Assembly: GCA_030425385.1 (NCBI GenBank)
Contig: JAUIAH010000001.1
Location: 744,001-808,000 of the forward strand
Source of the DNA: Verrucomicrobiia bacterium
GTDB taxonomy: Bacteria; Verrucomicrobiota; Verrucomicrobiia; Verrucomicrobiales; DEV007
Direction of reading: 5' to 3'
Length of the DNA: 64,000 nt
Below the pieces are notes generated by a model. That model saw only the letters and a list, made by a program, of their open reading frames with translations. It ran no database searches and was not told the origin of the DNA. Positions 1 through 64,000 of the stretch are shown in pieces. Position numbers and translations under genes: made by a program. Numbering within the stretch: the stretch's first letter is position 1; every line of letters starts with the position of its first letter.

Positions 1-464
1 TCGAGTTCTAACGCTTTCTCGCATCCGGCAGCGGCTTCTTCGAGGGTGATCTGGAGATCGTAGCGGAGATCGGAGCCGCGCTGGCGTCCGCTGGCATCGC
101 GTCCGCGTGCGCCGCCGCCGAAGAATTCTTCAAAGATACCGCCGCCGCCACCACCGCCGCCGCCACCGAAGACTTCGCGGAAGATATCGAAGGGATCAGC
201 ACCCGCGGTGCTGCGACCACCTCCCATGCCCCCGCCTTCAAAGGCGGCGTGGCCGTAGCGATCGTAGGCAGCGCGTTTGTTCTCATCCATGAGGATCTCG
301 TAGGCCTCACCGATCTTCTTAAAACGCTCTTCCGCAGAAGGGTCGTCTGGGTTCTTGTCAGGGTGATACTTGACGGCGAGCTTGCGGTAAGCCTTCTTGA
401 TCTGATCACCTGTGGCTGAGCGATCGACCCCTAACAGTTCGTAATAATCTTCTTTGGCTGCCAT
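1..464 (-). CDS. dnaJ: Chaperone protein DnaJ, N-terminal part (cut by left edge)
   Basis: Reading leftwards from an ATG at 464 gives a J domain (about residues 5-70) with the HPD motif in YHPDKNPDD, which stimulates the ATPase of DnaK. A Gly-rich linker follows (about 75-115, including a run of nine Gly and the DIF and FEEFF motifs). After it comes the beginning of the substrate-binding domain ([15 protein letters not shown]), just before the zinc-finger region that lies outside the window. About 154 of an expected 370-380 residues are present. It sits 14 bp downstream of grpE on the same strand, so the two are probably cotranscribed as a heat-shock unit. There is no dnaK between them in this window. 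The truncation is only the window edge. Confidence 0.96.
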
Positions 465-478
465 GCGATGATGGAATG

Positions 479-1075
479 TTAGGCGTTCTCGGGGCCTTTC
501 GAGACCACGACATTGGCGGCCCGAACGAGACGGTCACCCATGCGGTAGCCCATGCGGACGACCTTGATAATGGCACCTTCGTCAATCTCGGCGTGATTCT
601 CTTGGGCAACGGCCTCGTGGATATTGGGATCGAAGGCGGTGCCGGGTTGGGCATCGACGGGAGAAATGTTCTGATTCGTGAGGAAATCCTCAAACTGCTT
701 GAGCACCATTTCCATGCCCATGAGGACGCCCTGGGGATCGGTGGCGTTGCGGGCGGCTTCGAGTCCAAAGTGGAAGTTATCGAGGACGGGAAGGAGCGAT
801 TCGAAGAGGGATTGATTGGCGTAGCGAATGGCGTCTGCTTTCTCAGCGGTCATCCGTTTGCGGTAGTTATCGAGGTCCGCGCGGGCGCGGAGGGCCTGAT
901 CTTTCCACTCACTGACTTGGCTCTCTAGAGCGGTCACGGGATCCAAGGCTTCCTCTGGCTCACCATCGCCGGAGGCGTCTACGGCCTGGGCGGCAGCTTT
1001 GGCAGCTTCTTCTTCGGGTGGGTTCGGGCGGTCGGTGTTCTGAGACGGGTCCGTCGTGGCTTCCGGTTCGGTCAT
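479..1075 (-). CDS. grpE: Nucleotide exchange factor GrpE
   Basis: This 198-residue protein has the GrpE plan: an acidic, poorly conserved N-terminus (about 1-45, rich in Glu and Pro), a long helix/coiled coil (about 50-120, including the conserved [11 protein letters not shown] segment) and a C-terminal beta domain with [12 protein letters not shown] and the terminal [19 protein letters not shown] signature. GrpE releases ADP from DnaK and acts as a thermosensor in the DnaK-DnaJ cycle. It lies directly upstream of dnaJ on the minus strand with a 14-bp gap. The length is typical of the family and the ATG at 1075 is the only sensible start. Confidence 0.97.
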
Positions 1076-1095
1076 GTTGAGCCTTTACGCAGCGA

Positions 1096-2523
1096 CTAGG
1101 TTTTTTCCAGCACGACCAGCGTCATATCGTCGGATTGAGGGAATTCCCCGACAAATTCGCCCACTTTCTCATGAAGATGGCGCACAATTTCGTCGGCACC
1201 TCGGGGAGCCGCGTCGAGAAAGGCTGCATGCAGGCGTTCCAATCCCCACTCGTCTCCCTGCGCATTCTGGGCCTCGCTGATGCCGTCTGTGAAGAGGAGG
1301 AGGCAATCGCCCTTGTGCAGGGTGAGGGTGATGTCCTGGGTATCCCGTTCGAAGACGGGGCCATGGTCGACTCCCACTGCGAGTCCTGGGGTATCGATTT
1401 CGTCCACGGTCTGCGAGGCGGCGCGGTAGAGGAGCGGGAGATCGTGCCCGGCGCGGGCAAGTTGGATCGTGCCCCTGCCGCTGTGGGCCACGAGATAGAG
1501 CATGCTTACGAACATGTCGTGGCGCATGTCTGGGAATAGGATGCGATTGACGACAGCGAGGGCTTTGGCGGGGGATGCTCCCTGATCGGCATTGGCGCGG
1601 AGCACACTGCGGCCCATGGCCATCATGAGCGAGGCGGGGAGGCCTTTTCCTGAAACATCGGCGATGGCGACGCCGAGGGCGCCGTCGCTGAGGGGAATGA
1701 AATCGTAGTAGTCGCCGCTGACGGTATTTGCGGCGCGATTATCCCCTGCGAAGCGGAATCCAGCGAGGGTGGGGGCGGTGTCGGGGAGGAGGATGCGCTG
1801 CACTTCGCGTGCATTCTCAAGTTCCTGCTGGAACCGCCGCTGGGCGACGGCTTGTTTGCTCAATTCGGCGGTGCCGAGAGCGAGGGCGGTCTGGTTGGCG
1901 AGTGAGCGGAAGACGGCAAAGTCATTCACATCGAAGCGTTCGCCTTCCCGGAGAATGACGAGCAAGCCGAGTTGCCGATCTGCGAAGCGCAGCGGGGCGA
2001 GCATGGCGCGGGAGGGCAGCTTGGCGCGCTCCGATTCGGGGAGGTTTCTGAAAGCGGCATGGTCGGCGAGTTGATTGAGGTGCAGGCCATCGCGCTGGAG
2101 GCAATCCGCAAAGAAGGGATCCGCCTCGGTAAGGCTGATTGCGTGGAGTTGGAGACGACTGCGTAGGTCTTCGTTAGGCGTGTTGGGGTGGTAATCGGCG
2201 AGAAGGTCCTGAGTGAGCGGCGGGCAATCAGGCGTGATGGCTTTGGGAATGAGAGCCTGCTTCTGTGGATCTGTCAGGTAGAGCGCGCCGTGATCTCCGG
2301 CCACGACGCGGACGGCACCATTGAGGATGAAGTGATAGAGTTCGGAGCGCGTGCGGCTCCCGCTCAAGGCCTGGCCGAGCTTGTCGAGGAATGAGAACAT
2401 GCGGTGTTCTTCCCCAATGATCGCTTTGCGGTCACCCTTGAGAAGAGCGATGGCTTGCCGCTGTTTCCAAACCGCCAATCCCAGGGCACCGCAGGCGATG
2501 AGAAGGAAGACGACGGGGAGCAT
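1096..2523 (-). CDS. Membrane-anchored GAF / PP2C-type SpoIIE serine phosphatase (RsbU-like)
   Basis: The 475-residue protein begins with one hydrophobic segment (residues 1-17), then has a GAF-like sensory region (about 50-215), a short helical linker ending in the REVQRILLP signature, and a PPM/SpoIIE phosphatase domain (about 250-472). The metal-binding motifs are intact: SGDYYD, DVSGKG, LFTDGISEA and SDDMT. Such phosphatases dephosphorylate a STAS-domain anti-anti-sigma protein, switching on a stress sigma factor or an output pathway. The STAS protein encoded 121 bp upstream (2645-3172) is the obvious candidate substrate. The stop is 20 bp from the start of grpE, so the order is STAS, phosphatase, grpE, dnaJ on one strand. 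No kinase partner (RsbW-like) is seen in the window. Confidence 0.9.
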   Translation of the reverse strand: MLPVVFLLIACGALGLAVWKQRQAIALLKGDRKAIIGEEHRMFSFLDKLGQALSGSRTRSELYHFILNGAVRVVAGDHGALYLTDPQKQALIPKAITPDCPPLTQDLLADYHPNTPNEDLRSRLQLHAISLTEADPFFADCLQRDGLHLNQLADHAAFRNLPESERAKLPSRAMLAPLRFADRQLGLLVILREGERFDVNDFAVFRSLANQTALALGTAELSKQAVAQRRFQQELENAREVQRILLPDTAPTLAGFRFAGDNRAANTVSGDYYDFIPLSDGALGVAIADVSGKGLPASLMMAMGRSVLRANADQGASPAKALAVVNRILFPDMRHDMFVSMLYLVAHSGRGTIQLARAGHDLPLLYRAASQTVDEIDTPGLAVGVDHGPVFERDTQDITLTLHKGDCLLLFTDGISEAQNAQGDEWGLERLHAAFLDAAPRGADEIVRHLHEKVGEFVGEFPQSDDMTLVVLEKT

Positions 2524-2644
2524 GCGGCGAGTGTTCCTTTGAGATGAGTTATCGCATGCCCGTAGATCGATAGGCGATCGCCAGCGTTTCTGACGGGGGC
2601 AGAAATCGGATCACAAGCCAGGACATCATGGGAGCGGCGGTGCG

Positions 2645-3172
2645 CTAATGCGCCGAAGTGTTGAGGTCTTCCTTCAAATACCGAATGACATCTTCGAAGC
2701 GGGCCGCATTCTCCGGCTGGGCTGCCGCGAGTGCCTCGTGGGCTGCGAGCATGACTTCCGCCGTGGCGTGCTTGTCAGGACGTTCCGCATTCTCCTTGCA
2801 GGGCTCCAAGCTTTGGCTGACCTGAGAACGCTCGCTCAACCACCGCTCGCCTTCTTCATCCACCGTGAGGAAACTGGTAAGGCCGAGATTCCGCAGCAAT
2901 TGGAGATTGCGACCGTTGACATTGACGAGGTCAAAGAGACCACCCTCGATCTTGCCGATCTCTTTTGAGATCCCTAACAGACCTCCCATGAAGGTGGAAT
3001 CCATGCCTTGACAGCGATCCAGGTCGAGGACGAAACGGCGGTGTCCTAACTGAATCATGCGGGTCACGAAATCTTGAAGTTGCCCGCTGATTTCGAAGGA
3101 GCCTTTGCCGTCGACTCGAATCCAGATGAGATCAGAGACTTTGGCGAAGAGAATGGGTGACGGCGACTTCAT
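2645..3172 (-). CDS. STAS-domain anti-sigma factor antagonist
   Basis: A 175-residue protein with a STAS domain at about residues 5-105. The motif CQGMDSTFMGGLLG carries the conserved Asp-Ser pair in which Ser59 would be phosphorylated by a partner kinase. The C-terminal 65 residues are helical and acidic and are not part of STAS. The reading frame extends 12 codons upstream to a TTG at 3208, but the ATG at 3172 fits the domain start better; no clear Shine-Dalgarno decides it. It probably works with the PP2C phosphatase immediately downstream in a partner-switching module. Confidence 0.88.
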   Translation of the reverse strand: MKSPSPILFAKVSDLIWIRVDGKGSFEISGQLQDFVTRMIQLGHRRFVLDLDRCQGMDSTFMGGLLGISKEIGKIEGGLFDLVNVNGRNLQLLRNLGLTSFLTVDEEGERWLSERSQVSQSLEPCKENAERPDKHATAEVMLAAHEALAAAQPENAARFEDVIRYLKEDLNTSAH

Positions 3173-3254
3173 GCGGACGGGCGGGCACTCAGGCGGAAGG
3201 TATTCCAAAGCGGGTCGCGGTCAATCGGGAAGGCGTGCAATGTGTTCCGCGCAT

Positions 3255-3740
3255 TCATTTCCATAAAAATGAGCGGGTGCTGTCGAGCATCTGGCCATCT
3301 TTCCATAAGGATGCCTGCCAGGCGACGACCCTTCCGTGACGATGATAGGAATCTCCCGTGATGTGAAGTGAGGTTCGATTGTGTTCGCGGACGTCGCGGA
3401 TGGTGTGCTCGAACGTGAAGACGCGTTCATTCGTTAGGGACTGTCGATACTCGAATCGCAGGGTGACGGGCCCGCTTCCCGGGCGGCCATTCCAGAAAAG
3501 CGTGTAGTAGTGGCCAAGGCGTGCGTGTTTCTCTTGCTGCGTCACCGCGCCGTGCAGGAAATGCTGCCGTTCAAAGCGGATCATTGGGTCGATGGACATG
3601 GAATCGGCCCGATTATCCTCTTCCTTGAGATGGTAATATTTGACCTTGGTGAAGCCGAGTTTGTCTGGGGTGGCGGCACACCCTAGCAAGAACAGGAAGA
3701 TGGCGGCGACGAAACCAAGACGTCTGAATGAACGGTGCAT
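3255..3740 (-). CDS. Putative lipoprotein of unknown function
   Basis: A 161-residue protein with a lipoprotein signal: a basic start, a hydrophobic stretch and the lipobox LLGCAA at about residues 20-25. The mature part is a small beta-rich domain (about 30-161). It has an YYTLFWNGRPG segment and a middle strand pattern suggesting a single globular domain. I do not recognise the family. The start is placed at the ATG at 3740 because it lies just before the signal peptide; the longer frame to 3776 would put 12 unlikely residues in front. It lies 82 bp upstream of the STAS gene and could be in the same transcription unit. Confidence 0.7.
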   Translation of the reverse strand: MHRSFRRLGFVAAIFLFLLGCAATPDKLGFTKVKYYHLKEEDNRADSMSIDPMIRFERQHFLHGAVTQQEKHARLGHYYTLFWNGRPGSGPVTLRFEYRQSLTNERVFTFEHTIRDVREHNRTSLHITGDSYHRHGRVVAWQASLWKDGQMLDSTRSFLWK

Positions 3741-3828
3741 GCAGGGACTAAGCCCGATAGGGTTCCGCTCTGTCAAATGCAGCTTTCAGTTGCGGCGCCC
3801 GCGGGCACCCATAGGGTTCCTATCGACC

Positions 3829-4230
3829 ATGAACCCCGTCACGATCCTCGACCGCCTGACGGATAGCCTGGGGGCCTTTCTCCTGCGGCTGGGGGAACAA
3901 TGCATCGCCCTGCTGGGGCGAGCCACCAGTCTACCGACCGGCTACCAGGTCCTCTTGGGTCTGGGGTTAGCGGGCGGCATGGGCCTGTGTTTCCTCTGGA
4001 TGCGTAGCGCCTTTGGGGATGCGGCGGCCATTGCCAAAGGGGTGCGGAAAGCGGGACGCGATTACGCCGATGCCAAGCAAGCCCTGGCCATCCGGGATCG
4101 GCGCAAGGCGTGGGGTTACCTCATGGGTGTGGCCTTCCTTCTGGCTGTGGGAGCCCTCGTCCTCTTCCTTGTGCTGGCCATGCGCAGTCCCAGCAGTCCT
4201 CCGCCCGTGAGCGATTTCAGCGGGAGGTGA
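3829..4230 (+). CDS. Small integral membrane protein, unknown
   Basis: A 133-residue protein with two clear membrane segments (about 44-62 and 101-122) separated by a charged loop rich in Arg, Lys and Asp (about 70-98). Its N-terminus contains an amphipathic stretch around ILDRLTDSLGAFLLRLGEQ. The start at 3829 (ATG) is chosen because the frame upstream only reads through the antisense of the divergent lipoprotein gene. Its start is 88 bp from that gene's start, so the two are divergent. No family is recognised and no function is proposed. Confidence 0.65.
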   Translation: MNPVTILDRLTDSLGAFLLRLGEQCIALLGRATSLPTGYQVLLGLGLAGGMGLCFLWMRSAFGDAAAIAKGVRKAGRDYADAKQALAIRDRRKAWGYLMGVAFLLAVGALVLFLVLAMRSPSSPPPVSDFSGR

Positions 4231-4240
4231 GGGCGCCCAT

Positions 4241-4801
4241 TCAGGCGATCTCGAGACGGTAACGAGGCAAGGACGTGTCCACTTCGGCCGCGTAGCGATC
4301 GATGCCGCCCTGCAGCACCCTGACATTCTCAAAACCATGACCTTCAAGGTAGGCGGCCGCATCCATGCAGCCATTCTCCCCCTGATGATCGTAGATGACG
4401 ATGGCCCGGTCCTTGGGCCAGCGACTCATGATCTCGTTGAGTTTGTCGTGGGAGAAGAGTTCCGCCTCGGCGATCCTCGCGTTCTCAAACTCCTCGCGGG
4501 TGCGGAGATCGAGAAGCGATGGCGCGGTCTCATCCTCTAGCAAAGCCTTCAATGTGTCTGGAGACACTTGGCGAGCGAGATCGCGCGTATGGCTTTCCTG
4601 AATGTGGGCGATGGCCTCTTGCAGATCGACGCCTTCATTGCGATCGCACACGCCACCGAGAGTCTCGTCTGGGCGGAAGCCACAGGAGGCACAGCCACCG
4701 ATGTGATACTTGGCAAAGAGCGCGCGCTGTGCCCCTGGATAGCGATCGAGCACCGTCGCCATCGTCGTCGCGCCTTCAAGAGGAGGAAGTTCTGTCGTCA
4801 T
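4241..4801 (-). CDS. DUF1858-like plus rhodanese-like two-domain protein
   Basis: A 186-residue protein with two parts. The N-terminal 65 residues resemble the small domain found in hybrid-cluster-associated or DUF1858-type proteins, with a Cys pair in GGCASCGF. The C-terminal half (about 85-180) is a rhodanese fold with the hallmark DLRTREEFENARI start and the LEGHGFENVRVLQGGIDRY end. The residue where the rhodanese catalytic Cys is expected is Asp (IYDHQGENGC), with a Cys seven positions later, so classical sulfurtransferase activity is doubtful. The ATG at 4801 is preferred; an in-frame ATG at 4837 abuts the stop of the SGNH hydrolase gene just upstream. Confidence 0.8.
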   Translation of the reverse strand: MTTELPPLEGATTMATVLDRYPGAQRALFAKYHIGGCASCGFRPDETLGGVCDRNEGVDLQEAIAHIQESHTRDLARQVSPDTLKALLEDETAPSLLDLRTREEFENARIAEAELFSHDKLNEIMSRWPKDRAIVIYDHQGENGCMDAAAYLEGHGFENVRVLQGGIDRYAAEVDTSLPRYRLEIA

Positions 4802-4837
4802 GCCTGGAAATCTAAGCAGGGACCAGCGAGGATCCAT

Positions 4838-5527
4838 TCATTTGCGCTTTGCATCCTCAGGAGCGAGGAGCGTGCGCAAGAGCGCGGTCCATCTCTCATA
4901 ACCCGCGTCGTTCAAGTGCAAGCCATCGTCGGCGAAATACGCAGCGTCCGGCTTGCCGTCCTCGCCTAACAAAAGTGGTGCGATATTCGCAAACTGCTCC
5001 AGGGGCTCTTCCTGACAGCGCTTGGCGATGGCGTCGTTCGCCTCCTTCATCGTTGGCCACCGATTCCAACGCTTGAGGCTCGGCTTGATGGCAATGAAGA
5101 TGATCTTTGTTTCAGGAAGCTGCTCTCGCACGGCCCCGACGAATTTGAGGTAGTCGCTGAGCACCGCATCCGCTGACAAGCCACCGCCCACGTCGTTGTC
5201 ACCTGCGTAAAGGACAATGGTCTTTGGTGCGTAGGGAAAGACGATCTGATCTGCGTGGTGGATGGCGTCCTGAATCCAGGAACCGCCGAAGCCACGATTG
5301 ATGATCGTCAACTTGGGAAAGAACTTCTCCGTGTCCCAAAGGCGAATGCTAGAGCTTCCGAGAAAGAGAATTTGCCCTTTCGAGGGTGGGGCTTGGCGAT
5401 CCTTCTCAGCAAAAGTCTCCATAGCGTCTGCCCACCGAGCAGGGTCAGGACGTTTCACAGGCTCATCACCAAGAACGCTGCTAGCGGTGGAAAGGGCGAA
5501 TAGGACGGGGCCGATGATACGAAACAT
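4838..5527 (-). CDS. Secreted SGNH/GDSL-family hydrolase
   Basis: A 229-residue protein with a short signal peptide (about 1-20) and an SGNH esterase fold. Block I is FLGSSSIRLW with the nucleophile Ser. Block II is the Gly in NRGFGGS, block III is YAGDND with the oxyanion Asn, and block V is DDGLHLND with the catalytic Asp and His. Enzymes of this group deacetylate or de-esterify polysaccharides or lipids. Substrate cannot be told from sequence. Its TGA stop is followed immediately by an alternative ATG of the rhodanese-like gene, so the two are probably cotranscribed. It is divergent from the MacB-type ABC pair, with 73 bp between the starts. Confidence 0.88.
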   Translation of the reverse strand: MFRIIGPVLFALSTASSVLGDEPVKRPDPARWADAMETFAEKDRQAPPSKGQILFLGSSSIRLWDTEKFFPKLTIINRGFGGSWIQDAIHHADQIVFPYAPKTIVLYAGDNDVGGGLSADAVLSDYLKFVGAVREQLPETKIIFIAIKPSLKRWNRWPTMKEANDAIAKRCQEEPLEQFANIAPLLLGEDGKPDAAYFADDGLHLNDAGYERWTALLRTLLAPEDAKRK

Positions 5528-5600
5528 GGTGCAAGTCTAACGTGATGCCGACAAAAGGAAAGCTTTGACCTGAGGGGCAATGCTTGGAGATTCGCGCCCG

Positions 5601-6296
5601 ATGTCCATCGTGATGGCCAATGATCTGTGCAAGCACTACGGTTCTTCTGAGAATCCGGTGAAGGCCCTGAGTCATGCCCAGTTCTCGATGGCGAAGGGCG
5701 AGCGGGTTGCCTTGGTCGGGCGCTCAGGTTCTGGAAAGACGACGATGCTGAATCTGTTAGCGGGATTGGATCGCCCGACCTCCGGGGTGCTGCGCGTGGC
5801 GGGGAAGGACCTCCCCACACTGTCTTCGCGTGCCTTGGCCCAATACCGTTGTCGCGATATTGGCGTCGTCTTCCAATCCTTTCAGCTTCTGCCCAATCGT
5901 TCGGCGTTGGCGAATGTGGAAGTGCCCTTGATGCTGCAAGGGATGGATGCCACGACACGTCGTCAACGGGCTTTGGCCGCGCTCGATCGCGTGGGTCTCT
6001 CAGAGCGGGCAGCGCATCAACCAGCGCAAATGTCAGGAGGAGAGCAGCAACGCGTCGCGGTAGCGCGTGCTGTGGTGCACCGGCCCAGCGTGATCCTCGC
6101 GGATGAACCCACCGGCAATCTCGATTCCCAATCGGCCGAGGCCGTGATGGCGTTGATCTTGGAAGTGGTGAAAGAGGTATCCGCCGCCCTTCTGCTCATC
6201 ACCCACGACCACGCGCTCGCCCGCGTCGCGGCAACGCGATTGGTGACGATGTCAGATGGCTGTGTGAAACCCGCTCAACGCTACCACGTGACATGA
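5601..6296 (+). CDS. ABC transporter ATP-binding protein, MacB/LolD type
   Basis: A 231-residue ATPase with Walker [10 protein letters not shown] (about 41-49), Q-loop in [10 protein letters not shown], signature [14 protein letters not shown], Walker [13 protein letters not shown] and the switch His in LLITHDHA. The EPTGNLD motif is characteristic of the LolD/MacB/FtsE branch. The start is set to the ATG at 5601; an in-frame ATG at 5580 would add seven residues. It overlaps the permease gene by 4 bp (ATGA), so the pair forms one transporter or mechanotransmission complex at the inner membrane. Confidence 0.93.
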
Positions 6297-7804
6297 GTTT
6301 CCGAGACATCGCCGCCATGGCTTGGCACAACTTGTGGTCCCGGAAACTGCGCACCTTTCTCAATGTGCTCGGCGTGGTGATGGCCTGCGTCGTTCTCACC
6401 ATGATGCTTGCGGGAACACGGGGGGTGGAAGAAAGCATCCATCGCCTTATCGAGGGGTCCGATGATGTCCGGCGCTTCGGCATCTATCGTTCTTACAAAC
6501 CCAACACTGAGGTGCCTGAGGAGGCATTGCGTGTGGAAGAGGGCACGGATCCCGAACGGCGCAAGCGCTTGCAAGAACACCTGCGAGACGTGTGGCTGCG
6601 TACGCACTCGCAACGCACGCAATTGACCGAGGTCGAGTTGAAAGCCCTGGCCGAATTGCCCCATATGGAAGAACTGCGTCCCGATGGACGTTTATCGGGC
6701 ACCTTGGTTGCTGGCAATGCCAAGACGAATGCGTCCATTCGCATCGCGCCGCTGAACCGTGCTGCCCGCGCTCGTCTCGTTGTCGGGGACTATTTGGAGA
6801 AGGGCGATGATGAAGGCGTCTTGTTAGGTGAATACGCGGCCTTCCGCCTGGGCTACACGAGCGATGAAGACTTGCGGCGTCTGATTGGCACTGAGGTTTC
6901 CGTGAGTATTTCACTGCGCAACGCGCGCATTTCTCCCCTGATAGCGATGTTAGGCATTCAGCCCTTGACGGAAGCCTCGCTCGCCCGGTTTCGTAATGCT
7001 GTGGATGCGTCGAAGCTGCAGGCTGTCGAACGCGCCTTCTTGGATGCCGTCATGGCCAAGGCGATCACTACGTCTACCAACCAACCCAAGACCCTGACCG
7101 TCACCATGACCGTGCGCGGGATCGTCCGCGAGGCCAAAGAGGAAGACAGCATCTCCATCTTCAATCTCATCCGCGATCCATCGGGAGCTGACATCTTCAT
7201 GACGAATGCACGGGCCACCGAATTGGAAATGCAGCAAGAAGGCTTTACCAGCTTCTATGCCGCCATCGGCATGGTGGACGATGTTCGCCACCTTGGCACG
7301 TTGGTCGATGAGGTCGCTGCGCTCGGCTTTCGCACGCGTTCCTCACGCGCCACCGTGGACAAAGTGGACACCGAACTCGGAAAAGTACGCCTTGCCCTTG
7401 GGGGACTGAGTTTGCTCATCCTCTGCGTGTCCGCCCTCGGTATTTCCAATACCATGGTTGTTTCGGTGTTAGAGCGTGTGCGTGAGTTTGGCGTTCTCAA
7501 AGCGCTCGGCGCTCAGGATGGCAGCGTGCTCGTTCTCATGTTGCTGGAAGGTGCCTTTACCGGACTGGTCGGTGCTCTGGTGGGCATCGCCACTTCGTTA
7601 GGCGTGTCTCACTTCACGTCGGCTCTTGCCCAGCAGTATATTTCAGATCGGCTGCGACACGATTTCGACGCCAGCGTCTTTCGTTTCGCACCCGCCGATT
7701 TGCTACTGGTGATCACCATCGCCGTCGGTGTGTGTACCGTGGCGGCCATCCTTCCCGCGTGGCGTGCTGCCCGCCTCGATCCCATTGCCGCGATGCGTGG
7801 GTAG
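6293..7804 (+). CDS. ABC transporter permease, MacB/FtsX type
   Basis: A 503-residue protein with the FtsX/MacB plan: an N-terminal membrane helix (about 18-40, after AWHNLWSRKLRTFLNVLG), a large periplasmic domain (about 45-350) and three C-terminal helices (about 365-390, 415-440, 465-490), ending in PAWRAARLDPIAAMRG. The terminal AARLDPIxAMR box is diagnostic of the family. Function follows from the ATPase encoded with a 4-bp overlap upstream: ATP-driven work on a periplasmic substrate such as a lipoprotein, peptide or drug. No periplasmic adaptor is encoded nearby, so the substrate is unknown. Confidence 0.92.
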   Translation: MSFRDIAAMAWHNLWSRKLRTFLNVLGVVMACVVLTMMLAGTRGVEESIHRLIEGSDDVRRFGIYRSYKPNTEVPEEALRVEEGTDPERRKRLQEHLRDVWLRTHSQRTQLTEVELKALAELPHMEELRPDGRLSGTLVAGNAKTNASIRIAPLNRAARARLVVGDYLEKGDDEGVLLGEYAAFRLGYTSDEDLRRLIGTEVSVSISLRNARISPLIAMLGIQPLTEASLARFRNAVDASKLQAVERAFLDAVMAKAITTSTNQPKTLTVTMTVRGIVREAKEEDSISIFNLIRDPSGADIFMTNARATELEMQQEGFTSFYAAIGMVDDVRHLGTLVDEVAALGFRTRSSRATVDKVDTELGKVRLALGGLSLLILCVSALGISNTMVVSVLERVREFGVLKALGAQDGSVLVLMLLEGAFTGLVGALVGIATSLGVSHFTSALAQQYISDRLRHDFDASVFRFAPADLLLVITIAVGVCTVAAILPAWRAARLDPIAAMRG

Positions 7805-7811
7805 TGCACTG

Positions 7812-8717
7812 CTAGTCGCTGCGTGCCCACAGATGATCTAACCAATGACGCAACTGGTATCTGGCCGGGCTAGGCCGGAGAATCCAGGCATCACTGTGAT
7901 TGCGGAAACCCGTCGGAATGAAGGTGAAGGATCCCGAGACGCCTGCTTCTTGTAAGTAGCGCTCGGTCGCCTTCAGTCCCGCCCCTTCATGGCAAATGGC
8001 CTGGGGGCAACGAAGTCGTCGCAAGCGTCTTTGAGGCAATTCGGACCCGGGTGTTTGATAGGGCCACGACCGGACGCCATCGTAGTGGCTGTAGGGAATC
8101 ATGCCACACCAGCGCTTTGCGATCGTGTCATGGTGCAGTCCAATCACATGGCAGGCGAGCGCTCCTCTTGAGAATCCTGTTAGGAGTAGTCGATCGGGAT
8201 CCCCATGGAAACGGGCGCAGAGATGGGTCGTGAGCGCCTCCAGGTAGGCCGCCGTCGGCTCTGGATCATAGTTCGGCCCATCACCCCACCACGAGACCGT
8301 GATGGCTTTGCCGGAGGCATTGAGAAATGGTGCGCAGACCCAGATGGCGCGCTTCCCGCCTGTGAGCCCATAGCCGAATCGGCAATCCTCGGGTTTGCCA
8401 GTGCAACGATCTCCGTAGCGATTGTGATAACCTCCATTGCCCGGAAACTCGATGACGACAGGCCAGCGTCGATCATCTGAAACAGTCCATTCCTTGGGTA
8501 GATAGAGACTGTGATAGATGTTCCTGCCTGCCCATGCAGGCAAGGTCTGTTTCACGCGTCTGCCAGGAGCAGGATCCGTAGCTTCCATGCGGGGAACGAT
8601 GAGATCTGGTGCCACTGAGCGAATGTCAGGATAGTCGCTCGGCGACTCTTCTGCCCAGAGGGCTGAGCCGAAGATCCAGAGGGCGAGCAGCGCTCCCGTT
8701 GTCCTAACGTAGTTCAC
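7812..8717 (-). CDS. Secreted alpha/beta hydrolase (esterase-like)
   Basis: A 301-residue protein with a signal peptide (about 1-22, ending WAEE). It has an alpha/beta-hydrolase core with the oxyanion region VIEFPGNGGY, the nucleophile elbow LLTGFSRGA, and a late His in GFRNHSDAW. The arrangement resembles polyhydroxybutyrate-depolymerase or feruloyl-esterase-like secreted hydrolases, but the substrate cannot be assigned. The start is placed at a GTG (8717), which lies just before the signal peptide and overlaps the end of the upstream gene by 14 bp. The frame extends further to 8768 without a better candidate. Confidence 0.75.
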   Translation of the reverse strand: MNYVRTTGALLALWIFGSALWAEESPSDYPDIRSVAPDLIVPRMEATDPAPGRRVKQTLPAWAGRNIYHSLYLPKEWTVSDDRRWPVVIEFPGNGGYHNRYGDRCTGKPEDCRFGYGLTGGKRAIWVCAPFLNASGKAITVSWWGDGPNYDPEPTAAYLEALTTHLCARFHGDPDRLLLTGFSRGALACHVIGLHHDTIAKRWCGMIPYSHYDGVRSWPYQTPGSELPQRRLRRLRCPQAICHEGAGLKATERYLQEAGVSGSFTFIPTGFRNHSDAWILRPSPARYQLRHWLDHLWARSD

Positions 8718-9432
8718 CTCGCACTGCCTGATCCTGGATGCCGAGACGTTCCTCCACCTTCTGCTCAATGTAGAGAGCTTTGTCAGGGTCGTCGATATCT
8801 TTCAGCAGGGTGACATGGGTATTGTCATCGAGAATGGCGTGGAGAGTCGCCTTCGAGAGTCGCTTCACGTTGGGGCGAGCATTGATTCGAAGGAGTCCAC
8901 CCTTACAATACAACTGTTTCACCTGGCCGGCGGCATAGCGGCGATTCCCTTTCCAGGGAATCGGGCCATGGCGAACGGTGAGTTCATTGGTCGTCACCTC
9001 GATGCGGGTGCGATTGAGAAAACCGGCGAGAACGGTGTAGGTCATGCCGACGCCAACAGCGACATGGGCAATGGGGAAGACGAGCATGATGATGGCCATG
9101 GGACCAGCGATTGCGGTCATGGTGAGTCCCACCGCATACCATCCTACGAGGAAGGCGTCCCAAGCGATGGCGAAGAAGAGCAGGAAGAAGAGGGCGGGCT
9201 CAAACCAGCGCCAGGACAGCACGAGCGCTCTGGCAGTTTCCTCAACGCGGACCGTCTCCGGCTTGCCCGCTCGACGCTTGTTGCGCACCTGGGTCGCACG
9301 TTCCTCAGGAATGCTTAGTTCTTCCGCGAAGCTCATCACCGCCTGGCAGTGCGCGCAGGTGGCGATGCCGGTCTCGAAGTCAATGTCTGGCTTCGAGAGG
9401 GTTGCGCCACAGGCTTTGCAATTAAAGAGCAT
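8704..9432 (-). CDS. Zinc-ribbon membrane protein, unknown
   Basis: A 242-residue protein that starts with a zinc-ribbon: CKAC at residues 4-7 and CAHC at about 25-28. A charged segment follows, then two to three hydrophobic segments between about 80 and 150, and a C-terminal soluble region resembling a PH-like domain (RIEVTTNELTVRHGPIPWKGNRR). The architecture suggests a cytoplasmic zinc-binding head on a membrane anchor. The ATG at 9432 is chosen because it directly precedes the zinc ribbon. Its 3' end overlaps the start of the downstream hydrolase gene. It is divergent from argJ, with 66 bp between the starts. Confidence 0.7.
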   Translation of the reverse strand: MLFNCKACGATLSKPDIDFETGIATCAHCQAVMSFAEELSIPEERATQVRNKRRAGKPETVRVEETARALVLSWRWFEPALFFLLFFAIAWDAFLVGWYAVGLTMTAIAGPMAIIMLVFPIAHVAVGVGMTYTVLAGFLNRTRIEVTTNELTVRHGPIPWKGNRRYAAGQVKQLYCKGGLLRINARPNVKRLSKATLHAILDDNTHVTLLKDIDDPDKALYIEQKVEERLGIQDQAVRGELR

Positions 9433-9498
9433 CTGATGGAGAGCGTTCCGCAAGGTGGCGCATGGCGCAACTTGAATCGCGCGGCGGAGACGGTATGG

Positions 9499-10716
9499 AT
9501 GCGTATGGCTACCTTTCACGACATCGATGGCGGCGGCGTGACCGCTCCGTTAGGATTTCTCGCGGGGACGGCGTCCTGTGGGATCAAGAAACCGGACTCG
9601 CCCAAGCTCGATCTGATGATCCTCCACACGCCGCATCCAACCGTGGCGGCGGCAACCTTCACCAGCAACCGAGTGCAGGCCGCTCCCGTCCGCGTCTCAC
9701 GCGAACACCTAGCGGCGGGCGATATCCGCGCAGTCATCGTGAATAGCGGCAACGCCAATGCCTGTAACGGCCCGCAAGGCATGGAAGATGCCAGAGAAAT
9801 GACTGCTCTGGCTGCCGAGGCGTTGGGCCTCACACCCTCACAAGTATTTGTCTGCTCGACGGGCGTCATCGGCAAGCCGATGCCCATGGATCGCCTGCGG
9901 GCGAAGATAGCGGAAGCCTCGCAATTGGGAGAGGATCCGCTGGCCCCCGCGCAGGCAATCATGACCAGCGATACCGTACCCAAGTATCGCGCTGTAAGCG
10001 TGACCTTGCCCGATGGGCAATCCGTTAGCATTGGTGCCATGACCAAAGGAGCGGGCATGATTTGTCCTAACATGGCTACCATGTTGTGCTTCGTCACCAC
10101 CGATGCTGCCATCGAGAAAGAATGCTTAGAGGCCCTGACTCGTCGTGCTGTAGATCATTCTTTCAATCGCATCACTATCGATGGTGATATGAGCACCAAT
10201 GACACGGTGCTTGTGTTAGCCAATGGGCAGGCCAACAATCCTCCCATCACTACCGACAGCCCCGCTGCCGAAGTCTTTTATGAAGCTTTGTTTGAGGTAA
10301 TGCTATCCCTGGCCAAGGCCATGATCCGCGATGCTGAGAAGGCCACGCGATTCATCGAGCTCGAAGTGTGCGGAGCGGCCACGGAGGAAGACGCTCACAC
10401 CGTGGCCAAGGCCGTGGCCAATTCCGTTCTCGTCAAGTGCATGTGGAATGGTGGTCAACCCTATTGGGGCCGCATCATGCACGCGATCGGCTATGCGGGC
10501 GTGGCGGTGGAAGAGGAGCGCATTGCGATCGATTTCAATGACGTTCCTGCCGCGCGTCAAGGCACCTCCGCGGGTACGTCTGTGGAGCGGATGCGCGAGG
10601 AAACGGATCGTCCCGAGCATCAAGTGCGCATCGATCTCGGCCTTGGAGAGGCCTCGGTCACGGTCTACACCAGCGATATCAGCGAGAACTTTGTGGAGTT
10701 TAATTTGCTCGACTGA
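9499..10716 (+). CDS. argJ: Bifunctional glutamate N-acetyltransferase / amino-acid acetyltransferase
   Basis: A 405-residue ArgJ. The self-cleavage site is visible as TKGAGMI, with Thr182 becoming the N-terminal nucleophile of the beta chain. The N-terminal part has VNSGNANACNG and CSTGVIGK, and the end is YTSDISENFVEFN. ArgJ transfers the acetyl group of N-acetylornithine to glutamate in the cyclic arginine pathway, and may also use acetyl-CoA. Two closely spaced ATGs (9499 and 9505) are possible. No other arginine gene is adjacent, so it is a stand-alone locus. Confidence 0.97.
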   Translation: MRMATFHDIDGGGVTAPLGFLAGTASCGIKKPDSPKLDLMILHTPHPTVAAATFTSNRVQAAPVRVSREHLAAGDIRAVIVNSGNANACNGPQGMEDAREMTALAAEALGLTPSQVFVCSTGVIGKPMPMDRLRAKIAEASQLGEDPLAPAQAIMTSDTVPKYRAVSVTLPDGQSVSIGAMTKGAGMICPNMATMLCFVTTDAAIEKECLEALTRRAVDHSFNRITIDGDMSTNDTVLVLANGQANNPPITTDSPAAEVFYEALFEVMLSLAKAMIRDAEKATRFIELEVCGAATEEDAHTVAKAVANSVLVKCMWNGGQPYWGRIMHAIGYAGVAVEEERIAIDFNDVPAARQGTSAGTSVERMREETDRPEHQVRIDLGLGEASVTVYTSDISENFVEFNLLD

Positions 10717-10770
10717 TCTTCTCAGATCGCTCATAGGCATGTGGTAGACCAATCGAAGGATGCGGTGCGG

Positions 10771-12462
10771 ATGAATCGATTTCCAAGGGTGATGGCGTTT
10801 CCCATGCTCCGCAAGGAGTTGGTGGAGCGTGCTGGGCGTCGGCGCACGTATGTGGTCCGTGTGCTCTACGCGCTCTTCTTCTGCGTGGCCTTCCTCTACG
10901 CCTATGCCGAGCTTCAGAGAGGGCCTCGGGCTCAAGTAACGATGGGGGTTCGAGTGGATCTGATGCATTCTGCCCACGGTCTCCAAGTGTTAGGAAAGGG
11001 TGGGGGGCTCTTCGTGCGGATGGTGCATTTCCAAGTCATCGGCCTGCTGATCTTTCTCCCCGCCATGCTAGGTGGCACCATCACCGAGGAGAAAGAGCGA
11101 GGAACCCTGCCGCTTCTCATGCTCACCGACATTTCCCCTGCGGAGGCCGTGCTTCAGAAGTGGCTCGCGGGCATCATCCCCATGCTGGCTCTCTTGCTGC
11201 TGACCCTTCCCCTTGGTGGATTTGCCTATTTGATCGGTGGGCTCGCCATTTCTGAGATCGTCTATGGTGTCGGGCTACTGTTTTTACTGGCGGGAGTGTT
11301 AGGAGCGCTCGCTATTCTCTGTTCTAGTTATGCGGGCAGTACCATGAGTGCGCTCATAGCTACCTATGTCCTCTTTGGCCTAATCTATCTCAGCGTCTTG
11401 CCGCCCCTATTAGAGGTGAGCGAAGTGCGGCGCCTACTGGGCAATGATAGCGCTTTTGCCAGCTTGGCAAAAGTGAGCGGAGCTCTCACGGTAGCCTCAC
11501 TTCTGCCAGCGATCCTCTTCTTGCATCATCGGGCTCACATCCAACCCAAGGATCGGCTCAGGCAGCTCTTTCGAGCTTTGGACCACCTTTTCCAAGGATG
11601 GAACCGGCGATTGGGAAACATCCAGGTGATCCAGGATCGTCGCACCCTCCCAGAAAGCGATGCCATCCTCTGGCGGGAAACCCACCGCCGTCAGCTCGGC
11701 AAAGTACACTATCAAGTGCGCTACATGGCGGTCGCCATCGCGATCGCTGTCTACCTGGGTGTCGGTAACGTGGAATCCATCGGGCTTACAATGCTTACTG
11801 CCTGGTCATTGGCCTTGCTCATCGTCAGTGCGCATGCCTCTAACATGGTTGTGTCGGAACGGCTTTCACAAACGCTTGAGGTCCTCTTGACCACGCCGAT
11901 CTCCGGCGCTCGCATCGTGCGCGAGAAAGCGCGTGCCCTCCGCCCTCTCTGCCTTGTGGTTGCCGCGCCTATCCTTGCCCTCACAGGCATCGTCTTCCTC
12001 TCAGACGCTATGTTCATCGGTGGGTTGTCGAGAGGTGACCGCCATCTGCCACGGCCCATTCTCTTTGCCCTCCATGAGGTGCTGCATCTCATTGTCTTCT
12101 TGCCGCTCGCCGTCGCCATCGGGATTCTCTTCGGCCTCGGCGCACGCACGCGACTCAGCGCCGTCATGCGCGCCCTCCTCGTGCTGGTACTCTGGAGCGC
12201 CCTCCCATGGCTAGCCCGCTGGTGGTGGATGGGACGCCCGTACAATCGATGGAATGTCACCGATATCCCTCTTTCTGACATTCTCCTTCACCTTAGCCCG
12301 ATGGCCTTCCTCACCGTGCACCATCGTGCTCCTTACTATCACTACGATCATCTTGCCCTCTACTTCGGGGCACTCGTCGGCTATGCGGTGCTCACCATGC
12401 TCTTTCTCGCCCTTGCTTACCGACTTGCAGACCGCAAACTGGGGCGTCCATCATCGCGATGA
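10771..12462 (+). CDS. ABC-2-type transporter permease without a neighbouring ATPase
   Basis: A 563-residue polytopic protein. It begins with a cytoplasmic FPMLRKELVERAGRRR segment followed by the first membrane helix. A conserved GGTITEEKERGTLPLLMLTDIS segment, typical of ABC-2 permeases, precedes the next helices. A second block (about residues 330-560) repeats the layout with VSERLSQTLEVLLTTPISG, so the protein appears to be an internal duplication of an ABC-2 half. The start is taken at ATG 10771; a GTG at 10741 is possible. There is no ATP-binding gene next to it, so the partner must be encoded elsewhere. Export of a polymer or a gliding-like function is possible but unproven. Confidence 0.82.
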   Translation: MNRFPRVMAFPMLRKELVERAGRRRTYVVRVLYALFFCVAFLYAYAELQRGPRAQVTMGVRVDLMHSAHGLQVLGKGGGLFVRMVHFQVIGLLIFLPAMLGGTITEEKERGTLPLLMLTDISPAEAVLQKWLAGIIPMLALLLLTLPLGGFAYLIGGLAISEIVYGVGLLFLLAGVLGALAILCSSYAGSTMSALIATYVLFGLIYLSVLPPLLEVSEVRRLLGNDSAFASLAKVSGALTVASLLPAILFLHHRAHIQPKDRLRQLFRALDHLFQGWNRRLGNIQVIQDRRTLPESDAILWRETHRRQLGKVHYQVRYMAVAIAIAVYLGVGNVESIGLTMLTAWSLALLIVSAHASNMVVSERLSQTLEVLLTTPISGARIVREKARALRPLCLVVAAPILALTGIVFLSDAMFIGGLSRGDRHLPRPILFALHEVLHLIVFLPLAVAIGILFGLGARTRLSAVMRALLVLVLWSALPWLARWWWMGRPYNRWNVTDIPLSDILLHLSPMAFLTVHHRAPYYHYDHLALYFGALVGYAVLTMLFLALAYRLADRKLGRPSSR

Positions 12463-12654
12463 TCCCATGCTTCGCCTTGGGTTTTGTTAGATAGATCTCC
12501 GCTGCCGATGAGAGGCTTCTTGGAGATGGTTCCCCAGTCAACGATGGTCCGGAATCCATTCTCCGCGAGGATACCGACGCTGATCGCCAGGGTCTCGCGG
12601 CCGGCTATTGCCGAGCCGTCGAGAATAAGCATGATTTCAGTGGCAGTCTCTTTG

Positions 12655-15600
12655 TTAGGGATTGCTGCTGACCCGCACACGGAAATACTGGTCGGCTGCG
12701 GTGAGGTCACTCACGGCTTGAGTGGTCTCGCCGTCGTCGCCAGTAACTGATTCCACCTCGACCCAGGCGTCTGGTTCGAGAGTCTCCGTGCTTTCGATCA
12801 CATAGACGATCCCCGTTGCACTGGTCCAGGTGAGGGCCACTTCACTTGGGCTGGTGCGCACCACCTGACGGATGCCAAAGAGCGACGCGGCAGAGACAGG
12901 ATCCGACCCGGCTAAGACTTCCGCGCCGTCAGGCATGCCGTCGCCGTCGGTATCGGCATTGTCTGGATCAGTTCCTAGGGCCAACTCTTCATCATTGGTG
13001 AGGCCATCATCGTCACGATCATCATCCGTCGGGACCAAGGTGGACCCCGGCGATGCGAGAAGTGTCGCTACTTCCTCATCGGTGATCGCTCGATTGTAGA
13101 CTTGCACGTCGTCGAGCGTGCCCATGAGGCCGAAACTGGCGACGTCGTTCAGGCTCGTTGCTCCCAGATAGAGACTAGAGGCTGCCGTGTCTTCAAAGGC
13201 GCCATCGCTGGATTCTCCAATCAGCTCTCCATCGATGTAGAACTTGGTGAGAGGATCGGCACCGGTGGCGTCCGTTTGAGTCAACACCACATGGTAAAGG
13301 GTATCCGCGAGGATATTCTCGTCACTTACAATGACCTCATTTCCAGAGACCAACCAGGCTAGTCGGCTCGGACTGGAATCCGTGAGGCGAACCAAGCTGA
13401 AGGGAATGCCTTGCGTGCCTTTGGAAATCAAGGTGTCGGCACCTCCGTCGGAACGCTCTGCGAATGTCACCCACAACGCGACCGAGAAGTCGTGGAGCGG
13501 TGGGATCAAGTCATCGGGAATCGCGGCATAGGCCGCATCGGCTCCGACGCTATCAAAGCGGATGGCCGTGCCGCTCGCCAGGGCCGGTTGCGCCAATTGC
13601 AGACTGGCACCTCCATCGGCTAGGAGTTCGCCGTTGAAGCCATTGGGAGACACGTCCATCAGTGTCGACCCCTCGGTCTCGTCCATGGGATAGTGCGCCA
13701 GCAATCCTGATGGATCTTGCACCAGAGCCGTGAGTGCAATGCGGAGCACCGAGGCACTCACGTTGTTGGTGGTGAGTTCCAAAGTCGCATCCACGCTTCC
13801 GGAGAGCCCATCGGTATTGAGGGACACTTCAACCGTGCCGCTTTCTTCTGGCCCCAAGGACTCTGGATAGCTCACGATGGCGAAACCGCTTTGGGCGGGT
13901 CCGGTGATCACGGCCGACGACACTTCCAGAGACTCACTCAGGCCATTATTGAACAACTGGAAAGTCTGCGAAAGCACAGGCGTCGAATTGTCTAAAACGC
14001 CAAAACTGACTTCATCGGGATACACCGCCTCAGGGTCGGTAAACATCACCGTTGAGCCTGGCGATTCATACAGTGCTTTGACTTGGGCAGCGTTCAGCAC
14101 CCGACTGTAGAATTGAATATCGTCCAATTGTCCGGTGAAGGTCTCTTTGGCGCCACGATTGATGGCGTAGCCAATGGCAAACTCGCCGTCAGACGCGAAG
14201 GAGGCGGCGTTGCCGGGCAATTTATCGACATAATCTCCATTGATATAGAACGTCGCGGAATAGTCTGGCTCAAACACAACCACCACATGCGTCCACTCAT
14301 CAATGGGAACATCCAAGCCTAACAAATCGTAGTCGAGAATGCCATAGGTCGTGAAGCGGAGGCCATCGCCGTTCAATCCGAATCCCCAGGCATCTCCGGA
14401 AATGATGCGTTGGATGCCGGTGGTGACCCGAGGGTTGATCCAGGCGCTGATAGAGAAGGTGTCCTGTACTTCGGAAAAGGTGCCCGCTGGAATGTCTGCA
14501 CCTGCTCCTGTCCCATCGAACTCGACGGAAGTGCCGAGACCTTCACGCGCTGGCTGTTTATTGCCTGCCGCGTTGTTGATAAAGTAGGTACCATCAAACT
14601 GGTTCGCTCCAACATCCTCTAATACCGTCGACGCAGAGGGATCGAGCGCAATCAACACTGTGTAGGGACCGGTCGGCTCTGCCGGTTCTCCTCGACCCGT
14701 ACCTGGCGTCGTGGCGTCAATGGGCAGACTCTCCGCCGGAGCGCTGCCTGCAATATAGGATCCCACCACTACATAATAAGTGCCATCCACCTCGATGGTG
14801 TATTCCAGGAGACTATCTTGAGAGAAGCCATCATCGTCATTGCCAGCTAGGAGATTGCCCTCGCTGTCGTAGATGCCCACCACGGGATCGTGCTCGGAAC
14901 CGACGGCTGCCGCTTCGACATCGACAAATAGCGTCTGCCCCGCAGTCGCTTCTACTTGGTAAAAGTCATTATCTCCTGTGCCATCACCGGATGGTGCATA
15001 GGGCCCATCACCAGAATCCCCACTGGCCGTCACCACGCCAAATTGACCTGCCGTCAGCCCGGTGGCGGTGGCCTGGCTCAAGCTATCGTTTGGCTCCGTC
15101 ATGGCGATTTCGCGAGCGAAGTCTTTGAGAGGGGTCACGGATTCGTCCAAAGAGTAGTGAGCGAATAAGCCTTCCACCACGACGCGTCCTGAGACGAGAA
15201 GTGGAGGCGTTTCTCCGAGCGCATTGCTTTCCAATGCGAGCGTGGCTTCGCGGCGACCAGGCACCGCGCCCGGCTCAAAGGTCACGACGAAGGATTCTGT
15301 GTTTCCAGGGCGGATGGTTACCGGAAAAGATGGGCTCACCAGGGTGAAGGCGTCTGCATCCGGTCCGGTCAACGTCCCATTGGTGATCACCAAATCCTCC
15401 GAAGCGCCGTCATTGGAGATCGCAATGCTCCCAGTGGCGGTTTCGTTGAGACCAAGTCCGGGAATGGTGTAAGGGGATGCGATTGAGTAGGATGGATTGG
15501 GATAATCGCGCGAAGACGTGGACCCTGGAGCACCGTAGAGCGTCGCGATCTCTCCTGCGGTCAATGGAACGCGATACAATTGCACATCATCGATCCCTCC

Positions 15601-17190
15601 GGCGAACGCCTCGCCACCGCTGACGGCAATACCAATGCGAAACGCCTGTTCATTCTCGCGCGCGGGTCCTGATCCATTGAGGGTTCCGATGGATTCTCCA
15701 TTGATATAAAACGTCGCATCAGCACTGTCGCCGGAAACCGATACGGCCACATGATGCCAAGTATCCGTCGCAAGATGCGATCCTCCAGGCAAGTAATCGA
15801 GGATACCATAAGTCGTGAAGATCAAGCTCTCTTGATTCGTACCAAAGCCCCAACTGCTGCCGGCCAGGATACGTGTGCGCCCATCCACTGCGCTAGGGTT
15901 GATCCAAGCGGTCACGGTAAAGTCGGTCGATAACAAGGCGGCCGGGCTTTCCTCAGGAAGCTGCACATATCCTGTGCCATCGAGGGTCACTGCTGTGCCG
16001 AGGCTGGCCTCTGCAGCTGATTCCCCCAGGGTCACGCCTGCTTCATAAGTCCCGTCCTGGCCCAATGCCGAAGCATCCCCTGCCATGGAAGCATTTCCCG
16101 ATTCATCCAATGGATAATGACTGGCGAGCACTGACCCAGGGAGAATGACTGATTCACCGGTTAACGGCACGGTGATGGGGTTGGCACCGCCTTCGTTGAT
16201 GGAAAGGGTTCCAGCCAGCGCCCCGAGCGTTCCGTCAGGAGCGATGGAGACATTAAGTGGCAATGTTTCGCCACCGGCCAAGGTGACTGGAAGCCCTACC
16301 TCGTCGACAGCGAAGGCTTCCCCTGCCACTGTCACGCTCGTGAGGGTGACGGGATTATCGGAAATATTGCGAATGGTCACTGTCTGCGTGGCGGTGGCAT
16401 AGCGATTGAGCGGCTCAAAGGTCAATTGTCCAGGGCTGGCCAATAATGATTCGGTCACGCCAAGCAATTGGACCTTTGGCTGATAAACGAAGCCCACAAA
16501 GTTGTCCGCAGCGAACCCTAGTGGGTGCCCGGCGAAACCAATTGGGCGCACGAGGCTATCTCCAAAGGTCCCTTTGACGGCTTCGACAGAATCGATTTGC
16601 ACGCCATCCAGGTAGAAGCTTGCGGTGCCGGTGACGGCAGATGCATCCCCCGATAGAACGATAAATTCGCCCACCGCGTGATACCAGCGGTCCGGCTCAA
16701 GCGGTTCTGGGGCCGGGATCACCGTGACGTCGGGTCCATTAATGACGAAATCCAACGTTCCTGTAGAACCATTCAAACGAATGAAATCAGTCCCAGCATA
16801 ATCGATCAATTTCATGGCCACTTCACCGGTGCCAGCCCAATTCAACCAGACATCGAAACGAAAGCCACCTGTTTGTAGGAGGCTTTCATTGCTCAATAAT
16901 AGAGTCTCACTTGTAACAAACCGGCCTGCCGCGCTGCTCGTATCGAGTGATTGGCCTTCCGTGAAGCCAGGAGGAATAGTCGTCGACAGACTTGGCGTTC
17001 CTTCGACGGTTCCGTCATGTCCTCCGGTGGATTGGTCGATCACCTCGGTGCCAGTGCCCCCCCATGCCCCAGGCAACGAATAATCAATAAAGTCGAGCGT
17101 GTCTTGAGCCATGGCTACCTGTCCAAAGACGGCAGAAGCCAAGAATAAGGTGCATGAATGAGTGAAAGAGCGACAGTTAAAGAATCTCAT
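12655..17190 (-). CDS. Giant secreted multi-LamG protein with PPC and calcium-binding repeats
   Basis: A 1511-residue protein with a signal peptide (about 1-29, ending QVAMAQ). The modules in order are roughly: LamG-like beta-sandwich 1 (30-240), an ASH/choice-of-anchor-like Ig domain (250-360), LamG 2 (365-570), a second Ig-like domain (575-690), a prepeptidase C-terminal domain (about 700-860, with GTGDNDFYQVEATAGQTLFV), LamG 3 (870-1070), a third Ig-like domain (1075-1170) and LamG 4 (1175-1385). The end has thrombospondin type-3-like calcium repeats (DDDRDDDGLTNDEELALGTD and DTDGDGMPDG) and a short beta domain. LamG 2 and 3 are close relatives, sharing AWINP and FTTYGILDY. The protein probably binds or displays glycans at the surface. 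No catalytic motif or sorting tail is seen. The ATG at 17190 is preferred over the upstream extension. Confidence 0.88.
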   Translation of the reverse strand: MRFFNCRSFTHSCTLFLASAVFGQVAMAQDTLDFIDYSLPGAWGGTGTEVIDQSTGGHDGTVEGTPSLSTTIPPGFTEGQSLDTSSAAGRFVTSETLLLSNESLLQTGGFRFDVWLNWAGTGEVAMKLIDYAGTDFIRLNGSTGTLDFVINGPDVTVIPAPEPLEPDRWYHAVGEFIVLSGDASAVTGTASFYLDGVQIDSVEAVKGTFGDSLVRPIGFAGHPLGFAADNFVGFVYQPKVQLLGVTESLLASPGQLTFEPLNRYATATQTVTIRNISDNPVTLTSVTVAGEAFAVDEVGLPVTLAGGETLPLNVSIAPDGTLGALAGTLSINEGGANPITVPLTGESVILPGSVLASHYPLDESGNASMAGDASALGQDGTYEAGVTLGESAAEASLGTAVTLDGTGYVQLPEESPAALLSTDFTVTAWINPSAVDGRTRILAGSSWGFGTNQESLIFTTYGILDYLPGGSHLATDTWHHVAVSVSGDSADATFYINGESIGTLNGSGPARENEQAFRIGIAVSGGEAFAGGIDDVQLYRVPLTAGEIATLYGAPGSTSSRDYPNPSYSIASPYTIPGLGLNETATGSIAISNDGASEDLVITNGTLTGPDADAFTLVSPSFPVTIRPGNTESFVVTFEPGAVPGRREATLALESNALGETPPLLVSGRVVVEGLFAHYSLDESVTPLKDFAREIAMTEPNDSLSQATATGLTAGQFGVVTASGDSGDGPYAPSGDGTGDNDFYQVEATAGQTLFVDVEAAAVGSEHDPVVGIYDSEGNLLAGNDDDGFSQDSLLEYTIEVDGTYYVVVGSYIAGSAPAESLPIDATTPGTGRGEPAEPTGPYTVLIALDPSASTVLEDVGANQFDGTYFINNAAGNKQPAREGLGTSVEFDGTGAGADIPAGTFSEVQDTFSISAWINPRVTTGIQRIISGDAWGFGLNGDGLRFTTYGILDYDLLGLDVPIDEWTHVVVVFEPDYSATFYINGDYVDKLPGNAASFASDGEFAIGYAINRGAKETFTGQLDDIQFYSRVLNAAQVKALYESPGSTVMFTDPEAVYPDEVSFGVLDNSTPVLSQTFQLFNNGLSESLEVSSAVITGPAQSGFAIVSYPESLGPEESGTVEVSLNTDGLSGSVDATLELTTNNVSASVLRIALTALVQDPSGLLAHYPMDETEGSTLMDVSPNGFNGELLADGGASLQLAQPALASGTAIRFDSVGADAAYAAIPDDLIPPLHDFSVALWVTFAERSDGGADTLISKGTQGIPFSLVRLTDSSPSRLAWLVSGNEVIVSDENILADTLYHVVLTQTDATGADPLTKFYIDGELIGESSDGAFEDTAASSLYLGATSLNDVASFGLMGTLDDVQVYNRAITDEEVATLLASPGSTLVPTDDDRDDDGLTNDEELALGTDPDNADTDGDGMPDGAEVLAGSDPVSAASLFGIRQVVRTSPSEVALTWTSATGIVYVIESTETLEPDAWVEVESVTGDDGETTQAVSDLTAADQYFRVRVSSNP

Positions 17191-17384
17191 ATGTGAGGAC
17201 ATAGGCATGGGATGGGAAGAAGCACAAAGGATGCCAGCAACTTTCAAACACCCGTACGAAAGCGAGCCACTCACCAGGGTGAATTGATTCTATTGATGCG
17301 TGTTTGTTAGAATTGTGCCGGTCGGCACCTCCTGGAGGAGTCGGTACTGCTTGTCAAAGCACTGGCGGTCTCTAGGTTGGGCCG

Positions 17385-18512
17385 GTGACTTCTGATCCAC
17401 CACGTGCCCGCCCAAGCTTGGTTGCGACCTCGCCAGAAGCCGGTGTGCGCGCGCTGCGGTTTGAGGGGGCCTGGGCTGTGGGGACCATGCCCGAGATCGA
17501 CCTCCGTGAGCTGGTGCCATCTTCGGGGACCCTTCGGTTCGAAGCTGGGGAGGCTGAGGCCTTGGATACGAGCTTGGCGATGACGGTCACGCGTCTTTGG
17601 GAGGCGGCTGATGATGCTGAGGTGGAGGTGGACGCCAGTGGGCTCCCGGAGAGTGTGTCGAAATTGGTCGCGCTTGCCCGGGCTGTGCCAGAACAGGAGG
17701 CGCAATCTCCCGAGAAACCGAGCCTGGCGACGATCGCTGGTCGCAAGGCGCTCGATCTTTGGGAATCGTTGGAAGCAGCCTTGGGTTTCGGAGGAGAACT
17801 TGCTCTAGCGCTTTGGAACACACTGAGTCAGCCGCGAACGTTTCGTTGGCGCGAGTTCTGTGTCTTGTTAGGCGATTGTGGCTTCCGAGCCTTGCCCATT
17901 GTGGGGTTGATCGCCTTTCTCACTGGATTGATCTTGGCCTTCGTCGGCGCCATTCAATTCCGGGCCTTCGGCATGGATCTCTATGTTGCGGATTTGGTGG
18001 GGGTGGCCATGAGCCGTGAGATGGCGGCGATGATGACGAGTGTGATCATGGCGGGGCGTAGTGGGGCAGCCTTTGCAGCGCATTTGGGGACCATGAAAGT
18101 GTCCGAGGAGATTGATGCGCTTTCGACATTCGGTTTCGACCCCGTGGCGATGCTGGCATTGCCGAGGATCCTGGCACTGGTGATCATGATGCCGTTGCTA
18201 ACGCTTTATGCGAATTTGGTAGGTTATTTCGGCGGTGCAGTCCTCGGCTATTTCATGCTGGATATTTCTTTCGCCCAATACCTATTCGAGACGCAGACCA
18301 TCGTCACGACGCGTGATATTGGTATTGGATTGGTGAAGAGTGCGGTGTTTGGCTTTATTGTTGCCGCGAGTGGGTGTTCGGAGGGATTGCGTTGTGGCTC
18401 AGATGCGGCGGCGGTGGGCCACGCGGCCACGCGGAGTGTGGTGCTGAGCATCACGTTGATTGTCATTGCGGATGCGGTGTTTGCGGTGCTTTGCGAGATT
18501 CTCAAGATATGA
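17385..18512 (+). CDS. mlaE: MlaE-type lipid transport permease with N-terminal STAS domain
   Basis: A 375-residue protein. The first 105 residues form a STAS-like domain (VRALRFEGAWAVGTMPEIDLRELV, then DDAEVEVDASGL). The rest is an MlaE permease, with five or so membrane helices and the conserved core GLILAFVGAIQFRAFG and SREMAAMMTSVIMAGRSGAAFAAHLG. It is the inner-membrane channel of a system moving phospholipids between membranes. The STAS part is fused here, whereas in Escherichia coli it is the separate protein MlaB. The start codon is a GTG at 17385. It overlaps the ATPase gene by 3 bp. Confidence 0.93.
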   Translation: MTSDPPRARPSLVATSPEAGVRALRFEGAWAVGTMPEIDLRELVPSSGTLRFEAGEAEALDTSLAMTVTRLWEAADDAEVEVDASGLPESVSKLVALARAVPEQEAQSPEKPSLATIAGRKALDLWESLEAALGFGGELALALWNTLSQPRTFRWREFCVLLGDCGFRALPIVGLIAFLTGLILAFVGAIQFRAFGMDLYVADLVGVAMSREMAAMMTSVIMAGRSGAAFAAHLGTMKVSEEIDALSTFGFDPVAMLALPRILALVIMMPLLTLYANLVGYFGGAVLGYFMLDISFAQYLFETQTIVTTRDIGIGLVKSAVFGFIVAASGCSEGLRCGSDAAAVGHAATRSVVLSITLIVIADAVFAVLCEILKI

Positions 18513-19291
18513 ATGTGCGAGACGATCATTCTTCACGGATCGAGGTGAAGGGGCTCACCATGGCTTATGGGACGCGTGTGATCATGCGAGAGATGGATTT
18601 CCAGGTGGGGCGGGGTGAGATCTTTGTGATCATGGGAGGGAGCGGCTGCGGCAAGAGTACGCTGATGAAGCATCTGATAGGGTTGATGGAGCCAGCCGAG
18701 GGTGAGATTCTTTACGAGGGCACGAGCTTCACGCGAGCGGGCGTGGAAGAGCGTGATCGTATGCGGCGATCGTTCGGCGTTCTCTACCAGGCGGGGGCCT
18801 TATGGGGATCGATGACGTTGGCAGAGAACATTGCCCTGCCTCTGGAGCAGTACACTTCGTTGTCGAAAGCGATGATCCGCGAGGTGGCTTCGTTCAAACT
18901 CGCATTGGTCGGGCTAAACGGGTTTGAAGACTACTATCCATCCGAGATCAGTGGCGGCATGCGGAAGCGGGCAGCCCTGGCGCGCGCGATGGCGTTGGAT
19001 CCCGATATCCTCTTCTTTGATGAGCCCTCCGCGGGACTGGATCCAGTGAGTTCGGCGCGCCTGGATGACCTCATCGTGCAGCTGCGCGATAGCCTCGGCG
19101 CTACCGTTGTCATGGTGACACACGAGCTGGCTAGCATCTTTGCGATTGGTGATCGCTGCATCTATTTGGACGTGGAGACGAAACGCATCACGGCAGATGG
19201 TCCCCCGAAGGAGTTGGCAGAGTCGGCAGACGATGACAAGGTGCGGGAATTCCTGCGTCGCCATGCGGGAAATCCTTCGAAGTCCTCATGA
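18509..19291 (+). CDS. mlaF: MlaF-type ABC ATP-binding protein
   Basis: A 260-residue ATPase with Walker A GGSGCGKST, signature ISGGMRKRAALARA, Walker B ILFFDEPSAGLDP and switch His in VTHELASIF. The SGGMRKRAALARA signature and the DEPSAGLDPVSS run are typical of MlaF. The ATG at 18509 overlaps the stop of mlaE (ATGA), and the 3' end overlaps mlaD by 4 bp, so mlaE-mlaF-mlaD are translationally coupled. Confidence 0.95.
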   Translation: MNVRDDHSSRIEVKGLTMAYGTRVIMREMDFQVGRGEIFVIMGGSGCGKSTLMKHLIGLMEPAEGEILYEGTSFTRAGVEERDRMRRSFGVLYQAGALWGSMTLAENIALPLEQYTSLSKAMIREVASFKLALVGLNGFEDYYPSEISGGMRKRAALARAMALDPDILFFDEPSAGLDPVSSARLDDLIVQLRDSLGATVVMVTHELASIFAIGDRCIYLDVETKRITADGPPKELAESADDDKVREFLRRHAGNPSKSS

Positions 19292-20391
19292 AGAAGCGTC
19301 GCGTCAATCCCACCGCCATTGGAGCCTTCGTGCTCGGAGCCATTGTCATCGCAGTGGCCTCGGTGATTCTCTTCGGATCGGGGCGCTGGTTCGGAGGTGA
19401 TCGCGTGTCGTTTGTGTGTTTCTTTGAGGACGCGGTCGATGGCATGCAGATTGGATCCAAGGTGAAACTGAAAGGGGTGCCCATTGGTGAGGTGACTCAG
19501 ATTCTCATTCGATTTCCGCAGACTGCCGGGGAGGAGGGCGTTGGACGGAAACCGATGATTCCGGTGATCATCGAGGTGAATCTCGAACGCCTTTCCAACG
19601 ACCTCGGGGTGGACATGGACTTCCGCGATGACGCGCTCTATCATGCACAGATTCAGGATGGTTTGCGGGCTTCGTTAGGCTCGGGCAATCTCATCACGGG
19701 TGTCCTTCAGGTCGATCTGGACTATGTGGAAGATGCGAAGGCTCCCGAGACCCTGAATCCTTTCACGTATCGTGGCCAAGTCTATAGAGTGATACCGACA
19801 TTGCCGTCGCAGTGGGGCAAAGCCGCAAATGATGTCCTCAGCGTGGTGAACAACATCAGTGAAGCGGATTTCAAAGGCGTGGTGACGGGGTTAACGGAAT
19901 TGTTAGATAAGATCAGTGAGAAACTGGATCAGTTTGAGGTGAAGGGGATGAATGAGGCTTTGGAGGCTTTCCAGGAGCGGATGGAGTCTCCTAAGTTTGA
20001 CGAGGCGCTGACAGCCTTCTCAGATGCAGCCGAGGCCGTCACGGACGCCACCGCATCCATTGAGGAACTTGCTGCGGAGATGAAGGAACAGTTAGGCGAG
20101 AATGCGGTGGGTGATGCGGTTGCATCCGCTGACGAGACGTTTCAAGCGCTGACAGATGCGGTTGATCGCTTTCATGACATGATGGAGGATCATGCGAGTT
20201 TACCGGGTGAATTAGAGGGTGGCCTCCAGGATTTCCGAGGCATGGCGACGGAGATCAAAGAGCTGGCTGCCTATCTGAAAGAACGCCCTAACGCACTCCT
20301 TTTCGGACGTAAGGATGAAGATAAGGAAGGCGAAGATGGGGAGGAAGTGGCTCGCCGTCCACGGCGGCAGCCTTGGAAAGTGCGGCGATAG
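19288..20391 (+). CDS. mlaD: MCE-domain substrate-binding protein MlaD-like
   Basis: A 367-residue protein with an N-terminal membrane anchor (about 7-30, AIGAFVLGAIVIAVASVIL) and an MCE domain (about 38-150, with DGMQIGSKVKLKGVPIGEVTQI). A long helical, coiled-coil-rich tail follows (about 180-340). The C-terminal 25 residues are strongly charged (KDEDKEGEDGEE, then RRPRRQPWK). It is the periplasmic lipid-carrying ring of the Mla complex, or a longer PqiB/Mce-like variant in which the helical tail spans the periplasm. It overlaps mlaF by 4 bp. Confidence 0.93.
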   Translation: MKKRRVNPTAIGAFVLGAIVIAVASVILFGSGRWFGGDRVSFVCFFEDAVDGMQIGSKVKLKGVPIGEVTQILIRFPQTAGEEGVGRKPMIPVIIEVNLERLSNDLGVDMDFRDDALYHAQIQDGLRASLGSGNLITGVLQVDLDYVEDAKAPETLNPFTYRGQVYRVIPTLPSQWGKAANDVLSVVNNISEADFKGVVTGLTELLDKISEKLDQFEVKGMNEALEAFQERMESPKFDEALTAFSDAAEAVTDATASIEELAAEMKEQLGENAVGDAVASADETFQALTDAVDRFHDMMEDHASLPGELEGGLQDFRGMATEIKELAAYLKERPNALLFGRKDEDKEGEDGEEVARRPRRQPWKVRR

Positions 20392-20410
20392 CGGCAGAGC
20401 CTTCTCGCAG

Positions 20411-21466
20411 ATGCGCGATTATCTTCCATCGGATCGTCCTCTGCTAGTGCTTGCGCCGATGCAAGACATCACCGATCTTGCGTTCATGCGGGTGATGGAG
20501 GCCACCGGAGGCGGGCCGGATGTTTACGTGACCGAGTACTTTCGTGTGCATGACGATTCGACATTGGAGAAGGATATTCTTCGATCAGTGGTAGAGAACG
20601 CCACAGGGAAACCAGTCTTTGCGCAGATGATCGGGCAGTCGATTCCTGCGCTTGTCAGGAATGCGCGCCTGTTAGAAGAGTCGGGCGCGGCTGGGGTGGA
20701 TTTGAATCTCGGTTGTCCGGCGCCGATCGTCTGTCGCAAGACCGCTGGAGGCGGCTTATTGAGGCAGCTTGATCATTTGGATGCCATTCTGGGCGCTTTG
20801 CGGGAAGCGATCGGTGGCCGCTTCACCGTCAAAACACGCTTGGGCTATCATTCTGTCAGTGAGTTCGAGGCGTTGTTAGAAATCTTTTCGCGGCACGCGA
20901 TGGATGCCCTGACCATTCATGGGCGCACGGTCGCGGAGCGGTATCGCACGCCCATTCATCCAGAGTGGATCCGACGCGCGGTAGACCTTATGCCTTGCCC
21001 AGTCATCGCCAATGGAAACGTCGTCTCCGTGGAGACGGGAGCGGCGTTGTGGCGGCGGACCGGCGCGGCTGGGCTCATGATCGGGCGAGGAGCGATCCGC
21101 AATCCATGGCTCTTCGCACAGCTGCGCGCGCACTGGGAAGCGAGAACGCACCCGCCGCCGACATTTGAGGAACTCTATCATTACATCCGGCTACTCTACG
21201 AAGAAACGAAACATCCCACCCGCTATGATGAAGGCAAGCACGTGCAGAAGATGAAGAAATACATGATCTTTATCGCGCAGGGGATCGATCCTGACGGGAC
21301 GTTCGAGCACCAGATCCGTCGCGTGACTGCACCGGAAGCATTCTGGGAGATCTGTGAACGCTTTCTCTTGGAGCGCGCCGACAACATGTTAGGTCAGCCA
21401 CCTGCGCAGTCGTCGATCTTCTGTGGGTTTGAAGCGCTTCTAAACGAACCCGCCATCGTGAGATGA
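20411..21466 (+). CDS. tRNA-dihydrouridine synthase family protein
   Basis: A 351-residue FMN enzyme. It begins LVLAPMQDITDLAFM, the usual Dus start, and has the catalytic Cys in DLNLGCPAP, the RKTAGGGLL helix, the VKTRLGY strand, the HGRTVAERY box and the phosphate-binding end AGLMIGRGAIRNPWLF. It reduces uridines in the D-loop of tRNA. The subfamily (DusA, DusB or DusC) is not certain. The start at 20411 lies 19 bp after mlaD and replaces an earlier in-frame start that would read through mlaD's 3' end. Confidence 0.92.
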   Translation: MRDYLPSDRPLLVLAPMQDITDLAFMRVMEATGGGPDVYVTEYFRVHDDSTLEKDILRSVVENATGKPVFAQMIGQSIPALVRNARLLEESGAAGVDLNLGCPAPIVCRKTAGGGLLRQLDHLDAILGALREAIGGRFTVKTRLGYHSVSEFEALLEIFSRHAMDALTIHGRTVAERYRTPIHPEWIRRAVDLMPCPVIANGNVVSVETGAALWRRTGAAGLMIGRGAIRNPWLFAQLRAHWEARTHPPPTFEELYHYIRLLYEETKHPTRYDEGKHVQKMKKYMIFIAQGIDPDGTFEHQIRRVTAPEAFWEICERFLLERADNMLGQPPAQSSIFCGFEALLNEPAIVR

Positions 21467-21524
21467 GCATCAAGAGAGTGACGAAGTGCTTGGAGGGATC
21501 GCATCAGTTCTGATAGAAGCAGAC

Positions 21525-23051
21525 ATGCGTGATCTTCGAATGTTTCTCAGTGTTAGCGTTAGTCTCGTCTTGCTAGGGAGCTTCGCAAGGGCTCAAGAGG
21601 GTGCAGGACGTCCTAATTTCCTCTTCATCATTGTGGATGATCAGTCGCCCTTTGATCTGAAGGTCTACGATCAGAGATCTTCCCTGGACACGCCCGTGAT
21701 TGATCGCTTGGCGGCGGAGGGGGTGACGGTGGATCGGGCTTACCACATGGGTGCCTGGGTGGGCGCGGTGTGTTCGCCGTCGCGGCACATGGTGATGTCA
21801 GGGCGGACGGTTTGGCATGTGCCGACTCGCGGTAAGAGGCGGAAGGGGAATCCGAACGTCTCGGATCCCAGCTTGGTGCCGCCGGATTTGGCAGCGCACA
21901 CGTTGGCGGCGGTGTTCAATCGGGCGGGGTATGACACGATGCGCACCTGCAAGCGTGGGAATAGCTATGAGGGCGCGAATGCGCAGTTTCAGGTGCGCCG
22001 CGACGCGACCAAGCGCGGGGGGACGGATGAGGCGGGGAGTGCGTGGCATGCGGACCAGGTCTTGGCGTATTTGAACGAGCGCGATGAGAATGCAGACGAG
22101 GATCCCTTTCTGATCTACCTCGGTTTCTCGCATCCGCATGATGTGCGCGATGGGAAGCCGGAGTTGTTGGAGAAGTATGGAGCGGTGAATCATCAGGATC
22201 GGGCATCGTTGCCGCCTGCGAATGCTAAGCTGCCGCCCTTGCCGATCAATTATCTGCCGAGTCATCCCTTTCCTGATGGGCAGCCGGGATTGCGCGATGA
22301 GGTGGCAGTTTCGGGAGTGTGGGAACGCCGCGATGAGCGCACGATTCGCAATGAGATTGGTCGGCAGTTTGCCTGTAGCGAGAATATTGATATCCAGATT
22401 GGGAGGGTGTTAGATCGCCTGGAAGCGCAAGGAGAACTGGCGAATACGTATGTGATCTATACGTCTGATCACGGCATGGCGATCGGGCGGCATGGGTTGC
22501 AGGGGAAACAGAATCTCTATGAGCATACTTGGCGTGTGCCTTACATTGTTAAGGGGCCGGGGTTGCCGGCGGGGAAACGGGTGGATGGAAATATCTATTT
22601 GTTAGACACTTTGGCGACTTTGTGTGACTTTGCGGGGATCACGCCGCCCGTGACGAATGAGGGGAAGAGTTTTCGGTCTGTGTTGGAAGGGGAGCGGGAG
22701 ACGGTGCGCGACGTGCTCTATGGCGTCTACTGTGGAGGGACGAAGCCTGGCATGCGGGCGGTGCGTCAGGGTGATTGGAAGTTGATCAAGGTTGATGTTT
22801 TAGACGGAACCGTTCGCGAGACGCAGCTCTTCAATCTTGCGGAGAATCCTCACGAATTTCTCAATGCGCATCATGTGGCCACGGTGAAGGGATTGACGGG
22901 AGCCAATCCATCACTGGAACAGCGGAACTTGGCTCATGATCCGGCCTTTGCCGAGAAGCGTGAGGAATTGGAAGCGCTCTTGTGGGCAGAGCAGCAACGG
23001 CTGCATGATCCTTACCGCCTTTGGGATCAACCCGAACCGGCCGCACCATGA
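21525..23051 (+). CDS. Secreted sulfatase (formylglycine-dependent)
   Basis: A 508-residue protein with a signal peptide (about 1-25). The sulfatase core starts with PNFLFIIVDDQS, with the metal-binding Asp pair. The motif CSPSR in VGAVCSPSRHMVMSGR is the formylglycine site (Cys converted by FGE or an anaerobic maturase). Further landmarks are YTSDHGMAIGRHG (Asp/His metal ligands), KGPGLPAGKRV and the C-terminal substrate strand. Family members hydrolyse sulfate esters of polysaccharides; the substrate is not predictable by eye. It ends by overlapping the next gene by 4 bp, so the two are coexpressed. The ATG at 21525 fits the signal peptide. Confidence 0.93.
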   Translation: MRDLRMFLSVSVSLVLLGSFARAQEGAGRPNFLFIIVDDQSPFDLKVYDQRSSLDTPVIDRLAAEGVTVDRAYHMGAWVGAVCSPSRHMVMSGRTVWHVPTRGKRRKGNPNVSDPSLVPPDLAAHTLAAVFNRAGYDTMRTCKRGNSYEGANAQFQVRRDATKRGGTDEAGSAWHADQVLAYLNERDENADEDPFLIYLGFSHPHDVRDGKPELLEKYGAVNHQDRASLPPANAKLPPLPINYLPSHPFPDGQPGLRDEVAVSGVWERRDERTIRNEIGRQFACSENIDIQIGRVLDRLEAQGELANTYVIYTSDHGMAIGRHGLQGKQNLYEHTWRVPYIVKGPGLPAGKRVDGNIYLLDTLATLCDFAGITPPVTNEGKSFRSVLEGERETVRDVLYGVYCGGTKPGMRAVRQGDWKLIKVDVLDGTVRETQLFNLAENPHEFLNAHHVATVKGLTGANPSLEQRNLAHDPAFAEKREELEALLWAEQQRLHDPYRLWDQPEPAAP

Positions 23052-24343
23052 GAACGCTCGTTGTCATATGGGCCTTGGTGGCCTCTTGCCTTGCGGAGGA
23101 TGGCGTCTGGCCGCAATGGCGAGGGCCCTTGGGGACGGGTGAGGCGCCGAATGCGGATCCCCCGATCCAATGGAGTGAGACGGAGAATGTGCGGTGGAAG
23201 ACAGCGATCCCGGGCAAGGGGCACTCGTCGCCGATCGTGTGGAAGGATCGGATCTACCTGACGACGGCAATTCCTTTTGGCAAACCGCGCCTGCCTGTCT
23301 TTGACAATGCGCCAGGTTCTCACGATAACCTCCCGGTGACGCGTTCGCATCGCTTTGCGGTAGTCGCTGTGAATCGTGCGGATGGGGAGATCGTTTGGCA
23401 AACGGTGGTGCATGAGGCGTTTCCGCATCATGGGGGGCATGTGTCAGGGAGCTTGGCCTCTAATTCTCCGGTGACGGATGGCGAGATCGTGATCGCCTTC
23501 TTTGGATCTCACGGTCTCCATGCCTTGGATCGCCAAGGGAAGGTGCTCTGGGAGAACGATCTAGGAAAGATGCAAACCAAGCATGCCCATGGCGAAGGCG
23601 CCTCTCCCGCGTTGCAGGGAGATGTGGTGGTGGTGAATTGGGATCACGAAGACGCGTCTGCACTCCACGCCTTCGACAAACGGACGGGCAAAGAACGATG
23701 GAAGGTGGCGCGGGATGAAGGGACGTCGTGGTCCACGCCTATCATTGTGAAACACGCGAACCAGTTTCAGGTCATTGTGAGTGCGACGACGCGCATTCGG
23801 AGCTATGCCTTGGAGACAGGGGAATTGTTGTGGGAATGTGGGGGGCTTTCGAACAATGTCGTCGCCTCACCCGCCTCAAGACACGGCATCGTCGTTGCGG
23901 GATCGAGTTATGAGAAGAAGGCGATGGTCGCCATTCAGTTAGACGGGGCGAAGGGCGATCTCACCCACACGGATCACGTGCTCTGGCGCACCAACCAGCG
24001 CACACCCTACGTGCCCTCTCCCTTGCTGTATGATCGGACAGTCTATTTCTTCAATCACTACCAGCCGATTCTCTCCTGCCTGCACCTTGAAACAGGGGAG
24101 AAGCGTGCCGGGCCCTTTCGGCTCAGCGCCCTCGACAGCCTTTATGCCTCGCCCGTCGCGGCTGCGGATCGGCTCTATTTCACAGATCTCAGTGGAGCGA
24201 CCATGATTCTGCGCCACGGCGATGCCCCCGAGCCCATCGCGATCAACAAGATCGATGAGAGCGTGAGTGCCTCGCTCGCTTTGGCGGGCAAGGATCTCTT
24301 TATCCGGAGCGAAAGCTCGCTTTACGCCATCCGCGAACCGTAG
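23048..24343 (+). CDS. Secreted PQQ-like beta-propeller protein
   Basis: A 431-residue protein with a signal peptide (about 1-18, ending CLAED). It then has repeated blade motifs of the PQQ/quinoprotein-like beta-propeller: WPQWRGPLGTGEAPN at the start, ALDRQGKVLWEN, AFDKRTGKERWK, SYALETGELLWECGG and CLHLETGEKRAG. The N-terminal WPQWRGP signature is widespread in secreted propellers of Planctomycetes and Verrucomicrobia. No alcohol-dehydrogenase catalytic domain is present, so it is more likely a scaffold or binding protein than an enzyme. It is translationally coupled to the sulfatase. Confidence 0.85.
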   Translation: MRTLVVIWALVASCLAEDGVWPQWRGPLGTGEAPNADPPIQWSETENVRWKTAIPGKGHSSPIVWKDRIYLTTAIPFGKPRLPVFDNAPGSHDNLPVTRSHRFAVVAVNRADGEIVWQTVVHEAFPHHGGHVSGSLASNSPVTDGEIVIAFFGSHGLHALDRQGKVLWENDLGKMQTKHAHGEGASPALQGDVVVVNWDHEDASALHAFDKRTGKERWKVARDEGTSWSTPIIVKHANQFQVIVSATTRIRSYALETGELLWECGGLSNNVVASPASRHGIVVAGSSYEKKAMVAIQLDGAKGDLTHTDHVLWRTNQRTPYVPSPLLYDRTVYFFNHYQPILSCLHLETGEKRAGPFRLSALDSLYASPVAAADRLYFTDLSGATMILRHGDAPEPIAINKIDESVSASLALAGKDLFIRSESSLYAIREP

Positions 24344-24353
24344 CGGATGGCGA

Positions 24354-25244
24354 CTACTTCATGACCGCGAAGCGCTTGCGGAGCAGATCCTTGGGATCAG
24401 CCTCTCCGCCGAGCCGGGCTTGCGAGTCATCGATCCACTTCTGTTCGAGTGCGTTCTTGGTCGGGCGTTCCTGTTGGTAGAAGACGCCAAATTTCCCGGG
24501 ATACTGGTCCTCCGCCATCGCGAAGGCCGCATGCTGATCGGTGACATCGTGTTGCTCTTCGTCGATGGTCTCAAAGACGCCGCCTTTACGAGGATTGGAA
24601 TCGTCGAAGGAGCCGCCATTGAAGACAACGCATTCGGACAGCGTTTCTACGACAGAGAAGCCAGGGTGCAGAATGGCCCGCTCATACATGGCCATCATGT
24701 GTTTCACCTGAGACGCGTGCGAGCGTGCCACAAAGGAAGCGCCTGCCGAGATCAACTTCTTCATCGGATTGACCGGCTGATCGATCGCTCCTGTAGGGTC
24801 CGTCTTCGACTTGTAGCCAAGCTTGGACGTCGGGGACGTTTGTTTCTTGGTGAGACCATAGACGTAGTTGTCCATGATCACATACGTGAGATTGATATTC
24901 TTCCGAGCGCAGTGCTCCAAGTGGTTGCCACCGATGGAGAATCCATCGCCATCACCGCCGAAGACGAAGACATGCAAGTCTGGTCGCGAAAGGCTGACAC
25001 CCGTGGCCAAGGCCAGCGCCCGCCCGTGGATGAAGTGCAGGCCGTGGGAGTTGACGAAGTAGGGAAAGCGTGAGGAACAGCCAATCCCAGCGATGGTCAC
25101 AATCTTCTCTTGAGGATACTGCAGTTTCTCCAGGACCTTGAAGAACGAGGCGAGAACGGCGAAGTCGCCGCAGCCGGGACACCAGGTGGGGTGATCGGCT
25201 GAAAGTTGCTTCTTGGTGAGTTTCTCAGGGGCGTTCGCAGACAT
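24354..25244 (-). CDS. korB: 2-oxoacid:ferredoxin oxidoreductase, beta subunit (KorB-like)
   Basis: A 296-residue protein with the TPP-binding core: HPTWCPGCGDFAVL (a Cys pair for a 4Fe-4S cluster), GIGCSSRFPYF, HGRALALATG, and the GGDGDGFSIGGNH TPP/Mg motif. It is the thiamine diphosphate subunit that decarboxylates 2-oxoglutarate (or another 2-oxoacid) and passes electrons to ferredoxin. It is encoded 47 bp downstream of the alpha subunit on the same strand. Confidence 0.93.
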   Translation of the reverse strand: MSANAPEKLTKKQLSADHPTWCPGCGDFAVLASFFKVLEKLQYPQEKIVTIAGIGCSSRFPYFVNSHGLHFIHGRALALATGVSLSRPDLHVFVFGGDGDGFSIGGNHLEHCARKNINLTYVIMDNYVYGLTKKQTSPTSKLGYKSKTDPTGAIDQPVNPMKKLISAGASFVARSHASQVKHMMAMYERAILHPGFSVVETLSECVVFNGGSFDDSNPRKGGVFETIDEEQHDVTDQHAAFAMAEDQYPGKFGVFYQQERPTKNALEQKWIDDSQARLGGEADPKDLLRKRFAVMK

Positions 25245-25291
25245 GAGGGGTGGCGTTGACGTGAGGTTGGAGCAGGAAAGTTGGCGTCGTG

Positions 25292-27118
25292 TTAGGCGTT
25301 GCCCGTGTGTTCGGAAACGCCAGCGACGATTTCGCGGATCTTGAAGGTGAGACCATCCGTCTTCGTGATGCTCTTGATCTTAGGATTGGCGTAGCGCCCG
25401 CGCAAGAGGGTCGCCAGTTGCCCTTGTCCGTAGAGACCTTCATCATTCATCTCAGCCACGATCACGTGGTCGAATTGGTCAAAGACCTCGCCCAGGTCTT
25501 TGGGCAAGGGATGGAGGTGACGGATCTGCATGTGGCTCACCTGCTTGCCCTGATCTCGAAGGAGACCGGTCGCCTCGCGCAGCGGACCGTAGGTAGATCC
25601 CCAGCCGACTAGCAGAACATCGCCCTTGGCGTCACCGAACACCTCTGGTGTGGGAATCTCCTCCATCAGCCGCTTGAGCTTGTCTCGGCGACGGTTCGTC
25701 ATCTTCTGGTGCATCTCTGGATTGGCGGAAGGATGTCCCCACTCGTCGTGTTCCAGACCAGTCACCACGGGATACTTGCCGCCTAACATCTTGGCACCAG
25801 GAGGCGCGTGACGGGTATCACCGTCTAAAGGATAGGGTTTGAAATCGTCTGGCCGATCTTCCAGGGCGGGGCCCTCATCCTCCACCACGACCGCATCCCA
25901 GTCGGGCTCATCGAACACCTCGATCCGAGAGGACAGTGCCTGGTCGGAGAGGACGATCACCTGCGTGCTGTATTTACGAGCGATCCGGCATGCCTCCACC
26001 GCGATGTAGAAACAGTCTTCCACGTCTTGGGGGGCAAGCACCACGCGTGGGGCATCGCCATGGCTGCCGTAGATGGCCTGCATGAGGTCACTTTGTTCGA
26101 CACTGGTAGGCAGACCTGTGCTGGGACCGCCCCGTTGTACGTTGATCACCACCAAGGGGAGCTCAGCCATGGAGGCGTAACTCAGCGCCTCCATCTTCAG
26201 GGAAAGACCCGGACCAGAACTGCCCGTCACCGCCAAATGGCCGGCGTAAGCGTAGCCAAGGGCAGCAGAAACCGCGGCCAACTCGTCTTCAGCTTGAAGG
26301 AACAAGCCGCCATACTTGGGGAGCTCGCTGCGGAGAACTTCCATCACTGGAGACCACGGCGTGATGGGATAACCAGCACCGAAGCGCACGCCGCCTGCGA
26401 GCAAACCATACGTCAACGCAGTGTTCCCATCCGTCGTGACGCGATCACTCCCTGTGGAAGTCCCTGCCTTGAGCGAGAACCGATTCTTATAGACGTCACC
26501 GATCGGGTAAGCGTAGCCAGCGTCGAAAGCGAGCATCACATTGCGCAAGACACTCTCATCTTTCTTGCCGAACTGGCGCTCGATGATCCCGACCAACTTG
26601 TCGCGGTCGAGCTGGAAGATGGAAGTCACGAGTCCCAGAACAAACATGTTCTTCCCGCGGGACTTGGTTGAGCCACCAATCGCCTCGATCGTCGTGCTCG
26701 TGATGGGCAAGCCGATGAACTCATAGCGTTTGTCGCTCAGATCAGGCTCCACGAAATCCGTGTCGTAGATACAGATACCACCGTCTCGCAACGAACTCAG
26801 ATGGTTGTCGTAGCTATGTTGATAGAACGCGACCAAGAAATCCGTGTCATCACCTGCAGACAAGACCTCGCCCGAACCCAAGTGCACCTGAAAGATCGAG
26901 GGGCCTCCGGAGATCGTCGACGGGATCGTCATGTAGGTCATCACCTCGCGGGCGCTGCGTCCGGCGAGTCTGGCAAGGAAGCCACCGATGGTCTGAATGC
27001 CGTCTTGCGAATTGCCCGCAAAGCGAATGACGGCGTTCTGAAGATCTTGCAACGGCGGCGTGGACAGCTCGGAATGGTCCGAGCCCTGAACAGGGGGTTC
27101 GTCTGCGGCGATGGTCAT
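25292..27118 (-). CDS. korA: 2-oxoacid:ferredoxin oxidoreductase, fused gamma-alpha subunit (KorA-like)
   Basis: A 608-residue protein that fuses the gamma domain (about 15-190, VIRFAGNSQDGIQTIGGFLARL) to the alpha pyrimidine-binding domain (about 205-460, starting YGLLAGGVRFGAGYPITPWSP). The C-terminal domain follows (about 500-600, DVLLVGWGSTYGPLREA, HLHPLP). This gamma-alpha fusion is common in KorAB-type enzymes. Such enzymes are oxygen sensitive, but occur in aerobes. The ATG at 27118 is preferred; in-frame starts at 27169 (ATG) and 27187 (TTG) exist. An AAGGAGG motif lies just in front of the 27169 ATG but only one or two bases away, which is too close for normal use. Confidence 0.92.
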   Translation of the reverse strand: MTIAADEPPVQGSDHSELSTPPLQDLQNAVIRFAGNSQDGIQTIGGFLARLAGRSAREVMTYMTIPSTISGGPSIFQVHLGSGEVLSAGDDTDFLVAFYQHSYDNHLSSLRDGGICIYDTDFVEPDLSDKRYEFIGLPITSTTIEAIGGSTKSRGKNMFVLGLVTSIFQLDRDKLVGIIERQFGKKDESVLRNVMLAFDAGYAYPIGDVYKNRFSLKAGTSTGSDRVTTDGNTALTYGLLAGGVRFGAGYPITPWSPVMEVLRSELPKYGGLFLQAEDELAAVSAALGYAYAGHLAVTGSSGPGLSLKMEALSYASMAELPLVVINVQRGGPSTGLPTSVEQSDLMQAIYGSHGDAPRVVLAPQDVEDCFYIAVEACRIARKYSTQVIVLSDQALSSRIEVFDEPDWDAVVVEDEGPALEDRPDDFKPYPLDGDTRHAPPGAKMLGGKYPVVTGLEHDEWGHPSANPEMHQKMTNRRRDKLKRLMEEIPTPEVFGDAKGDVLLVGWGSTYGPLREATGLLRDQGKQVSHMQIRHLHPLPKDLGEVFDQFDHVIVAEMNDEGLYGQGQLATLLRGRYANPKIKSITKTDGLTFKIREIVAGVSEHTGNA

Positions 27119-27187
27119 GCTAAAACCCGGTTTGTTTCCGGGAAAGTGGCGAGGTGAGTTCAGTAACATCCCTCCTTGGGTTGACAA

Positions 27188-27572
27188 CCAAATAACACCA
27201 ATTTGTCACGTTGCTGAGAGTTGACCTGGAATCATGGGAGGCGCCAACGTCGTGAGAAGTACGTCGCCGAGGAGCTGGAATTCACCGACTCGACAGATGC
27301 TTGGAACCAGCCGGCGCCAGCATTGGAGGACGCCTTTGGAGCCGGAAGAGCCTCTGAATAGAGACTTCGCCCTATCATAATCCCCTTTCAGAACAAGAGC
27401 TCGCCGCGCCGGAATCGGGCGATTGGTAAGCCCTGTAAGCCCTGCTTGCTAGCTGCCCAAGGAACGCGCTTCTCCGAGCCGGATGGCTCGTAGCCAAAGG
27501 AAATGCTCGGGTGGTCAGATGAGGAGACTGCTAGACGCGCGGAGAGCTCTAAGTGGTAGACAGAGTGCTTTC
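27188..27572. other. Intergenic region between korA and rdgB, one weak small ORF
   Basis: This stretch has no well-supported gene. On the plus strand a frame from a TTG at 27221 runs to a TAG ending at 27361 and would encode 46 residues, basic at the start and acidic later (YVAEELEFTDSTDAWNQPA). It is not recognised; it could be a small protein or the remnant of a gene tail. A TTGACA hexamer at 27181-27186 has no good -10 partner. Downstream of 27361 to the rdgB stop nothing else is seen. Confidence 0.5.
27221..27361 (+). CDS. Possible small protein (46 aa), doubtful
   Basis: The frame begins at a TTG just after an in-frame TGA and is divergent from korA. The peptide starts basic (TWNHGRRQRREKY) and ends acidic and Ala/Gly rich. 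Codon choice is plausible for the genome, but there is no strong ribosome site and no recognised domain. It may be chance or a degraded gene. Confidence 0.22.
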   Translation: MTWNHGRRQRREKYVAEELEFTDSTDAWNQPAPALEDAFGAGRASE

Positions 27573-28178
27573 TCAGAGGCCCATCGCGTTGACCAATGCA
27601 TCGACGGCGCGCCCGCGATGGCTCATGGAGTGCTTTGTGGCACTGGTGAGTTGGGCGAATGTCTCGCAATGACCATCTGGAATGAAGAGAGGGTCGTAGC
27701 CGAAGCCGTTGTCGCCTTTCTCTTGGTTGGCAATGACGCCTCCCACGCGACCATCGACTTGGTGTAGGACCTCGCCATCGCGGGCGAGGGTAAGGACGCA
27801 GCGGAAACGGGCGCTCCGCTCCTTGCCGCGAGCGTTTGTTAGGGTGAGCAGCTCTAGCAGACGTTGACGATTGCTCGCGTCGGTGGCGTTGGGGCCGCTG
27901 TAGCGTGCGGAGTAGACACCTGGCTCGCCGTCGAGCGCATCGACCTCCAGGCCGGAATCATCTGCGAGGACGAGGATGCCGGGGAGGCGTTTGCTGATGG
28001 TCGTAGCCTTGAGTTCGGAGTTCTCTTCGAAGGTCGTGCCCGTCTCCTCAACTTCCGGAAGATCGTCCCGTGAAGTGAGGTCGCGAACGTCATATCGATG
28101 GCCAAAGATGGCCTGGAATTCCTCGGTCTTGTGCGCATTGCGCGTTGCAATCAATAGGGCTTCGGTCTTAATAGCCAT
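27573..28178 (-). CDS. rdgB: dITP/XTP pyrophosphatase (Ham1/RdgB)
   Basis: A 201-residue Ham1-family enzyme. Landmarks are [14 protein letters not shown] at the start, the [10 protein letters not shown] metal and base-binding motif, GVYSARYSG, and the late [13 protein letters not shown] and [10 protein letters not shown] motifs. It hydrolyses non-canonical purine triphosphates such as dITP and XTP to monophosphates, keeping them out of DNA and RNA. The ATG at 28178 is the only Met before the first strand; a longer open frame upstream runs into the antisense of leuS. Its start is only 15 bp from the leuS start on the other strand. Confidence 0.96.
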
Positions 28179-28193
28179 CCCTTTTATCAAGCC

Positions 28194-30794
28194 ATGAGTG
28201 ATCGCAGAAGACAATACCCCTTTGATGAAATTGAGCCGCGTTGGCAGGCTCATTGGGAGAATCAGAAATCCTTCCGCGTGCTGAATCCAGGGGAGCCGGG
28301 ATTTGATCCTAACAAGCCCAAGTATGTCGTTCTGGACATGTTTCCCTACCCAAGTGGCGATGGCTTGCACGTGGGTCATGTGGAGGGCTATACGGCGACG
28401 GATATCGTGGCGCGCTTCATGCGCATGCGCGGGCATGCGGTCATGCATCCGATGGGCTGGGATGCGTTTGGCTTGCCTGCGGAACAGTATGCGATCAAGA
28501 CGGGACAGCACCCGAGGGTGACGACAGATCGCAACACGGATCGCTTCCGCGAGCAATTGAAACGGCTTGGTTTCTCGTATGATTGGGATCGGGAGATCAA
28601 CACGACGGATCCGGGCTATTTCAAATGGACGCAATGGATCTTCTTGCAGCTCTATCACGCCTACGTGGATGAAGAGACGGGGAAGGCGCGGCCGATCGCC
28701 GAGCTTGAGAATGCGCGCAGGGCATCGCATCCTGACGAAGATGCGGAATCGCGACGGGACTATCTGGATGGTCGGCGCTTAGCTTATGTCGCCGAGGTGC
28801 CGGTGAATTGGTGTCCTGAATTGGGAACGGTGTTAGCCAATGAAGAGGTGAAGGATGGAAAGAGCGAGGTGGGTGGGTTTGATGTGGAGAAACGTCCCAT
28901 GCGGCAGTGGATGCTTCGCATCACGGACTATGCGCAGCGTTTGATTGATGAGTTAGAGGATTTGGATTGGCCAGAGGGCATCAAGACGATGCAGCGCGAA
29001 TGGATCGGTCGGAGCGAGGGAGCGGAAGTGGTCTTTGACTTGGACGGGGTGGAGGAGACGCTCACCGTGTTCACCACGCGGCCGGACACGTTGTATGGAG
29101 CTACCTACATGGTCTTGGCGCCAGAGCATCCCTTCGTTGCGAAACTGACGACGAACGACCAGCGGGACGCGGTGGATGCCTATGTGCGTGCGGTGGCGAA
29201 CAAGTCTGATTTGGAGCGGACGGAGTTGGCGAAAGAGAAGTCAGGCGTGTTTACGGGTAGATATGCGATCAATCCTGTCAATGGTGCCAAGATTCCGGTA
29301 TGGATAGCGGACTACGTGCTCATGACTTACGGCACCGGCGCGATCATGGCGGTGCCTGCGCATGATGAGCGCGATCATGAATTTGCCACCGCGTTTGACC
29401 TGCCTGTGATCGAGGTGGTGAAAGCGCCAGAGGGCGAGGAAGGCGAGGGGTGTTTCGCTGGTCATGGAGTGGCGGTGAATTCAGGATTTCTGGATGGGTT
29501 GTCTACCAAAGAGGCGAAAGAGCGGATGATCACGTGGTTAGAGAGTGAGAGCCGAGGGGAGCGGAAAGTGAACTTCAAGCTACGCGATTGGCTCTTTTCC
29601 CGTCAACGCTACTGGGGGGAGCCCTTTCCCATTATTTGGATAGGCGGCCATCACGAGCCGTTGGATGAGAGTCTCTTGCCGGTGGAGGCACCGGACATGG
29701 ATGATTTCCGTCCCACGGGCACCGCGGATCCGCCGTTGGCGAAAGCGAAAGAGTGGGTGGCCTTCAGCGAGGAGGCGACGCGCGAGACCAACACGATGCC
29801 GCAATGGGCAGGTTCCTGCTGGTACTACCTCCGGTTCGCCGATGCGCGCAATGAAGAGGCCTTTCTCTCGAAGGAGGCCGAGCAGTATTGGTTTGATAAA
29901 GAAGGCCAAACTGGGGCGGTGGACCTCTATGTAGGTGGTGCCGAGCATGCTGTGCTGCATCTGCTTTACGCGCGGTTCTGGCACAAAGTGCTGTTCGATC
30001 TGGGGCACCTGAGCACGCATGAACCCTTCCATCGGCTTGTGAATCAGGGGCTGATCTTGGGCCCGGATAGCCAGAAGATGTCGAAGAGCAGAGGCAACGT
30101 GGTCAATCCCGATGATGTCATCGCCGATTATGGGGCGGATTCGCTTCGTCTCTATGAGATGTTCATGGGTCCCCTAGAACAGGTGAAGCCCTGGAGCGAT
30201 CGCGGTGTGGAGGGGCTTTACCGCTTCCTTGGTCGCGTCTGGCGACTCTTCATGGATCAGAATCAGGAAGGGGAATGGGTCCTGTCATCGAGTCTCGTCG
30301 ATGCGGCTCCCGAGGGCGAGTGCCGTCGTGTGCTTCATGAGACGATCAAGAAAGTGACTGAGGACACAGAGAAACTCGCTTTCAACACGGCCATTGCTCA
30401 GATGATGGTCTTTGTGAAGGTGTTCACTGCTGTGGAGAACCGATCGGTGCCTGCATTGCGTGATTTCCTCCGACTCCTCAGTCCCTATGCTCCACATCTT
30501 GCGGAGGAGCTGAATGCGCAATTGCAGCCCGCCTTTCCTCAGGAAGGACTTGTTTCAGAGCAAGCATGGCCATTGCATGATGAGTCGGCCCTCACGCAGG
30601 CCGCAATCCAAATGGTGGTCCAGGTGAATGGAAAGCTCAGGGATCGAATTGAGGTTGCAGTGGATGCAGACAAGGAAACCGTGATTTCTAAGGCGCGCGA
30701 ATCAAAGGCGAAGGACTTTCTTGAGGGTGAGGTGGTCAAGACGATCGTGGTCCCTCGGAAATTGGTAAATTTCGTGGTGCGCCCTCGGTCATAA
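28194..30794 (+). CDS. leuS: Leucyl-tRNA synthetase
   Basis: An 866-residue class I synthetase. The HIGH-type motif is GLHVGH (in [17 protein letters not shown]), the KMSKS motif is intact ([18 protein letters not shown]), and the CP1 editing domain is present with its [12 protein letters not shown] start and the conserved Asp in [13 protein letters not shown]. The C-terminal anticodon domain and the small C-terminal extension ([14 protein letters not shown]) are complete. It charges tRNA-Leu. The gene starts 15 bp from the divergent rdgB start, so its promoter must overlap or lie inside rdgB. Confidence 0.98.
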
Positions 30795-30872
30795 CTTGTC
30801 GATCCGCCGGTTGACACCGTTTGGGTCGTGGGCCATCCATACGGCTCAGCGGTTGCTGTAGAATCGTAAAGA

Positions 30873-30901
30873 TTACTTGAGTTTCTTCGAGAAGTTATAA
30901 T
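30873..30901 (+). promoter_or_regulatory. Probable sigma-70 type promoter for tRNA-Gly
   Basis: A perfect TATAAT at 30896-30901 is preceded by TTACTT at 30873-30878 with a 17-bp spacer. Transcription would start near 30908, ten bases before the mature tRNA. The surrounding 30 bases are AT-rich compared with the window. An alternative -35 (TTGAGT at 30877) has too short a spacer. Confidence 0.6.
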
Positions 30902-30917
30902 TTTTATGGACACTACT

Positions 30918-30991
<74 letters not shown>

Positions 30992-31013
30992 TCCATACAC
31001 TCTTCTAGAGGAA

Positions 31014-32096
31014 ATGCTTACCACTACCTTCCGTTCTGCTCTTTTCTCACTCGTCAGTGTGGCGAGTCTCACACACATCCATGCGGATGATCGATGCGCT
31101 GCTGCTCAGCGCACGCTTGAATTTGCCATCAAGGAGCACCCTGAGAACGCTGTCTCAGGGCTGACCGCGGCAATTAAAAGTAATCAAAGTTGTGCTGGGC
31201 CCCTCGTTGAGAGTGCGGTCCGGGCGAGCGAAGCCAGCGATGAATTGGTGGCGAAGTTGGTTGCTGCCGCGGTGCGAGCAGCTCCAGACCGAGCGGTGGT
31301 CATCGCCGAAAGTGCCATTGCCGTCGCTCCATCGGCCTCTGATGAAGTCGCCCAAGTGGTGCAAACCGTCCTTGGAGATTGCAGCTCGATCGCGGAAGAT
31401 GTGGCTAATTCAATTGGGAGAGACAAGGGAAGGCTGTTGGTGGTGCTCGAAGATGCACTCCGGTCACATGGAAATTGCACTTGCGAAATCGTGGGAGCTG
31501 CGGTGAAGGCAGCGGGCGGCAGTTCGACCGTCATCTCCCAAGTTGTCGAGACGGCAATCATCCTCAAGCCGACGCTTGCCGCGGAAATCTCTGAATGCGC
31601 AAGTGCGGCTGCTCCTCGACAGATTGCTGCCGTGCAGAAAGGATTGGATCGCGCCTTGGCGGATGCCAATCGTGGTCAGGGAGCGCTTCCCGCTGCTGTC
31701 GAAGTTGGCGAAGAGGGCGTCAACGAAATTTCAGAAACGCCAGTGCCCAGTCCAGAAGTCAGTGATCGTGCCGCTGCCGCTTCGGCTGAAGAACTCTTTG
31801 CTTATGAATCGCCGGAATCCCAACCCACAGAATCCAGTGGTTACGGGAAGAACGCGGGATATGGGAAAAATTACGGCAAGAACTACGGAAAGACGACCCC
31901 CTACGAGACGCAAGAAGAGCCCGAAGATGATTGGGGTTGGGATTGGATCCATTGGGGTGGCCATGGATTCGGTGCCGGCGGAGTCTACATGATCACTCCA
32001 TCAGGTGGGCTGGTTCCACCAGGTGAGCTCGTTCCCCTCTCACCGAGTAGCCCAATTCCAACTCCCGGTGGGGAATACGGGGTGCCTGAATCTTGA
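31014..32096 (+). CDS. Secreted Ala-rich helical-repeat protein with YGKN tail, unknown
   Basis: A 360-residue protein with a signal peptide (about 1-24, ending HIHAD). Residues 30-215 are Ala-rich helices in repeats of about 30 residues with recurring AAVRAAP, AIAVAP and AAAP turns, like an alpha-solenoid. Paired Cys residues (SNQSCAG, GDCSS, GNCTCE) may form disulfides. Residues about 275-300 hold short YGKN repeats, followed by a Trp/Gly segment (DDWGWDWIHWGGHG) and a Pro/Gly/Ser tail. It opens the exopolysaccharide cluster, overlapping the upstream extension of the next gene. A GAGG ribosome site precedes the ATG. No family is recognised; an extracellular matrix or envelope role is inferred from context only. 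Confidence 0.75.
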   Translation: MLTTTFRSALFSLVSVASLTHIHADDRCAAAQRTLEFAIKEHPENAVSGLTAAIKSNQSCAGPLVESAVRASEASDELVAKLVAAAVRAAPDRAVVIAESAIAVAPSASDEVAQVVQTVLGDCSSIAEDVANSIGRDKGRLLVVLEDALRSHGNCTCEIVGAAVKAAGGSSTVISQVVETAIILKPTLAAEISECASAAAPRQIAAVQKGLDRALADANRGQGALPAAVEVGEEGVNEISETPVPSPEVSDRAAAASAEELFAYESPESQPTESSGYGKNAGYGKNYGKNYGKTTPYETQEEPEDDWGWDWIHWGGHGFGAGGVYMITPSGGLVPPGELVPLSPSSPIPTPGGEYGVPES

Positions 32097-32191
32097 AATT
32101 TAGGAAATTAGGGCTTTATCAATCGGAAAACCTTCTTTACTTGTCGCAGTCTACAACCCAACATTCGCGCAAACACCCGCTTACGATTACT

Positions 32192-33400
32192 ATGAAATTT
32201 AAGAGAGTAGCATCTGCCTTCGCACTGACGCTTGGGCTGATTTCTGGAACGGCTCAGGGCCAAGGTCTGCTCAGCATCGGGCGAAATGCCGATGACTTTG
32301 AGCAAGAGGATATCCCACTGACGTGGACAGTTTCTGGCTATCTGGGCTGGGATAGCAACATCAACTCGATCGACATCGCAGAGGAAGAGTCGCTTTATTT
32401 GCAGGCAGGGATTGGCACGCAATGGAGTGGTGGTTCTCGCACGACGCGCTACACTTTGGGAGCGTCAGCCTCTGTCCTCTACTACTTTGACGACGTCACG
32501 GTGAACGACGATGAGAATGTCTTCTACTCAGCCCGTCTCCAGGGGTCAGTGATCCATCGTGCATCGCGACGGTTGACGCTGTCGGATTCGTTCTACATCA
32601 CCTACGAATACGAGCCGAACCAGCAGATCGGCGCTACCGTTTCTCGCCGAACGGATCAGTATTTCTACCTCTACAACAACGCCGCGCTTTCCTACGCGTG
32701 GACACGTCGTTTCTCCACCGTGGCCAACTGGGCCGTGAGCGGCATTATCTATGACGGGGACGATATCGAGGACCGCTGGACGAACATTCTTGGTCTCCAG
32801 GCCCGTTACCTCTGGACCCGTGCGACCACGCTTGTTGGGGAGTATCGCTTTGCCATCACCGACTACGAAAACGGAGTGGCAGACTACACCTCTCACTACG
32901 TATTGGCAGGTGTTGACCATCAGTTCAGTCGTGTCACCACCGGATCAATCCGTGCTGGTGTGGAGTTCCGCGATTACGACACCTACGGCTCTGAGTCTTT
33001 TCCTTATGTCGAGGCCTCGCTTGTGCAGCAGCTTAATGAAGGTTTCGCTCTGCGTTGGGCTGCTCGCTACGGCTTGGAAGACAGCGAACTGGGTGCCTAT
33101 CAACGTCGTGAGTCCTTCCGCATGGGCGTGACTGCGCAGTATGAGTTCTCCCCGCGCATGGTTGGAACGGCGGGGCTCACCTACGTTCATAGTGAACTCG
33201 AGGATGCTCGTTTCGTTGGCGTTGACGATGGTGATGAGGACTTCTTTGGCATCAATCTTGGACTCTCTTACCTCCTCTACTCGAACGTTCGTATGGAGGG
33301 TGGCTACTCTTTCGGGACGCTTGACTCAAATGTCGATGGAGGTATCGACCGTGACTTCGACCGCCATCGCCTTTGGCTTGGGGTTTCTGCAACCTTCTAA
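32192..33400 (+). CDS. Outer-membrane beta-barrel protein of the exopolysaccharide cluster
   Basis: A 402-residue protein with a signal peptide (about 1-24, ending GTAQGQ). It then has many amphipathic beta strands with alternating Tyr/Trp/Arg: YLGWDSNINS, SLYLQAGIGTQWSGG, TRYTLGASASVLYYF, YSYEY-like and EGGYSFGTLDSN segments. The end RHRLWLGVSATF closes with Phe, as outer-membrane barrels usually do. It resembles the putative beta-barrel porins found beside exosortase/exopolysaccharide loci (GNAT-like EpsL or PEP-CTERM-associated barrels). The ATG at 32192 fits the signal peptide. It is followed by a strong terminator hairpin. Confidence 0.82.
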   Translation: MKFKRVASAFALTLGLISGTAQGQGLLSIGRNADDFEQEDIPLTWTVSGYLGWDSNINSIDIAEEESLYLQAGIGTQWSGGSRTTRYTLGASASVLYYFDDVTVNDDENVFYSARLQGSVIHRASRRLTLSDSFYITYEYEPNQQIGATVSRRTDQYFYLYNNAALSYAWTRRFSTVANWAVSGIIYDGDDIEDRWTNILGLQARYLWTRATTLVGEYRFAITDYENGVADYTSHYVLAGVDHQFSRVTTGSIRAGVEFRDYDTYGSESFPYVEASLVQQLNEGFALRWAARYGLEDSELGAYQRRESFRMGVTAQYEFSPRMVGTAGLTYVHSELEDARFVGVDDGDEDFFGINLGLSYLLYSNVRMEGGYSFGTLDSNVDGGIDRDFDRHRLWLGVSATF

Positions 33401-33425
33401 GGTTGTTTGCTTGATTCTTTGAACG

Positions 33426-33470
33426 CGTTGGCTCCCTTGGTTGTCTAACCTTGGGAGCCAACGACGTTTT
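33426..33470 (+). terminator. Rho-independent terminator or attenuator
   Basis: Arms CGTTGGCTCCC (33426-33436) and GGGAGCCAACG (33453-33463) pair perfectly over 11 bp, with GGTT/AACC pairing possible inside the loop. The right arm is followed by ACGTTTT. The hairpin lies between the outer-membrane barrel gene and the chain-length/kinase gene and would separate or attenuate the two halves of the cluster. Confidence 0.75.
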
Positions 33471-33493
33471 AACACCACGAATTCTCGACACTA

Positions 33494-35674
33494 ATGAATC
33501 AACAGGGCGCTTCATCCGAAGCTAAACTTCACGCGATGGACTACTGGCAGGTCCTTCGTAATCGCTATGGAGTTATCCTCCTAGCCTTCTTCCTCGTCTT
33601 TATGACGGCTGCCGTGATCACTTATATCTTGCCTAAAGAATATCAGGGCAAAGTGACTATGCAGATCAATCGTGAGAGTCACGACATGAAGATCTTCCAC
33701 GCAAATATGCCGACCGGGAGATTCTATGTGCCTCCGACATTTATTGAGACTGAGTTTAAAGTCATCACGAGTAAGCGAACACTCTACCAAGTAGTTGATG
33801 CTCTGAAGTTGGACGAGCGCTGGGGAATGACGCGCCCACAAGCCTACAGTAGATTGTATGCGAGTCTGGAGGCGCGTGAAGAGCGTGGTACTGATTTGAT
33901 CAGTATTGAATATTTCGATACGGATAACCAACTCGCAGCTAATGTGGCCAATGCAGTCGCGGAAGCTTATCGGGATCGGCGGATGAACATTGAGCAGAAG
34001 CGGAGTACAAATGCGCTCGATACTCTGCAGCGTCAGCTGAAGGAGCAGACAGATACTGTCGAGGAGGCGCGCCTCCGGATGCTTGATCTCGCGGAACGTT
34101 ACCGCATCGTCGATCTTAACGCACACACGAGTCGCCCGAACATGACCGGTGACCCGGTCACGGGAGTTGGTACAATCGTGATGTCGAGCATGCAGGACAC
34201 CTATAAAGCCGAGGCAGCGATTGGACAGATTGAGATGCAGATCCAAAGCCTACGGGGCCTTTCGGGGGATCAACTGATTTCAGGGGCAGCGATGCTCGAC
34301 ATTGCTGATCCCACCTTGCAGGCATTGTGGCCCACCTATCAACAGTACCAACTTGAGAAACAAGGGCTCCTTGATTCGGGCCTTGGAAAGAACCACCCAA
34401 AAATTCGTCAAGTGGACGGTCAATTGGAGAAGACCAACACGATGCTTCAAGAAGCCGTTGCTAATGTGAAGAAGAACTTGGCGACCAAATTGGAGATGGC
34501 TAAGAAGGCCATGGAATTGGCCAAAGGCATGGAGGAATCGAAGAAGGACTCTTCCATGGATGAGCGGCGGAAGGTCGCTGAGTATTCGGAGGCGAGTAAG
34601 GAGTACGAGCTTCAGAAGAACATGCTGGCGAATATGCAGGCAAAGTTTGCGACGGAGCAGGTGGACTTGACGATGCCTAAAGTGCCCATCACGATCCATG
34701 AAGACGCTGAAGTGGCGACGCGTCCATCAAAGCCCAATGTCCCGCTTAACTTGATCCTGGGTGCGATTGTGGGACTTGCCTTTGGGATTGGCCTCGCGTT
34801 CTTCCTCGAATATCTGGATACAAGTGTGAAGACACTTGAGGACGTGGAGCGTTACTTACAAGTGCCTGTTCTCGCGGTTATTCCACGAGACGTGGGTGTC
34901 TTGCATAAACAGAGTGGGCTGACTCCTGATGCGGAGGCTTACCGAATTCTGAGGACCAATATTGAGTTCAACCGGAAGAGTGCTGATGCCAACTCAATCA
35001 CGGTGGTGAGCGGTGGAGCTGGTGAAGGTAAGTCGACCACCTTGGTGAACTTGGCTTACATCTGTGCGCAGGGTGGATACAACACTCTGATGATTGACGG
35101 TGACCTTCGTCGTCCCAAGCTGCACACCTTCTTTGACATCAACAACTCGGTCGGATTGACCAATTACCTGACAACTGAGTTGATGTTAGAGGATGTGATC
35201 TTGCAGACGCCTGTGGATAATCTTTATTTCATGCCCTCGGGGATCCTGCCTGCGGACGCCGCTGGAATTCTGAACTCTCGCCGAATGTCCGAGTTGATTG
35301 CGGACGTGAAGAATCGCTTCGACTTGGTTCTCATTGACTCCCCACCCATTCTTGGAGTGAGTGATGCCGCCGTGCTGGCGAGTGAGGTTGATTTGACCAT
35401 GGTGGTCATTCAGCACCGGAAACTGCCGCGTAGCATGCTCCTCCGTGTGAAGCAGTGTGTGGAGAATGTGGGTGGAAACTTGTTAGGGGTTGTCCTGAAC
35501 AACGTCGATGTGCGTAGTGATAGTCAGTATCAGTATTACACGAGCTACTACACGTATTACTCGCCGACGAATACGCAAACGCGCACCACGCGGCGTAAGG
35601 AACGTGAGCCTGAAGCTGCTCCGGCAGCAAACGAGGCTCCAGCGCCGGTGCCTTCTGGTGACGATGAGTATTAG
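33494..35674 (+). CDS. Polysaccharide co-polymerase fused to bacterial tyrosine kinase (Wzc-like)
   Basis: A 726-residue protein. The N-terminus has a Wzz domain with a first membrane helix (about 24-43, VILLAFFLVFMTAAVITYIL), a long periplasmic coiled coil (about 170-400) and a second helix (about 418-440, VPLNLILGAIVGLAFGIGLA). The cytoplasmic BY-kinase has Walker A GGAGEGKST, Walker A' TLMIDGDLRRPK and Walker B VLIDSPPI. The C-terminus ends in a Tyr cluster (YQYYTSYYTYY), the usual autophosphorylation site. It controls chain length and assembly of exopolysaccharide together with the Wza-type export proteins encoded downstream. No polymerase or glycosyltransferases are in the window. Confidence 0.94.
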   Translation: MNQQGASSEAKLHAMDYWQVLRNRYGVILLAFFLVFMTAAVITYILPKEYQGKVTMQINRESHDMKIFHANMPTGRFYVPPTFIETEFKVITSKRTLYQVVDALKLDERWGMTRPQAYSRLYASLEAREERGTDLISIEYFDTDNQLAANVANAVAEAYRDRRMNIEQKRSTNALDTLQRQLKEQTDTVEEARLRMLDLAERYRIVDLNAHTSRPNMTGDPVTGVGTIVMSSMQDTYKAEAAIGQIEMQIQSLRGLSGDQLISGAAMLDIADPTLQALWPTYQQYQLEKQGLLDSGLGKNHPKIRQVDGQLEKTNTMLQEAVANVKKNLATKLEMAKKAMELAKGMEESKKDSSMDERRKVAEYSEASKEYELQKNMLANMQAKFATEQVDLTMPKVPITIHEDAEVATRPSKPNVPLNLILGAIVGLAFGIGLAFFLEYLDTSVKTLEDVERYLQVPVLAVIPRDVGVLHKQSGLTPDAEAYRILRTNIEFNRKSADANSITVVSGGAGEGKSTTLVNLAYICAQGGYNTLMIDGDLRRPKLHTFFDINNSVGLTNYLTTELMLEDVILQTPVDNLYFMPSGILPADAAGILNSRRMSELIADVKNRFDLVLIDSPPILGVSDAAVLASEVDLTMVVIQHRKLPRSMLLRVKQCVENVGGNLLGVVLNNVDVRSDSQYQYYTSYYTYYSPTNTQTRTTRRKEREPEAAPAANEAPAPVPSGDDEY

Positions 35675-35710
35675 AAATTAAGAGTGAACCTTCGACCCCC
35701 GACTACCACG

Positions 35711-36292
35711 ATGATCAAGACTTCCTTATTAGCCCTAGCAATTGTAGCAACGGCGGTATTACCTGCCACCGCTCAACGGACGGAATCGAAACTCAAACCC
35801 ACAGATACCATTTCATTGCGTATTTCAGGAGTGCCTCAAGAGGACGCTGTGGGCATCAGTCAGAACTACCTGATTGCGGATGATGGGAAATTTCCCCTTC
35901 CCTATGTGGGGAGGATTCGTGCTTCAGGCCTCACTCCGTCTGAGTTGGGGATGCGTGTGGAGCAAGCCTATAAGTCTGCCGATATCTTCACGCGCCCAAC
36001 CGTTGTGGTCGTCACGGCCGAGACAGAGGCCGACACCCTTGCGGATGCACAGAAGATGGTGACGATCAATGGAGAGGTCCGCGCACCACAACGTGCGGGA
36101 TATAATAAGGACATGACCTTGTTGGACGCGATTGCGGCCGCCGGTGGCTTCACGGATTGGGCCGATAAGAAGCGGGTTCGTTTGATGCGAGGCAATCGCA
36201 CCACCGAGCACAACGTGACGGAGATTTCTCGTAATCCGCAACTCAATGTGAAGTTGCAGCCGAATGACAAGATCATCGTCATTCACCGGTAA
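35711..36292 (+). CDS. Polysaccharide export protein (Wza-type), first copy
   Basis: A 193-residue protein with a signal peptide (about 1-22, ending ATAQ). A Poly_export domain follows (about 30-115, beginning KLKPTDTISLRISG, with DDGKFPLPYVGRI). Then comes an SLBB-like domain (about 125-193, VTINGEVRAPQRAGYNKDMTLLDA). It is the outer-membrane or periplasmic export component for the polymer. The ATG at 35711 fits the signal peptide and gives the same length as the paralogue that follows; a GTG at 35684 is the alternative. It starts 36 bp after the Wzc-like gene. Confidence 0.9.
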   Translation: MIKTSLLALAIVATAVLPATAQRTESKLKPTDTISLRISGVPQEDAVGISQNYLIADDGKFPLPYVGRIRASGLTPSELGMRVEQAYKSADIFTRPTVVVVTAETEADTLADAQKMVTINGEVRAPQRAGYNKDMTLLDAIAAAGGFTDWADKKRVRLMRGNRTTEHNVTEISRNPQLNVKLQPNDKIIVIHR

Positions 36293-36303
36293 AGGAGATC
36301 GTC

Positions 36304-36885
36304 ATGACAGCCTGGATGATTCCAGTGGTCATCGCAGTAGCGGTGATCACCACACTCCCCTGCGCCCTCGCGGGAGAAGCAACGATACGGCCTTCTGAAA
36401 CGATCACCCTGAGGATATCAGGGGTGCCTGCTGAAGACGGAGCCGATATCAGCCAACAGTATCACGTCGGCGATGATGGGAAATTTCCCCTCCCTCACAT
36501 TGGTCGCATTGTCGCTGCAGGCTTAACCCCATCTGAGTTGGGCCTGCGTGTAGAGCAGCTCTACAGGAAAGCGGAGATCTTCTCCCAACCTACGGTGGTG
36601 GTGCTCACGCCTGAAATCATTGAAGATGGAACGGTCAATGCGCATAAATGGGTGACGGTCACCGGCGAGGTGATGAAGCCTCAGCGTGCGGCGTTCACCG
36701 ATGGGATGACCCTACTCGATGCCTTGGCCTCAGCGGGAGGGCTCACCGATTGGGCCAGTAAGCGCCAGGTGCGCGTCATGCGAGGGGGAAAGACCACCGA
36801 ACATGATCTCACTCAGATCACCAAAGATCCCACCCTCGACATCACGCTACGTTCCAACGACCGCATCATCGTCCCTCATCGTTAA
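36304..36885 (+). CDS. Polysaccharide export protein (Wza-type), second copy
   Basis: A 193-residue paralogue of the preceding protein, aligned throughout: ITLRISGVPAEDG, DDGKFPLPHIGRI, SELGLRVEQLY, WVTVTGEV and LLDALASAGGLTDWASK. It has an N-terminal signal peptide (about 1-22). A good ribosome site (AAAGGAG) precedes the ATG. The pair is a tandem duplication that has diverged; two subunits of a hetero-oligomeric channel are possible. Its stop codon shares TTAA with the stop of the convergent VOC gene. Confidence 0.9.
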   Translation: MTAWMIPVVIAVAVITTLPCALAGEATIRPSETITLRISGVPAEDGADISQQYHVGDDGKFPLPHIGRIVAAGLTPSELGLRVEQLYRKAEIFSQPTVVVLTPEIIEDGTVNAHKWVTVTGEVMKPQRAAFTDGMTLLDALASAGGLTDWASKRQVRVMRGGKTTEHDLTQITKDPTLDITLRSNDRIIVPHR

Positions 36886-37229
36886 CCCCGCTGGCGGGTG
36901 AGCATGAACTGATTGCCCTCGGGGTCCACGCACATGGCGAGATGTGGCGGCTCGCCGTCTTCTTCTTGAGGTTCACGTGAGAGTTCGCCTCCGGCAGCCA
37001 CCACTTCAGCGGCCCCGGCGACCACATCGGCGACTTGGAAGCTCATCCCGGTCCAGGTCTTCTTTCCCTCGCCCCCGGAATGAATGCCGATGATGGCGTT
37101 GCTGAGTCGAAGTTCACAAAGGGCATCGTTCTGCCGCATCACGCTTGCTCCCATGATGTCTTGGTAAAACTGCGAGGCTCGATTCATATCTGCTGCCCAA
37201 ATGATGTATTTCACGCGTTCGACTTCCAT
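36882..37229 (-). CDS. VOC (glyoxalase/bleomycin-resistance fold) protein
   Basis: A 115-residue single-domain VOC protein. Landmarks are VKYIIWAADMNRASQFYQDIMG at the start and the C-terminal AMCVDPEGNQFMLTR, typical of glyoxalase-like metal-dependent enzymes. Reaction and substrate cannot be inferred. It is convergent with the export-protein gene and their stop codons overlap over the palindrome TTAA. Confidence 0.88.
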   Translation of the reverse strand: MEVERVKYIIWAADMNRASQFYQDIMGASVMRQNDALCELRLSNAIIGIHSGGEGKKTWTGMSFQVADVVAGAAEVVAAGGELSREPQEEDGEPPHLAMCVDPEGNQFMLTRQRG

Positions 37230-37280
37230 GGCCTCATGGTGAACGCCGCCACCAGCAAAAGCAATGGCCCATGAATAAAG

Positions 37281-38759
37281 TCACGCTGTCACGTAGCGTG
37301 CGCGCAAATGGGCGAGATAATCCTTGGGCTCGGTAGCGCGCCCTGTGGCCTGCTCCATGAGTGCGCCCGGAAGGTGGCAGCTTCCGTGGTGGTGGATCTT
37401 CTGGTGCAGCCACTCTAGCAAACGCGTGTATCGTCCCTGAGCGAGATCGCTTTCCAGTCCTGACACTTGTTTCAGAGCGGCAGCGTAGAGTTGTGCGGCG
37501 TTCACATTCCCGAGGCTATAGGTGGGGAAATAGCCGAAAGCTCCCAGGCTCCAGTGAATGTCTTGCAAGCACCCCTCTGCGTCGTTGGCTACACGCAGCC
37601 CCGTCATTTCGTAAAACAAAGCGTTCCACGCTTCGGGGATCTCCGCGACCGTGAGCGCGCCTTCGATCAACGATTTCTCAATCTCAAAACGCACCATGAT
37701 GTGCAAATCATAGGTGACTTCATCCGCTTCGACCCGGATGAATGAGAGATGCGCTTGATTCACCGCGTGGGTCATGTCGTCGACGGTCCAATCCGCCAAG
37801 CTCGAAAAGTGCTGCTTGGCTTCGGGCAACCAGTGTTCCCAGAATGCTCGGCTGCGGCCAATCTGATTCTCCCAGAGGCGGGATTGGGACTCGTGGATGC
37901 CTAAGGAAACGGCTGTTCCGCTAGGCAATGCGAATTCATCTTGGCAGAGTCCTTGTTCGTAGAGGCCATGCCCCGTCTCGTGCAGCACGCCGAAGAGGGA
38001 ACTGGTGAAATCAGACTCGTCGTAGCGCGTGGTGAGGCGCGTGTCATAGGGTGCCAGGCGCGAGCAGAAGGGATGCGTGGTCGTGTCGATCCGTCCGGCG
38101 GCGCCATCAAAGCCGAAAGCCTGACAGACATGCCAGTTGAAGGCTTGCTGAGCTTCGACAGGATAGTGCCCTTGCAAGGAACGCGCTGGCGAGGCTTTCG
38201 TGCGGGCCGTGGCCGCGTCAACCAGGTCGACGAGAGGTGGCTTGAGTTCGGCAAAGAGGGCCTGAAGTTGAGCAGAGGTCGCGCCCCTCTCATACTCCTC
38301 AAGCAGCGCATCGTACGGGGATTCAGCGAATCCCCAGTGATCCGCCATCTCGCGTTTGAGGTCGAGTAGAGTCTCCAAATGAGGGCGGAAGCTTGCGAAC
38401 GCCCCCTCGGCGCGCGCCTTCTCCCACGCGGCGACGGCGAGACTGGAAGCTTCTTCTAATTTCCCAATGAGGCGTGTGGGGATCTTGCGCGCCCGTTCAT
38501 AGGCATGTCGCCACTCGCGGACATTGGCACTAGCGCGTTCGTCTAAGGCGGCGCCCTGACAAGTATCTAACCATACTTCAATGTCGTCCGCTGTCTTGAG
38601 TGCATGGGCGCGCTCTTGAAAGGCTGCCCGCTGTTTGGCCCGGTAGGCCACTCCTTTGGGTGGCAGATGAGTTTCCTGATCCCAAGAGAGCAAGGAGGAG
38701 CACGATTGGAGGAGCGCAATCTCCTCATGACGATCGACAAGGTCCTGGTAGGCGTTCAT
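37281..38759 (-). CDS. Metallocarboxypeptidase, M32 family (Taq-type)
   Basis: A 492-residue enzyme. The HExxH zinc motif appears as HETGHGLYEQG (about residues 255-265), with a downstream ESQSRLWENQIGRS segment that carries the third zinc ligand. The N-terminal helical region, starting NAYQDLVDRHEEIALLQS, and the family end, YTRLLEWLHQKIHHHG, are present. M32 enzymes remove C-terminal amino acids from peptides. The ATG at 38759 is used; a TTG at 38789 in frame is less likely. It is divergent from the lipoprotein at 38849. Confidence 0.94.
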   Translation of the reverse strand: MNAYQDLVDRHEEIALLQSCSSLLSWDQETHLPPKGVAYRAKQRAAFQERAHALKTADDIEVWLDTCQGAALDERASANVREWRHAYERARKIPTRLIGKLEEASSLAVAAWEKARAEGAFASFRPHLETLLDLKREMADHWGFAESPYDALLEEYERGATSAQLQALFAELKPPLVDLVDAATARTKASPARSLQGHYPVEAQQAFNWHVCQAFGFDGAAGRIDTTTHPFCSRLAPYDTRLTTRYDESDFTSSLFGVLHETGHGLYEQGLCQDEFALPSGTAVSLGIHESQSRLWENQIGRSRAFWEHWLPEAKQHFSSLADWTVDDMTHAVNQAHLSFIRVEADEVTYDLHIMVRFEIEKSLIEGALTVAEIPEAWNALFYEMTGLRVANDAEGCLQDIHWSLGAFGYFPTYSLGNVNAAQLYAAALKQVSGLESDLAQGRYTRLLEWLHQKIHHHGSCHLPGALMEQATGRATEPKDYLAHLRARYVTA

Positions 38760-38848
38760 GCAGGCAGCCTCTGGCGTGGTGAGTGGCAAGCAAGCCCCTT
38801 GTGAAAGTTCCTATTGATGCGCCGCGCGATCCGGTTTCGATTGGTGAA

Positions 38849-39418
38849 ATGAATCCATTCCCTACGCTTTGTTCCGCCGTCGCTGCGTGTCTGGTCGTGA
38901 CTCAATGCAGCCCCGCTCCTGAGGTGGACCCGAGCGCAGAGGGATCCACACCCGTCTTGAAATTGGAGGAAGGAGAATCTGTTTCGATTCGCAATGGCGA
39001 AGGGGCGAACCCCACCGGGATGTCGCCGATGGATGTGGTGTCTGGTCAAGCCCCAGGGGCTGCCGCAGCAGCTCCCAAGCCAGCAGTTTCTTCTAGCACT
39101 AGCAAGCCTCCTCTCCCACCAGGAATGCCGGATCTGGACAACCTCGTGGGCGAAGGCAATTGGAGTATCAAGCAGATCGGTGAAGGCACGGCCGGGCCCG
39201 GGGAAGGGCCGCGGGGGCCTGATGGCAAAGTCATTGATCCTCAAGCCTTTCTGAAGCAACTAGAAGCTCAGAAGGAGGCGCAGGGTGCTCCCGAACAGCC
39301 TACGGTTCCGGGGGATCAAACCATCCAGCTGAACCCGCTCGATCTTCAGCAAGAGGCCACCGAAGGCCGTCGCCTTGATGCAAGCGAGGCTCCATCTTTA
39401 CCAAAGAAGACCCCTTAG
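38849..39418 (+). CDS. Putative lipoprotein, Pro/Gly/Ala rich
   Basis: A 189-residue protein with an N-terminal hydrophobic signal and a probable lipobox around VVTQCS (Cys at about 20). The mature part is low-complexity and disordered: an Ala/Pro/Ser stretch (about 70-90), a PPGMPDLDNLVGEGNWSIKQI segment and a Gln/Glu-rich tail. No domain is recognised. The ATG at 38849 is just upstream of the signal. It lies 78 bp before the desaturase on the same strand. Confidence 0.6.
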   Translation: MNPFPTLCSAVAACLVVTQCSPAPEVDPSAEGSTPVLKLEEGESVSIRNGEGANPTGMSPMDVVSGQAPGAAAAAPKPAVSSSTSKPPLPPGMPDLDNLVGEGNWSIKQIGEGTAGPGEGPRGPDGKVIDPQAFLKQLEAQKEAQGAPEQPTVPGDQTIQLNPLDLQQEATEGRRLDASEAPSLPKKTP

Positions 39419-39495
39419 CGTCTCATATTTGCGAAAGCCATCCTTCGGCAGATTTGCCTTTCTAAAATCCCATTCCTGGGCATTCTCTGGGCCCC

Positions 39496-40647
39496 ATGAG
39501 TTCCTCCCGCATCCCCGCTGAACGCATTAACTGGATCACCAGTTTCTTTCTTGCAGGCACTGCACTCACCAGTTTGATCGGCGTGCCCCTCTACATCTGG
39601 CACTTCGGTATCAACGCGTTCGAAATCATTTCCTTCATCTTCTTTGTCTACGCGACAGGAATGAGCATCACCCTCGGCTACCACCGCCTCTTCTCGCACA
39701 AAGCCTTCAAGGCGAAATGGCCGGTCAAACTATGGACGCTCCTCTTTGGAGCCGCATCGTTCGAAAACTCTGCTTTGGATTGGGTATCCGACCATCGCAA
39801 GCACCACAAGCACGTGGATGAGGATGAGGATCCCTACGATATCTCGAAAGGATTCTTCTGGGCTCACATCGGATGGTTGCTGGTGAAGTTGCACCCCGAG
39901 CAGCCCATGGACAATGTCCCCGATTTGCGCCGCGACCGACTCGTCATGTGGCAGCATCGCTGGGTGCAGACGATCGCGGTCCTCGTTGGGCTCGTCTTGC
40001 CCACCCTCTTGGGTTACGGCTATGCCGTGCTGATTGGGGCCAATCCATGGATCGGTGCGCTCGGTGGGTTCCTCATTCCCGGTGTGCTCCGCATTGTCGT
40101 GGTGCAACACAGCACATTCTTCATCAATTCTCTCTGCCACTATGTTGGGCGTCGCCCTTACTCCACAGAGTCGAGCGCACGGGACAGCGGACTCATGGCG
40201 TTCTTCACGTTCGGAGAGGGCTACCACAATTACCACCACACCTTTCAGTGGGATTACCGCAATGGCGTGAAGCGGTTCAGCTTTGATCCCACCAAATGGG
40301 CCATCTGGCTGTGTTCCAAAGTCGGTCTGACCAGCCATTTAAAGCGTGTGCCCACCGAGAAGATTGTCCTGGCAGAAATGGCCGAAGCACGTCGTCGTGC
40401 CAGCGAGGCGATTGAGAAGGGGCAGGTGCTCCTTCCCAAGCTGAGCGAACACGCCGCCTCCATGATGGAGTTTCTCCATGAACTTTCTGAGGGCATGAGC
40501 CGCAGTTGCCACGAGCTTGAAGAGATTGTGAGCAAACGGGCGAAGACCTCGCGGGAAGCCCTGGAGCGCTATCGGGCCCAGACGCAGGAACTGCTCGACC
40601 ATCTAGCGGAATTTGGCCGCCTCAAGGCCGCTGGTGCTCTCAGCTAG
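39496..40647 (+). CDS. Membrane fatty-acid desaturase (acyl-CoA/lipid delta-9 type)
   Basis: A 383-residue membrane di-iron protein. The three histidine boxes are HRLFSH, HRKHHKH and HNYHH, separated by membrane helices in the usual pattern. It introduces a cis double bond into acyl chains, adjusting membrane fluidity. The final 100 residues (about 285-383) are a charged helical, coiled-coil extension (MAEARRRASEAIEKGQ and on) that is not part of the catalytic domain and is unusual for this family. Confidence 0.93.
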   Translation: MSSSRIPAERINWITSFFLAGTALTSLIGVPLYIWHFGINAFEIISFIFFVYATGMSITLGYHRLFSHKAFKAKWPVKLWTLLFGAASFENSALDWVSDHRKHHKHVDEDEDPYDISKGFFWAHIGWLLVKLHPEQPMDNVPDLRRDRLVMWQHRWVQTIAVLVGLVLPTLLGYGYAVLIGANPWIGALGGFLIPGVLRIVVVQHSTFFINSLCHYVGRRPYSTESSARDSGLMAFFTFGEGYHNYHHTFQWDYRNGVKRFSFDPTKWAIWLCSKVGLTSHLKRVPTEKIVLAEMAEARRRASEAIEKGQVLLPKLSEHAASMMEFLHELSEGMSRSCHELEEIVSKRAKTSREALERYRAQTQELLDHLAEFGRLKAAGALS

Positions 40648-40663
40648 TCGCAATCAGATTGCG

Positions 40664-40701
40664 GGAAGGTGGTTGACATCTGCCCTCCTTCCGCTAAAAG
40701 C
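40664..40701 (+). promoter_or_regulatory. Candidate promoter with inverted repeat before the metal-uptake operon
   Basis: TTGACA at 40673-40678 and TAAAAG at 40695-40700 (16-bp spacer) form a plausible sigma-70 promoter, placing the start of transcription only a few bases before the porin ATG at 40709. Arms GGAAGG (40664-40669) and CCTTCC (40687-40692) bracket the -35, which would suit a repressor. A further palindrome, CGCAAT-CAG-ATTGCG, lies at 40649-40663. The regulator encoded at the end of the operon is the natural candidate. Confidence 0.4.
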
Positions 40702-40708
40702 AAGCAAC

Positions 40709-42031
40709 ATGCATCAAGCGTGTCATTTGCGATCGATCTTCCTAACTCTGGGGCTCAGTATTGCCATAGGGCATGCGGGTGAACCCGAGTTCCTTTTAAA
40801 TGAGGACCTAGCCAAAGAATCGGCATCACGCGGCGTTGAGGTCGATTTGTGGACGGGGGAAGGCGTCAGCATTGGAGGCATTCTCTTTCCTCACATCCAC
40901 TTCTTGGCCGCGGCCGGCCTTTCGAGCGCGGATGCTCCGGAGAACTTAGCCCTGGGGCATCATGATCCCAACCGCGAGGGCATCACGATTCAGAATATCG
41001 AGTTCGGGAGTTCCTTGAGACTGGGCGATCATTTAGAAGGATTTGCCGTCTACGCGGCAGTCATCGATCAGAACGATGATTGGTCGGGAGAATGGGAAGA
41101 GGCTTTTCTGAAGTGGAAAGGGATTCCGGGCGGATTCGAGGTTCGCGGAGGACGTTATTTCAATCGCTTTGGTTTCTATAATGCCCTGCATCCTCACGGC
41201 TATTTCTTCGTTGATAAGGATCTGCTAGAGGGGCGTATGCTAGGCGAAGACAGCCTCACGACAGAAGGCGGCGAGCTCACTTGGAATCTTCCCACGCGTT
41301 ATCCGAGCGCCATTTCTTACTCTTACGGAGAAGCGCTCTTAGAAGACCATGCCCATGTGCATGGCGAGGAGGCGCACGCAGAAGAAGCCTTGTTCGAGGG
41401 GGAGTCAGGCTATTTCTCGGATGCCTTGCACACTCTCCACTGGATCGGGAAATGGAACTATAATGATTTCCATCAGTTCACAGGTCATGTGTCGGTCGCT
41501 TGGGGAGACAATGGGTTTGGCCGTGACAGCATGGTCTACGGCGCCGGACTGGAATACCTGTGGAGAGAGAATGGATTGGAAGCCGGCGGCCGCGCGTTCC
41601 GCTGGCGATTGGCAGCCATGTATCGCGAGATCGACGCCTACGGTGGTGGTCATCACGACGATCACGATCACGAAGAAACGGACGATCATGATCACGAGGA
41701 TGAAGATGACGATCACGATCACGAGGAAGAAGAGCATCACGAGGAGGACGACCTGGTATCTCGCACCCTTACTGAATGGGGGGTGTCATCGTCCTTACAC
41801 TTTCGTTGGAATCGCTATCTGGAAACGAGTCTCGGGGTTTCCTGGGTTGAGGGCATCGGTGGGGCTGGCCTCGATGAGCGGGTGCGTGTTTCTCCCCTCG
41901 TGACCTGGCATGCCACCGATCACTTGAGGGTGAAACTTCAATACAATTATGACCATGTGAGAGATGGGCGCGATGAGCACGGCGTGTGGTTAGGACTTGG
42001 CGTTGACTGGGGCGGGCCAGAAGTCCGATAG
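40709..42031 (+). CDS. Outer-membrane porin of the metal-uptake operon, His/Asp/Glu-rich loop
   Basis: A 440-residue protein with a signal peptide (about 1-24, ending GHAGE). It is then a beta-barrel with many aromatic, alternating strands (GGRYFNRFGFYNALHPHGYFF, RWNRYLETSLGVSW, LGLGVDWGG). A remarkable loop at about residues 310-345 is almost wholly His, Asp and Glu, and shorter His-rich segments occur near 215-230. This suggests capture of divalent metal outside the outer membrane. It precedes a ZnuA-like protein, an ABC pair and a Fur-family regulator on the same strand, so it is probably the outer-membrane entry for zinc (or manganese). Confidence 0.82.
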   Translation: MHQACHLRSIFLTLGLSIAIGHAGEPEFLLNEDLAKESASRGVEVDLWTGEGVSIGGILFPHIHFLAAAGLSSADAPENLALGHHDPNREGITIQNIEFGSSLRLGDHLEGFAVYAAVIDQNDDWSGEWEEAFLKWKGIPGGFEVRGGRYFNRFGFYNALHPHGYFFVDKDLLEGRMLGEDSLTTEGGELTWNLPTRYPSAISYSYGEALLEDHAHVHGEEAHAEEALFEGESGYFSDALHTLHWIGKWNYNDFHQFTGHVSVAWGDNGFGRDSMVYGAGLEYLWRENGLEAGGRAFRWRLAAMYREIDAYGGGHHDDHDHEETDDHDHEDEDDDHDHEEEEHHEEDDLVSRTLTEWGVSSSLHFRWNRYLETSLGVSWVEGIGGAGLDERVRVSPLVTWHATDHLRVKLQYNYDHVRDGRDEHGVWLGLGVDWGGPEVR

Positions 42032-42068
42032 ATGGAATCGATGTCATGCCGAGCACCCATGGAGAAAT

Positions 42069-42115
42069 GTGCTTGCAATGACTCTTTAGCGCGGTTTGTT
42101 GCAAGCCAATTGCAC
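42069..42115 (+). promoter_or_regulatory. Inverted repeat upstream of znuA-like gene
   Basis: GCTTGCAA at 42071-42078 and TTGCAAGC at 42099-42106 are perfect inverted copies 20 bp apart. GTGC and GCAC flank them, and a third TTGCA lies at 42110. This sits between the porin and znuA and would suit binding by a dimeric Fur-family regulator. No terminator is seen here. Confidence 0.4.
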
Positions 42116-42124
42116 TTAAGGTTT

Positions 42125-43027
42125 ATGAAGATAGTTTTAACGTTCCTTTCCTTGGGAGTGGCATGGACCCTCTCAGCTTCGGCCAATTTGAAAGTGGCGA
42201 CCTTGCACCCGGTCTTGACTGATCTGGCGCAACAGGTGGGCGGCGATCACGTCGAGGTCAACGGGCTCCTGAAGCTGGGTGGGGATCCCCATGATTTCGC
42301 ACCATCTGCCGCTGATATCCGTAGTTTGAGCACTGCAAAGCTTGTCCTGGCCTCTGGGAAAGGGTTGGAGCCTTATTTGGAGAAATTGTCGGACAACCTA
42401 TCGGAGGGGCAAGTTCTGTTAGAGGTGGGCCGTGCGATCCCGTCGATCACGATCTCGGAAGATAGCGCGCTCTTCGTGTGTTGCCCGCATCATAGTGAAG
42501 GGAGTTTGGACCCACACTGGTGGCACAGCGTGAAGGCCATGGAGCGCGCCACGGGTATTGTCGAGAAGGCGTTTGCGGAGTCGGATCCCGCGAATGCGAA
42601 GGTGTATAAGGAACGGGCCAAAGCTTACAAGCAGGAGTTGGAGGCGCTGGGGAAATGGGCACGGAAGGAAGTCGCCAAGATCCCGCGTTCACATCGCAAA
42701 CTAGCCACAGCTCATGCAGCGTTCACGTATTTCTGTCAGGAATTTGGATTTCAATCGATGCCGATTCAGGGGTTGTCCAAAGAGTATGAGGTGACGAGTC
42801 AGTATTTGGCGGACGTGGCTGAGGAATTGAAGGCGCATGAGATTCAGGCAGTGTTCCCCGAGGCGGCGTCGAATCCTAAAGTGTTAGGAGAGATGATCCG
42901 TGGCACGCAGGCTGGTTTGGGAACGCCCTTGTTTGCGGATTTCACCGGCAGTGAGAAGGCTCGCACCTACAAGCAGATGTTTGAACATAATGTGACGGTC
43001 ATTGTGAAGGCGCTTGGCAAGCGCTGA
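42125..43027 (+). CDS. Periplasmic zinc/manganese-binding protein (ZnuA/cluster 9 family)
   Basis: A 300-residue protein with a signal peptide (about 1-18). It is a cluster A-I/ZnuA-type binding protein with KVATLHPVLTDLAQQVGGD at the start. The metal ligands are visible as His in GGDPHDF, His in LDPHWWH, His in TAHAAFTYF and Glu in VFPEAASN. The His-rich loop that marks many ZnuA proteins is short here (CCPHHSEG). It hands the metal to the ZnuB-like permease encoded downstream. Whether zinc or manganese is bound is open; the ATPase resembles those of Mn/Zn systems. Confidence 0.92.
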   Translation: MKIVLTFLSLGVAWTLSASANLKVATLHPVLTDLAQQVGGDHVEVNGLLKLGGDPHDFAPSAADIRSLSTAKLVLASGKGLEPYLEKLSDNLSEGQVLLEVGRAIPSITISEDSALFVCCPHHSEGSLDPHWWHSVKAMERATGIVEKAFAESDPANAKVYKERAKAYKQELEALGKWARKEVAKIPRSHRKLATAHAAFTYFCQEFGFQSMPIQGLSKEYEVTSQYLADVAEELKAHEIQAVFPEAASNPKVLGEMIRGTQAGLGTPLFADFTGSEKARTYKQMFEHNVTVIVKALGKR

Positions 43028-43034
43028 CGGACGC

Positions 43035-43472
43035 ATGCGCGGGTTCCCACTCTTTCACACGGGGCTGATGGTAATCGCCCTAGCAGTGTTGGCGTGGCCG
43101 CTCATCATCCTGACACGACCGGCATCATCGGTACAAGCCGCGCCAGTCCAGCAGTCGGAGGCATCGCTTGCTGCGCACATTCCGGTACGTTTGGATGCCC
43201 GCTGGGCGCATGTGCCTGAGTATCTCCTGGTCTCACACTTAGGCGAGCCGCTTTGGGAGGCCGCGAGCTTGAGCGCTTTGCAAGCGGGCTTGGATGCGAC
43301 CCTGTCGATTCCAGAGGAAGGCGTCGATCTTGAGGTGACGGTGCGATGGCCGGAGGGCACGCCAACGTCGGCGTTGCAACTCACCGTCACGCCGGAGGCT
43401 TTGCCTGCCCAGGATCAGGTCCTGTGGGGAACAGTGGACGAGAGCGACGTGCTTACCTATCAATGGAAGTGA
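43035..43472 (+). CDS. Small membrane-anchored periplasmic protein in metal operon, unknown
   Basis: A 145-residue protein with one N-terminal membrane segment (about 8-25) and a beta-rich periplasmic domain (about 50-145, LDARWAHVPEYLLVSHLGEP and on). No known family is recognised. It lies 7 bp after znuA and 1 bp before the ATPase gene, so it is part of the operon and may be an accessory subunit. No metal-ligand clusters are visible. Confidence 0.72.
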   Translation: MRGFPLFHTGLMVIALAVLAWPLIILTRPASSVQAAPVQQSEASLAAHIPVRLDARWAHVPEYLLVSHLGEPLWEAASLSALQAGLDATLSIPEEGVDLEVTVRWPEGTPTSALQLTVTPEALPAQDQVLWGTVDESDVLTYQWK

Positions 43473-43473
43473 G

Positions 43474-44235
43474 ATGAAAGCTCACGATTGCAAGAGTCAT
43501 CACGTCCTTGAAGTGGAGAATCTGTGCGTGAGCTATGGGAAAGTGCCAGCCGTGCGTGAAGTGGCTTTCGAAACCCAATGCGGGAAGAGCGTGGCGCTGG
43601 TAGGACCGAATGGCGCCGGCAAGAGCACCTTGTTGAAGGCACTGGCAGGATTGGAGCGCCCGGAGTGTGGCGAGATCCGCTGGCGAGGCCGAGCGATGAC
43701 GCAATCGAGTCACGAGATCGCCTATCTGCCTCAGCGCGAGGAGATTGATTGGAATTTCCCAGCGACCGTGCGTGGAATCGTCGACATGGGACGCTATCCG
43801 CACCTGGGCTGGTGGCGGCGCTTTCGCTCGGAAGACGCTGAGCGAGTCGATGCTGCGTTAAGAGCCATGGACCTGGAGGACCTACAGGATCGGCAAATCA
43901 GCGCGCTTTCAGGCGGGCAACAACAGCGAGCTTTCCTTGCGCGCGCCTTGGCTCAGGAAGCGCATGTGTTTCTGTTAGATGAGCCCTTCACCGGGCTGGA
44001 TGCCGATGCGCAAGAGCGGTTGCGAGCGTTGTTTGACTCGCTCAAAGCTGAAGGTCGTTTGATCATCGCTTCGCACCACGATCTGGACACGGTACCCAGC
44101 ATCTATGACGAAGTGCTCTTGCAGGCGACCACTCAAGTGGCCTTCGGTGCGGTCCATGAGGTATTCACATCACGGCATTTGAAACAAGTGTTTGGGCGCG
44201 CAATGGCCGTCATGGGGGGAGGTCAGACCGTATGA
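43474..44235 (+). CDS. Metal ABC transporter ATP-binding protein (ZnuC/MntB-like)
   Basis: A 253-residue ATPase. Walker A is GPNGAGKST, the Q-loop region is AYLPQREEIDWNFPATV, the signature is LSGGQQQRAFLARAL, Walker B is VFLLDEPFTGLD and the switch His is in IIASHHDLD. The LPQREEIDWNFP stretch is characteristic of the cluster of Mn/Zn/Fe ABC ATPases. It overlaps the permease gene by 4 bp. It powers metal uptake across the inner membrane. Confidence 0.94.
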   Translation: MKAHDCKSHHVLEVENLCVSYGKVPAVREVAFETQCGKSVALVGPNGAGKSTLLKALAGLERPECGEIRWRGRAMTQSSHEIAYLPQREEIDWNFPATVRGIVDMGRYPHLGWWRRFRSEDAERVDAALRAMDLEDLQDRQISALSGGQQQRAFLARALAQEAHVFLLDEPFTGLDADAQERLRALFDSLKAEGRLIIASHHDLDTVPSIYDEVLLQATTQVAFGAVHEVFTSRHLKQVFGRAMAVMGGGQTV

Positions 44236-45101
44236 ATTGGCTAACAGAACCCTTTGAGTGGGTGATCTATCAGCGCGCCTTGCTGGCGGCTGTCATCATT
44301 GGGTTTACGAATGGTTATGTCAGTGCCTACGTCGTCTTGCGGAAAGCGGCGTTGAAGACAGGTTCCCTTTCCCATGCGCTGCTCCCCGGGATCGCGGTGG
44401 CCATCTGGCTCTTCGGCCTGACCGCTTTCAATGCCTTTGCAGGAGCGGTGGTGGCAGCATTGATGATTGGCTTGGGGTCCTTGCTAGTGGCTCAAACATC
44501 ACGGATTGATCAGGACACCGCGTTGGGTGTTCTCTACACGGCGGCGTTCTCAGGAGGCATTGTCTTGCTTAATTTCGTCAATGCTCCGGGCGAGTTGGAG
44601 CATTGGTTGTTCGGGGATATCCGAGGGATGTCCGATAGCGATCTATGGACCGTGTTTGGAATCGCGGTCGCGTCTCTCGTGGGCCTCACATTGTTCAAGC
44701 GTCCAATCATTGTGATGCTGTTTGAGCCAAACGTCGCGCGGAGTTTAGGCATCCCGGTGACGATGATGAATTACCTGCTGTTTGCCCTCGTGATCTTTGT
44801 GCTCATTTCGTCGATCCAAGCCGTGGGCTGCATCTTGGCCCTCGGCTTGCTGGTCTCCCCAGGAGCGACCATGCTGCTGTTCACAGACTCACCCTCACGT
44901 TTGTTCTGGGGAGGAGGCTTCTTGGGAGCCATCTCTTCGGTCGCGGCTCTGATCGTTTCTTACTGGTTTGATTGGCCTCCAGGATCGAGCATCGTTCTGG
45001 TGCTGGGAGCGGTCTTCGTGATCGCGTTTGTCGCCAGCCCGCGCTATGGGCTTGCGAGTAAGTGGCGTCGGCGGCATGTTCATGACGTTTCTTCATCATG
45101 A
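44232..45101 (+). CDS. Metal ABC transporter permease (ZnuB/MntC family)
   Basis: A 289-residue polytopic protein with about eight membrane helices and family landmarks AALKTGSLSHALLPGIAVA near the N-terminus, DTALGVLYTAAFSGGIVLL in the middle and VGCILALGLLVSPGATMLL near the end. It forms the channel for Zn(2+) or Mn(2+). It overlaps the ATPase gene upstream and the Fur-family gene downstream by 4 bp each, so all are translationally coupled. Confidence 0.94.
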   Translation: MNWLTEPFEWVIYQRALLAAVIIGFTNGYVSAYVVLRKAALKTGSLSHALLPGIAVAIWLFGLTAFNAFAGAVVAALMIGLGSLLVAQTSRIDQDTALGVLYTAAFSGGIVLLNFVNAPGELEHWLFGDIRGMSDSDLWTVFGIAVASLVGLTLFKRPIIVMLFEPNVARSLGIPVTMMNYLLFALVIFVLISSIQAVGCILALGLLVSPGATMLLFTDSPSRLFWGGGFLGAISSVAALIVSYWFDWPPGSSIVLVLGAVFVIAFVASPRYGLASKWRRRHVHDVSSS

Positions 45102-45586
45102 GTGACGCCCATTCCCATACCCACTCTCACGGCCAATCGTGTGTGGTTTCGCGTGGTGAGACAGAGGCTCTGGTGGATGAATTTGTCGCTTCTCTGCGGG
45201 CGGATGGGTTCCGCCGTACGGACGCGTTGGTAGCGTTGTTGCGCGTGATGATCCGCAACCATCAACCCTACACCTTGGCGGAATTGGCAGAGGTCGAGGA
45301 TCTCCGCGAGCGGGATCAGGCCACGATCTATCGGCTCGTGATGAAGTTGAAAGACGCGGGCAAGATGCGCCAACTGAACTTGGCAGGACGCGTGAGCTAT
45401 TTCCAGCTCGTACTGCCCGGGCATCACCATGACTACCTCCGTTGTGAGTCATGTGGGGAGGTGCAAGAGGTGCCCTTGCCTTGTGCATTGGCCGAGGTGG
45501 AACGTGAACTCATGCATTCTCTGGGGTGGAAAGGTCTGCATCACGAACTGGAGTTCATTGGGTTGTGTCCCGCCTGTGCCGACTGA
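45098..45586 (+). CDS. Fur-family metal-responsive regulator (Zur-like)
   Basis: A 162-residue protein with an unusual His-rich N-terminus (SDAHSHTHSHGQSC). A winged-helix DNA-binding domain follows (about 45-100, ending RDQATIYRLVMKLKDAGKM). The dimerisation domain has the regulatory site GHHHDYLRCESCGE and a C-terminal CPAC. The two CxxC pairs form the structural zinc site. The last gene of the metal operon, it probably represses it when metal is plentiful; Zur rather than Fur or Mur is favoured by context only. Confidence 0.9.
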   Translation: MSDAHSHTHSHGQSCVVSRGETEALVDEFVASLRADGFRRTDALVALLRVMIRNHQPYTLAELAEVEDLRERDQATIYRLVMKLKDAGKMRQLNLAGRVSYFQLVLPGHHHDYLRCESCGEVQEVPLPCALAEVERELMHSLGWKGLHHELEFIGLCPACAD

Positions 45587-45635
45587 GTTCAGGGGGCGTT
45601 TTGACAAGGCTCAGAATCCGGGGGAGAATCTCTGC

Positions 45636-46304
45636 ATGAAGCGTCCGACGATCTCTCTCCTCATGACCACCATTGGCTGGCTCTTGACGGGTTGCTTTGC
45701 CCAAGAGCAGACGGCGGCGCCTCCGAAATCTTCTGTCAAAGACGTGAAACCTGTGAAAGTCGACGTGAAAGAAGGACTGGAAGTGGCGACCCTAGGAGCT
45801 GGGTGCTTCTGGTGTATTGAAGCGGTGTTAGAGCAAATCGAAGGCGTTGAAAGCGCCGTGTCCGGGTACGCGGGCGGGCACACGGAGAATCCCACCTATA
45901 AAGACATTTGCCGTGGCGATACCATGCATGCCGAAGTGGTCCAGGTGACTTTCGATCCCAAGAAGATCAGCTACGACAAGATTCTCTACTATTTCTGGAA
46001 ATCTCATGATCCCACCACGCTGAATCGCCAGGGCAACGACGTTGGCACGCAATACCGGTCAGTGATCTTCTATCACAATGACGAGCAGAAGGCCCAAGCG
46101 GAAGCCCAGAAGAAGAAGGTTGATGAATCAGGCGCCTTTGATGATCCGGTGGTGACTGAGATTTCGCCAGCGCCGAAGTTCTATAAGGCTGAGGAATACC
46201 ACCAAGACTACTATCGTTTGAACAAGAACAATCCGGCTGGGAATGTCGGCTATTGTCGGTTCGTGATTGCTCCGAAACTCGATAAATTAGGGTTGGACAA
46301 ATAA
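45636..46304 (+). CDS. msrA: Peptide methionine sulfoxide reductase MsrA, lipoprotein form
   Basis: A 222-residue protein with a lipoprotein-like signal (about 1-20, LLTGCFAQ) followed by a Pro/Lys/Val linker and the MsrA domain from about residue 45. The active site is GAGCFWCIEAV, with the catalytic Cys first, and the family elements SGYAGGHTENPTY, TMHAEVVQV, NDVGTQYRS and AEEYHQDYY are present. It repairs methionine-S-sulfoxide in oxidised envelope proteins. The ATG at 45636 matches the signal. It follows the regulator by 49 bp but is not obviously part of the metal operon. Confidence 0.95.
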   Translation: MKRPTISLLMTTIGWLLTGCFAQEQTAAPPKSSVKDVKPVKVDVKEGLEVATLGAGCFWCIEAVLEQIEGVESAVSGYAGGHTENPTYKDICRGDTMHAEVVQVTFDPKKISYDKILYYFWKSHDPTTLNRQGNDVGTQYRSVIFYHNDEQKAQAEAQKKKVDESGAFDDPVVTEISPAPKFYKAEEYHQDYYRLNKNNPAGNVGYCRFVIAPKLDKLGLDK

Positions 46305-46377
46305 CGGACGAAAGTCACACGGAATTTGGAGACGAACGCTTGCGTTGGAATGCTTTCTGCTTAATCGAGGAAGTATC

Positions 46378-46713
46378 ATGTCGAACCAGATGAATCAGGG
46401 AACCTTGGGCCGGCGGCGTGTCCGTTTTGAAGTGGAAGCAGAGCCTGGAAGCCAGGTGGCGGTGGCGGGTAACTTCAACCGCTGGGATCCGCAAGTGCAT
46501 GTCTTGCGCGAAACGAAACGGGCCGGTCACTTCGAGCGCTGCGTGTATCTGCAACCCGGCGAGTATCAATATAAGTTTGTCATTGATGGAGATTGGAGTG
46601 CCGACCCCAACTGCCCACACTTCGCGGCGAATGAGTTTGGAACGCTCAATAGCGTGCTGCGTGTTCAGAAATCGCCATCCAAGCGCGCCTCTGGCACCCA
46701 AGCATCCGCATAG
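46378..46713 (+). CDS. Glycogen-binding domain protein (CBM48-like)
   Basis: A 111-residue protein consisting almost wholly of a CBM48/AMPK-beta-type domain, with SQVAVAGNFNRWDPQVH and GEYQYKFVIDGDWSADPNCPHFAANEFGT. Such domains bind glycogen or starch. A strong ribosome site (GAGGAA) precedes the ATG. Its 3' end overlaps the convergent gene at 46665-47477 by 49 bp. A link to glgA (48584) is plausible. It might regulate or target an enzyme of glycogen metabolism. Confidence 0.82.
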   Translation: MSNQMNQGTLGRRRVRFEVEAEPGSQVAVAGNFNRWDPQVHVLRETKRAGHFERCVYLQPGEYQYKFVIDGDWSADPNCPHFAANEFGTLNSVLRVQKSPSKRASGTQASA

Positions 46714-47477
46714 CTAATCTCTCGGTCCTCAATAAACCAACCCACCTGCTTCAGCGCGGCAATGTCTACCAGCTGAGCAGATAGTGTTCGGCGTAGTGTG
46801 AGGATCATGGGCGTGCGAATGGCTCCTTTCGTATGGCGGGCAAGGGTTTGGAATTGAGGATGAAAGCGATCTATGCGAGCCGCGAGTGAGGTCGTTTCAT
46901 TTGGAAAGGTTAATTGATATTGCGTGGCTTCCGGGTCGGGGGTGGCAAAGAGACGAAACCACATCGTTGAGCCAGGTGGTGTCTCCATGAAGGCGCCGAG
47001 ATCCATGGGGCTATAGCCGACGTGTGATTCCCAATCGACCCGATACTTGCCATTGCGGGCTTCGATCACGAGCGGGATGGTGCGGGTGTCAGGGTAGGTG
47101 GCCGCAGCGAGATAGAGCGGATGGGTCCGGGTGATGGCATCCAGTTTCGCCACCACTTTTACTCCAGAAGGGCGAAGTGATTGATACGGATGGCGCTGAT
47201 GATAGTCAAGCATGAGGAAGCGGACGGCCTTTGGGCGTCGTGCGACTGCCAGGCGATCTTCAAGCGTGGGTGCTTGCAAGTAGTGACGCACCGTGGCGCG
47301 TATGGCTTCCGAGATCTCTGCAGGAGATTGGGCAGTCCCGTGGGGCGGTATTTCTGGCGGAGCCATCACCGCTGCGGTCGTCGTTGTGGAAGATGTCCCA
47401 TGGTGACTCAATTGCCACACGCTCCCAACCGCACTTAGCACTAGCAAAGTGCCTCCAATGATCGGACTAACAGTCAT
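46665..47477 (-). CDS. Membrane-anchored protein with the unknown periplasmic domain shared with the 57.0-58.7 kb gene
   Basis: A 270-residue protein with one N-terminal membrane helix (about 6-24), a Ser/Thr/Pro linker and a soluble domain from about 55. The domain contains VDWESHVGYSPMDLGAF and TMWFRLFATPDP, followed by a strand ending PNETT. The same landmarks (VDWEVAVGYQPMEWQKW, TTYFRLTLQP, RLIYPGE) occur in the protein at 57018-58655, so both carry one unknown domain. It overlaps the PEP-CTERM gene upstream by 4 bp (ATGA), so they are cotranscribed. Confidence 0.65.
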   Translation of the reverse strand: MTVSPIIGGTLLVLSAVGSVWQLSHHGTSSTTTTAAVMAPPEIPPHGTAQSPAEISEAIRATVRHYLQAPTLEDRLAVARRPKAVRFLMLDYHQRHPYQSLRPSGVKVVAKLDAITRTHPLYLAAATYPDTRTIPLVIEARNGKYRVDWESHVGYSPMDLGAFMETPPGSTMWFRLFATPDPEATQYQLTFPNETTSLAARIDRFHPQFQTLARHTKGAIRTPMILTLRRTLSAQLVDIAALKQVGWFIEDREISYADAWVPEARLDGDF

Positions 47478-48463
47478 GTCAAGGGGCGCCGGCGCCGAGT
47501 CGTCAACCAGAGTTGCGCTATGAGAAAGAGGATTCCCGTTGACGGCTCTGGAACAATTGTGAAGCCAAAGTCCGTGAGCATGCCCTTCTCAATATCCGAA
47601 AGGGTGCGGGTCTGTGGTCCCAATGAAATAGAATGTGACATGATATGGTCTTCGAACGGTTTGAAGTCCGTATCCAGGTGACTCACGCTACTACCGGGTG
47701 AGAATGTGGTGGGGGTGTAGAGACCCACGAGATTGCCTCCGTTGGCAGCCACGGCGTTGGCACCGCTAAAGAACAATCCATCAGTAGGCGCAGCACCTCC
47801 CACGCTATTGGCATTCCAATTGGTAAGGTCGATGTGATATCCTGTGTCATCAATCACCGGATTGCCTGCAGCATCCACGACAAAGTCGTCGAAGACCGTC
47901 CACACCCCGCCGTTCGCCCCACCTCCGGCCGTAGACTCATTCTCAGTGAAACCCCAGCCATCGGTACCATCGGCCTCGATTCCAGAGACGAATCCCACTG
48001 CATGAAGCAATTCATGAGTAGCGATGGCTTTGAAGTCCAACGCATCCGAAGCCACGTCATCGTCGAGATCCCAGTTCCACCCAAAGTTTACGGTGATCTG
48101 CCCATCAGCGTTGGCCCCATTCCGGTCCGTACCAGAAAGGATCTTCTCTCCTACCACGCCGCGCAGGTAGCCCCGAAAGCTGGTCGACGTCGAGAAGGAC
48201 GACCCAGCGTAGGCGAGTGTGCCAGATCCCGAATCATCCAGAGAAAAGGCATCAATCGTGACCGTCGCAGTGGCGGCGAAGAGACTTCCAAGAGAGCTGG
48301 CCGCGTTCTCCAGGGATGCCCGTCGAGCGGCCCCTTCCGTGGGATCATTGAAGCCCACGGTTCCCGTACCATAGTCGAAGAGAAACGTCACCGCTCCAGA
48401 GGCGGGCAGCGCTAGGATGGCAACGGCCAGAATGGCGACAAGGACAAAGCAGAAATGTCTCAT
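47474..48463 (-). CDS. PEP-CTERM protein with metzincin-like HExxHxxGF motif
   Basis: A 329-residue protein with a signal peptide (about 1-25). The metalloprotease-like motif is HELLHAVGF in the middle, followed by a conserved SVSHLDTDFKPFEDHIMS that may carry the Met-turn. The C-terminus has the sorting signal VPEPSTG, a hydrophobic segment and an Arg cluster (RRRR), which is the PEP-CTERM tripartite signal processed by an exosortase. It therefore belongs to the secreted, exopolysaccharide-associated set. The ATG at 48463 fits the signal. Confidence 0.85.
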   Translation of the reverse strand: MRHFCFVLVAILAVAILALPASGAVTFLFDYGTGTVGFNDPTEGAARRASLENAASSLGSLFAATATVTIDAFSLDDSGSGTLAYAGSSFSTSTSFRGYLRGVVGEKILSGTDRNGANADGQITVNFGWNWDLDDDVASDALDFKAIATHELLHAVGFVSGIEADGTDGWGFTENESTAGGGANGGVWTVFDDFVVDAAGNPVIDDTGYHIDLTNWNANSVGGAAPTDGLFFSGANAVAANGGNLVGLYTPTTFSPGSSVSHLDTDFKPFEDHIMSHSISLGPQTRTLSDIEKGMLTDFGFTIVPEPSTGILFLIAQLWLTTRRRRPLT

Positions 48464-48477
48464 GGTCACCAGCATCA

Positions 48478-48510
48478 TTTCAAGAAATTCAATATTTTCA
48501 AGAAATATAA
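48478..48510 (+). promoter_or_regulatory. AT-rich promoter region of glgA with direct repeats
   Basis: TTTCAAGAAAT occurs twice, at 48478-48488 and 48495-48505, 17 bp apart (same face of the helix within two turns). A perfect TATAAT follows at 48505-48510. The region is far more AT-rich than its surroundings. The leader to the ATG at 48584 would be about 65 bases. No canonical -35 is present, which would fit activator dependence. Confidence 0.5.
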
Positions 48511-48583
48511 TATATGGAGTCCAGAATCATTGGCGTCGAGCGCTATTGCAAAGGGCGACGGTGGTAGGCATGCTGGGGAGAAC

Positions 48584-50092
48584 ATGGACAATCCGCGGAT
48601 CCTCGTCGTCACCCCGGAGATCACCTATTTGCCCCGTGGCATGGGCAATCTCGCCCAGCGAATGACCGCCAAAGCCGGTGGATTGGCGGATGTTTCTGCC
48701 TCGCTCGTGGCGGCGCTCTTCGAAATGGGTGCCGACGTTCACGTGGCGCTTCCCAATTACCGCCGGATGTTCCACATGGACGTCTTCAACTTGGTGTCTC
48801 AGGAGCTCCGTCTCTACCACAAGAAGCTCCCGGCGGACCGCATTCACCTGGCGGAGGACCGGATCTTCTATTACCGCGACCAGGTCTACAGTTCATACGA
48901 AGAGGACAACACCCGGATCGCCCTGATCTTCCAACGTGAGATCATCAATAACATCATCCCGCGGGTGCAGCCGGATCTCATCCATTGCAATGACTGGATG
49001 ACCGGGCTCATCCCCGCCCTGGCACGCCGTCTGGAAATCCCCTGCCTCTTCACCGTCCACAACATTCACACCGAACTGGTCACCCTTGAGCAGGTCGAGG
49101 ACATCGGCATCGATGCAGCGGAATTCTGGGAAGGGCTTTATTATACCCAACCGCCCGGATCCTACGAAGCGGCGCGCCATGACGTCCCGGTGGACCTGCT
49201 CGCCAGTGGCATCTTTGCCTCCCACTATATCAACTCAGTAAGTCCCAGCTTCCTTTACGAGGTCGCCGAAGGTCGCCACCCTTTCGTACCAGATCCCGTG
49301 CGCTGGGAGATGGCAAACAAGCTCTACGCGGGCTGCGCCCATGGCATCCTCAACGCACCAGACATCTCCTTTGATCCCAGCTCGGATCCTGCTCTTGCAC
49401 AACACTACGACGCGGAAACCCACGCGGAAGGGAAACGTGCTAACAAAGCAGAATTTCAGCAACGTATGGGGCTTCATGCCGATCCCGATGCGCCTCTCTT
49501 CTACTGGCCTTCGCGATTAGATCCCATGCAGAAAGGCTGCGAGTTGCTCACCGATATCCTCTTTCAACTGGTCAGCGACTATGATGACGCCAGGCTCCAG
49601 ATCGCCGTCGTCGCCAATGGGCAACACGCGATCTACTTTCATGACATTGTCAGAATGCATGACCTCGCCGGGCGTGTCTCCATTGCTGATTTCGACGAGG
49701 ACTTATCGCGCCTCGGATATGCGGGTGCAGACTTCATGCTCATGCCCTCGCGCTTTGAACCCTGTGGGCTCCCGCAAATGGTCAGCATTCTCTATGGAAC
49801 CTTGCCCATCGTCCACGCGACTGGCGGCCTGCGGGACACCATCAGCCCGCTCGATTGGGGCAAAGGAGAAGGCAACGGCTTCGCCTTCGACTACTATGGA
49901 ACCGAAGGCTTCCGCTGGGCGATCGATCAAGCCATGCACTTCTACCGGCTCCCTCCTGAGCGCCGGGCCAAGGAGATCCAGCGTGTTATGATCCAAGGCG
50001 CCGAGCGCTTCAACCATGCTGCGACAGCCAGAGACTACTTCAACGTCTATGAGAGGATGCTCAGACGACCACTCATGACCGCCGTCGGCTAG
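48584..50092 (+). CDS. glgA: Glycogen synthase (GT5)
   Basis: A 502-residue GT5 enzyme. The N-terminal ADP-glucose-binding motif is KAGGLADVSASLVAAL; the C-terminal half has the SRFEPCGLPQM loop and TGGLRDTI. It elongates alpha-1,4-glucan from ADP-glucose. The open frame extends upstream to 48455 with an odd KFNIFKKYNI segment, but that part is AT-rich promoter DNA. The CBM48 protein at 46378 is the only other glycogen-related gene nearby. Confidence 0.93.
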   Translation: MDNPRILVVTPEITYLPRGMGNLAQRMTAKAGGLADVSASLVAALFEMGADVHVALPNYRRMFHMDVFNLVSQELRLYHKKLPADRIHLAEDRIFYYRDQVYSSYEEDNTRIALIFQREIINNIIPRVQPDLIHCNDWMTGLIPALARRLEIPCLFTVHNIHTELVTLEQVEDIGIDAAEFWEGLYYTQPPGSYEAARHDVPVDLLASGIFASHYINSVSPSFLYEVAEGRHPFVPDPVRWEMANKLYAGCAHGILNAPDISFDPSSDPALAQHYDAETHAEGKRANKAEFQQRMGLHADPDAPLFYWPSRLDPMQKGCELLTDILFQLVSDYDDARLQIAVVANGQHAIYFHDIVRMHDLAGRVSIADFDEDLSRLGYAGADFMLMPSRFEPCGLPQMVSILYGTLPIVHATGGLRDTISPLDWGKGEGNGFAFDYYGTEGFRWAIDQAMHFYRLPPERRAKEIQRVMIQGAERFNHAATARDYFNVYERMLRRPLMTAVG

Positions 50093-50125
50093 TTAGGCCA
50101 GCAGAGACTCCAGATGATGCCCCTC

Positions 50126-50222
50126 TCTGAATAATAGACACGCCTTCTATCAAATTAAGGTTGACGGAGCGCCCTGTCTAATTAAAAGACGCGTCTTCTA
50201 TTAGAATCGAGGTTGACGGAGG
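50126..50222 (+). repeat. Two imperfect direct repeats (REP-like) before the RAYT gene
   Basis: The copies lie at about 50126-50171 and 50175-50222 and share AGAC...TCTTCTAT-like cores and the end GGTTGACGGAG. In the second copy the core AAGACGCGTCTT (50187-50198) is a perfect palindrome. The first has ATAGA/TCTAT inverted arms. Their position directly upstream of a REP-associated tyrosine transposase suggests they are its target or substrate repeats. Confidence 0.6.
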
Positions 50223-50242
50223 AGCAGGGAAGGGCTAGCCAA

Positions 50243-50258
50243 GGGGATGGCTATCCCC
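50243..50258 (+). promoter_or_regulatory. Hairpin over the RAYT start codon
   Basis: GGGGAT (50243-50248) and ATCCCC (50253-50258) form a perfect 6-bp stem with the loop GGCT. The ATG of the transposase gene is at 50247-50249, inside this hairpin, so translation initiation could be blocked unless the stem melts. Confidence 0.5.
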
Positions 50259-51287
50259 CGACGTTTCCAGATGCTTGCCGATGGCGGGCAATGCTTCCAT
50301 GTAATTTCCAGAATCAATGGGCGGCATTTCCTGTTGGATGAGGAGGCGAAGGAGCGGTTTGCGACGCTGCTGCGGAAGGTGGAGCGCTTTGCCAATGTCA
50401 CCGTGGTGACGTGGACGATGCTGGATAATCACCTGCATTTGGTGCTGCAGGTGCCGGAGACGATTGGGGTGGATGAGCTACCGGAGGAGGAGTTCTGGGC
50501 GCGGTTGAGTGCGCTGTATTCGCGGGAGGAGATGGATGCGATTCGGGCGCGGATCGCGTCGTTTTATGAACTGAATGGGGGGGCGACGGCGGTGGTGCAG
50601 GAGAAGGCATATCGGCAGGATTTCGTGAACCGGATGCATGATCTTTCGGAGTTTATGAAGACGCTTATGCAGCGGTTCACGGTGTGGTTCAACAAGCGTT
50701 ATGAGCGGGTGGGGCGGCTTTGGGAGCAGCGTTTTAAGAGCGTGGTGATTGAGGGTGGTTGGGATGCGTTGATGACGGTGGCGGGGTATGTGGATCTGAA
50801 CGCGGTGCGGGCGGGGATGGTGGAGGATCCGAAGGATTATCGGTGGTGTGGGTATGCGGAGGCGGTGGCGGGGAAACAGGCGGCGCGTCGTGGGTTGGGC
50901 TTTCTGATGCAGGAGGAGGCGTTGCGCGAGGGGCGGGCGATTCCGAATTGGCGTGTGGTGGGGCGGGAGTATCGGCGGGTGTTGTTTGGGATGGGCGAGG
51001 CGCAGGTGACGGCTTCTGGAGAGGTGGTGCGGAAGGGGGCGTCTGCGGAAGCGGTGGCGGCGGTGCGTGAGGCAGGTGGGGCGTTGTCGTTGGCGGCGCT
51101 GTTGCGGTGTCGGGTGCGTTATTTCACAGATGGGGTGGTGATAGGGTCGAAAGGGTTTGTGGATGCGTTCTTTGAGGCGAAGCGGGAATACTTCGGGCCG
51201 AAGCGGAAGGATGGAGGACGGAAGATGCGTGGCGGGGATTGGGGAGAGTTGCGGTCGCTGCGCGACCTGCGGGAACGGTTGGAGTGA
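50247..51287 (+). CDS. REP-associated tyrosine transposase (RAYT), Y1_Tnp family
   Basis: A 346-residue protein. The N-terminus has the family start FHVISRINGRHFLLDEEAKERF, and the HUH motif is HLHLVLQ (residues about 67-73). A catalytic-Tyr region, FNKRYERVGRLWEQRFKS, ends the core. The rest of the protein (about 200-346) is a C-terminal extension that is not typical of IS200. RAYT proteins cut and copy short REP-like hairpins. Base composition is more G-rich than its neighbours, consistent with lateral origin. Flanking repeats support the call. Confidence 0.88.
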   Translation: MAIPRRFQMLADGGQCFHVISRINGRHFLLDEEAKERFATLLRKVERFANVTVVTWTMLDNHLHLVLQVPETIGVDELPEEEFWARLSALYSREEMDAIRARIASFYELNGGATAVVQEKAYRQDFVNRMHDLSEFMKTLMQRFTVWFNKRYERVGRLWEQRFKSVVIEGGWDALMTVAGYVDLNAVRAGMVEDPKDYRWCGYAEAVAGKQAARRGLGFLMQEEALREGRAIPNWRVVGREYRRVLFGMGEAQVTASGEVVRKGASAEAVAAVREAGGALSLAALLRCRVRYFTDGVVIGSKGFVDAFFEAKREYFGPKRKDGGRKMRGGDWGELRSLRDLRERLE

Positions 51288-51292
51288 TAGGG

Positions 51293-51418
51293 CGCCTCGA
51301 ATGAATCCGAATCGAATGGGGGCGAGAGGGGGAGCGTGAGGAAGGCAACAAGAAGAGGAAAGGCTTCATCTCATCTCCACCTGAAGGAGAGCTTCCTTCT
51401 CTCACGAATTTCGAGGCG
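51293..51418. repeat. Inverted repeats downstream of RAYT
   Basis: CGCCTCGAA (51293-51301) and TTCGAGGCG (51410-51418) are perfect inverted arms bracketing the 3' flank of the RAYT gene. Between them, GAAGGA and TCCTTC (about 51383-51399) form a small hairpin. These could be the other end of a mobilised unit or REP-type hairpins. No target-site duplication was found by eye. Confidence 0.4.
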
Positions 51419-51444
51419 TGTGTATGTGTTCTCATCCAATCAAT

Positions 51445-54020
51445 TCATGGCTTTGCTTCGCCATCAGATTTCTCAACGGAAACGCAGTGATAAAGCTTAT
51501 AGGTTGTCTCGATAGTCACCTCTTTGCTGCCAAATCGCTTATCACCGCCAAAGGGCAATCGGAAACCGCCCTCCTCAATCTGCGAAACCGTTTGATAGGT
51601 AGGTCCACTTATGATTGCGGTACACTCGGTCTGCAATTCGATATCAGTCGATAGAGAATGCGTGGTGAACACGGGAGATTGAGCACGATTCTCGTTGAGT
51701 ACGAGAGGCACTTCTTTCCCTCGAGCATCGGTCCCTAGCCCCATTATGGGCTGACCAAAGTCCAAGAAGCCATCGAACTCAGAAATCGTTGATTGAATGG
51801 TCAGCCTAATAGCGTCACTCTTCGATAACTCAGACTCGGTAAGCTCCGAGCGGACCACCACGCCCACGTTCCGCGCTGAAAGTGCGTCGGGTGCATCGGA
51901 ACCACTGGGAACGAAGGGTGATCGCCAAATGCCGATTCCCGCTCTTGAATGCGCGGTGGGTCATACGCTGTCGGATAGATCATTTCTCGAATCGCCTCCA
52001 CCTTTGCCACGCCCTCAGATTTCGACACGACGCGACCCATGTTGAGAAGGTCAATGCCTTGTTGCGAATCAATCTGATCAAGAAATGCGCGAAATTGCGT
52101 ATTGGTTAGAATGGGCGGTAGTCGTGAGAACTCGTCAGCGTGATCAAGTGGGACCGAGAGAATGTGATGGCTTAGGGCAACGTATTCGCCATCGGGAAAG
52201 GCTGCTGGCTCTGCTAGCTTTGGGAGCTCAACTCGACGTGCGGAGCATTCGATGGTAAGCTCTGGTAGATCGCGCTTGGTATACTCTTCTCCAAACGCTG
52301 TTGCCTGCTCTAGGACTTCGGCAGGCGCGATCAACGCGCCAATTTGATGAGTCCAATGCTCCCCGCCTATCTCCATGTTTGATCGACGCTCAAGAAAGAT
52401 GGGGTGCCATTGTTCATTCTCGAGTATCGGCAGCTTCGTGCCCTCTAAGTACAAAGGCGTGCCGCGGTTGACAAAGGCAGCCAAAGCCGTTTGCTCAAAC
52501 TCAGCTTCGACCACCACATCGTCATCCTTCAGAATTGGACGTAGCTTAAACTGGAATCCGGCCCTGCCATTCTTATGATTCTTAGGAAGTCGAGGTATGT
52601 AACACCACGCTTCAGCATGAAAGGCAGGCTTCGTTGCTTGATCACTACCCATATTCCCTTCGCCTCCGACAAACGATCCTTTCGCTCCCGCCGGAATGAT
52701 CGGTGGCTCATATCTCGTTGGGTGGAGAAAGTCTTGACCGCTCTCAAACCGCGTCCATTGCCCAATCCGCGATACGAATATCCCATCGATAAGAAACCGC
52801 TTGGCACCGCTCGCCGACAGGGAATAGATGGCGGCTTCAATCTCCACATAATTGCTATCAATTCCAGTTTCAAGCTTTGAAAGGGTGGCAAATGGTAATG
52901 GTGAAGGCTCAACGGGAGCTGGCTCTTGGGCCCCGAGACGAAGGTAGCTGAGCGCAACGGTCGCCAGCAGTGCCACGCCAAAGGAAGTGCGTTTGGCCAT
53001 CTGACGTAATGGAGCAATAGGGGTCTCTACGCTGAGTCGGCGCACGCGGACCAAGATCTGGGGTGGTCCAAAGATACCGACTGCCTCACGAAGACTCGGT
53101 ACCTGATACTTCAGCGCAAACTGCGCTAACATGGATTGATAAACGGACACTCCGGGACCTTCCTCCGCTGCCTGCCGATCACACAATTCCTCCAAGGCAC
53201 CATCATGAACGCGCCGCACGATCCATATCAACGGGTGAAACCAAAGGAGCACGGCAGTCCAATGCATCCACTCCTTGCGCCGAAGATCGCCATGCGCAAG
53301 ATGATACAATTCGTGGAGCAGGACGGTTCTGAGCTCGCCTTCTTGCGAGGGTAGCGTGAGCTCTTGGGGAAGAACAATCACGATCGCATTCGTACGAGTA
53401 CTGACATAGCAGAAAGGAGATAATGGCCTATCAATCACCTTCGCCGTGGGAAGACGTGAGAGACCCACCTGTGCCGCCAGAGCGCGAAGCAATTCTTGGA
53501 TGGCACCGGGAGGTGCTGCTAATTGGCTTTCTAAGGTTCGCTTACGACAGCGCGAATGGTGCGATCCTAGCAAGAATAGCGCGGCTCCAAGAGCATAAAC
53601 GGTCAGAACGATCCAGGGCCCTTGAGCATGCCATCTTATCGGTGAATCAAATCGGGAGTGATCGGTAGAAGCCTTGTGATACGAAGAGAGATCTACTCGT
53701 TCGGAGGCCTTTGAAAAGTGATCACGAATTGGATCCGAAACCCATTCCACACGTTGAGAGCCGGTTCTTTCGTGCGGTAGAATGGATGCTCCTGATTCGC
53801 TATCGTGATTGATAGGCAGAATCTTTAGGGGAATCTCCATTGGCAACAACACCATTAGGCCGAGGAGAAGCAACGCTGAACCTGCGCCAAGTTCGCAAAT
53901 CAAGATACGCCAACGCGGGTTGGCACGGAGCAGGAGGCCGACTATTGCTAGTATCAATGCGAGGATGAAAGTTTCTCGCAGAAGCACATTCACGAAGGCT
54001 TGAAAGGTGCTAGCACTCAT
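51445..54020 (-). pseudogene. BlaR1/M56-family membrane peptidase, frameshifted near 51,900
   Basis: The reading frame from ATG 54020 encodes a protein with N-terminal membrane helices (about 14-35 and 41-62), a further helix near 130 and an M56 peptidase domain with HELYHLAHGDLRRK (HExxH) and the following WFHPLIWI helix. A long extracytoplasmic region follows. This frame stops at 51801 after an implausible tail (GTWAWWSARSLPS). A second frame in the same region, from about 51900 to a stop at 51445, continues the protein sensibly (SGSDAPDALSARNVGVVV and on to VSVEKSDGEAKP). A one-base deletion, or two-base insertion, or a sequencing error near 51,900 explains both. It is cotranscribed with blaI (6 bp apart). 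Confidence 0.8.
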
Positions 54021-54026
54021 CCACGA

Positions 54027-54401
54027 TTACTGGTTCTTCCTCGACTTGGCCAGTTGTTCCAGTTCTCGGATCTGTGCGGGGGTCAATTTCTCTTCCTGGA
54101 GAAGTTGAGCAATCAAGCCAAAGCGAGATCCGCCGGCAAATACCGAGGCCAGACGGTCTGTCAGGCTGCGCCGGACGACACTGGCCTTCTTTGCCGGTCG
54201 ATAATAATAAGCCTTTCCTACAAGTTCCCGTTCCAGATAACCCCTGTCCACCAGGACGCGTAGCACCGAACGCAAGGTCGCGTTCTCGATGTCATGTTCC
54301 AATGCTTCCTGAATCTCAGAAGGTTTGCGCGGATTCTTTGTCCACAACACAGACAGGATCTCAAGCTCCACGTTGTTGAGTTCGGGAAAACGGAACTTCA
54401 T
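54027..54401 (-). CDS. blaI: BlaI/MecI-family repressor
   Basis: A 124-residue winged-helix repressor. The start LNNVELEILSVLWTKNPRKPSEI and the ENATLRSVLRVLVDRGYLERE segment match the BlaI/MecI family. Such repressors are cleaved or inactivated when the partner BlaR1 peptidase senses its ligand. The ATG at 54401 lies directly beside a nested palindromic operator (54402-54462), implying autoregulation. It is cotranscribed with the downstream M56 gene. Confidence 0.92.
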   Translation of the reverse strand: MKFRFPELNNVELEILSVLWTKNPRKPSEIQEALEHDIENATLRSVLRVLVDRGYLERELVGKAYYYRPAKKASVVRRSLTDRLASVFAGGSRFGLIAQLLQEEKLTPAQIRELEQLAKSRKNQ

Positions 54402-54462
54402 ACCTGTGAACTTTTCACACATCAGTGGCGCCCGCAATTGAATGTGTGAAAAGTTCACAGGT
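54402..54462. promoter_or_regulatory. Nested operator between blaI and the vWA gene
   Basis: The arms 54402-54422 and 54442-54462 are perfect 21-bp inverted copies, separated by 19 bp. Each arm is itself a TGTGAA-N3-TTCACA palindrome (54405-54419 and 54445-54459), so two identical operators are arranged symmetrically. The left operator touches the blaI start codon. It would bind two repressor dimers and can control both blaI and the divergent vWA gene (GTG at 54539). Confidence 0.85.
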
Positions 54463-54538
54463 GCTTTGTCCAAGAAGGAGCCGCTTCGCTCTGCGGTGCA
54501 GGCTTGCGCCCATTGTAGGGCCACGATAGGGGAAATGC

Positions 54539-57052
54539 GTGCAGCTTACATTTCACCAACCGCTTCTTTGGCTGGGTGTCCTTGTGTTGCTGGGGATTGG
54601 GTTTGGTTGGTCCTTGGTGGATCGGCCTATCGGGCGGCATTGGGGGGCGTTTCTCTGTCGGGCCATGGCTGTGTTGCTCCTGGTGCTGGCTCTGTGCCGT
54701 CCCGTGAGCTTGCTGGAAAGGGACGATGCGCACGTCTTGTTTCTGGTGGATGTGTCAGAATCAGTCAATCTTGACGCGGCTTTGGAGGTGCTTGATCTGG
54801 TGGAGGCTGCGGTGAGTGATCTGCGCCCGAAGGATTCATACGATTTGGCGGTGGTGGCGGATGGCTGTCGCGTCGTCGAGAATGCCGCTGCGCTCAGGGC
54901 GTTAATCGTTTCTTGGCAGGAAGCTTTTGTGGACGATGAGTTCCGACAAGCGTCTCGGTTGGAGGAGAGTTTGCGGGAGGCACGGTTGCGGTTTCCGGCT
55001 TCAAAGGCCAAACGTGTCGTGCTTTTCTCGGACGGTCACGAGACGCACGGCGACCTTGCACTGGCATTGTCTACCCTCGCCCAGGAAGGGATCGACGTCC
55101 GGTGGCATTCATTGGAGAGTCTAGCAGAAGCCGAGGCGGCGGTGGTGGCGCTAGAGGCCAGCTCTGCGAGCGCTTACGAAGGGGAAACGGTGCGCTTACG
55201 TGTCGACGTGGCGGCGAACCGTGCCATGGATGCACGCTTGCGTCTTGTGCATCAAGGCGTCGTCGCGCAGGAGCAGGCGGTCTCATTGAAGGCGGGCACG
55301 CAGCGGATTGATGTGGATGTGCCCATGCTGACTTCTGGTGATGGTGTATGGGTAGCGGAGATCGTATCGAGCGCGGATCATTTCCCATTGAACAACCAGC
55401 TTCGAACCACGGTGAAGGTGATAGGAAAGCCGCGTGTCTTGGCGTTGCATGAGGAGTCCCGCGAGTTGCGGAACTTCGTCCGGGCAATGAAGCAGCAAGA
55501 GATTGAAATTGAGGTACGTGGGGTGCGTGGGCTTCCTGAGTCGCTTGAGGAAATGCTTGCCTTTGATGCGATCCTCTTCTCTGACATTCCGGCTACGGCC
55601 TTGACGGAGTCCCAGATGGCTTTGGTAAAACGTTATGTCATGGACTTCGGTGGAGGGGTGGCCATGGTGGGATCGGAGAATTCCTTCGGATTAGGGGGTT
55701 ACTACCAAACGCCGGTGGAGGAGGTGCTGCCTCTAGTCTCGCGCTTTGAGAAGGAGAAGCAGAAACCATCTCTGGCGATGGTCCTGGTGATCGACAAATC
55801 AGGTTCCATGCAAGGGCTGCCGATTACCCTTGCGCGCCAAGCGGCCAAGGCCTCAGTGGAGCTCCTTGGCGCTCGTGATCAGATGGGCGTTATTGGTTTT
55901 GATGGAGAGCCGCAGATCGTTTCAGAACTGCGTGCAGCCACAGAGTCGGCGGCGATTCACGCAGGGATTGATTCCCTCAGTGCTGGGGGCGGAACGGATG
56001 TTTATCGAGGAATGTTAGCAGGGAAAGAACTGTTAGATCATGCTCTAGCAAAGATCAAGCACATGATTGTGCTCACCGACGGTCAGACTAGCGATGCGGA
56101 TTTCGTAGGGCTCTTGCAGGCGATGAATGATCGCGCCATCACTGTGTCTACCGTGGCGCTGGGCGAAGAGGCGGCACGGGAATTACTCGCCAGTATCGCG
56201 GAACTGGGGCGTGGGCGTTACTATGAAACGATGGATCCAGCCTCTGTTCCGCAGATCTTCACGAAGGAGACGATGCAGGCATCCAAATCGGCCATCAAGG
56301 AAGACCTCTATGCGCCTGTGATCGTTGGGGATCATGCACTATTGTCAGGGTATGCGGAAGAAGAATTGCCTTTCGTCCTCGGCTATGTGATGACCGAACC
56401 CAAGCCTACCGCGCGGGTGCTCTTAGGATTGGAAACGGGTGATCCCTTGCTGGCATTGGGAAATTATGGGCTTGGAAAGGGCATGGCCTTCACCGCGGAC
56501 CTAACGGAACGTTGGGGGAGTGAATGGCTTGCCTGGGCGGGCGGGGGGCGCTTCTGGGCGCAGGCGCTGCGTACGCTCCTCCGGCGGGCGGACACCCAGG
56601 GCATGGAGGTGGTGACCTCGGTGCAGGACCAGAGCCGAATGTGGAGCGTGGACGTGCGCCGCGTAGATGTGCAACAACGCCCCCTCGCGGGCATCACTTG
56701 GGAAGCGCAAGCCCTGGATGAACAAGGACGCGAGCAAGCTGTGGAAGTACGGGAAACGGGGTTGGGTCGCTATGCCATGCGTGTTCCGCTAGGGGATCAC
56801 GAGCAGCTCACCTTGCGCCTGCGTGATCGCGACCATGATCTCGTCAAGGTGCTTCACTATCATCGCCCCTATCCACGTGAATACATGTTAGGCGACGAGA
56901 TTCCCGAGGCGCTCCGCCAAACGCCCGCTTTTGAGATGGACGCGTTGTTAGAGGGATTGCAGCCTTCAGTGGCGCGGACATCGCTCACGCCGTGGGTAGC
57001 GTTCGGAGCCCTGGCCTTTACTCTTCTGGGGCTGCTTCTTCGCCGCTTGTAG
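54539..57052 (+). CDS. Membrane protein with two vWA domains and GATase-like domain
   Basis: An 837-residue protein of the BatA-like/vWA class found in Planctomycetes and Verrucomicrobia. Two membrane helices at the start (about 9-28 and 38-58) are followed by a degenerate vWA domain (about 66-200, LVDVSES). A class I glutamine-amidotransferase-like domain comes next (about 300-395), then a second vWA domain (about 405-575) with an intact MIDAS in DKSGSMQG. A C-terminal helix anchors the end (LTPWVAFGALAFTLLGLLL). The start is GTG at 54539. It is divergent from blaI across the double operator. Confidence 0.85.
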   Translation: MQLTFHQPLLWLGVLVLLGIGFGWSLVDRPIGRHWGAFLCRAMAVLLLVLALCRPVSLLERDDAHVLFLVDVSESVNLDAALEVLDLVEAAVSDLRPKDSYDLAVVADGCRVVENAAALRALIVSWQEAFVDDEFRQASRLEESLREARLRFPASKAKRVVLFSDGHETHGDLALALSTLAQEGIDVRWHSLESLAEAEAAVVALEASSASAYEGETVRLRVDVAANRAMDARLRLVHQGVVAQEQAVSLKAGTQRIDVDVPMLTSGDGVWVAEIVSSADHFPLNNQLRTTVKVIGKPRVLALHEESRELRNFVRAMKQQEIEIEVRGVRGLPESLEEMLAFDAILFSDIPATALTESQMALVKRYVMDFGGGVAMVGSENSFGLGGYYQTPVEEVLPLVSRFEKEKQKPSLAMVLVIDKSGSMQGLPITLARQAAKASVELLGARDQMGVIGFDGEPQIVSELRAATESAAIHAGIDSLSAGGGTDVYRGMLAGKELLDHALAKIKHMIVLTDGQTSDADFVGLLQAMNDRAITVSTVALGEEAARELLASIAELGRGRYYETMDPASVPQIFTKETMQASKSAIKEDLYAPVIVGDHALLSGYAEEELPFVLGYVMTEPKPTARVLLGLETGDPLLALGNYGLGKGMAFTADLTERWGSEWLAWAGGGRFWAQALRTLLRRADTQGMEVVTSVQDQSRMWSVDVRRVDVQQRPLAGITWEAQALDEQGREQAVEVRETGLGRYAMRVPLGDHEQLTLRLRDRDHDLVKVLHYHRPYPREYMLGDEIPEALRQTPAFEMDALLEGLQPSVARTSLTPWVAFGALAFTLLGLLLRRL

Positions 57053-58655
57053 TGGTGGACGGCGTGTCTTCCTCGATGCCTGGCTCGTCGAGTGGTTCCG
57101 CAGAAAGCGTGTCTTCAGTTAGGAGTTCCGCCGCTTGGATTCCGTTCACAGCGCGGCCTCCGGGGAGATCGAAATGACGCTCGCCTTCTTCGTAGGGCAC
57201 CACCCAAGAATCGGCGACCAGCGCCGTGATCTCTACCAACGTGTCCCGCGTTCTAGAGGGAGGGAATTGGACGCCGACCACAACCTGAGCGTTGGCATCT
57301 TCGTCAGGAATCAAGTCGCGCAAACGGAGCTCGGCATCGGTCCCAATCATGGCGAATCCGTTTACGGCCCGCAGTTCTCCTGGATAGATGAGGCGGAAAG
57401 AGCGGAAGATGGTGGGATCATTAAACGGAACGCCGAAGTAAGTCGATGGCTGCAACGTTAGTCTGAAATAGGTGGTTGTGGTAGGGCGTTCCAGACGCCA
57501 TTTCTGCCACTCCATGGGTTGATACCCCACGGCTACTTCCCAGTCGACTTTGGGCCCTTGTGAGGTGTGTTCGATCGCGACTTCGCGTCGCGTGCCCATC
57601 AGGCCGAGCGCCGTCTGATGCATCGTCACATCGAGCCCTGGTAGATCCGCACGTCGATGATTCTCGAAATTCTCCACTTCATGCCGCCGGATTGGTTGGA
57701 GGATGTAGTAGCGCCGAAGCAAGGGCATGACGGTGTTCGGACGGCGGATCAGCGGCTCGAAATCCTCGACGTTCCTCACGGCGTAGAATTGGCGGATGAG
57801 GGCTTTCGCTTCTTCGATATCTTCATGCGTCAGCGGTTGGAGATAGCGCGGAGTGGTATTGGGAGCGTCGGGAGATGCTGTCTCCGTGCCGTATTGCATG
57901 GCATCGCGGACGAACCAGAACACGGTACCGCCGAGGACGAGGAGTAGCAGAAGAGTGATCCAGACACTATCAAAACGGCCCCCGCGCAAGAACCACGAGA
58001 TGATGGGTAAATCTTGCAGCCGGGTGATGAGGCGCTCGCGAAAGGTGAGGGTGATTGGTCGAGGGGGATCCACCAAGGGAGGTGCGTCCGTTCCGAGCTT
58101 CTCCCAATTCTTGGTGAAACGCGCTTGGTCCTCTCCCGAAATCTCTGGAGTTTCCGGAGGAGCAGCCTCGTTGGCTTCACTGATCGGCTGCGGCGTGGGT
58201 GGTTCGTAGTGTTCTTTGGGCATCATTCCGAGTTTCCGGCCCACCTCCGAGATCTGCCCATCGCGCAGGATGAGTCGCCGAGTTTCTTCGAGGGCATTCC
58301 GTTCATGGTCGAGGAGGGGAACTGTACCCGGCTGTGAGGGAAAGGGAACCAAGGGTGCTGCGGGTGGGCGTTTCGCGTCTTCTTTGCGCACGCGCTTCCG
58401 ACTGATATCGGTCACCACGGGCGTGTCAGGCCGGGCCCCTTCGGAGCGCGTGCTCCGCTTGACGACGCCTTTTGTGGCCGTCTTCAATTGCTCCAGGAAG
58501 CTCGCTTTCCACGACCGGACCAATTCCGGATCCAATCCATGCTCTTGAGCAATTGTCTCGGGAGGGACGCTCTCACGGATCATCCGCTGAATGGCGGCCT
58601 CTCGGAATGCTGGATCTTCAGGATTCCCAGACGGTTGAGCGCTGGATGTAGACAT
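57018..58655 (-). CDS. HTH - transmembrane - periplasmic-domain fusion protein
   Basis: A 545-residue protein. Residues about 17-53 form a transposase-like helix-turn-helix (REAAIQRMIRESVPPETIAQ and SWKASFLEQL). A long basic and Pro-rich linker follows (about 60-220), then one membrane helix (231-249). A periplasmic domain from about 265 carries the landmarks VDWEVAVGYQPMEWQKW and FRLTLQPSTYFG shared with the protein at 46665. The tail is acidic and Thr-rich. A membrane-bound transcription regulator that senses something in the periplasm is the simplest reading. It overlaps the convergent vWA gene by 35 bp. Confidence 0.72.
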   Translation of the reverse strand: MSTSSAQPSGNPEDPAFREAAIQRMIRESVPPETIAQEHGLDPELVRSWKASFLEQLKTATKGVVKRSTRSEGARPDTPVVTDISRKRVRKEDAKRPPAAPLVPFPSQPGTVPLLDHERNALEETRRLILRDGQISEVGRKLGMMPKEHYEPPTPQPISEANEAAPPETPEISGEDQARFTKNWEKLGTDAPPLVDPPRPITLTFRERLITRLQDLPIISWFLRGGRFDSVWITLLLLLVLGGTVFWFVRDAMQYGTETASPDAPNTTPRYLQPLTHEDIEEAKALIRQFYAVRNVEDFEPLIRRPNTVMPLLRRYYILQPIRRHEVENFENHRRADLPGLDVTMHQTALGLMGTRREVAIEHTSQGPKVDWEVAVGYQPMEWQKWRLERPTTTTYFRLTLQPSTYFGVPFNDPTIFRSFRLIYPGELRAVNGFAMIGTDAELRLRDLIPDEDANAQVVVGVQFPPSRTRDTLVEITALVADSWVVPYEEGERHFDLPGGRAVNGIQAAELLTEDTLSAEPLDEPGIEEDTPSTTTSGEEAAPEE

Positions 58656-58789
58656 TAGAATGAGCGTGGCCTTCGACTTTCGAACGCGACGCAAACGACG
58701 TTCTCGGTTCTGACCGCGAGTGTAGGGGAACGTTCGATCCAGGCAAGGAATCTACCGGGGAAACGCGTGCGGCCTTTCAGCTTTGCGAA

Positions 58790-58808
58790 ACTTTCAGCCA
58801 CCGAAAGT
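58790..58808. promoter_or_regulatory. Inverted repeat upstream of the unusual metal ABC operon
   Basis: ACTTTC (58790-58795) and GAAAGT (58803-58808) are perfect inverted copies 7 bp apart, about 50 bp before the ATG at 58857. A CTTTCAG hexamer-like repeat occurs just upstream. They could bind a regulator of the operon; they do not resemble the repeats before the 40.7-kb metal operon. Confidence 0.3.
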
Positions 58809-58856
58809 GGAAGGATTCTTGTGAAGCCCTTTGGCCCTTCTAGGGTTCTTCTCGTG

Positions 58857-60107
58857 ATGCCTCGCCTCTGTCCATTCCTTGTTGTCGCCCTGATCGTCCT
58901 CGGCTTGGGATCCAGCTGGGCACACCAGGTGGAAGGAGGCAACTTGCAGCTGATTGCCGAGCTGGAGGATGAGTATTTGCTCTATGATGTCAGTGCGGAA
59001 ACGTCGCTCGTCCCACCGCTCGCTGAGATCACCGCCGAATCCGAGAGCTTCCCGTCGAAAGAGAGCATTGCCGAATCCCTGACAGCGTATTTCGCGGAGC
59101 ATTGCCCCGTGCGTATTGACGGGATCGAAGTGGCGCCAGTGCTAGAAGAGATCGATTTCCAAAAGCTGGAGAACCAGGTGAACCTTGGGGAAGTGACAGA
59201 TTTCGTCATGAGCTATTTCCTCATGAAGTATCCAGTCAAGACCAAGCCGCAGACGGTCGACATGCGGTGGGGCATCTATCTTCCTGACAGAGTGAAAGAC
59301 CTAGTTCCTCAAGTTCCGGATCCCACGGGGCACGAGCCTCAAATGGTGGACACAATCTTCTACACCTTCGGCGAGTTGGACCTTGTTGTCTTCAGCCCGA
59401 AAGAGCCGCAGTACATCTGGCATTCGCCCAAGCCGGTGTTGTCGGTGGATGCGGAGGCGCGTTTGCAAGCGGCCATGGCGGCGGTGTCCGCCGCGAGCCA
59501 ACGCTTCTTTCCGCTGGGTTGGGTCTTGGCGGGGCTCATGTTGGGAGTGACTGTCTTGTTAGGCCTCTTGGGGAAACGAGGCGTGGCCTTGGCGTGCGCA
59601 GGAGTGGCCGTGGCCCTCGGAGCGGCTCATGGAGCGCTCAAGATTCCCTTGCCGCACGAGCCGGAACGCCTCACCGCAGAGGCGGCCTTACAGCGTTTCC
59701 AGGATTTGCACCAGAATATCTATCGCGCTTTCGACTACGACTCAGATGAGGCGATCTACGACACCCTGGCACAGAGTGTTTCGGGTGAGTTGCTAGAAGA
59801 AATCTACAGTGATGTCTATAAGAGCCTCGTCATGAAAGAAGATGGAGGTGCTGTCTGTCGAGTGAAACAGTTAGAGTATCTGGACTGTTTGCCGAGCCCA
59901 TTGAATGACGGAGAGACCGGCTTTGCCTTTGATTGCCAGTGGCGCGTGCATGGGCTCGTCCAGCACTGGGGACACACCCACGAACGTGTCAATGAATACG
60001 CCGCGCGCTATGTGCTGAGCCAGGTGGACGATTGGTGGCGGATCACAGATGTGGAGGTGACCCGTGAGAAACGGCTCGATGCCCAGTCACTTGAGGTGGT
60101 GAACTAA
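58857..60107 (+). CDS. Unknown membrane protein, first gene of the unusual metal ABC operon
   Basis: A 416-residue protein with a signal peptide (about 1-22), a periplasmic domain (about 25-215, with QVEGGNLQLIAELEDEYLLYDV), two adjacent membrane helices (219-238 and 242-260) and a second periplasmic or cytosolic domain (about 270-416, with FDYDSDEAIYDTLAQSV). Scattered His and Asp/Glu residues are present but no clear metal cluster. No family is recognised. The ABC ATPase gene starts 4 bp after its stop, so it is probably a subunit or partner of the transporter. Confidence 0.7.
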   Translation: MPRLCPFLVVALIVLGLGSSWAHQVEGGNLQLIAELEDEYLLYDVSAETSLVPPLAEITAESESFPSKESIAESLTAYFAEHCPVRIDGIEVAPVLEEIDFQKLENQVNLGEVTDFVMSYFLMKYPVKTKPQTVDMRWGIYLPDRVKDLVPQVPDPTGHEPQMVDTIFYTFGELDLVVFSPKEPQYIWHSPKPVLSVDAEARLQAAMAAVSAASQRFFPLGWVLAGLMLGVTVLLGLLGKRGVALACAGVAVALGAAHGALKIPLPHEPERLTAEAALQRFQDLHQNIYRAFDYDSDEAIYDTLAQSVSGELLEEIYSDVYKSLVMKEDGGAVCRVKQLEYLDCLPSPLNDGETGFAFDCQWRVHGLVQHWGHTHERVNEYAARYVLSQVDDWWRITDVEVTREKRLDAQSLEVVN

Positions 60108-60111
60108 CATC

Positions 60112-60795
60112 ATGATGGAGCCAGAACAGCCGAGCATTCGTGTTGTGGATGTTCATTATCAGTATCCTTCCTCTTCCTTCGTTTTCCAGTTGCCGAGCTT
60201 CACCGCGCAGCCCGGTGAACGCGTGGCCATCACGGGCCCGAGCGGTTGTGGCAAGACGACTTTGCTCCGCCTGATCACGGGGTTGCTGCAGCCTCAGAAG
60301 GGGCGCGTCTTTCTCGGGGGGGAAGAGATCAGCGTGTTGCCGGAGAAGGCGAAACGTGCGCTGCGCATCGCTCGGGTGGGTTCCATTCCTCAGGAGTTGG
60401 ATTTGTTAGACTATCTCTGTGTGGAGGACAACATGCTCCTCCCATTCTCTATCAATCGTGCCTTGCGTCTCACCTCGGCTGCGCGCGAAGAGCAGCGCCA
60501 GCTCACGGATGCGCTCGGCTTGCAGGGAAAGCATGCGCGCTTCCCTCATCAACTCTCCCAAGGAGAACGCCAGCGTGTCGCGATCGGGCGCGCCCTCATC
60601 ACGCGGCCTGAGATCCTCGTGGCGGACGAGCCCACGGGCAACCTAGACGGCAACACGGCACGACAGGTGTTAGAATTGTTAGGCAAGTTGATCGAAGAAC
60701 GGGGCACCACTCTCTTGATGGTCACGCATGACCTCAGCCTGCTCGATTTCTTTGATCGGCAATTTGATCTCACAGAGGCATCGGAAACGGCATGA
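60112..60795 (+). CDS. LolD/MacB-type ABC ATP-binding protein
   Basis: A 227-residue ATPase with Walker A GPSGCGKTT, signature LSQGERQRVAIGRAL, Walker [13 protein letters not shown] and the switch His in VTHDLSLLD. The EPTGNLD motif puts it in the LolD/MacB/FtsE group, not in the ZnuC/Fur-type metal ATPases. It overlaps the permease gene by 4 bp. Confidence 0.92.
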   Translation: MMEPEQPSIRVVDVHYQYPSSSFVFQLPSFTAQPGERVAITGPSGCGKTTLLRLITGLLQPQKGRVFLGGEEISVLPEKAKRALRIARVGSIPQELDLLDYLCVEDNMLLPFSINRALRLTSAAREEQRQLTDALGLQGKHARFPHQLSQGERQRVAIGRALITRPEILVADEPTGNLDGNTARQVLELLGKLIEERGTTLLMVTHDLSLLDFFDRQFDLTEASETA

Positions 60796-61970
60796 CACAG
60801 GTCTTTCGGCTCACGTGGCGCTACCTCGCCTTTCACAAACTGCGGTCGGTCATTCTCGTGACTTGCCTCGCCCTGACATTTCTCTTGCCCGCCTATCTGC
60901 ATCTTCTCATCAGTCAATATGAGACAAATCTCACGGAGCGCGCACGGCAAACTCCTCTGGTGTTGGGGCCGCGAGGCAACCCCTTTGATCTCGTCTTGCG
61001 CACGCTCTATTTCACTCGGACGAAGGACGAAACGGTCACCATTTCCCTGGCAGATCAACAGGAAGCGGAGAGTCATCGACGGGGAACCGTGATTCCAATG
61101 CATCTGGGCTACACGGCAAGAGATTTCCCGGTGGTGGGCACGAGCTTGGAATACATCGAGCATCGCCAGCTGCAGCTGGCGCACGGCACGCTGCCCTTGG
61201 TCTTGGGAGATGCCGTGCTTGGGAGTGATGTGGCACAAAGGCTAGGATTGATGCCTGGGGATCATGTGCTCACGGATCAGACAAGCCTCTATAACATTGC
61301 GGCGGAGCAGCCTTTGAAACTCCAAGTGGTGGGAGTGCTCTCTCCCAGCCACACACCCGACGATGGCGCGGTCTTTGTCGATACAAAGACGGCCTGGGTC
61401 ATCGCGGGACTGGGACATGGGCATGATGATTTGGAAAAGCCCGAGAATCAGGGCCAACTGCTCAAACGAGACGCTGATGGTTCCTTGGTAGGGAGCGCTG
61501 CTGTGGCTCCGTATCGGGAGATCACGGCAGAGAATCTCGCCAGTTTCCACTTTCATGGGGAGCCGAACGCCCTGCCGCTTTCCTCATTGATCCTCGTTCC
61601 GGACGACGCGAAGAATCGCACCATTCTCAAGGGGCACTACCAACTTTCAGAGACGGTTCAATTGCTTCCCCCAGCCGAGGTGGTCGATGATTTGCTCGCC
61701 ATCGTCTTCAAAGTGAAGCGTTTCTTTGATGCCAGCTTCACCCTCGTCCTCCTGACGACCGCATTGTTCCTCGTCTTGGTCATGGTTCTAACGTGGAAGC
61801 TGCGCCAGCGCGAGCGCGAGACGCTCACACGGATTGGGTGTGGACGCGGTACCATCGCCTGGCTGCAGATCTCCGAATTACTCCTCTTGCTTGCCTTCGG
61901 CCTGGTCCTGGCTTTTCTCCTCGCCTACCTGCTTGTATCTCTGACAGAACCCCAAACGCTTTTCTCATGA
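60792..61970 (+). CDS. FtsX/MacB-type ABC permease
   Basis: A 392-residue protein. One N-terminal helix (about 16-38) is followed by a large periplasmic domain (about 40-300) and three C-terminal helices (about 312-334, 345-365, 370-388). The plan is that of FtsX/LolC/MacB, with a short form of the domain. A His-containing segment (GHGHDDLEKPEN) lies in the periplasmic part. It overlaps the ATPase gene upstream and the ZnuA-like gene downstream by 4 bp, so all are translationally coupled. Confidence 0.85.
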   Translation: MTQVFRLTWRYLAFHKLRSVILVTCLALTFLLPAYLHLLISQYETNLTERARQTPLVLGPRGNPFDLVLRTLYFTRTKDETVTISLADQQEAESHRRGTVIPMHLGYTARDFPVVGTSLEYIEHRQLQLAHGTLPLVLGDAVLGSDVAQRLGLMPGDHVLTDQTSLYNIAAEQPLKLQVVGVLSPSHTPDDGAVFVDTKTAWVIAGLGHGHDDLEKPENQGQLLKRDADGSLVGSAAVAPYREITAENLASFHFHGEPNALPLSSLILVPDDAKNRTILKGHYQLSETVQLLPPAEVVDDLLAIVFKVKRFFDASFTLVLLTTALFLVLVMVLTWKLRQRERETLTRIGCGRGTIAWLQISELLLLLAFGLVLAFLLAYLLVSLTEPQTLFS

Positions 61971-62896
61971 AACTCCCCTCATTTCCCTTCCTAACAATGG
62001 CCTGCATGGCTGGCTTCGTCATCAGTGCTTGTGATCAGAAGCCTGCTGAGACGACGGCAGACGCATCGGCGCCGGAGAAACCAGTGGTGCTCACGACCTT
62101 TTATCCGACCCAGTACTTCGCCGAGCGTATCGGTCAGGACTTGATCGATGTCCGCTGTCCCTTGCCAGAAGGTGCTGATCCGATCCACTGGATGCCTGAT
62201 GCGGAGGCGCTTCAGGCCTACCAAAGTGGGGACCTTGTGGTGATCAATGGAGCCGAGTTTGAGCAATGGGTTGGCAAAGTGAGCTTGCCCACGAGCAAAG
62301 TGGTGAACACGGCTGCAGGCTTCGAAGACCAGTTTGTGCGCTATGAGCACGCTGTCCGGCACAAGCACGGGCCCGAAGGCGAGCACAGCCACGAAGGCAT
62401 CGATGGCCATACCTGGGTGGATCCCGTCAATGCGGTGGCCCAGGCCGAGGCGCTCGCCGCCGCCCTCACCAAGCTACGACCAGATCAGGAGGGCGCTATA
62501 GCCGGGGGAATGGCCTCTTTGAAAGAGGACCTCCTTGCGCTCGACGCCCGCTGGCGTGCCTTTGCGCAGGCATGGGGAGATCGCCCTCTCTTCGCGTCGC
62601 ATCCGGCCTACAACTACATTGCGAGTCGCTACGATTTGCAGATCCTCTCATTTGATTTCGATCCTGACGAAGTCCCCGACCACGACGCCTTGCATGAAGT
62701 GGAACATGAGCTTGAGGACGCGGAAGCCACGCTGATGCTCTGGGAGAGTGAACCCAAGCCACAGGTGGCGGCCGCTCTGGCAAAGCTTGGATTCACCAAT
62801 ATCACCGTGTCCCCCTGCGAATCGGCTCCTGAGGATGGCGACTATTTGAGCGTGATGCAAGAAGGGCTCGCGAGGTTAGAAGCTCAGGTGCCCTAG
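61967..62896 (+). CDS. ZnuA-like metal-binding lipoprotein
   Basis: A 309-residue protein with a lipoprotein signal (about 1-22, VISACDQ). The mature part is a cluster A-I metal-binding fold: LTTFYPTQYFAERIGQD, His in EGADPIHWMP, His in DGHTWVDP, His in ASHPAYNYIA and an acidic ligand in LMLWESEPK. A His-rich loop (RHKHGPEGEHSHEG, about residues 120-135) is like that of ZnuA. Only the FtsX-type permease encoded in the same operon is available as partner. It probably feeds or senses zinc. Confidence 0.88.
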   Translation: MKLPSFPFLTMACMAGFVISACDQKPAETTADASAPEKPVVLTTFYPTQYFAERIGQDLIDVRCPLPEGADPIHWMPDAEALQAYQSGDLVVINGAEFEQWVGKVSLPTSKVVNTAAGFEDQFVRYEHAVRHKHGPEGEHSHEGIDGHTWVDPVNAVAQAEALAAALTKLRPDQEGAIAGGMASLKEDLLALDARWRAFAQAWGDRPLFASHPAYNYIASRYDLQILSFDFDPDEVPDHDALHEVEHELEDAEATLMLWESEPKPQVAAALAKLGFTNITVSPCESAPEDGDYLSVMQEGLARLEAQVP

Positions 62897-63378
62897 CGTT
62901 ATTGCCGTATTGAACGGCGATTCCCTTTCCATGTGTTGGAGATTACCGTGGCGGATTCTTTGTTCTGATCATGATTGAGTGATCAAGTCCAAGTGCAGCT
63001 TCTTAGCATCAGTTGGTCATTGGTCAGCCGAATGAGAAATTCGTCTTTGTGCCGTGAGACGAAGCCATGTCTCTATTTCGAGTCCAGAAGCGTGACCTGA
63101 AGGCACCTTCAGCATGGGTGTCCATTGCTCTTGTGTAAGGGAAGGGTCTTCGAGATATCTAGACCAAGTTACTGGTTTGTTTCAGATGCCAGGGCATGAC
63201 TTGTTCTGTCTGACGAAGATGCCGTGTTGGCGGATATAGGAAGTCTCTTTCGCCACATGAGATTGGTGCTGATGTGAAGAAGACGACAGACTAATGGTCA
63301 TCGATTGATAACTTTCGGCTTGAGGACTTGGTTCGTTGGGCCGTCCCATTACGGGGCGATCTCTAACAATATCCATCC
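62897..63378. other. Gene-poor stretch before the TPR gene; possible decayed ORF
   Basis: No intact gene is seen. On the minus strand, one frame between about 63376 and 63010 reads SYIRQHGIFVRQNKSCPGI, then an in-frame TGA (63182), then a further 54 residues (KPVTWSRYLEDPSLTQEQW and on) to another stop. This looks like a protein interrupted by one stop, but the family is not recognised and chance cannot be excluded. Confidence 0.3.
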
Positions 63379-64000
63379 TTGCATTATTTCTTTTCTAGAT
63401 GGTTGGTCCCCGGAGTTGCATTCACGCTGTGCGCTTTCGGTACATTGATGGAAACGCATGCACATCCGTTCGCCGAGGATTCTCTTCATGCGATAGAGCT
63501 CAAGTCCGAAGGTGGGTCTGAGTTTTCGCGCACGTTGATCAAACGAGCACAATCGTATCGCCGACTCGGTAAGTGGGAATGGGCGCGTCGGGATCTTGAG
63601 AAGGCGTTGCAAGCGGAACCCAGGCTGGCCATTGCGCACCTAGCATTAGCAGAATTGTTGTTGGAAATGGGCGAGCCAGAGAAGTCCTTTGCTGCGGCCC
63701 TCGTGTACGGGAATCTTCGTCCGAACGATGCTCACGGATGGGTGGCGCGTGCGCGTGCCAGCCGGGCTTGTGGGGATTATCTAGCGGCGGATCATGCCTA
63801 TAGTAAGGCGATCCAGAATTCGACGTTTCTCCGACCGGAACTCTTTCTTGAACGCGTCGCTGCGCTTGATGCCTCAACGTGGTCTCCTTTGCTCGTCCAT
63901 CGACGTATCATGCGAGTCTTGGATGAGGGAATCTCTTGTCTTGGAAATCTCGTTTCCCTTCAATCCGAAGCGATCCGGCGGGAGCGGGGTTCTGGGAATC
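63379..64000 (+). CDS. TPR-like secreted protein, cut by right edge
   Basis: The frame begins with a TTG at 63379, giving a signal peptide (FFSRWLVPGVAFTLCAFGTL). Helical TPR-like repeats follow (QSYRRLGKWEWARRDLEKAL, LAELLLEMGEPEKSFAAAL, ASRACGDYLAADHAYSKAI). About 207 residues are present and the gene runs off the window. An ATG at 63448 in frame would lose the signal, so the TTG is favoured. Function is unknown; such repeats usually serve protein-protein contacts. Confidence 0.65.
   Translation, partial: MHYFFSRWLVPGVAFTLCAFGTLMETHAHPFAEDSLHAIELKSEGGSEFSRTLIKRAQSYRRLGKWEWARRDLEKALQAEPRLAIAHLALAELLLEMGEPEKSFAAALVYGNLRPNDAHGWVARARASRACGDYLAADHAYSKAIQNSTFLRPELFLERVAALDASTWSPLLVHRRIMRVLDEGISCLGNLVSLQSEAIRRERGSGN

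Follow-up and report, generated by a model that had tools for sequence, protein, structure and literature searches.

Four adjacent genes of a Verrucomicrobiia genome, termed G1 to G4, may encode a specialised ABC machine of the mechanotransmission (MacB/FtsX) type that handles a zinc-class divalent metal outside the cytoplasm, most likely for its acquisition. We put this leading reading forward tentatively, giving it slightly less than an even chance, and we infer both the identity of the metal and the direction of its movement. At the level of sequence, the four parts are shown to belong together, and an invariant or nearly invariant histidine motif is present in G1, in G3 and in G4, each time in a region predicted to be extracytoplasmic. 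The combination of a dismantled binding pocket in G4, a retained His-rich loop and a shortened permease suggests an undescribed form of ATP-driven metal handling outside the cytoplasm. The features of the module within the window (the whole 64,000-nucleotide stretch analysed) are as follows:

58857-62896, + strand: four-gene module G1-G4 (ORF calls)
58857..60107, + strand: G1, 416 aa; signal peptide, periplasmic beta-rich domain, two TM helices and C-terminal NTF2-like domain (ORF, hydropathy, AF2 model, fold search)
59658..60086, + strand: predicted NTF2-like domain of G1, residues 268-410 (VIA-align range; best match 5had, Z 12.4, rmsd 2.9, 127 aligned)
59964..59987, + strand: G1 motif HWGHTHER, residues 370-377, with H370, H373 and H375 invariant
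60112 or 60115-60795, + strand: G2, 226-227 aa; ATPase of the FtsE/LolD/MacB type (Pfam ABC_tran, 2e-32)
60792..61970, + strand: G3, 392 aa; FtsX/MacB-type permease with three TM helices, TM4 absent
61416..61424, + strand: G3 HGH motif, residues 209-211, with H209 and H211 in 70/70 distinct sequences
61548..61556, + strand: HxH of the G3 FHFHG motif, residues 253-255, with H253 and H255 in 70/70 distinct sequences
61967..62896, + strand: G4, 309 aa; ZnuA-type lipoprotein, lipobox Cys 22 (Pfam PF01297, 4e-47)
62183..62185, + strand: G4 codon 73 (Ile), position at which ZnuA-type proteins have their first canonical ligand His (His in 0/52)
62360..62392, + strand: G4 loop HKHGPEGEHSH, residues 132-142, with its histidines in 52, 52, 51 and 50 of 52 sequences

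Layout and recurrence of the module

ORF calls placed the module where the earlier note had reported four tightly coupled genes, and the coupling was borne out: all four ORFs lie on one strand, G2 overlaps G3 and G3 overlaps G4 by 4 nt each, and G1 and G2 are separated by 4 or 7 nt, depending on the start of G2. The proposed nature of the four proteins stood up as well. G1, described as a two-helix membrane protein, exhibits by hydropathy a hydrophobic N-terminus and two further helices. The LolD/MacB-like ATPase G2 has complete motifs (Walker A, signature, Walker B and H-loop, read from the sequence), and the FtsX-like permease G3 is matched in Pfam by FtsX (9e-5) and MacB_PCD (2e-4), neither of which reaches its curated cut-off. 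G4, described as a ZnuA-type lipoprotein with a His-rich loop, has AdcA (9e-24), YcdH and ZnuA as relatives in the PDB. NCBIfam held no model at cut-off for G1, G3 and G4, nor for G2 among the best 25 of 205 rows; G1 found nothing over cut-off in Pfam either and was assigned to no named family.

The joining of MacB/FtsX-type ATPase and permease to a ZnuA-type protein is genuine, and it is conserved in both synteny and genome content. Mapping of gene order revealed the same four-gene order in three phyla, namely Verrucomicrobiota, Planctomycetota and Proteobacteria, and the module is thus more than a chance arrangement. The cultivated bacteria Methylomagnum ishizawai and Paracoccus liaowanqingii are among its carriers, with the module borne on a plasmid. 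All four genes occurred in order on one strand in 33 of 52 neighbourhoods, and in two more (L088 and L148) the same order is masked by over-long ORFs, while 17 neighbourhoods lacked an adjacent co-oriented gene of the four, which counts against our preferred explanation. In a sample of Planctomycetota, G1 was present in 69/69 genomes with G3 and in 3/255 without it (Fisher p 1.5e-67, with species that are not independent; G3 at E<=1e-40, G1 at E<=1e-12, the best 4-5 first-look candidates per genome being scored). Among 12 genomes searched that have no whole G1 beside G3, G1 was nevertheless present in 11. A search of 12 genomes for G4 gave none in G1167, and two of the 11 best matches (G1086 and G1322) had no loop pattern; these cases also count against the preferred explanation. 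Scattering of the genes in relatives, which the earlier note had set against the unit, was found in part: in four genomes of the same order (G187, G190, G199 and G217) G2-G3 lie apart from G1 and G4, but all four keep G1 and a loop-bearing G4 elsewhere.

When the neighbourhoods were clustered, no cluster of more than seven loci was taken for a true recurrent neighbour that could represent a fifth conserved gene. From where they lie and what they are composed of, the larger unlabelled clusters (43, 31 and 22 loci) were taken to be shadow ORFs of core genes. In two alphaproteobacterial genomes the module is preceded, with an overlap, by the gene of a ZIP transporter, and TonB receptors lie less than 10 kb from it in L088 and L137; both count in favour of acquisition of a zinc-class metal. 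DUF4198, CopC and NikR are also among the neighbours, point to nickel or copper and count against it.

Family-wide features of the four proteins

The G3 family was assembled from 109 hits at E<=1e-60, which gave 70 unique sequences of at least 360 aa (the 71-row alignment contains the window protein twice and hence 70 distinct sequences). As for G1 and G4, this threshold favours typical members. The fourth helix of MacB/FtsX proteins was missing in all 70 sequences, with only 24-36 residues following Glu362 at the start of TM3. The loop between TM2 and TM3 is kept, with R338, E341 and G349 invariant, and by analogy with MacB it may act as the coupling loop. A fold search matched the G3 model to MacB, LolCDE and HrtB; against 3ftj it reached Z 14.5 (rmsd 3.8, 189 aligned), and whole permeases matched too.

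In G4 (52 deduplicated sequences from hits at E<=1e-45 and at least 230 aa) the first of the canonical cleft ligands is lost throughout, and the second and third histidines are found in 26 and 40 of 52 sequences. At residue 74, next to the lost ligand, His occurs in three of the 52, the window protein included. The loop pattern HxHG..G.HxH is near-invariant across the same sequences. Across the aligned family, the ZnuA-type cleft site is dismantled and the loop nearly fixed. Unlike G4, the ZnuA and MntA-type proteins encoded elsewhere in the genome keep all three ligand histidines. G4 carries the name 'zinc ABC transporter substrate-binding protein' in two plasmid records; since a defining ligand is missing, this name may mislead.

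For the C-terminal domain of G1, hits at E<=1e-15 and at least 110 aa gave 54 rows and 53 distinct sequences, and the HxxHxH motif was invariant in all of them (54/54 and 53/53). A heuristic for N-terminal His predicts that the mature window protein begins with His (SSWA|HQV). The same heuristic gave His for 22 of 39 long G1 proteins, the window protein included, Asp for 8/39 and no assignment for 9/39, the latter two groups counting against the preferred explanation. Searching the PDB by sequence with whole G1 and its N-terminal part returned chance-level matches only, and comparison of the G1 and G4 profiles gave no match. The top Foldseek match of the G1 model was ZrgA (E 1.3e-5, TM-score by target 0.50, rmsd 9.1), and Ang-1 (9gce) was among the further matches (E 1e-4). 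A second fold search listed matches on residues 266-413 only, i.e. outside the N-terminal domain. In a profile comparison by hhalign, the N-terminal domain reached a probability of 1.2% (E 0.044) against ZrgA, and its identification as ZrgA by sequence was rejected. With Foldseek speaking for a ZrgA-like domain and the profile comparison against it, G1 may or may not contain one.

The earlier note had not foreseen the family-wide features of G3 (loss of TM4 and His motifs), of G4 (ligand loss with a kept loop) and of G1 (an NTF2-like domain with a His motif).

Proposed mode of action and its rivals

If the module serves acquisition, G4 would capture the metal by its loop and G1 by its N-terminal domain. 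ATP-driven movement of the periplasmic domain of G3 would then hand the metal from one His motif to another among G4, G3 and G1, and the helices of G1 may make up for the missing TM4 in the membrane part. The metal would end in the cytoplasm, either directly or via a partner permease. The stronger claim of a new class of ABC machine, in which MacB-type mechanotransmission moves a metal ion between invariant His sites on three extracytoplasmic proteins, G1 provides TM4 in trans and a descendant of ZnuA has turned from a cleft-binding into a loop-binding metal shuttle, is in our view doubtful.

The genome is already equipped with canonical systems. The earlier note was right that the four genes include no ZnuB-type (ABC-3, PF00950) permease; there are, however, three in the genome, one of which lies 16 kb upstream of the module within the window and had gone unmentioned. 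It belongs to a complete zur-znuABC set that includes ZnuA, ZnuC and a regulator of the Fur family, and another ABC-3 set adjoins a DtxR-type regulator. This equipment counts against the preferred explanation. That G4 serves one of the canonical permeases, as the note had considered, is unlikely: the ABC-3 operons come with ZnuA-type proteins of their own, whose first ligand is missing in G4. No known Zur consensus was recognised, which also counts against the preferred explanation: three consensus cores were found in 0/42 upstream regions and a loose actinobacterial core in 1/42. Inverted repeats upstream of the module were not enriched (4/42 versus a shuffled mean of 5.0).

An unlikely alternative is that G2/G3 export a metal or metallophore in the way of MacB and HrtBA, G1 and G4 serving as adaptors or acceptors in the periplasm. 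The fold of G3 agrees with this, as it matches MacB and also HrtB, an exporter of heme (Z 15.5, rmsd 5.9, 282 aligned). However, a recurrent MacA- or TolC-type fifth gene was not seen among the neighbours, which were clustered and annotated in part, the ZIP-linked loci suggest import, and ZnuA-family proteins are, to our knowledge, capture proteins. A precedent for export comes from a sister family, PA4063-PA4066 of P. aeruginosa, which PMC11481552 assigns to cobalt-pyochelin export; this assignment counts against acquisition. In favour of acquisition count the ZrgB-type proteins, the nearest relatives of G3 found, together with the need for zrgA in V. cholerae growing under zinc limitation in a znuA mutant (PMC9820375). 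Direction differs between the two sources, Zrg being read as an importer (PMC9820375) and PA4063-PA4066 as an exporter (PMC11481552).

Ranked behind export, and likewise improbable, is a metallation machine which strips G4 of its metal and delivers it to metalloenzymes, periplasmic or secreted, in the manner of LolCDE/FtsEX, with no transmembrane movement. MacB/LolCDE/FtsEX-type complexes perform mechanical work outside the cytoplasm, all three extracytoplasmic parts carry His motifs, and MBL-fold hydrolases lie near the module in L016, L132, L134 and L150 (with Pfam assignment for L016 only), but these are 4 of 52 neighbourhoods, and there is no constant client gene. We consider quite improbable that the His motifs sense periplasmic metal and that the complex signals or acts on the cell wall in a BceAB- or FtsEX-like fashion. 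The G3 model does match FtsX (Z 12.8) and, at Z 8.0 at best, BceAB, but the clustered neighbourhoods contained no recurrent kinase, regulator or amidase, and a ZnuA-type part with a kept loop would be left unexplained.

On how FtsX/MacB-type complexes might serve metal traffic, the module offers a second natural experiment beside Zrg/PA4063-PA4066. Its capture, coupling and membrane parts reside on separate polypeptides with exact residues open to mutation, which makes direction and metal directly testable. We know of no pathogen among the bacteria that carry it. As G4 illustrates, a ZnuA-family protein can lose a defining ligand.

Comparison with known systems

Among the matches listed in the open-licence literature searched, no prior description of the module was recognised. 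ZepA (PMC10957091) was considered and rejected; it belongs to an exoprotein system, and permease, ABC, FtsX and MacB are absent from its main text. For the anglerases (Ang-1/Ang-2 domains of HupE/UreJ-2; PMC12537917), a possible parallel is the His that the heuristic predicts at the mature N-terminus of 22/39 long G1 proteins, whereas in G1 two TM helices and an NTF2-like domain take the place of the HupE/UreJ-2 permease, for which there was no Pfam hit. With the cluster A-I zinc importers ZnuABC/AdcABC the module has in common the ZnuA-family membership of G4, as judged by Pfam and the AdcA match, but its permease is of the FtsX/MacB type instead of ABC-3, and G4 combines a lost first ligand with a near-invariant loop. 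G3 shares with MacB/LolCDE/HrtBA/YknZ a fold with a short TM1, a large periplasmic domain and C-terminal TM2 and TM3; it differs by the missing TM4, the HGH and FHxH motifs and the ZnuA-type partner.

The closest likeness is to Zrg (V. cholerae ZrgABCDE; P. aeruginosa PA4063-PA4066), which similarly combines a MacB-type ATPase and an FtsX-type permease, as separate proteins, with a His-rich periplasmic protein dedicated to metal. The kinship raised in the earlier note holds insofar as ZrgB-type permeases are the nearest relatives found, yet G3 forms a separate group (100/100). The ZrgA model (PF10986) matched 0/12 module-bearing genomes and 35/274 genomes of the class of G396, 31 of them over cut-off, and DUF3299 (ZrgE, PF11736) had no match in the four window genes. 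Since G3 separates cleanly from ZrgB and ZrgA was not found in the 12 genomes, the module is not Zrg. Moreover, Zrg-type permeases are predicted with four helices in 15/16 cases and five in one, whereas G3 lacks TM4 and bears an extra insert, absent from the aligned ZrgB rows, in which the FHxH motif sits. Relative to Zrg, the module adds the ZnuA-type G4 and the architecture of G1.

Gene organization, distribution and linkage

The four module genes are open reading frames that coincide exactly with the positions proposed in the earlier note, and they are translationally coupled, with two 4-nt overlaps:

58857-60107, + strand, G1, signal peptide/two-helix protein
60112 or 60115 to 60795, + strand, G2, ATPase (Pfam ABC_tran, 2e-32)
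60792-61970, + strand, G3, FtsX/MacB-type permease (Pfam FtsX and MacB_PCD, both under curated cut-offs)
61967-62896, + strand, G4, ZnuA-type lipoprotein (Pfam ZnuA, 4e-47)

Inspection of the G2 sequence revealed complete ATPase motifs (Walker A GPSGCGKTT, signature LSQGE, Walker B ILVADEP, H-loop THD). No Pfam family passed its cut-off in G1, and no NCBIfam model among the matches listed for G1-G4 reached its own. Upstream of G1, TAGGGGAACGTTCGATCCAGGCAAG (58723-58747) is strongly kept in two relatives (L009, L010). GGAAC followed 19 nt on by TCTACC is a possible ECF-type promoter of G1; alternatively, the element may belong with the divergent gene. The latter (57018-58694, - strand) encodes a membrane protein whose N-terminus matches a transposase-like helix-turn-helix (HTH_Tnp_1) below the cut-off, and L010 carries a relative in the equivalent place.

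A G3 scan of one genome per species (84,980 species) yielded 11 loci: four in Verrucomicrobiota, three in Phycisphaerae or Sedimentisphaerales, and one each in Sphingomonadales, Xanthomonadales, Chromatiaceae and one other bacterium. The four genes mostly adjoined in order; in loci L008 and L014 a contig end cuts off one gene, and L016 has its G1 inverted (opposite strand), 1.8 kb off. At E<=1e-40 the G3 profile matched 69/324 genomes of Planctomycetota (the phylum of locus L011), 8/303 of the class of L018 (Chromatiaceae, hence Gammaproteobacteria) and 4/318 of the class of L016 (Sphingomonadales, hence Alphaproteobacteria), with group names taken from MAG titles. Matches at E<=1e-10 were found in 39 of 387 genomes of the window's phylum; seven of these reached E<=1e-40, and in the remaining 32 the match was confined to about the first 220 positions.

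Conserved synteny, which the earlier note had proposed as a check, was borne out: G1-G2-G3-G4 occurred in order and on one strand in 33 of 52 neighbourhoods, and two more (L088, L148) had the same order masked by over-long ORFs. The other 17, a few of which stop at contig ends, comprised G1-G2-G3 (5), G2-G3-G4 (5), G2-G3 (4), the inverted G1 of L016, G1-G3 (L156) and G3-G4 (L170). Plasmid-borne modules were found in Methylomagnum ishizawai (NZ_AP019784.1) and Paracoccus liaowanqingii (NZ_CP040763.1).

Scattering of the genes in relatives, named in advance as an argument against a functional unit, does occur, as in the four split-module genomes of the window's order (G187, G190, G199, G217), each of which nevertheless holds every part. 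Among 17 searched genomes with an incomplete neighbourhood (a set leaving out G402, also without adjacent G1), 16 carried G1; a whole G1 was absent beside G3 in 12, and 11 of these carried it all the same. In G683 it was a 42-residue piece only, cut by a contig end beside the module, while G682, the sole G1-less genome of the 17, has a masked stretch at the module. G4 was matched in 11 of 12 genomes searched (G1167 gave no match), the best match showing the HxHG..HxH loop in nine and lacking it in G1086 and G1322. Scattering is thus mostly accompanied by retention. Across the 324 Planctomycetota genomes, G1 was present in 72, namely in 69/69 with G3 and 3/255 without it.

Features of the permease, lipoprotein and membrane protein

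The AlphaFold2 model of G3 (mean pLDDT 83.7) is similar in fold to LolE, HrtB and MacB and to a pneumococcal ABC permease of non-canonical type (Z 17.4, rmsd 6.7, 307 aligned). The periplasmic core and TM2-TM3 loop are retained with one helix fewer. All 70 distinct members end 24-36 residues past the conserved Glu362 at the start of TM3, leaving no space for TM4. Hydropathy indicated three helices in 62/71 rows and a fourth stretch in nine, none of which was recognised in the TM4 position, whereas Zrg-type permeases (n = 16) were predicted to have four helices (15) or five (one). H209, H211, H253, H255, D190 and D191 were invariant (70/70), the H253/H255 segment being an insert that the aligned ZrgB rows lack. 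In a tree of 47 permeases, 30 G3 rows split from ZrgB and verrucomicrobial Zrg-like rows with support of 100/100, although two long branches that join within the G3 group are unsurely placed. The link to the Vibrio cholerae Zrg system that the earlier note raised holds in part: no relatives closer than ZrgB-type permeases were found, but G3 is a separate group without TM4. In the verrucomicrobial loci L058-L069, an ATPase accompanies Zrg-like permeases that mostly have 4 TM helices, and a gene of 150-170 aa often comes after them; Pfam assigns this gene to DUF3299 in L058 but in neither L064 nor L066.

The first canonical cluster A-I ligand of G4 was His in 0/52 sequences (Ala 22, Ile 15, Glu 8, others 7), and the second and third were His in 26/52 and 40/52; all three are intact in the ZnuA and MntA-type proteins that the host genome also encodes. 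Three of the 52 sequences, the window's among them, have His at the position following the lost ligand, where it may be a shifted ligand. The four loop histidines, however, were present in 52, 52, 51 and 50 of 52. According to PMC9820375, ordinary SBPs of this cluster have a loop of variable length and composition that mostly lacks fixed structure; the conservation pattern of G4 is thus inverted. On contig C25 of the host genome (L049, 7642-9453), a G4 paralogue with an HxHGxxGxHxH loop has none of G1-G3 close by and precedes a gene for a DUF4198 protein.

Ahead of its C-terminal domain, G1 has two helices in 36/43 proteins, one in five, and none at the threshold used in two. This domain is NTF2-like (ARC6 5had, Z 12.4, rmsd 2.9, 127 aligned), and H370, H373 and H375 occurred in 53/53 distinct sequences. 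The N-terminal domain is beta-rich in the model (whole-model mean pLDDT 76.3, pTM 0.47). Foldseek with the whole model gave ZrgA as top match (E 1.3e-5) and also the copper-bound Ang-1 domain 9gce (E 1e-4), both without an aligned range; sequence profiles did not support kinship with ZrgA. The predicted mature N-terminus was His in 22/39 long G1 proteins, including the window (Asp in 8; 9 without a call), a trait that, according to PMC12537917, led to the recognition of anglerases and DUF4198 as Cu- or Ni-binding proteins.

Metal specificity and canonical systems

The host genome, an 8.0 Mb assembly in 74 contigs that is closest to Verrucomicrobiales MAGs, encodes four members of the ZnuA family and three permeases of ABC-3 type. 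A complete canonical zinc-uptake set lies within the window at about 42122-45586. It encodes ZnuA, an unknown 152-aa protein, ZnuC, the ABC-3 permease ZnuB and a probable Zur, a Fur-family regulator whose N-terminus is rich in His. The second set, two ABC-3 permeases on contig C14 adjoining a DtxR-type regulator (Pfam Fe_dep_repress), probably serves manganese. The module is therefore an additional system and no substitute for Znu.

Zinc is suggested by the membership of G4 in the ZnuA family, by the relation to Zrg and by a ZIP-family transporter gene that lies directly upstream in two alphaproteobacterial genomes and overlaps the start of a shortened G1 (L138 4532-5311, by Pfam; L139 8853-9590, via a similar sequence). 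Nickel or copper is suggested by DUF4198 on both sides of the Paracoccus module, by the Methylomagnum module lying between CopC on its upstream side and NikR on its downstream side, and by the DUF4198 gene adjoining the orphan G4 paralogue. These hints conflict, and we thus state only a zinc-class divalent metal. No Zur box was recognised upstream of the module.

Other neighbours include a PQQ-type beta-propeller gene after the module in L138 and L139, a pentameric ligand-gated ion channel homologue (Neur_chan_LBD, Neur_chan_memb) directly after G4 in L132 (4042-5178), and, a few kb from the module, an MBL-fold metallo-hydrolase (Pfam) in L016 (5735-7021) with relatives in L132 (12994-14001), L134 (1-561) and L150 (2832-4142). 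The MBL-fold protein is a possible metal client.

Proposed function

MacB-type complexes, as established for MacB and LolCDE, convert ATP hydrolysis into movement of periplasmic parts. Since histidine motifs occur on three predicted extracytoplasmic parts, a relay is the simplest reading, and ATP-driven movements would power the passage between them. That the module is a metal-handling machine, direction left aside, we consider likely; that the relay serves acquisition is our preferred but tentative reading, put at slightly under an even chance. Export of metal or a metal-chelate appears unlikely: the work on Pseudomonas aeruginosa PA4063-PA4066 (PMC11481552) points toward it, but acquisition is favoured by the descent of G4, by the ZIP and TonB genes found near the module and by how zrg mutants grow (PMC9820375). 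Loading of metal from G4 into periplasmic or secreted metalloenzymes, without transport across the membrane, is likewise unlikely in our estimate.

The joining of a MacB/FtsX pair with a ZnuA-type protein, which the earlier note had singled out as unusual, proved real and conserved. A literature search limited to open-licence papers recognised no earlier description of the module. We regard it as a variant of MacB/Zrg-type ABC systems, short of a wholly new kind.
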